This document shows, piece by piece, positions 1-21,467 of a stretch of 21,467 bases of DNA. Origin of the DNA: a virus; the IMG/VR virus record IMGVR_UViG_3300006844_000049, positions 1 to 21,467 of that record; one strand, 5' to 3'. The translations under genes and the position numbers were made by a program. Numbering within the stretch: the stretch's first letter is position 1; the number at the start of each line of letters is the position of its first letter. A model generated the notes under the pieces. That model did not search any database. It saw only the letters and a list, made by a program, of their open reading frames with translations, and had not been told where the DNA came from.

Positions 1-1128
1 GAGGCCGGCAAGAGTCGCCTGGGCTACGGGACGAAGAGCGGGAAGGAAGAGACCCGCGCCGCGTCCGCGAACCTCGCGGCCGCCGAGCGTGCGGTGCAGG
101 AGGCGAAGCCCGCGAAGGGGCTGCGCCCGAGTGCCGGTCGCGCCGTGCTGCATCCCGGCGAGTTCACGCCCGAGGAGCAGCAACTCATCGAGGACATCCT
201 GAAGAAGCCCGGCACGGTGCGGCCGGATTTCAGTCAGAGCGAGAAACTCTACGAGCAGGGCAAGTACGGCCAGAACTTTTACCACGACATCCCGCCGGTG
301 TTTGAGCGGCGCCTCCAAGATCCGCGCGACGTGCAGCAGGCGATGAAGTACCAGACCTCTGGCGCGCTGGGCTCCGAGCCGCGCGCGCAGGCCGAACTCG
401 GCCTGGAAGCGTTCCTGCGGGAGAAGATGGGCCGGCCGCTCAGTCACGACATTTTCGAGGTCGCGAAAGATCCGAAGACGGGCAAGGCCTATGCGGTGGA
501 CGCGAAGCTGCGGAACGCGATGCTGGCGCAGTTCGAATCGATCCGCCAGGGGGGCTTCCCGTCGGGGCCGAAGATCACACCCTACGGGTTCGCGATGGGC
601 GGCGACCCGACCAAGTACCCGATGGTGCGCGACCCGTCCGCGTACGTGATGGACCGGCACATGTGGGACATCCACTACGGGCCGTACGCGGCCACGTTGC
701 CGGAACGCTTCGACCCGAAGAAAGGCGTGATGCGGCCCACGACGGGGCGCGACCTGGAGACGGACGTGCGGCGCATGCTGACGACGCATGAGGGGCGCGA
801 GCGCGCGAAGGGGATGGGCATCGAGGCCGGGCAGTTCCAGGCCGGCCAGTGGTACGGCAAGCGCGGGCAGCGCGGTCCCACCGAAGAGGTCTCGATGGCT
901 GACATGATCGTGAACGCGATTCGTCGGCGCCCCGATGAGTTCGCGAAGATCCCCGGCTGGACTCGGCTGAACGAGGACGGGCAGGCTGAACTGGTGACGA
1001 AACTGTTGATGGCCGGCGGCGCCGGGGCCGCGATCATCGCGAACGCGGTGCGCCGGTCGCAGGAGGCGCCGGCCGAGGCCGAGCCCGAGGGCGAGCCCTC
1101 GATGGCGCGGAAGGTGTTCGGCCGATGA
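1..1128 (+). CDS. 3' part of a phage protein with a 'DRHM' (DUF7178-like) motif, partial
   Basis: The frame is open from base 1, so the true start lies upstream; the GTG at 94 is only an internal candidate. The visible 375 residues are hydrophilic with many charged helices. A segment encoded at about 560-665 reads GPKITPYGFAMGGDP, then about ten residues later DRHMW. This recalls the 'GxKxxxFxxNLxGDxxxVxxDRHM' signature of phage DUF7178-like proteins, which I also find reminiscent of helix-hairpin-helix glycosylase-like folds; that is recollection, not a search. Near the C-terminus is a short hydrophobic stretch (LLMAGGAGAAIIANAV), followed by an acidic Pro/Glu tail ending SMARKVFGR. The stop overlaps the terminase start by four bases (ATGA, 1125-1128), so the two genes are probably co-translated. 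It could be the end of a large virion or ejected protein; no function is assigned. Coding is secure; identity is weak. Confidence 0.8.
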   Translation, partial: EAGKSRLGYGTKSGKEETRAASANLAAAERAVQEAKPAKGLRPSAGRAVLHPGEFTPEEQQLIEDILKKPGTVRPDFSQSEKLYEQGKYGQNFYHDIPPVFERRLQDPRDVQQAMKYQTSGALGSEPRAQAELGLEAFLREKMGRPLSHDIFEVAKDPKTGKAYAVDAKLRNAMLAQFESIRQGGFPSGPKITPYGFAMGGDPTKYPMVRDPSAYVMDRHMWDIHYGPYAATLPERFDPKKGVMRPTTGRDLETDVRRMLTTHEGRERAKGMGIEAGQFQAGQWYGKRGQRGPTEEVSMADMIVNAIRRRPDEFAKIPGWTRLNEDGQAELVTKLLMAGGAGAAIIANAVRRSQEAPAEAEPEGEPSMARKVFGR

Positions 1129-2105
1129 GCGACCCCGTCACGCACGTGCCGGCCATCGTGCCGCCGGATGCGGACGAGATCACGCGCGGCGTGTGGCAGT
1201 GGGACGTCGCAGCCGGCGCCCGCGTGATGGCGGTCGGCGTCCAGAGTGATCCCGCGAAGGACTCGCAGGCGTGGTGGGACGCGCAGCGCGCGACGATGCC
1301 CCCCTACGAGTTCCTGCGCGAGTACGGCATGGACTTTGGGGCGTACGCGGGCAAGCCCGTGTTCCCCGAGTACCAGGACCGGTATCACGCCGCGACGCGC
1401 GCGCTGGCGTACGCGCCGAACCGCGTGCTGGTGCGCGGGTGGGACATTCCGGGGCCGGTGGGCGTGGTCTGGTTGCAGCGCGTGCATCTGAAGGCGTTGG
1501 GCCATCACGGCACCGAGTACGACGGGCTCGCGCGCATCCACGTGCTCGCGGAGTTCTTGAGCGACGGCTCGATCGAAGCAGCCGGCCAGGCCGTGCTCGC
1601 GAAGACAGCCGAAGAATTCCCGGGCGCGACCGAGATCGTGGACTTCGCCGATCCGGCGGCGTTCGACCGGCGCGCGAACGACACGCAATCCTGCGCGGAC
1701 ATCCTGCGCCGGGCGTGCGGGATTCATCTGCGCCCCGGGCCGCGCACGCTGACCGAGCGCCATGAGCCCCTGCGCCGGGCGTTGATGGGCATGATGCCGA
1801 ACGCGGCGCCGGGCGAGCCCCCGGGTGCGTTCCTGCTCGATCCCGGCTGTCCGCGGCTGAAGGACGCGCTGCGCTCGGCGTACCACTACAAGCCCCTGCC
1901 GGGGCCGCAGGCGCGCTACCACGATCTGCCCGAGAAGAACTGGGCGTCCCATTTAGCGGACGGGTTGACGTACGGGGTCGCGATGCTGGACTCGGCGAGC
2001 CTGTCGCCGGTCGACGTGATGCGGCCGAGCCTAGAGCCCCTGGAGTTCGCGCACGCGGTCGCGAGTTATCCCTCGCACCGGAACGGGGACGCGCGATGGC
2101 GGTAA
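1125..2105 (+). CDS. Terminase large subunit, nuclease (RNase H-like) domain only
   Basis: The 326-residue product matches the C-terminal half of phage large terminases, which cut concatemeric DNA during packaging. Residues 40-89 carry the usual linker pattern: a DPAKD element, EFLREYGMDF, then GKPVFPEYQDRYH. The nuclease core follows: first-strand aspartate in VRGWDIPG (D107), a second acidic site in EIVDFADP (D173/D176), and a third in SHLADGLTYG (D279), in the spacing expected for the three metal-binding acids. There is no Walker A or B motif, so the packaging ATPase must be a separate gene upstream of the window. The start is ATG in an ATGA overlap with the previous gene, and the end overlaps the portal gene by ten bases. 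The codon before the HLAD alanine is TTA, rare here. Function is well supported; the split state is read directly from the sequence. Confidence 0.87.
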   Translation: MSDPVTHVPAIVPPDADEITRGVWQWDVAAGARVMAVGVQSDPAKDSQAWWDAQRATMPPYEFLREYGMDFGAYAGKPVFPEYQDRYHAATRALAYAPNRVLVRGWDIPGPVGVVWLQRVHLKALGHHGTEYDGLARIHVLAEFLSDGSIEAAGQAVLAKTAEEFPGATEIVDFADPAAFDRRANDTQSCADILRRACGIHLRPGPRTLTERHEPLRRALMGMMPNAAPGEPPGAFLLDPGCPRLKDALRSAYHYKPLPGPQARYHDLPEKNWASHLADGLTYGVAMLDSASLSPVDVMRPSLEPLEFAHAVASYPSHRNGDARWR

Positions 2106-4132
2106 CGTGGGCCGCGCGCGGGACGCAGGCTGCGCCGCCGGTGTCGTCGACCGGCCACGGGCGCCTGCTCGCGTTGGTGCGGTCGCGCCGGCAGGCGTCC
2201 GAGCAGGCGATGAGCCGGCTGCATCCCTCATGGAAAGCGGCCGATCGCATCTACCGGCACTACGTCGATCCGAGCCAGGTCGACAAGGACGGCAAGCGGC
2301 TCTACCCGTGGGCGCGGGACATCGTGGTGCCGCTCACGTTCGCGATCGTGCAGACCCAACTCGCGTGGGAGATGACGGCGTTCACGCAGCGCACGCCGAT
2401 CGTGCCGTTGGATGGCGTCAGCCCCGAGGACGTGAAGCCGGCGAAGGTCATGGAACAGGTGCTCCAGCATGAGTGGAGTGGCGATAAGATGTCCCTCTCC
2501 CTGTACCAGTGGCTGCTCGATCGGCGCCGCTACGGGGTGGGCATCGTCTGGACGAACTGGGTGCGCGACGCCACGCGCCAGTACGTCGAGGAACCGCAGA
2601 CGATCGATCTGCCCCTGCTCGGCATCTCGCTGCCGATGGGCACCAAGAAGGTCTGGAAGGATCGCGTGCGCTACGAGGGGAACCGGCTGGAACCGGTGGA
2701 CCCGTTCACGTTCTACCCGGACCCGCGCGTGCCGATCGGCAAGGCCCACAAGGGTGAGTACGTGGGCTACCGCGTGCAGCGCCACTACAACGAACTCCTC
2801 CTGATGCAGCGCGACGGGCAGTACGCGAACGTGGAGGATATCCCGAAGGGCCGGCGCGCGTCGCGGAGCGGGTTCGCGAACGACACCTTTGGCCGCACGA
2901 TCGGGTCATCCGGCCAGCCGGCCGTCGCCTCCAGTGGTCCCGCGCTGGGCGCGTGGCTCTCGTCCGTGGGCGTCGACTCCCAGCAGGGCCAGGACGGCGG
3001 CACCGTGGACGTCGACGTCTTCGTCATGCGCGTGGTCCCGAAGACCTACGAACTGTCCGGGGAGACCGCGCCCCAGAAGTACGTCGTCGTCGTCGCGAAC
3101 GACGCGGTGATCATCCGCGCGAAGCCCTACGAGTACGACCACGACGAACTGCCAGCGGCCGTGATCGAACTCACGCCCGATCAGCACGTGTACTCGACCC
3201 CGGGCGTCGTCGAGCACATCGAGGACTTGCAGGACTACCTGTCCTGGTTGTGGAACTCGCACGCGGCCAACGTGCGGAAGACCTTGAACAACCAGTTCCT
3301 GGTCGACCCGTCGCTCGTCGAGATCGCGGACCTCTTGCAGCCGCAGCCGGGGCTCTTCGCGCGCCTGCGTCGCGAAGCGTGGGGCAAGCCCGGCGCCCTG
3401 GAGGCCGCGCTCAAGCAGTTCCCGGTGGTCGACGTGACGAAGTCGCACTTTCAGGACATGGACAGCGTCATCAACATGATCCAGAGGGTTGCCGCCGCGC
3501 CCGAGAATCTCCAGGGCATCCTGATGGCCGGCGACCGCACGCTGGGCGAGCAGCAGATGGCCGTCTCGGCCGCGCAGGGGCGCCTGAAATTGGAAGCGCA
3601 AATGGCGTGGTTGCAGGGCATGACGCGCGTCACGCATCAGCGCATCTCCAACATCCAGCAATTCATGTCCGAGGACCGGTGGATTCAAGTGCTGGGCACG
3701 TACCCGCGCGCGCTGGGCCTGATGGCTGACACGCGGTTCCTTCGCGTGGGACCGGACGAGGTACAGGGCCAGTTCACCTACAGCCAACCGGACATGGTGG
3801 TGCGCCAGGACGAGAAGATGCTGATGGCGCTGCGCGAGATCTTCATGGCCGTCGCGAAGGAACCGGAACTGCGGCAACGCTTCGATCTGGTGAAATTGTT
3901 CGAACCGGTCGCGCGCCTGGCCGGCATCACCAACATCGACGACTACGTGCGTGAGATGCCGATGGCCGAGGGCACGGTGCCGATGCCGGGCGCGCCATCG
4001 GTGGGGATGCCGGGCGCGGGGGGTGGGACGCCGCCGGGGATGCCCCCGCAGCAGGGGCCGATGCGTCCGCGCGTGATGCCCGACAACGACGTGATGCAGC
4101 AGGTTCAGAACGGGAATCTGGTGCCGGCGTGA
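2096..4132 (+). CDS. Portal (head-tail connector) protein
   Basis: This 678-residue protein should form the dodecameric ring at one capsid vertex through which DNA enters and leaves. The features fit podovirus-type portals: an N-terminal helix with WKAADRIYRHYVD (46-58), then YPWARDIVVPLTFAIVQTQ (70-88), TQRTPIVPLDG (98-108), and the wing segment LYQWLLDRRRYGVGIVWTNW (136-155). DPFTFYPDPRVP follows near residue 202, before a long, mostly helical C-terminal half. The last 60 or so residues are Met/Pro/Gly-rich (PMPGAPSVGMPG, GMPPQQGPMRPR), a low-complexity tail. Its position right after the terminase and before a scaffold and capsid gene is the classical order. The ATG start lies inside the terminase gene, and the stop overlaps the next gene in GTGA. 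Length is in the upper range for portals of short-tailed phages. Confidence 0.9.
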   Translation: MAVTWAARGTQAAPPVSSTGHGRLLALVRSRRQASEQAMSRLHPSWKAADRIYRHYVDPSQVDKDGKRLYPWARDIVVPLTFAIVQTQLAWEMTAFTQRTPIVPLDGVSPEDVKPAKVMEQVLQHEWSGDKMSLSLYQWLLDRRRYGVGIVWTNWVRDATRQYVEEPQTIDLPLLGISLPMGTKKVWKDRVRYEGNRLEPVDPFTFYPDPRVPIGKAHKGEYVGYRVQRHYNELLLMQRDGQYANVEDIPKGRRASRSGFANDTFGRTIGSSGQPAVASSGPALGAWLSSVGVDSQQGQDGGTVDVDVFVMRVVPKTYELSGETAPQKYVVVVANDAVIIRAKPYEYDHDELPAAVIELTPDQHVYSTPGVVEHIEDLQDYLSWLWNSHAANVRKTLNNQFLVDPSLVEIADLLQPQPGLFARLRREAWGKPGALEAALKQFPVVDVTKSHFQDMDSVINMIQRVAAAPENLQGILMAGDRTLGEQQMAVSAAQGRLKLEAQMAWLQGMTRVTHQRISNIQQFMSEDRWIQVLGTYPRALGLMADTRFLRVGPDEVQGQFTYSQPDMVVRQDEKMLMALREIFMAVAKEPELRQRFDLVKLFEPVARLAGITNIDDYVREMPMAEGTVPMPGAPSVGMPGAGGGTPPGMPPQQGPMRPRVMPDNDVMQQVQNGNLVPA

Positions 4133-4509
4133 ACCCCACGCGCGAGTTCGACGTGGACCCGGCTGTCGCGGCCGAGATCGCGCGGCGCCGGGCCGAGGAC
4201 GACGAGCGCGCGCGCGCCGAGCAGTTGCTGAGTGATGCGAGCGCGCTGGAACGGCTGTCGCAGTACCCGGAGTGGGCCGTGCTGGATCGCGTGCTGAAAA
4301 CGCACGCGAAGCACGTCGCACAGGCCCTGCGGCAACGCGGGCTCGGCGCGCTGGAGACCGAAGCCCTGCGGGCTGAACTGGACGCGATCGAGTGGCTGCG
4401 GTATCGTCCGACCGCGTTGAAGAAGGCCCTGGAAGACCGTGAGGCGATGGTGAAGTCGCAGCAGGAGACCGAGCATGGCCGACGACACAGTTTCTTCCCC
4501 GACGCCTGA
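4129..4509 (+). CDS. Small charged helical protein between portal and scaffold
   Basis: A 126-residue protein begins with GTG in a four-base GTGA overlap with the portal stop. It is almost wholly charged and helical, with runs such as ARRRAEDDERARAEQ and ALKKALEDREAMVKSQQE and no membrane segment or signal peptide. The middle (SQYPEWAVLDRVLKTHAKHV) may be a folded helical bundle. Its 3' end overlaps the scaffold gene by 35 bases in another frame. Small coiled-coil proteins often sit here in phage head operons and may help assembly, but I do not recognise a family. Codon use (G/C-ending codons in this frame) supports a real gene. Confidence 0.75.
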   Translation: MNPTREFDVDPAVAAEIARRRAEDDERARAEQLLSDASALERLSQYPEWAVLDRVLKTHAKHVAQALRQRGLGALETEALRAELDAIEWLRYRPTALKKALEDREAMVKSQQETEHGRRHSFFPDA

Positions 4510-5518
4510 GTCCGCGCCCGCGGTCGCGCCCGAGGCGCCGCCCCCGGTCGCCCCGGAGACGCCCCCGTCGCCGGCCCCGGAGGCCACCCTCGACGAACGG
4601 TCGGTGCCCGAGGAGTCGATGTGGACGCGGATGCGCGACCAGGTCGGCACCGCGCCCGAACCGGACGAGCCCGCGAAACCCGAGACGCCGCGCGCGCCGC
4701 GCCGCGAGCCCCGCGCCCCGGCACCGGCCGCGCCCGAGGCGCCCGGCCCGAAGAAGTGGGCCGGTCGCTTTGAGTCGCCCGAGGCCCTGGAGACCGCGTA
4801 CGGCGAAGCCGAAACCGCGCGCACGCGGGCCGAGACCGAGCGCCAGCGCGCGGCCGATGCCGCCGACCGGCTGGAGCGTCTGCTCCAGGCCGCGTGGCGG
4901 GAGCGCGAAGCCACGCCGAGCCCGGCCGCGACCGGCGCCGCGCCGCGCCCCACCGAACTGTCGGAAGCCCTCGCCGCGGTGAACAACGAACTGCAACTGC
5001 TCGCGGTGGGCGATCCGCAGGGCGACACGCTGCGCCTGGTGCGCGCGGTCGCGTGGGCCAGCCAGCAGGACGCGGCCTCCCGGCGCGCGTACGCGGACGT
5101 GGCTCTCTCGGAATACGATGCGCGCGCCTCGCAAGCCGCGGAACTGGAGACGCTGCGCCAAGCCTTCTACACGCAGTACCCCGACGTGAAGTCCGCACCG
5201 GAGTCCCTCCTGCGCCAAGTGGCGCTGGACGCGGAACGCGCGATGCGAGCGACGCGGTCGGATTACGGAACCCCGCAGTTCATGCGCGACTGGTTCGCGG
5301 AGACGGCTCGGATCGCCCGCACGCAACTTCGTCTCAGTGACGGAGTGCCTGCCGCGCCCGCGCCGCCCGCGAACCCTGCTCGCCCGGCCCCGGCGACGCC
5401 GGCCCCGAGATCCGCCAAAGTGGCGGCACCCTTCTCGGAAGCCCCGTCCTCGCGTACGGACGAGCCGGTGCTCACCGGCCAGGACAAGTACCTGGCCCGG
5501 GTGTTCGGGCCGCGATGA
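4475..5518 (+). CDS. Probable capsid scaffolding protein
   Basis: The 347-residue protein has the look of a phage scaffold: low-complexity Pro/Ala/Glu-rich ends around a helical centre. Residues 1-90 are built of degenerate PEAPPP/APETPP-type runs. Then comes KKWAGRFESPEALETAY (about 93-109), close to the 'aGKFksvEELekAY' motif seen in many podovirus scaffolds, followed by a predicted coiled coil (about 104-145: AETARTRAETERQRAADAADRLERL). A second helical region at 165-285 is followed by another Pro/Ala linker and a conserved-looking tail, TGQDKYLARVFGPR. Scaffold C-termini usually contact the capsid protein (family knowledge). Position directly before the major capsid gene supports the role. 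The start overlaps the previous gene by 35 bases. Alternative: a minor head protein. Confidence 0.77.
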   Translation: MADDTVSSPTPESAPAVAPEAPPPVAPETPPSPAPEATLDERSVPEESMWTRMRDQVGTAPEPDEPAKPETPRAPRREPRAPAPAAPEAPGPKKWAGRFESPEALETAYGEAETARTRAETERQRAADAADRLERLLQAAWREREATPSPAATGAAPRPTELSEALAAVNNELQLLAVGDPQGDTLRLVRAVAWASQQDAASRRAYADVALSEYDARASQAAELETLRQAFYTQYPDVKSAPESLLRQVALDAERAMRATRSDYGTPQFMRDWFAETARIARTQLRLSDGVPAAPAPPANPARPAPATPAPRSAKVAAPFSEAPSSRTDEPVLTGQDKYLARVFGPR

Positions 5519-5569
5519 GGTAAACGCGCCCGCTCGCCCGCGCTGTCGTTGTCGGAACCACGCTCCATG

Positions 5570-5577
5570 AGGAGGAG
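5570..5577 (+). promoter_or_regulatory. Strong ribosome binding site of the major capsid gene
   Basis: AGGAGGAG lies five bases before the GTG at 5583. It fixes that start and is one of the two strongest such sites in the window, fitting the need for hundreds of capsid copies. The 64-base gap 5519-5582 shows no clear promoter or hairpin. Confidence 0.85.
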
Positions 5578-5582
5578 ACAGG

Positions 5583-6953
5583 GTGCCGCCATTTCAAGGT
5601 CTACGCGGAACGAATAGTTTCATCGCTGACGCCCGCCCGAAGAACTGGCGGGAGGGCGTGTTGCGCTTGTACCCGAACGGGGGCGCGGTGCTCACCGCAC
5701 TCTCGGCCCTGCTGGAAGCCGAGCAGACCTCCGACCCCGAGTTCAACTGGTGGGAGAAGAATCTCGGCACGCGTGAGGTGTACACCGCGGGCGGGAACGC
5801 GACGGATACCACCTCCAACCTCACGGTCTCGGCCGGCCCGGCCGGGGCCGGGTCTCCCGGCCCGCTGCTGCGGAAGAACTACATCCTGATGTCGACCGGC
5901 ACCGGGGGCACGGGCGAGAAGATGCTGGTCCTCGCGGACCAGACCGGATCGGGCCTCGTCGTCAACGTGCAGCGCGGATTCGGGGAGACCGCGAAGGCGA
6001 TCATCCCGGCTGACAGCACGCTCCGCGTCATCGGCAACGCGAACGAGGAAGGCGCGCCACTCGGCACGCCGGTCGCGACCGATCCGATCAAGCAGTTTAA
6101 CTATACGCAAATTTTCCGGACGCCGCTGGCGATCACGCGCACGGCGAAGAAGACGCGACTCCGCACCGAGGACGCGATCGTCTCGGCGCAGATCGAGGCC
6201 CTGGAAAACCAGGCGATCGACATGGAGTTCTCGTTCCTCTTTGGCGAGCGTCTGGAGACCACGGGCTCGCTCGGCCAGCCCCTCCGCACCACGCGGGGGC
6301 TGGTGAAGTGGATCGAACTGCTCGCGCCGGGCAACGCGATCACGGTCGCCGGGGCGGGCAGTGTCACCGAGGCCGAGTTCCTCACGGCGATCGAGCCGAT
6401 GTACCGGTACGGCAGCAGTGAGAAACTCTGGCTGTGCGGCTCGACGGCCCTGATGGCGCTCAACGCCATCGCGCGGCAGGGCTCGGTGCTGAACATCGAG
6501 GCCGGCGACGACGTGTACGGGATGCGCCTCCGACACTTCGTCACCACGTTGGGCGATGGCTATTTGAGAATGCACCCGCTCTTCAACATGTACCCGGACT
6601 GGCGGAAGATGATGCTCATCATCGACCTCCCGTTCATCAAGTACCGGTACATCGACGACTTGATGTACTTGGAGCACAGGCAGAACCCGGGCGAGGACGC
6701 GCAGAAAAATGAGTTCCTCGCCGAGTGCGGGTTCGAATTGCACTTTCCGCTGGCGCACGGCATGATCCGCAACCTCGCGGCCGCGACGCCGACGGTCGCG
6801 CGCACGGCGACGGTCGATGCCCCGGAGCCAGCGAAGTTCCAGTACGGCGTGGTGGGACCGGAGACGCCCGAACTGCCGGCCGGGCAGCCTCCGCAATTCG
6901 GCCAACTCATTCCGGGGCGCACGTCGCAGCCGTACACGGCCCCGGGTCGCTGA
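5583..6953 (+). CDS. Major capsid protein, SU10/DUF5309-like
   Basis: The 456-residue product would assemble the icosahedral shell in an HK97-type fold. Family-like features: an N-terminal segment with NWREGVLRLYPNGGAVLTAL (21-40), the aromatic motif FNWWEKNLGTREV (54-66), a beta-rich insertion with NVQRGFGETAKAIIPADSTL, the central FNYTQIFRTPLAITRTAKKT (about 172-191), and a spine helix IEALENQAIDMEFSFLFGER. A further motif is the C-terminal-half stretch around IDDLMYLEHRQNPGEDAQKN. These recall the SU10-type major capsid proteins (DUF5309); no search was run. A Pro/Gly-rich tail of about 40 residues closes the protein. The start codon is GTG behind a strong ribosome binding site. No separate decoration protein is evident unless one of the small downstream ORFs serves that role. 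Confidence 0.92.
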   Translation: MPPFQGLRGTNSFIADARPKNWREGVLRLYPNGGAVLTALSALLEAEQTSDPEFNWWEKNLGTREVYTAGGNATDTTSNLTVSAGPAGAGSPGPLLRKNYILMSTGTGGTGEKMLVLADQTGSGLVVNVQRGFGETAKAIIPADSTLRVIGNANEEGAPLGTPVATDPIKQFNYTQIFRTPLAITRTAKKTRLRTEDAIVSAQIEALENQAIDMEFSFLFGERLETTGSLGQPLRTTRGLVKWIELLAPGNAITVAGAGSVTEAEFLTAIEPMYRYGSSEKLWLCGSTALMALNAIARQGSVLNIEAGDDVYGMRLRHFVTTLGDGYLRMHPLFNMYPDWRKMMLIIDLPFIKYRYIDDLMYLEHRQNPGEDAQKNEFLAECGFELHFPLAHGMIRNLAAATPTVARTATVDAPEPAKFQYGVVGPETPELPAGQPPQFGQLIPGRTSQPYTAPGR

Positions 6954-6955
6954 GA

Positions 6956-7399
6956 ATGACGCCATCGGGCGGGGCGTGGATCACGGCCCCCAGTGGCACC
7001 ACGTGGCTGCTCGCGGGCCAACTGCGCCCCGCCTCATGGCGTTGGTACGAAACCAATCCCGATGTGATCGCGGCAGCCCGGCAAGAGCCGGGCTTCTGCG
7101 TCGACGAGGAGGAATCCAATGGCCGAGTACGGCAAGCCCCTGAAGAAGAACCCGGACGAGGCGGCGCGGAACATGCGCGCGCAGCACTACACCAAGGCCC
7201 TGGAGGGAGGCCCGCCGTCGACGGAGTACTCCAGCAAGAAGGGGAAGACCGAGGGACCGCACGACCCGCTCGCGACGAAGGCCCCGCGGAACAAGAACTA
7301 GGCGCGCAGTCCCCTCCGCGCGCCGAGACGCCCCGTCGGGCTGACGTGCCTGCGGCCCGGCGGGGGCCGTCTCGCACCAAGAAACGGAAGCGCCGATGA
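6956..7399 (+). CDS. Possible overlapping ORF after the capsid gene; only the first 55 codons look coding
   Basis: An ATG three bases after the capsid stop opens 147 codons, ending in an ATGA overlap with the adaptor gene, the junction style used throughout this operon. Codons 1-54 look coding: G/C predominates at third positions, and the peptide has ordinary composition (WITAPSGTTWLLAG, WRWYETNPDVIAAAR). From 7119 to 7301 third positions become A-rich and the better coding signal moves to the 60-residue gene in another frame. The last 33 codons overlap a large hairpin and encode a basic tail (RTKKRKRR). There is no clear ribosome binding site; translation would rely on termination-reinitiation. 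Options: a true gene with a nested gene, a short gene whose stop was lost, or chance in GC-rich DNA. No homologue recognised. Confidence 0.4.
   Translation: MTPSGGAWITAPSGTTWLLAGQLRPASWRWYETNPDVIAAARQEPGFCVDEEESNGRVRQAPEEEPGRGGAEHARAALHQGPGGRPAVDGVLQQEGEDRGTARPARDEGPAEQELGAQSPPRAETPRRADVPAARRGPSRTKKRKRR
7075..7094 (+). terminator. Terminator-like hairpin behind the capsid gene
   Basis: Perfect 8-bp arms AGCCCGGC (7075-7082) and GCCGGGCT (7087-7094) enclose the tetraloop AAGA. Only TTCT follows the stem base, not a T-run, so if it ends transcription it would be partial. It could instead stabilise the 3' end of the capsid message. It lies within the uncertain 6956-7399 ORF. Confidence 0.4.
7107..7114 (+). 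promoter_or_regulatory. Strong ribosome binding site of the 60-residue gene
   Basis: AGGAGGAA lies four bases before the ATG at 7119. This near-perfect site decides the start and is the main reason to accept the small gene over the frame that runs through it. Confidence 0.8.
7119..7301 (+). CDS. Small basic virion-region protein, 60 residues
   Basis: A 60-residue hydrophilic protein (begins MAEYGKPLKKNPDEAARNM, ends KAPRNKN), rich in Lys, Pro and Gly, with no hydrophobic core. Almost every codon ends in G or C, the mark of true coding frames in this phage, and a strong ribosome binding site precedes the ATG. It sits between capsid and adaptor genes, where phages often encode decoration, head-completion or small disordered proteins. 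I do not recognise the family. It is nested inside the longer frame 6956-7399. The strong site suggests high expression, as for capsid-associated proteins, but that is inference. Confidence 0.78.
   Translation: MAEYGKPLKKNPDEAARNMRAQHYTKALEGGPPSTEYSSKKGKTEGPHDPLATKAPRNKN
7301..7374 (+). other. Two adjoining hairpins between the 60-residue gene and the adaptor gene
   Basis: First hairpin: GGCGCGC (7301-7307) and GCGCGCC (7318-7324), loop of ten bases. Second: CGAGACG (7324-7330) with CGTCTCG (7368-7374), extended inward by CCCC (7331-7334) with GGGG (7363-7366) and an inner CGGGC (7337-7341)/GCCCG (7355-7359) stem. No T-run follows. It may be an attenuator, an RNA processing site or an mRNA stabiliser separating the head genes from the tail genes. 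Confidence 0.5.
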
Positions 7400-8052
7400 C
7401 ACTCGGAGATCTGCGGACGAAGGTCAAGGCGTACACCAATCGCGACGACCCGGATTTTCTCGACAACCTCGATCACTTCATCCACGCGGGCCATCGCTGG
7501 CTGGAGCGCAAGTTCCACGGGAAGGAAGCCCTGTACGGCTACTGGGCGACAACTGATCCGATCGCGGTCGGGGTGGGCGCGGTGCCGTTGCCCGCGTGCT
7601 ATCGCGCGTCCGCGGAACTGCGCGTGTACGCGTTGCCCGAACGCGCGCCGTTGACGCGGATCATCCCGCGCGCGCTGCGCGAACCCTTCGCGGACGCGAA
7701 CGGGATCGAGATCGATCTTCGCAACACGGGCACGCTCGGCACACCGACCTACTTCGCGGTGCTCGGCCGGTCCCTCCAGATCCGCCCGCTGCCGAACGCG
7801 ATCATGGATCTGGAGATCGTGGGCACCGGGTGGGCTGATCCGATGCGCGAGCCGAGCGACGAGACCGTGCTCACGCAGGAAGCGCCGGATGCCGTGATCT
7901 ATGCGGCCTGCCGCGAGACGTGGCTGTTCTTTGGCGACGAGGCCCAGGTCACGTACTGGGAGGCGCAGGCCGGCAAAGCGGTCGACGAGTGGATCAGTGA
8001 CCGCGTGCATGAAGAATCGCCTCCGGTGATGGTGATGGAGGTGCCGGGCTGA
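7396..8052 (+). CDS. Head-tail adaptor protein, SU10-adaptor-like
   Basis: This 218-residue protein begins MTLGDLRTKVKAYTNRDDPD, then FLDNLDHFIHAGHRWLERKF. This is the typical opening of phage adaptor proteins of the SU10 group: an N-terminal helix pair that docks under the portal. A beta-rich middle follows (AVPLPACYRASAELRVYALP, and TPTYFAVLGRSLQIRPLP near 115-132). The C-terminal half is helical (EAPDAVIYAACRETWLFFGDEAQVTYWEAQAGKAVDEW). The adaptor ring links portal and nozzle and keeps DNA in the filled head (family knowledge). Position two small ORFs behind the capsid gene agrees. The ATG overlaps the preceding open frame as ATGA; there is no strong ribosome binding site. Confidence 0.82.
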   Translation: MTLGDLRTKVKAYTNRDDPDFLDNLDHFIHAGHRWLERKFHGKEALYGYWATTDPIAVGVGAVPLPACYRASAELRVYALPERAPLTRIIPRALREPFADANGIEIDLRNTGTLGTPTYFAVLGRSLQIRPLPNAIMDLEIVGTGWADPMREPSDETVLTQEAPDAVIYAACRETWLFFGDEAQVTYWEAQAGKAVDEWISDRVHEESPPVMVMEVPG

Positions 8053-8309
8053 TGGGGACGAGTCCGATCCCGGTCGCGCATACGCCGCCGCTGGCGGGCG
8101 CCGCGTGTCCCGATCCGCGCTGGGTCGCGAATCGCGCGTGCTGGATTCAAGGCGTCGAGAACATGGTGGGGCCGCGCTGGGTGATCATGCTCGGCCCGGG
8201 TGGCTATGGGCCGGGACCGGCCCCGCCGATTCCGCCGACGCCGCCGACCGTGCTGCCGGCCGGGCCGGAAGGCAGCATCCCGTATCTCGATGATCTGACC
8301 ACGCCATGA
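8052..8309 (+). CDS. Small proline/glycine-rich protein ahead of the fibre gene
   Basis: An 85-residue protein of unknown function, coupled on both sides: its ATG shares one base with the adaptor stop (TGATG), and its stop overlaps the fibre start as ATGA. Residues 1-47 hold a compact segment with two Cys and several Trp (CPDPRWVANRACWIQGVENM, RWVIMLGPGGYG). The rest is a Pro-rich linker (GPGPAPPIPPTPPTVLPAGP) ending in a short acidic stretch. There is no signal peptide or clear membrane helix. It may be a fibre-attachment or baseplate-like peptide; this rests only on position. Confidence 0.68.
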   Translation: MGTSPIPVAHTPPLAGAACPDPRWVANRACWIQGVENMVGPRWVIMLGPGGYGPGPAPPIPPTPPTVLPAGPEGSIPYLDDLTTP

Positions 8310-11053
8310 GTGGCCCGCCCGATCGGATGCGCGTGGCGTGGCTCGGGCCGACGGTGCCCGGCGCGTTGCTCATGCTCGGCGCGCCGGCCATCCGGCCGAC
8401 GTGGCTCGCACCCGGCGCGCCGGGCACCGTACTGCGCACCGAACCCGGGGGCTCGCTCGGCTGGGTGGTGCCGTCCGCGGCCGCGCTGCCGATCACGACG
8501 CCCGGGGATCTCATCGTCGGCGACGCGAGCGGGTCCGCAGCGCGGCTCGCGCGGGGTGAGACGGGGCAGTCCTTGCGCGTCGAGCCCACGGGCCTGCTCG
8601 ACTGGTACACGCCCCCGTCGAACCCGATGATCGGCGCGGGGGATCTTATCGTGGGATTGGCCGGGGGCGTGCCCGACCGGCTCGCGCCTGGAGCATCGAG
8701 CCAGGTGCTCACCGTGGTGGGCACGGCGCCCACGTGGGTCACGCCCCCCGCGCCCGGCATGCCGAATCCCATGTCGCAGGCCGGGGATCTCATCCTGGGC
8801 GGCGGCGGGGGTACACCCACGCGACTCGGCATCGGCCCCGACGGGTACGTCCTGACGCTACTCGGCGGGATGCCGGCGTGGCGCGCGCCATCCGGGGGCA
8901 CCGGTGGTGGCGGCACCATGGACAACCCGATGACGGCCGTCGGGGATCTCATCGTGGGCAGTACGGCCGGTGACCCCGTGCGGCTCCCCATCGGCACGGC
9001 CGATCAGATCCTGAGTGTCAACGCGACCGGCCAACCGATCTGGCGCACGCTCACGGCCAGCGAGGTGCTCTCGGGCGAGTGGACGTGGCTCGCGACGCCG
9101 ACAGCCGGCCCGCCAATCGCCGAGGGGCAGATCGCGTTCGACAACATCGCGACCCCGACGACGGTGGTCGCGGCCGTGATCAACGGGACCGGCGTCGACA
9201 CGTCGCAAGTGTTCCTCGCGTTGCAGGATGGCGACAGCATCTACATTCAAGACCAGAGCAACTCGACGCGCTGGCGCCGGCTGCGCGTGACGGGCATCGC
9301 GACCGTGGGGAGCGGCGCGGCCGTCATCCCCGTCGTCGAGTACGGCGCGACGCAGGGCGCCGATTTCACCGACGCCGAGACCGTCCAGGTCGCCATCGGG
9401 CTGACGACGTCAGCCGGCAGCGCGCTGTCGAATCCGATGACGACGCTGGGGGATCTCATCGTCGGGGCAGCGTCGGGCGTACCGGGCCGGCTCGGCGTGG
9501 GGACCAACGGGCAGGTGCTCACGCTCGCGAGCGGGGTGCCCGGGTGGCAGGCGCCGATCGGGTTCGCGAATCCCATGGTCGCGGCCGGGGATCTGATTGT
9601 CGGGGCCAGTGGGGGGCTCGCCGGCCGGCTCGCGATCGGCGCCGACGGCGCGGTGCTCACGCTCGTCAGTGGCGTTCCCACGTGGGCCACGGGCGCGGCC
9701 GGTCTCACGTGGCCGCTGCTCGCTCCCGATGGGCTCTCGACCGCGCCGAGTTATAGCTTCGCGTCCGCGCCCGCCGTCGGGCTGTTTCTCAGCGGGACGG
9801 ATCTCGTCCTCACGGCCGATGCGGGGCGCGCGCTGCGCTTCACCAGTGGTGGGGCCGCGCGCTGGGTGATGGACGTGGCCGGGATGCTCACGCCGGCTGT
9901 CGATGGCGCGAGCGACGTGGGCAGCGCCGCGCTACGCGTGCGTGATCTCCATCTCTCGCGGCAGACGGTGTACGCCGCGCTCGGCGGCGCCCCCGTCACG
10001 CCGGCTGCCGGAAAGCTGGCGCTCTACGGCAAGAACGACAAGCGTCTCTACGTCAAGGATGACGCGGGGCTCGAAACCCTCCTGGGCGCGGGGCTGGTCA
10101 ATCCGATGACCGCGCCCGGCGACCTCATCACGGGGGGCACCGCGGGGGCGCCCACACGGCTCGCGATTGGCGCGGCGAATCAGGTGCTCACGGTCATCAG
10201 TGGGGTGCCGACCTGGCAACCGCTGACGGCGCTGACGAATCCGATGATTGCGGTGGGCGATCTGATCGTGGGGGGCGCGAGTGGCGCCCCGACACGGCTC
10301 GCGGCGCCGGTCACGGGCCAGGTGCTGGCGTCAGCCGGGGTCGGAGTCGCCCCCGTGTGGTCCGCGAGCCCGACGCTCACGTCGCTCGTCAGCCCGATAG
10401 TGGACTTCCCCACAGGGACCGCGCCCGCCACGCCCTCGGCCAACCGCGTCCGTCTCTACGCGAAGACCGACAAGAAGCTGTACCAGAAGGACGACGCGGG
10501 GGTCGAAACCCCGCTGGGCGGGGGCGGGGGTCCGACGACCGAGGTTCTCCCGATTGTCCAGGCAGACCTCCCCGATGGCACGGGTACGCAGAACGCGCCC
10601 CCGGTTTTCCAGCGATGGGTCGGGACGGCACCCCGGGCGGGGTTTCCGAAGATCACGCGCACCGTCGCCTGGTTCGACCCGGCCATCCGGCAGTTTCTGA
10701 TGTGGACGCGAATGCTGCCCGCCAATTATGGGTCGGGTGGGGCGCTGCGGCTCAAGTGGTACATCCAAAGCACGGCGGGCGACGTGTACTGGCTGGTTGG
10801 CGCGTGGCCGACGAGTGATGGGGTCGCCGAAGGGGCGAACACTTGGAGTTGTGTTGGGACCAGCATCGTGCCGGTGAGTAGTGGGGGCACCTACGTCATC
10901 CGCGAGACGCTGATCTCTCTTAGCCCCACCACCGAGTTAGCGGCTAACCGCGAGGTCTGTTTCTCGGTCGGACGCGCCAGCGACGCTATCGAAGACACGG
11001 CAGTCGATATTGCCATTTTGGTCGCGGCTCGATTCGAGTACACCCCGGCATGA
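8306..11053 (+). CDS. Large tail fibre protein built from GDLIVG-type repeats
   Basis: The 915-residue product is a modular fibre. Residues 63-250 hold four copies of a 40-48 residue unit (NPM..xGDLIVG...G.P.RL..G..GQVLT...G.P.W). A roughly 120-residue beta domain (about 252-372: GEWTWLATPTAGPP, LQDGDSIYIQD) interrupts the array. Two more units follow at 376-463, another spacer with SDVGSAALRVRDLHLS, a LYGKNDKRLYVKDDAG module, two more units at 599-688, and a second LYAKTDKKLYQKDDAG module. The C-terminal 170 residues look like a beta-sandwich receptor-binding or trimerisation domain (MLPANYGSGGALRLKWYIQS, ending FEYTPA). Such proteins are homotrimers that contact the host surface. Translation is coupled by ATGA at the start. 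GC falls clearly in the last 300 bases, suggesting the tip was exchanged. Confidence 0.88.
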   Translation: MSGPPDRMRVAWLGPTVPGALLMLGAPAIRPTWLAPGAPGTVLRTEPGGSLGWVVPSAAALPITTPGDLIVGDASGSAARLARGETGQSLRVEPTGLLDWYTPPSNPMIGAGDLIVGLAGGVPDRLAPGASSQVLTVVGTAPTWVTPPAPGMPNPMSQAGDLILGGGGGTPTRLGIGPDGYVLTLLGGMPAWRAPSGGTGGGGTMDNPMTAVGDLIVGSTAGDPVRLPIGTADQILSVNATGQPIWRTLTASEVLSGEWTWLATPTAGPPIAEGQIAFDNIATPTTVVAAVINGTGVDTSQVFLALQDGDSIYIQDQSNSTRWRRLRVTGIATVGSGAAVIPVVEYGATQGADFTDAETVQVAIGLTTSAGSALSNPMTTLGDLIVGAASGVPGRLGVGTNGQVLTLASGVPGWQAPIGFANPMVAAGDLIVGASGGLAGRLAIGADGAVLTLVSGVPTWATGAAGLTWPLLAPDGLSTAPSYSFASAPAVGLFLSGTDLVLTADAGRALRFTSGGAARWVMDVAGMLTPAVDGASDVGSAALRVRDLHLSRQTVYAALGGAPVTPAAGKLALYGKNDKRLYVKDDAGLETLLGAGLVNPMTAPGDLITGGTAGAPTRLAIGAANQVLTVISGVPTWQPLTALTNPMIAVGDLIVGGASGAPTRLAAPVTGQVLASAGVGVAPVWSASPTLTSLVSPIVDFPTGTAPATPSANRVRLYAKTDKKLYQKDDAGVETPLGGGGGPTTEVLPIVQADLPDGTGTQNAPPVFQRWVGTAPRAGFPKITRTVAWFDPAIRQFLMWTRMLPANYGSGGALRLKWYIQSTAGDVYWLVGAWPTSDGVAEGANTWSCVGTSIVPVSSGGTYVIRETLISLSPTTELAANREVCFSVGRASDAIEDTAVDIAILVAARFEYTPA
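8492..9054 (+). repeat. Fibre repeat array I, four units
   Basis: GDLI-type cores begin at 8504, 8639, 8783 and 8942 (spacing 135, 144 and 159 bases). A degenerate fifth copy lacking the GDL core can be read just upstream (about 8390-8480). The DNA around each core is close to GGGGATCTCATCGT. Confidence 0.88.
9431..9693 (+). repeat. Fibre repeat array II, two units
   Basis: Cores begin at 9449 and 9587 (138 bases apart), each opened by Asn-Pro-Met and closed by a G.P.W element. The array is separated from array I by an inserted beta domain. Confidence 0.87.
10019..10086 (+). repeat. KDDAG module, copy 1
   Basis: It encodes LYGKNDKRLYVKDDAGLET. It is closely matched at protein and base level by a second copy at about 10453-10520, each after a linker with Thr-Pro and an alanine-rich turn and each followed by Leu-Gly. 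It is a common fibre spacer module. Confidence 0.72.
10100..10369 (+). repeat. Fibre repeat array III, two units
   Basis: Cores begin at 10118 and 10256 (138 bases apart), with the same Asn-Pro-Met opening and a GAPTRLA segment in both. The second unit has a slightly longer closing turn (GVGVAPVW). Confidence 0.87.
10453..10520 (+). repeat. KDDAG module, copy 2
   Basis: It encodes LYAKTDKKLYQKDDAGVET and pairs with the copy at 10019-10086. A glycine run follows and leads into the C-terminal receptor-binding-like domain. Confidence 0.72.
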
Positions 11054-11730
11054 GCCTCAACTTTGACGGCCTGGACGATGTCATCAAGAGATTCTCGACC
11101 GCGACGCTGGGGGCGATCATCACGGTGTCCGCGTGGGTCAAGCTGGACGATTTTGGGGAAAACCAATCCGGCGCGATCTGGCAGCAGGGCGACCAGGCTG
11201 ACGGGGCGCGGCTCGCGTTTCGCGTGCTGGACAATAAACTCGGCGTGCTCGCGAAGGGCTTTGGGTTCGGATCGGCCCGCGCGACGCAACAGGGACGATG
11301 GGCGTCCGACGATAACGTCCTGATGCCTGGGGAGTGGCGCTGTTTGGCCGTCACCTACGATGGCACGCTCACGGCGAACAATCCCCAGTTCTATCGCGAC
11401 GGGGTGCCGATCACGACGAACCGAGCCCTTGCCCCATCGGGAGCGATGATCGCGGATAACGAGACCATCTATATCGGGAACAACTTTGGAACCACGCGCT
11501 CGTACGACGGGCTGATCGGGGAAGTCTGTGTGTGGAAGCGGCTGCTCCTTGCAGCCGAAGTGGCGGCGGTATGTCATCTCGGAGTCAATGCGGTGCCGGA
11601 CTACTTTGACTACACGCCATTCGACTTTGGGTGCAATCAAACCTTCGGGTCGGGCGGCGGGGCCTACGTCGGCAGCGGGCCGGTGTTTGCGGACAATCCC
11701 CCTATCCGGCCATGCGGGCGGAGGGGCTGA
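11050..11730 (+). CDS. LamG/concanavalin A-like lectin-domain protein
   Basis: A 226-residue protein, nearly all one LamG-type jelly roll. The opening MSLNFDGLDDVIKRF (LxFDGxDD), then FTVSAWVKLDDFG-like text (ITVSAWVKLDDFG, 24-36), GEWRCLAVTYDGTL near 93-106, FYRDGVPITTN near 115, and IYIGNNFGTTRSYDGLIGEVCVWKRLL near 140-166 match the order of strands in this fold. LamG folds usually bind glycans or proteins, so a role in adsorption is likely. It stands alone as one gene rather than as a domain inside a fibre, coupled to the fibre stop by ATGA. Its GC content is distinctly lower than its neighbours (31 of 60 bases at 11581-11640 against 49 of 60 at 12301-12360). The C-terminal 50 residues are Gly/Tyr/Phe-rich with two Cys. 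Confidence 0.8.
   Translation: MSLNFDGLDDVIKRFSTATLGAIITVSAWVKLDDFGENQSGAIWQQGDQADGARLAFRVLDNKLGVLAKGFGFGSARATQQGRWASDDNVLMPGEWRCLAVTYDGTLTANNPQFYRDGVPITTNRALAPSGAMIADNETIYIGNNFGTTRSYDGLIGEVCVWKRLLLAAEVAAVCHLGVNAVPDYFDYTPFDFGCNQTFGSGGGAYVGSGPVFADNPPIRPCGRRG
11720..11726 (+). promoter_or_regulatory. Ribosome binding site of the 80-residue gene
   Basis: GGAGGGG lies five bases before the ATG at 11732 and inside the LamG gene's last codons. It selects this start over longer in-frame alternatives upstream. Confidence 0.65.
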
Positions 11731-11731
11731 G

Positions 11732-11974
11732 ATGCGCTGGGTGGTGAAAGATGGCAAGGGCCGGGGCTCGGCGCACGCGAGCGAGAACGCGGCGCGCGGC
11801 ATGTACGAGGCCGAGATCGCGCGCGCCGATCCCGGCGAGAAGGTGTCGCTGCACGTGTGTGCCCACAACGCGGAAGCGTCGGAATCCACCGACCAGTGGT
11901 ACGACTGCCAGGACGATCCCCGGGCGCAGTACGAGGAGACGGTGAAACCCGCAACCCCGTCGCCCAAACGGTGA
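11732..11974 (+). CDS. Small acidic protein, unknown, 80 residues
   Basis: The 80-residue product starts one base after the LamG stop, behind a good ribosome binding site. It opens MRWVVKDGKGRGSAHASENA, then a helix-like segment (ARGMYEAEIARADPGEK), a strand (VSLHVCAHNA), and an acidic tail with DQWYDCQDDP. The alternation of strand, helix and strand suggests a small alpha/beta fold with two Cys (C48 and C58). No family is recognised. Longer in-frame starts reaching back into the LamG gene are rejected because the codon pattern there favours the LamG frame. Position between two adhesion genes suggests a fibre chaperone or accessory protein, by context only. Confidence 0.68.
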   Translation: MRWVVKDGKGRGSAHASENAARGMYEAEIARADPGEKVSLHVCAHNAEASESTDQWYDCQDDPRAQYEETVKPATPSPKR

Positions 11975-11987
11975 GGGAGACACGCTC

Positions 11988-13268
11988 ATGCTGCGACCGA
12001 AGCTGAACCTCGTCATCCAAGATCCATCGAGCGGGCGCGCGCGGCCGGGCGCGTGGGTGAGCATCTACCTCGCGAACACGTTCGCGCTCGCGCCGTGCTA
12101 CGCGGACGACGACGTCACCACCATCGGGAATCCGATCCAGGCGAACGCGCTCGGCCAGGTCGCGGTGCGCGTGCCGATCGGGCTCTACGACGTGTCAGCC
12201 ACGTACGACGGCACGACGCCGGTCACGATCGAGGACGTGGTCGCGTGGACCCCGGACGACACCACGGTCCAAGAGCCAGGCGAGATCATCGTCGGCGGGC
12301 CGGATGGCGCGCCGGCCACGCTCCCGCCGGGCGACCCGGGGCAAGTCCTGGGCGTGCTGCCGGGGACGCCCCCCCAGGTCGGGTGGGTGACGATGGCGCC
12401 CGGCCAGGGGCTCCCCGCGGGCGCGCAGGGGGGCTTGCTCCACTACCCCGCTACGGACACCCTCGCCCCGCTGCCGATTGGCGCGGCAGGGCAAATCCTC
12501 GTCGTCAACGCGGGCCTGCCGACGTGGGGCACCCCGGCCGGGGTCGGGATCGTCATCCCGATCAACCAGCCTGGGGATCTCATGGTGGGGGACGCGGCCG
12601 GGGCGCCGGCCCGTCTCGCCCGCGGCGCGACGAGTCAGGTGCTGACGACGCTCGCATCAGGGCTGCTCGGGTGGGGACCGGCCGGCGCGGCGTCGATCGT
12701 CACCACACAGGGCGACCTCATCGTCGGGGACGCGTCAGGCGTGCCGATTCGGCTCCCGCGAGGGAGTGACGGGCAGACGCTGCGGACGAGTTCGGGGGGC
12801 TTCCTAGAGTGGGTGACGCCCCCCGTTGAGCGCACGCTCCATTTCGACAAGGACATCGTCAACTCCAACCAGACGACTGCCGAGCAGACGCTGAAGAACT
12901 ACGTGGCGCCCCCGAACACGCCGCCGCTGAACAATGACCGGCTGCGGGTCCGCGCGCGCGGGAACATGTACACCGACGGCAGCACCAAGAAGGTGCGGCT
13001 CTACTATGGGCCGACGATGCTCGTCGAACTCTCGACGGCCGCGAACGGCTCGTACTGGGCAATGGAAGTGGAGATTCTCCGCATCGCGGTGACCTCGCAA
13101 CGCTCCAACGCCGTGATCCTCGTCGACCGGCAGTACCCCGAAGTGTCCAACGTGGTCATGGCCGTCGACATGGGCGTGTCGCAATCGATCCGCCTCGCTG
13201 TCGCCACGTCGAACAACCCGAACCGGGTCACCATCCAGCAGTTTGAGGTCCGCTGGCTGCCGGCCTAG
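11988..13268 (+). CDS. Second tail fibre/tip protein with GDLIVG-type repeats
   Basis: This 426-residue protein starts behind GAGGGAGA (11973-11980). Residues 1-85 form a carbohydrate-module-like beta domain (NLVIQDPSSGRARPGAWVSIYLAN, QANALGQVAVRVPIGLYDVSATYDG), typical of fibre N-termini that attach to the virion. Residues 97-278 hold four copies of the repeat found in the large fibre: two degenerate and two good (INQPGDLMVGDAAGAPARLA, TTQGDLIVGDASGVPIRLP). The C-terminal 140 residues are a beta-sandwich (DRLRVRARGNMYTDGSTKKV, RLYYGPTMLVELSTAANGSY, ending FEVRWLPA) like tip domains of other phage fibres. It is likely part of the adsorption apparatus, perhaps alternative to or stacked on the large fibre. 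Confidence 0.83.
   Translation: MLRPKLNLVIQDPSSGRARPGAWVSIYLANTFALAPCYADDDVTTIGNPIQANALGQVAVRVPIGLYDVSATYDGTTPVTIEDVVAWTPDDTTVQEPGEIIVGGPDGAPATLPPGDPGQVLGVLPGTPPQVGWVTMAPGQGLPAGAQGGLLHYPATDTLAPLPIGAAGQILVVNAGLPTWGTPAGVGIVIPINQPGDLMVGDAAGAPARLARGATSQVLTTLASGLLGWGPAGAASIVTTQGDLIVGDASGVPIRLPRGSDGQTLRTSSGGFLEWVTPPVERTLHFDKDIVNSNQTTAEQTLKNYVAPPNTPPLNNDRLRVRARGNMYTDGSTKKVRLYYGPTMLVELSTAANGSYWAMEVEILRIAVTSQRSNAVILVDRQYPEVSNVVMAVDMGVSQSIRLAVATSNNPNRVTIQQFEVRWLPA
12279..12822 (+). repeat. Fibre repeat array IV, four units, shared with the large fibre
   Basis: Good cores begin at 12573 and 12711 (138 bases, the same period as in arrays II and III). Two degenerate units precede them (GEIIVGG at 12279; GAAGQILVVNAGLPTW near 12480). 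The base sequence at the cores is nearly the same as in the 8.3-11 kb gene. Confidence 0.8.
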
Positions 13269-13278
13269 AGGGCACCCC

Positions 13279-13584
13279 ATGCAGGTCGACCTCAAACTCG
13301 CGTATCCGAGCCTGCCCCCGGACGCGGACGAACTCGCCACGACGGCAGCCCTCTGGCGCTACGCGGTGAACAAGAAGTTCCCGGACGGGCTGCCGCGGAT
13401 GGAACTGCGATTCTGGGCGCGGATCGAGGACGAACTCGATCGCAAGGTCTCGCCGATCGAGATCTCGGTCGATCAGTGGAAATTTCTGCGCGGGGCGATG
13501 GAAGCCACGCAGTGGCCGGTCCCGTGGGCGCGGCACGCCGTGATCCTGCTGAACGCCATGGACGAGATCGAGCGGAGCCTGTGA
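13279..13584 (+). CDS. Small protein of unknown function, 101 residues
   Basis: The ATG follows the fibre stop by ten bases with AGAGGG upstream. The 101-residue product is soluble and mostly helical: MQVDLKLAYPSLPPDADELA, then RYAVNKKFPDGLPRMELRFW, and a C-terminal helical part with SVDQWKFLRGAMEATQWP and HAVILLNAMDEIERSL. No signal peptide, Cys or metal motif is seen. Its G/C-ending codons are as in neighbours. I do not recognise it; small helical proteins here may be assembly chaperones or connector parts. An upstream in-frame GTG at 13243 would overlap the fibre gene and is less likely. Confidence 0.72.
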   Translation: MQVDLKLAYPSLPPDADELATTAALWRYAVNKKFPDGLPRMELRFWARIEDELDRKVSPIEISVDQWKFLRGAMEATQWPVPWARHAVILLNAMDEIERSL

Positions 13585-14244
13585 GTGCCGATCCTTCCCG
13601 CGCTCGTCCTGCCCCCGCGACCCCCGGAACTGCCGACGGTGCCGCCCCCGGTGACGGCCGACAAGCCCCCGGACTTCAAGCGAAACGACGCGTTCCTCTC
13701 CCGGTGGATCGAGGACTTCGAGCGCGTGATGAAGGACGCGTGGCTCAAGTTGAACGAGATGTTGCAGAAGTTTCACGACCGGATCACCGCGCTGGAGCAG
13801 CGGGTTGCCGATACCTACACCTTCGGACAGAAGGGGGCTCTGGCTTTGGCGGTCCCGGTGGAGGGCGCGCCGCCGTCCCTGGACCTGATCGCGCTCCCGC
13901 TCCGGGTGGTGCGGGACGAGGAAGTGGTGGAGGCCACGCTCACGGCCGAGGTGGCGCCTGCCGCGTCCTGCACGGTGGCAGTCGAACACGTGGTGCCCGA
14001 CGCTGCCGGCAGTACCGAGGGCCGGCCCGCGACGACGGTTTGCACGCTCACGCTGCCCGCGGGAGGGCACTTCGTGAGTTTTAGTTTTACGCTTCCGGCC
14101 CCGCCGCCTGCGAGGGCCGTTGCGCCCCCGCCGTATAAGGTGAAGAAGAATTCCGTCCTGCGGGCACACATCGTAGGGACGGGTGGGGATGCGGAGGGCG
14201 CTGGCGGCGCGACCGACGTCGTCTGCCAGGTGCGGTGCCGCTGA
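13585..14244 (+). CDS. Coiled-coil plus beta-domain structural protein
   Basis: A 219-residue protein starts at GTG right after the previous stop (GGAG at 13574-13577). Residues 1-30 are a Pro-rich arm (LPALVLPPRPPELPTVPPPV). Residues 38-80 are a heptad-like helix (WIEDFERVMKDAWLKLNEML, QKFHDRITALEQRVADTYTF). Residues 85-219 are beta-rich, ending in a pattern (VLRAHIVGTGGDAEGAGGAT, then DVVCQVRCR) like the small beta-sandwich modules at the C-termini of many phage structural proteins. A fibre- or whisker-like role is plausible: an anchor arm, a trimeric coiled coil and a distal head. The last bases are shared with the next gene (TGATG). Family unassigned. Confidence 0.72.
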   Translation: MPILPALVLPPRPPELPTVPPPVTADKPPDFKRNDAFLSRWIEDFERVMKDAWLKLNEMLQKFHDRITALEQRVADTYTFGQKGALALAVPVEGAPPSLDLIALPLRVVRDEEVVEATLTAEVAPAASCTVAVEHVVPDAAGSTEGRPATTVCTLTLPAGGHFVSFSFTLPAPPPARAVAPPPYKVKKNSVLRAHIVGTGGDAEGAGGATDVVCQVRCR

Positions 14245-15239
14245 TGCCCGGTCAGTTCCGCGAGGTCGCGCAGATCGACAACCCGAACGTGCTGGAACTG
14301 TGGGGCGGGGCCGACGGCACACTCCCGTCGCTCTGGCTGGCGACCGGCGGGCGGCCCGATGCGGGCGGCGGCTCTTCCCGCATGTTTCGGCACGACGACG
14401 CGGCCGGCGACGCCGCCTGGGTCGACGACGGCGCGCCCGGCGGCGCGGAGACCCTGAACAAGATCCGCGACGGTAACGGCACGCTCTACTGCTTCCACGA
14501 GACAGACGGTCCCTGGATCGATTCGCGCCCGGTCGATGGCGGTGGCTGGTCCAGCATGTCCACCCCCGAGGATGACGACTTCGTGGGCGGGCGCGGCCTG
14601 GAGGTGGACGGCGACACCGTCTGGGCCGGGGGGTCGGCTGAGTGGAACGAGGGGGGCCGGAAAGGCCGCCTCTACAAGAACACCGGGGGCGGGTTTGAAC
14701 TTCAGCGCGAGATGACGCCCGGTCTCCTTTGGGAGATCGTGCGGGACGCTGCCGGGAACATTTGGGAGTTCTGGCACGAGGTGGGGACGACCGAAGCGGT
14801 GGCCTACCTCAACGGGACGGCCATCGAGGCCCCGACCTCGAACGTTGCGTGTGCCGCAGAGTTCGACGGCGAGATGTACGCGGGCGGCAACCACATGGGT
14901 GGGAACACGGTCTGGCGCTGGAACGGCAGTGGGTGGGGAGCCGTCCACACCATGGGCGCGTCGTCGCACATCGACCATCTGGTGGCGATCCCCCGGGAGC
15001 CGCCGGAGTTCTATGTGGTCGGCCACGATCCGTTCCAGGTCTACAAGAGCCTGGACGGGAACAGTTGGGAGGACCAACTGCTGCCCACGCTGCCGACGGG
15101 CACCGACACCAACCAACTGACGGCGCTGGGCTATTACAACGGGCGGGTCTGGTGCGCGTCGCGGGATGCGTCCATCGGGCGGTCGCGGATCTACGTGGAC
15201 AGCGCCGCGTCCCAAGACCTCTTGCTCCAGGTGATCTGA
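14244..15239 (+). CDS. Probable beta-propeller (Kelch/sialidase-like) virion protein
   Basis: The 331-residue product reads as repeated blade-like units of about 40-50 residues, each with a strand ending in a Trp/Tyr and an Asp/Gly turn: GTLYCFHETDGPWIDS, DTVWAGGSAEWNEGGR, NIWEFWHEVGTTEAVAYLNG, EMYAGGNHMGGNTVWRWNGS, FYVVGHDPFQVYKSLDGNSW, GYYNGRVWCASRDASIG. This is the look of a six- or seven-bladed propeller, a fold used in phage adhesion, host-surface recognition or nozzle proteins. No catalytic motif is secure. ATG at 14244 in a TGATG junction is preferred over the in-frame GTG nine bases earlier. It sits directly before the nozzle-like gene, one base apart. Confidence 0.72.
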   Translation: MPGQFREVAQIDNPNVLELWGGADGTLPSLWLATGGRPDAGGGSSRMFRHDDAAGDAAWVDDGAPGGAETLNKIRDGNGTLYCFHETDGPWIDSRPVDGGGWSSMSTPEDDDFVGGRGLEVDGDTVWAGGSAEWNEGGRKGRLYKNTGGGFELQREMTPGLLWEIVRDAAGNIWEFWHEVGTTEAVAYLNGTAIEAPTSNVACAAEFDGEMYAGGNHMGGNTVWRWNGSGWGAVHTMGASSHIDHLVAIPREPPEFYVVGHDPFQVYKSLDGNSWEDQLLPTLPTGTDTNQLTALGYYNGRVWCASRDASIGRSRIYVDSAASQDLLLQVI

Positions 15240-15240
15240 G

Positions 15241-16755
15241 ATGCCGACGAAGATCGAAGCCCGGCTGGTGGAAGCCCCCGGCGGCGGCGTGGTGCGCCAC
15301 GTCAACCCGCGCCACGTCCCTGACCAGAACTGGTCGAACGCGCGAAACGTGCGCTTCCCCACCGGGGGCGCGCGCATTCGCTCGACGGACGGCTACGCGC
15401 AGGTGGACCGGCTGTCACCGGCCGAGCCGATCGTGGTGCTCTGGTGGTACGTCAACCCGGATTCCTCCGAGCCGGCGCTCGTCACCATCACGACGAAGGG
15501 CGCCTGGTTCGGCCCGGTCGGCCAGCGCGACGTGATCCTCGACTACGGCATCGACACGCGGCTCATCACGGACGTGGTCACGATCGACCAGTACAAGAAG
15601 CATCTGATCTGGGCCGATGGCCGGAACGTGTACACGTGGCCCGGCGCGGGGCCGGCCATCCCGCTCGGCGTGGCCGGTCCCGGTGGTGCCGCGACCCTGG
15701 CCCCGATCGGCAAACTCGTCGAGATCCACAAGGACCACGTACTCATCGGGCATGTCACCGAAGACCCTGATCCCGAAGCGCCCGGCGCGAAGCCGTGGCG
15801 CGTGCAGTACTCCAAGGAAACTGATCCCTTCGACTGGACGAGCGACGAGGCCGGCTGGGTCGATTTTCTCGACGACTCGACGGGCATCACCGCGCTCAAG
15901 ACGTTGGGCGATCACTGCATCGTGCATAAGCCGAATCGGCTGGCGCGCATGCTCTTCATCGGGCCGCCGGAATACTACATCACCGAGGGGATTCCGGCCG
16001 ACGACGGCGCGATCAGCGCGCGGTCGCCCCTCTCCATCGGCGCGTACCAGTTCTACATGGGCCGCACTAATTTTTATCGGCTCGCGGCGTTCGCGGAGCC
16101 GATCGGTGATGGGATCTGGCCTGAAGTGGCCGATGCGATCGACTGGACGCAGTCGACCCTGATCTACGCGTACCGGCGCCTGGAGCATGACGAGGTCTGC
16201 TGGAAGATCCCGACCTTGGGCAGCGCCCAGCCCAGCCTGACGATCGTCTACAACTACCGGGACCAGACGTGGTCGCTGACAGACCACGATCCGGCGCTCT
16301 GCTTCACCGAGGTGCCGGGCGCCGCCGTGGCCGGGCTCGCGCCCCCGCTCGGGGGGACGCCGCCCCCGGTGCGCGGGCTCTTCGCCACGGTCGACGGGCT
16401 CACGCATGTCTACGGGGGCAAGACAGCCGGCGCGAATCCCATCCACGCCTGGGCCGAGTCGAAGCACTTCAGCGACGCGCTGAACCCCGCGCGCATCGTC
16501 GCGGCCCCCATCTACGCGAGCGGAACCGGCACGCTCCAGGTGTCGGTACGGGCGGCGATGGACCCGCGGACGCCGATGCCCGCGTGGCCGGCGCCGCGTC
16601 CCCTCGCGCTCGATCCCGCGCAGCACCGGCCATGGGTCAACGTGCGGGAGTACGGCCGACTCTGGCAGATCCGCATGGAGTCGAACGCGATCGACACCGA
16701 GTGGGAAGTGGCAGCGTACGGCGCGTCAGTGATCCCCGGAGGGTTCGCGCGATGA
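15241..16755 (+). CDS. Tail nozzle / DNA-stabilising protein
   Basis: The 504-residue protein begins with a signature of podovirus tail hub or nozzle proteins: a short N-terminal arm, HVPDQNWSNARNVRFPTGGA (25-44), then RSTDGYAQVD. The body is beta-rich and repetitive, as in propellers: KKHLIWADGRNVYTWPG, HKDHVLIGHVTED, WRVQYSKETDPFDWTSDEAG, GDHCIVHKPNRLARMLFIGP, FYMGRTNFYRLAAFAEPIGD, LTIVYNYRDQTWSLTD, THVYGGKTAG. These elements resemble P22 gp10- and T7 gp12-type stoppers that close the filled head below the adaptor (family knowledge). The end overlaps the next gene as ATGA. The weak AGGTGAT before the ATG and the one-base gap from the previous gene suggest coupling. Confidence is high for a tail structural protein, moderate for nozzle. 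Confidence 0.78.
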   Translation: MPTKIEARLVEAPGGGVVRHVNPRHVPDQNWSNARNVRFPTGGARIRSTDGYAQVDRLSPAEPIVVLWWYVNPDSSEPALVTITTKGAWFGPVGQRDVILDYGIDTRLITDVVTIDQYKKHLIWADGRNVYTWPGAGPAIPLGVAGPGGAATLAPIGKLVEIHKDHVLIGHVTEDPDPEAPGAKPWRVQYSKETDPFDWTSDEAGWVDFLDDSTGITALKTLGDHCIVHKPNRLARMLFIGPPEYYITEGIPADDGAISARSPLSIGAYQFYMGRTNFYRLAAFAEPIGDGIWPEVADAIDWTQSTLIYAYRRLEHDEVCWKIPTLGSAQPSLTIVYNYRDQTWSLTDHDPALCFTEVPGAAVAGLAPPLGGTPPPVRGLFATVDGLTHVYGGKTAGANPIHAWAESKHFSDALNPARIVAAPIYASGTGTLQVSVRAAMDPRTPMPAWPAPRPLALDPAQHRPWVNVREYGRLWQIRMESNAIDTEWEVAAYGASVIPGGFAR

Positions 16756-17258
16756 ACGCGGTCGACGAGCGCATCCAGATCCTGGCCGGCGGGGTGCGCC
16801 TCGTCCGACTGGAGGGCGACGACAGCGCGTGGCTGCGCGAGTACGCGCCGATCCTGCGTGTGGCCGCGAAGGATTTTCTGACGCGCGGGCATCAGCCCGG
16901 CGAAGCAACGCGCGTGGTCGCGGAACTCGATGACGCGCTCACGCACGGCGGCGCCGTGTGGCTGGTGGTGGATAGTCAATACCGGCTGCTGGGCTTCGCC
17001 TCCGCGCGCCTGCGGCAGGCCGCGTGGTCCGGGTCGCTCGTCGCGGAGTTCCCGTGCGCGTACATGTACCCGCGCAAGAGTCCGCGCGCAGCCTTTCCGG
17101 CGCTCTTCCGCGCGATGCTCGACTGGGCACGCGCGGGCGGCGCAACCAGTGCGTTCTACACCACGCGGCGCACCGAAGCACGCGCACTGCGGAAACTCAC
17201 GGGGGCCGTCCCGGTCGCGGCCATCTACGAGTTCCCGCTGGAGGCGTCCCATGGGTGA
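16752..17258 (+). CDS. GNAT-like (acetyltransferase-fold) protein in the tail operon
   Basis: The 168-residue product is alpha/beta. The N-terminal region has helices (SAWLREYAPILRVAAKDFLT), followed by GGAVWLVVDSQYRLLGFASA (a strand pair typical of GNAT beta2-beta4), VAEFPCAYMYPRKSPRAAFP (about 96-115), the helix ALFRAMLDWARAGGA, then SAFYTTRRTEARALRKL and a final strand VAAIYEFPLE. The order matches the GNAT fold, but the usual acetyl-CoA loop (Q/RxxGxG/A) is replaced by YPRKSPRAAFP, so catalysis is uncertain. Small GNAT-like genes recur next to podovirus tail genes. It may modify or merely structure a virion protein. ATG overlaps the nozzle stop (ATGA), and its own stop overlaps the next gene by eight bases. 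Confidence 0.66.
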   Translation: MNAVDERIQILAGGVRLVRLEGDDSAWLREYAPILRVAAKDFLTRGHQPGEATRVVAELDDALTHGGAVWLVVDSQYRLLGFASARLRQAAWSGSLVAEFPCAYMYPRKSPRAAFPALFRAMLDWARAGGATSAFYTTRRTEARALRKLTGAVPVAAIYEFPLEASHG

Positions 17259-18267
17259 TCTCTGGACGAAGTGGACGACGCCGCAGCAGTCGGGGGCGAA
17301 GTACAAGAACGTCGACCCGCTCCAGCACTACAAGCCGCAGCAGCAGGTGGTGGAGAACGCGCTGGGGCAATCGCTCGGCCAGGGCTCGTTCCAGGTCAAC
17401 AACCCGGCCGTCGGCCCGAACCAGTGGCAGACCGGCGCGGTCGAACAACTCGCGGGGATGCAGACCGCCGCGACCCCGGCGTTCGGCCAAGGCGTCCGCA
17501 CCACGCAGCAGACCATGGCCGGCAAGTTCCTCGACCCGATGCAGCAATCCGGCTTCGCGAACGTCGCGAAGGATCGGGGGTCGATCGCGGAGTCGCTGTT
17601 CGGCGGCGCCATGGCGAGTCCCGCGATGCAGGAAGATCCGCTCTACGGTTCGGCCGTGACCCGGGCGCAACAAGCCCGCGAGCAACAGCGCATCGGCACG
17701 CGCGCGGAAGCCGACGTCGGCGAGGCCCAGTGGAAGCAGTACGGCGAGGAACGCGGACTCCAGCAGGCTGCGATGATGCGCGCACTCGGGCTCGCGCCGG
17801 ATCTCGCGTCCGCGCTCTTCACCGGGGGCGAGGCCCTCCGGTCGGGCGAGCAGGAAGCGAACACGGCAGCGATGATGGCGAGTCTTCGCGCGCAGGGCTA
17901 CGACCAGGAGGCGATCAACCAGGCGATCAAGTACCTGGACATGGCATCGGGCAAGACCCTTGGGCCGGTGGTGGGCGGGGTGCCGGCTGTCGAGGCCGAC
18001 AAGTTCGCGTCGAACGTCTTCAAGGCATCGGGGTGCTGGGTCGCGGCAGCCCTCTACGGGGCAGAGACACCGGGATTCCGACTCGCGCGCTACTGGATCA
18101 TGGACGCGTGGCGCGGCCCGATGGCCGACGGCGCGCGCGCCCTCTACCGCCGGGGCGGGCCGGCGCTCGCCCGCGCGATCACGCGCTGGCCGGCGCTCGG
18201 CCGGCTGATCCGCCCATGGTTCGATCGCGCCATCGTGCGCGCGCTGGAGGCCCTGCGCCATGGGTGA
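17251..18267 (+). CDS. Ejection-type virion protein A with C-terminal CFI-box-like domain
   Basis: The 338-residue protein is Gln/Ala-rich and helical, without a signal peptide, as expected of internal virion proteins released with DNA. The N-terminal 250 residues parallel the next gene: MG-D/E start, PQQQV.E..LGQ.LGQ, NP.VGP..WQTGA, AGKFLDP, then QWKQYGEERGLQQAAMMRAL and LAPDLASALFTGGEALRSGE. From C262 a different domain begins: CWVAAALYGAETPGFRLARY followed by WIMDAWRGPMADGARALYRR and a helical RWPALGRLIRPWFDRAI end. This resembles the CFI-box C-terminal domain (CFIATAAYG..) known from bacterial and phage proteins. The start overlaps the GNAT-like gene through ATGGGTGA. Function in ejection is inferred from composition and position. 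Confidence 0.75.
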   Translation: MGDLWTKWTTPQQSGAKYKNVDPLQHYKPQQQVVENALGQSLGQGSFQVNNPAVGPNQWQTGAVEQLAGMQTAATPAFGQGVRTTQQTMAGKFLDPMQQSGFANVAKDRGSIAESLFGGAMASPAMQEDPLYGSAVTRAQQAREQQRIGTRAEADVGEAQWKQYGEERGLQQAAMMRALGLAPDLASALFTGGEALRSGEQEANTAAMMASLRAQGYDQEAINQAIKYLDMASGKTLGPVVGGVPAVEADKFASNVFKASGCWVAAALYGAETPGFRLARYWIMDAWRGPMADGARALYRRGGPALARAITRWPALGRLIRPWFDRAIVRALEALRHG

Positions 18268-19123
18268 GATTTTCAAGAAGTCGCAGACCGCGCCGCGCAC
18301 GACGCAGACCGATCCGTTCAGCAACCTGCGCCCCCAGCAACAGGTGGCCGAGGGCTACCTCGCCGGCCAACTGGGCCAGGATCGATCGGGCGCGATCGGC
18401 AACCCGTACGTGGGACCGAGCGCCCAGCAGACCGGCGCCCTCGACGCGATGCAGGGCTATCTCGGCCAGGCGCGCCCCGCGTTCAACCAGGGCGCCAAAC
18501 TCTTACAGCAAACGGCAGCCGGCGCGTACCTCGATCCAACGCAGACCGCGCAGTACCAACGGCTCAAGGCGTCGCAGATGGGGCTGGGCAACATGCTCTT
18601 CCGCGACACGGCCGGGCAACTCAGCGCGCGTGCGGCTGCGCGCGGGAACGTCAACTCCTCCGCGCGTCGACTCCAGCAGGTGGGGGCCGGCGGCGAGATC
18701 GCGGGCAACATCGGGCAGAAGGTCGCGGGCGCCGGCTGGGGCCAGTACGGCGCCGAGCGCCAGATGCAGGACGCGGCAGCCGGGAAAGCGATGGCCCTCG
18801 CGCCCAGCCTCGCGAAGCAGGTGTTCGGCGCCGAAGAGACGCTCCGCGCCGGGCAGCAGAAGGGCAACATCGACCAGATCCAGGGCATCCTCGCGTCGAT
18901 GGGGCTCGACCAGCAGAAGATCAACTCGCTGCTCCAGTACATGGGCACGGCCGCCGGCACGCCGGTCCCGTACGTGACCGGGCCGTCCTGGGTGGATCAG
19001 GCGAACGCGGCCTTTTCGAACTGGTCGCCCATGGGCCAGAAGGGCGGGGATGTTCAGCAGTCGTCAGGGGGGCCGACGTACCAGAAACTCGGCTCCGGGT
19101 CCGGTGGGTGGGGGTACATGTAG
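18260..19123 (+). CDS. Ejection-type virion protein B, paralogue of A
   Basis: The 287-residue, Gln/Ala/Gly-rich helical protein aligns along most of its length with the preceding gene: PQQQVAEGYLAGQLGQD, NPYVGPSAQQTGALDAMQGY, AGAYLDPTQTAQY, WGQYGAERQMQDAAAGKAMA, LAPSLAKQVFGAEETLRAGQ, then LASMGLDQQKINSLLQYMGT. It lacks the CFI-box-like extension and ends instead in a Gly/Ser tail (GGPTYQKLGSGSGGWGYM). The start overlaps gene A's stop by eight bases through ATGGGTGA, as at gene A's own start. Tandem internal proteins that assemble a channel for DNA entry are common in short-tailed phages; this pair probably forms such a layer. No enzyme motif is seen. It could also be a tail-needle or head-completion factor, less likely given the composition. 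Confidence 0.75.
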   Translation: MGEIFKKSQTAPRTTQTDPFSNLRPQQQVAEGYLAGQLGQDRSGAIGNPYVGPSAQQTGALDAMQGYLGQARPAFNQGAKLLQQTAAGAYLDPTQTAQYQRLKASQMGLGNMLFRDTAGQLSARAAARGNVNSSARRLQQVGAGGEIAGNIGQKVAGAGWGQYGAERQMQDAAAGKAMALAPSLAKQVFGAEETLRAGQQKGNIDQIQGILASMGLDQQKINSLLQYMGTAAGTPVPYVTGPSWVDQANAAFSNWSPMGQKGGDVQQSSGGPTYQKLGSGSGGWGYM

Positions 19124-21100
19124 ATGGCCGGCTACCCGCAGATCCCGCTGGCAGGAGGGCTCGCGCGGATCTTCGACTGGAAAAATCCCGACCGGGAATC
19201 CATCAATCTGTCGCGCCTGAACGCGCAGCAGTACCTCGCGGCGAACCCCGGAGACTACGAGGGCATGATCCGCACGTTCGGCCCCTCGATGGGGATGGGC
19301 GCGGACTACGGACGCATCCTCGAAAAACTCGACGCGGAGAACGAGCGGAAGCGCCAACTCCTCACCCAGATGCAGCCGACCTCGCAGTTCCAGCCGCGCG
19401 AGCAATCGTTCAGCATGACCGAGACCGGCGCGCCCCCGGAGAGCATGGCTGACCGCGTGTTCCCGGTGCCCCCGCCGCCGCCGCGCCCCGAATCGCCGGG
19501 CGAGACCCCGTCCTACGCGCGCACCGGCAGTGGCATCCGCACCTTCCCCGAAGCCCTCGCGGGACCGGATGAGCGCGGCCTCGCGCTGACCGAGCCGGAT
19601 CTGCCAGAGCCGCGCGCGTTCCTTCCAGAACCGAAGGAGTTCGGGGTCGAACCATCGGGCGCGTATCCGCGCCGGTCCCCGATCGAGTCCGGGGGCACGG
19701 TGACGACGCCGGGCAAGAGCCTGGAAGAGATCGTGCGCGCGGACCCGTCGATGGCGCGGCTCGCGACCGAGTGGTATCCGAAGCTGGAGCAGGCCGATCT
19801 GGAGCAGCGCGGCAATCGCGCCGCGCTCCAGTTCGCGCGCGCCGTGAACACCCGCGAGATGACCGTCGAGGAGGCGTACGACAAGCACGGCCAGGATCTG
19901 TCGCTCTCGCCGGCCGGGCTGAAAATCCTCGACGCGTACAAGGACCGGCTCGCGGCGAAGAAGAGCGAGATCCAACTGCGCCAGGACGAAGAGGCGCGCA
20001 CGTGGGCGCGGGAGAAGATCGAGCAACTCCGCAAGAGTGACGACACCGCGCATCACGACCTCGCGGACGCGCTGGAGTTCGGTCTCCAGAACAAAGAGTT
20101 CGGCACGATCTTCCACCAGGAACGGGAACTCGCCGCCAAGCGCGCCGAGGCCAAGGCGAAGCAGACCGAAGAAGCCGGCAAGATCGTCTGGCACGACGGC
20201 GTCCCGTATCGCACGGTGCGCGACGCGGATGGGACGATGCGGGTGGAACCGGTGTCAGGCGCCGCACCGAAGAAGCCTGAGATCGTCATGGTGGACAACG
20301 TGCCGTACCGGCCTATCCGCAACGACGACGGCTCGGTGCGGCTAGAACCGATCCCCGGCGTCCCGTCCCCGCGACTCGATCAGTTGAAGGGGCTCGACGA
20401 GGACACGCTGCTCTCGATCGTGCGCGCGCATCCTGATCCGCAGATGCGTGCGGATGCGCGCTGGGTGTACGACGAGAAACTCAAGGGCAAGAAGGAAGTG
20501 TCCGCGACGCAGGGCTCGGGCGCGGTGAAACCCACGCAGGCGTCGCTCGACAAAGACACGCTGCGCGCCAACATGATGGTCGCGCTCGACAACGTCAATC
20601 GCGCGGTGAAGGCGAATCCTGAGTTCGTCGAAGGCCCCATGTCGACCGTCTGGTGGACCGCATACAACATGCCGCCCGGGATACCCGGCGCGCAGGCTGC
20701 GGCCCAGGCGTCGCTGCCGAAAGGCTACGCAGCCTTCGCGGCCGATCTCGGCTCGTTCACGGCCGAGAAGATCCATGAACTGGCCGGCTCCGCGCTGACG
20801 GCCGGCGAGATCAAACGCTACACGGCGTTCCTGCCGAGTCCCGGCCAGGCGAAGGACGTGTTCTACGCGAACCTGCGCGTGGCGCGACGCACGCTCGCGA
20901 TTGCGGCGAAGTACCACCAGAAACGTGAGGCAGGCCTGTCGGACGAGCAGGCGCGCCGCGAGACGCGCGCGGAACTGGTCGCGAACCTGGAAGCCCTGGA
21001 GCAAGGCGGCGGTAAGAAGCCGGGCGCGACGCCTGCGCCAGGCGCGACACCGGGCTCACGATCCGGTGCGAAGACGTTCATGGACAAGACGGGCGGATAG
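19124..21100 (+). CDS. Large ejection-type (internal virion) protein
   Basis: The 658-residue protein begins directly after the previous stop (TAGATG). The N-terminal 90 residues are globular (PQIPLAGGLARIFDWKNPDR, AANPGDYEGMIRTFGPSMGM). A Pro-rich linker follows (PVPPPPPRPESPGE, about 112-130), then charged helices (190-350) with long Glu/Lys/Arg-rich heptads (KDRLAAKKSEIQLRQDEEAR, KRAEAKAKQTEEAGK). Next come two copies of a 26-residue IVxxDxVPYRxxRxxDG module at about 354-412 and a helical C-terminal region (480-625) with hydrophobic helices around LPKGYAAFAADLGSFTAEKI. A Gly/Pro tail ends the protein. Composition and position fit an internal virion protein delivered into the host during infection. 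There is no lysozyme, protease or polymerase motif. It is not assigned to a named family. Confidence 0.75.
   Translation: MAGYPQIPLAGGLARIFDWKNPDRESINLSRLNAQQYLAANPGDYEGMIRTFGPSMGMGADYGRILEKLDAENERKRQLLTQMQPTSQFQPREQSFSMTETGAPPESMADRVFPVPPPPPRPESPGETPSYARTGSGIRTFPEALAGPDERGLALTEPDLPEPRAFLPEPKEFGVEPSGAYPRRSPIESGGTVTTPGKSLEEIVRADPSMARLATEWYPKLEQADLEQRGNRAALQFARAVNTREMTVEEAYDKHGQDLSLSPAGLKILDAYKDRLAAKKSEIQLRQDEEARTWAREKIEQLRKSDDTAHHDLADALEFGLQNKEFGTIFHQERELAAKRAEAKAKQTEEAGKIVWHDGVPYRTVRDADGTMRVEPVSGAAPKKPEIVMVDNVPYRPIRNDDGSVRLEPIPGVPSPRLDQLKGLDEDTLLSIVRAHPDPQMRADARWVYDEKLKGKKEVSATQGSGAVKPTQASLDKDTLRANMMVALDNVNRAVKANPEFVEGPMSTVWWTAYNMPPGIPGAQAAAQASLPKGYAAFAADLGSFTAEKIHELAGSALTAGEIKRYTAFLPSPGQAKDVFYANLRVARRTLAIAAKYHQKREAGLSDEQARRETRAELVANLEALEQGGGKKPGATPAPGATPGSRSGAKTFMDKTGG
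20183..20260 (+). repeat. Internal VPYR module, copy 1
   Basis: A 26-residue unit starting IVWHDGVPYR, followed 21 bases later by a second copy at 20282-20359; 14 of 26 positions are identical by hand alignment. It looks like a small beta-hairpin pair of the kind used as a binding module. Confidence 0.75.
20282..20359 (+). repeat. Internal VPYR module, copy 2
   Basis: The second copy starts IVMVDNVPYR and ends RLEPIPG, against RVEPVSG in copy 1. The period is 99 bases (33 residues). Confidence 0.75.
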
Positions 21101-21101
21101 C

Positions 21102-21467
21102 ATGAACAAGGCCGCGTTCGACCGGATGCTCGCGGACCCGGAGTTTCAAGCCCTCCCGCTGCCTGACAAGCAGGAGGTGCTGAAGGCAGCGCGCGCAGGC
21201 ACGTACAACTACGTGGGCGAACGGCCGCCGCCGCAGGACACCGGTGCCGAGTCGATGGCCGCGCGTGATCCGCGCACGGTCGCGCCGCAGCCCGGCGTCA
21301 CGCCCGCGCCCGGCGTGCTGGAGGCGCCAACGAACGTCCGCACGGATGAACAGGGCCGCGTCGAGACGAGCCAGTTCGCGGACCAGGCCGCGCGCGCCGT
21401 CGAGGCCGAGTACCCGGGGCGCACGCGGGGGACGCCGCTCGGGCAACAAGCCGGGGAAGCCGTCGGG
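21102..21467 (+). CDS. N-terminal part of a further virion protein, truncated by the window end
   Basis: ATG one base after the preceding stop, with GGGCGGA upstream, opens a frame that is still open at the last base (122 codons visible). It begins MNKAAFDRMLADPEFQALPL, then PDKQEVLKAARAGTYNYVGE. This 'pEFxaLpxxdKxeVL' helical opening is common at the N-termini of large phage internal or ejection proteins. A Pro/Ala-rich linker follows (VAPQPGVTPAPGVLEAP), then helices with AARAVEAEYPG. Position after three ejection-type genes suggests a large member of the same set. Nothing enzymatic is visible in the part present. Confidence 0.78.
   Translation, partial: MNKAAFDRMLADPEFQALPLPDKQEVLKAARAGTYNYVGERPPPQDTGAESMAARDPRTVAPQPGVTPAPGVLEAPTNVRTDEQGRVETSQFADQAARAVEAEYPGRTRGTPLGQQAGEAVG

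What the first reader, a model, noticed from the sequence alone, without database searches (positions are those of the whole stretch)
1125..2105. Terminase gene holds the nuclease domain alone
Linker and all three expected metal-binding acids (D107, D173/D176, D279) are present, but the frame opens only about 40 residues before the linker and there is no Walker motif. The preceding gene is not an ATPase. Large terminases are normally one ATPase-nuclease chain, so this phage either encodes packaging ATPase and nuclease as separate, non-adjacent proteins or carries an inserted or rearranged gene between the halves.
Basis: partly seen in the sequence, partly recalled or inferred. Interest (0 to 1): 0.6.

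Follow-up and report, generated by a model that had tools for sequence, protein, structure and literature searches.

The report
Phage packaging motor split between genes
The DNA-packaging motor that nearly all tailed phages make as one protein is here made as two, an ATP-burning engine and a lever-plus-nuclease, whose genes lie kilobases apart; related phages have repeatedly cut or joined the gene at this same seam.

Summary
Confirmed and extended. Window 1125-2105 is the nuclease half of a large terminase (TerL) with no ATPase core. The window is a whole 21-kb viral contig, so the upstream half lies off its left edge. Contig L006 is 100% identical to the window's first 1370 bases and carries the missing ATPase half 4.45 kb upstream, behind a small-terminase-like gene. 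A 96%-identical relative, complete as a 46.2-kb circle, has one copy of each half and no other TerL. No intron or intein signature was found.

Fold and profile mapping puts the cut between the ASCE core and the lid subdomain. The nuclease gene keeps lid, hinge and nuclease together. A single-chain relative (L081) matches both halves end to end. In this TerL family, single-chain, adjacent two-gene and separated forms are interleaved on the tree (at least 5-6 changes), always cut at the same seam.

Most likely the two proteins reassemble non-covalently into a TerL-like motor; that step is inferred. Precedent: Arthrobacter cluster AY phages encode the two domains in consecutive genes. New here: the different cut site, its recurrence, and unrelated genes lying between the halves.

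The parts
1125..2105 (+). TerL nuclease-half gene (326 aa): lid-like N-terminal region plus RNase H-type nuclease domain
   Evidence: phrog_2 C-terminal half E 3.6e-6; profile A5 vs single-chain TerL L081 aa 221-485 E 3.5e-15; 96% identical in L004/L005
1125..1322 (+). N-terminal ~66 aa, inferred lid subdomain and hinge of the ATPase domain carried on the nuclease protein
   Evidence: Inference: the ATPase half aligns to T4 gp17 only up to residue 307-313 and to the P74-26 ATPase domain only up to 207 of ~251; residues from about 11 on align to single-chain L081 from aa 221
1443..1961 (+). Nuclease active-site stretch: D107 (1443-1445), E143 (1551-1553), D176 (1650-1652), D279 (1959-1961)
   Evidence: Conserved columns in alignments A4/A5 and the family alignment; D279 is Asn in some members
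1..1128 (+). Last gene of the block between the halves (5' end off the contig); its stop overlaps the nuclease start (ATGA), C-terminus SMARKVFGR
   Evidence: no family hit; under purifying selection, pN/pS 0.17 vs L005
2096..4132 (+). Portal protein gene (SU10 type), directly downstream: context showing a normal packaging module
   Evidence: PF23899 E 3.1e-20
4475..5518 (+). Scaffold-like protein with C-terminus YLARVFGPR (context)
   Evidence: Position between portal and MCP; motif scan
5583..6953 (+). SU10-type major capsid protein (context)
   Evidence: PF17236 E 3.4e-37

Best explanation
The window's gene is one of two genes that together make the large terminase. The other gene lies about 4.45 kb upstream, off this contig. 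It encodes the ASCE ATPase core (Walker B and coupling motif, with a degenerate P-loop). The window gene encodes lid, hinge and nuclease. The two proteins most likely associate non-covalently at the portal, with the lid docking in trans on the ATPase core, and so rebuild an ordinary TerL motor. Because the cut is between core and lid, the lid-hinge-nuclease lever that T4 needs for translocation stays covalent. The family lives with this seam: relatives are single-chain, the gene has been cut or rejoined several times at the same place, and in some lineages other genes have been inserted there. Shown: the split, its position in sequence, its conservation, the absence of another TerL in a complete relative, and purifying selection on both halves. 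Inferred: the lid assignment, and that the halves bind each other and package DNA.
For: L006 overlaps the window's left end at 100% over 1370 nt and carries the ATPase half 4453 nt upstream of the nuclease start. The ATPase-half model matches large terminases first: Foldseek E 1.5e-5 to T4 gp17; Z 11.2, and the top 23 rows are all large terminases. The two halves hit complementary parts of phrog_2, 280-402 and 427-600. Single-chain L081 matches both halves, aa 7-209 (E 3.7e-30) and aa 221-485 (E 3.5e-15). The complete 46.2-kb relative (159-bp terminal overlap) has one ATPase half, one nuclease half and no other TerL. Both halves are under purifying selection: pN/pS 0.32 for the ATPase half (L005/L006) and 0.10 for the nuclease half (L005/window). 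The separated layout is also seen in divergent L014 (gap 955 nt), L026 (2652 nt), and the distant L141 (2133 nt) and L143 (231 nt). Adjacent two-gene forms break at the same seam, with at least 5-6 changes between single-chain and two-gene state on three trees.
Against: No biochemical evidence of association or packaging. In T4, ATPase and nuclease domains without the hinge lost translocation altogether (PMC9958956), although there the cut is at a different place. The P-loop of the whole family lacks the usual GK[S/T]. The nuclease structure model is poor (pLDDT 48.7), so the lid assignment rests on the ATPase model and sequence profiles. Some deep nodes of the trees are weakly supported.
Confidence: 0.85

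Rival explanations
1. The halves are rejoined by an intron, intein, split intein or trans-splicing, so that one TerL chain is made.
For: TerL is a common home of introns: ICP1 and CB7 terL are spliced (PMC10448857, PMC7344957), and one family member (L137) carries a LAGLIDADG insert in frame.
Against: No Rfam intron in the gap. The gap holds conserved genes under purifying selection. The nuclease gene has its own start overlapping the previous stop (ATGA). The ATPase ORF ends 2-3 residues after its conserved region with no room for an IntN, and no IntC precedes the nuclease.
Confidence: 0.04
2. The ORF is a leftover or auxiliary nuclease and the phage packages with another complete TerL.
For: The window alone contains no ATPase half.
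Against: The complete circular relative has no other TerL by five profiles in six frames. The gene sits directly before the portal and is strongly conserved (pN/pS 0.10). An ATPase half of the same TerL family lies upstream.
Confidence: 0.03
3. The split is an assembly error or a chance frameshift.
For: All members are metagenomic contigs or draft genomes, and the adjacent forms overlap in different frames.
Against: The same layout appears in contigs of several metagenomes and in a circular genome. Breaks in the adjacent forms all fall in the same short zone. The window lineage has 1-4.5 kb of genes in the gap.
Confidence: 0.02
4. The two-chain terminase exists for regulation or tuning: the ATPase and nuclease parts are made in different amounts or exchanged between phages.
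For: Nearest relatives of the two halves among database TerLs differ (KARQ-type ATPases vs podoviral nucleases), and the genes between the halves are variable.
Against: Single-chain L081 already has the same ATPase/nuclease combination, so the mosaic predates the split. ATPase-only and nuclease-only trees are broadly alike for the main clades.
Confidence: 0.06

Closest known systems
Arthrobacter cluster AY phages (e.g. BillyTP, PP978841)
   Same: ATPase and nuclease parts of TerL are separate genes (PMC11920828)
   Different: Genes are consecutive and overlapping; the ATPase gene is 359 aa and the nuclease gene 198 aa, so the cut is probably after the lid; neither half matches ours by profile
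T4-type large terminase gp17
   Same: The ATPase half has the gp17 ATPase fold (Z 11.2)
   Different: gp17 is one chain and needs the covalent hinge to translocate DNA (PMC9958956)
Podoviral TerLs of Rollin, Hodr, MEP301, BcepC6B
   Same: Nuclease half is homologous (profile E 4.7e-30)
   Different: Single chains with a GPxGSGK[ST] ATPase that does not match our ATPase half
Genes-in-pieces NrdA of Aeromonas phage Aeh1 (as cited in PMC7344957)
   Same: An essential phage enzyme made as two chains that associate after translation
   Different: Split by a homing-endonuclease insertion; here no homing endonuclease is recognised in the gap
Herpesvirus UL15 terminase gene (from general knowledge)
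   Same: Terminase parts separated by other genes
   Different: Rejoined there by mRNA splicing; no sign of that here

Membership tests
Large terminase (TerL), phrog_2 superfamily | ASCE ATPase domain with Walker B and coupling motif | tested here: met
   On the upstream gene of relatives: fold match to TerL ATPases; LADEFGTW and SSA motifs
Large terminase (TerL), phrog_2 superfamily | Canonical Walker A (GxxxxGK[ST] or TerL variant with P-loop Gly) | tested here: not met
   KxRRMxx[ST]W-like in every member, single-chain ones included; so ATP binding is presumed, not shown
Large terminase (TerL), phrog_2 superfamily | RNase H-type nuclease domain with acidic metal ligands | tested here: met
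   phrog_2 E 3.6e-6; D107, E143, D176 conserved; fold model too poor to confirm
Large terminase (TerL), phrog_2 superfamily | ATPase and nuclease on one polypeptide | tested here: not met
   Separate genes, 0.96-4.49 kb apart in the window lineage. The halves are therefore filed as homologous parts of a TerL, not as a canonical single-chain TerL
Large terminase (TerL), phrog_2 superfamily | Gene order TerS - TerL - portal - scaffold - capsid | tested here: met
   TerS-like (DUF5681, E 1.5e-5, below cutoff), ATPase half, other genes, nuclease, SU10 portal, MCP
Large terminase (TerL), phrog_2 superfamily | ATP-driven DNA translocation and cutting | not testable with these tools
   Needs protein work
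Intron- or intein-interrupted terL | Group I/II intron or intein at the junction | tested here: not met
   Rfam none; no intein sequence at junctions by inspection
Cluster AY-type split TerL | Homologous halves, consecutive genes, cut after the lid | tested here: not met
   No profile match to BillyTP halves; genes not consecutive in the window lineage

The most novel reading that the evidence does not exclude
A TerL family has a natural breakpoint between ASCE core and lid at which the gene is repeatedly cut, rejoined and used as an insertion site, and its motors run as hetero-oligomers of two chains. This would show that covalent ASCE-lid coupling is not needed for one of the strongest known biological motors.
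Probability: 0.6. Interest if true: 0.75.

Novelty: new variant of a known kind. Interest (0 to 1): 0.64.

Why it matters
Single-chain coupling of ATPase to nuclease is a working assumption of packaging-motor models, and T4 experiments support it. A whole TerL family that breaks the chain between ASCE core and lid says which connection is dispensable, and offers natural parts for two-component motors. It also explains why annotation pipelines miss the ATPase half here: the Pfam and NCBIfam scans give it no TerL model above cutoff.

Tried and rejected
Recent chimera made by the split: profile tests gave discordant relatives for the two halves, with leave-one-out controls mostly behaving normally, but single-chain L081 has the same combination, so the mosaic is older than the split. 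MMP7 as an ATPase-only terminase: its gene is cut by the record's origin. A phrog_2 search of the virus records found nothing, not even the known half, so it was not used as evidence of absence; one search replaces it. The nuclease fold search gave no TerL, as expected from a model with pLDDT 48.7. A1 against bacterial genomes found nothing; A6 did. Literature searches for a split terminase gave only the cluster AY note; most subscription papers are not in that library.

Full report
Observation. The ORF at 1125-2105 (326 aa) is real and matches only the C-terminal half of the TerL profile phrog_2 (positions 427-600 of 807, E 3.6e-6). It has no Walker A motif, nor does the preceding ORF. The window is the whole virus record, a linear fragment, so the question could only be answered with relatives.

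The missing half. Contig L006 is identical to window 1-1370 (100%) and continues 5.8 kb upstream. L002 and L003 are also the same virus (99.9%). On L006, and on the 96%-identical L004/L005, the order is: TerS-like gene (DUF5681-like, E 1.5e-5, slightly under the Pfam cutoff), a 263-267 aa ORF, a block of genes, the nuclease ORF, and an SU10-type portal. The 263-aa ORF hits phrog_2 at 280-402 (E 0.0096, weak on its own), just before the stretch hit by the nuclease. Its AlphaFold model (pLDDT 70.6) matches T4 gp17 best (Foldseek E 1.5e-5; Z 11.2), and the first 23 rows are all large terminases. Stop-to-start gaps are 4488 nt (L005), 4453 (L006), 955 (L014) and 2652 (L026).

Completeness. The L005 record (46,353 bp) ends with a 159-bp direct overlap at 99.4% identity, so it is very probably a complete circle of about 46.2 kb. 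Five TerL profiles against all six frames of it find one ATPase half, one nuclease half and nothing else.

Not an intron, intein or artefact. Rfam finds no intron in the gaps. The nuclease start overlaps the previous stop (ATGA) in the window. The ATPase ORF ends within a few residues of its conserved block, and neither end carries intein sequence (inspection). The block's genes are themselves under purifying selection (pN/pS 0.17-0.56). The layout recurs in independent metagenomes.

Where the chain is cut. The ATPase half aligns to gp17 101-307/313 and to the P74-26 ATPase domain 4-207 of ~251 residues, so it stops about 50 residues before the end of the ATPase domain. In gp17 the second part of the small subdomain (lid) occupies about 314-360 (my knowledge). 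The nuclease ORF has about 66 residues before the nuclease domain. So the cut lies between ASCE core and lid, and the lid-hinge-nuclease unit stays one chain. This fits the T4 finding that separated domains without the hinge lose translocation (PMC9958956). The lid assignment is inference, because the nuclease model is poor.

An unsplit relative and a family with a seam. L081 encodes a single 507-aa TerL that matches the ATPase half (aa 7-209, E 3.7e-30) and the nuclease half (aa 221-485, E 3.5e-15). A scan with it gives three states: single chain (L126-L132, L150), two adjacent genes with gaps from -35 to +2 nt (L133-L136, L138-L140, L152, L153; L154 cut by its contig end), and separated genes (L141, 2133 nt; L143, 231 nt; L151, 176 nt; window lineage). 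All breaks fall at L081 aa ~207-232, which random error would not do. On trees of both halves together and apart, single and two-gene forms are interleaved (for example L136 two-gene with L128 single, support 100/89/99), with at least 5-6 changes. Adjacent forms could still use programmed frameshifting; the widely separated ones cannot. More distant nuclease relatives (75 loci, 25-33% identity) are single-chain wherever the 5' end is visible.

Mosaic ancestry. Among database TerLs the ATPase half matches only KARQ-type ATPases (E 1.6e-17 vs 0.15) and the nuclease half only the podoviral group (E 4.7e-30 vs 0.07) (controls). The groups were chosen from hits of one half each, so only the blank cross-cells are informative. 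L081 shows the combination predates the split.

What lies between. The inserted genes differ: a PEP-CTERM protein and others (L005/L006), an ART-PolyVal protein (PF18760 E 2.6e-13, L026), DUF7178-like proteins (L017, E 9.2e-9; L013 below cutoff).

Verdict. The split, its position and its recurrence are well supported. Function of the two chains as one motor is inferred from synteny, conservation and absence of an alternative. Split TerL as such is known from cluster AY phages (PMC11920828); the cut site, the recurrent seam and the kilobase separation are new as far as these collections and this open-access library show.

Noticed in passing
L137:3-2558: A single-chain TerL of this family with a ~320-aa in-frame insert in the nuclease domain holding a LAGLIDADG_3 domain (E 2e-7): a likely intein.
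   Followed up: partly
L005:4464-5213 and L006 ~3226-4116: A PEP-CTERM sorting-signal protein (PF07589, TIGR02595 above cutoff) is encoded between the two terminase halves, unusual for a phage and a hint of an exosortase-bearing Gram-negative host.
   Followed up: partly
window 1-1128 and 4475-5518; L013, L014, L017, L026 inserted genes: The last gene before the nuclease ends SMARKVFGR and the scaffold-like protein ends YLARVFGPR; similar A[RNQ]xVF motifs sit near the ends of inserted proteins in relatives. Possibly a shared procapsid-targeting signal; no statistics done.
   Followed up: partly
L026:2203-3297: An inserted gene carries an ART-PolyVal domain (PF18760 E 2.6e-13), a domain known from polyvalent proteins thought to be delivered with phage DNA.
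   Followed up: no
L005:2721-3509, residues ~70-93: A zinc-ribbon-like Cys insert is present only in the ATPase halves of the window lineage, not in other family members.
   Followed up: partly
TerL family, L005 ATPase residues 118-126: The P-loop reads KxRRMxx[ST]W (or close to it) without the usual glycine or GK[ST] in all 22 members; L150 also lacks the Walker B Asp. How ATP is bound is unclear.
   Followed up: no
window 8306-11053 and 11988-13268: Long proteins with many repeats of the form GDLIVGxxxGxPxRLxxGxxGQVL, probably tail-fibre or decoration proteins.
   Followed up: no
MK071653 (L045/L049): The deposited Meiothermus phage MMP7 genome is opened inside its terL gene, so its TerL is annotated as two pieces.
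   Followed up: yes
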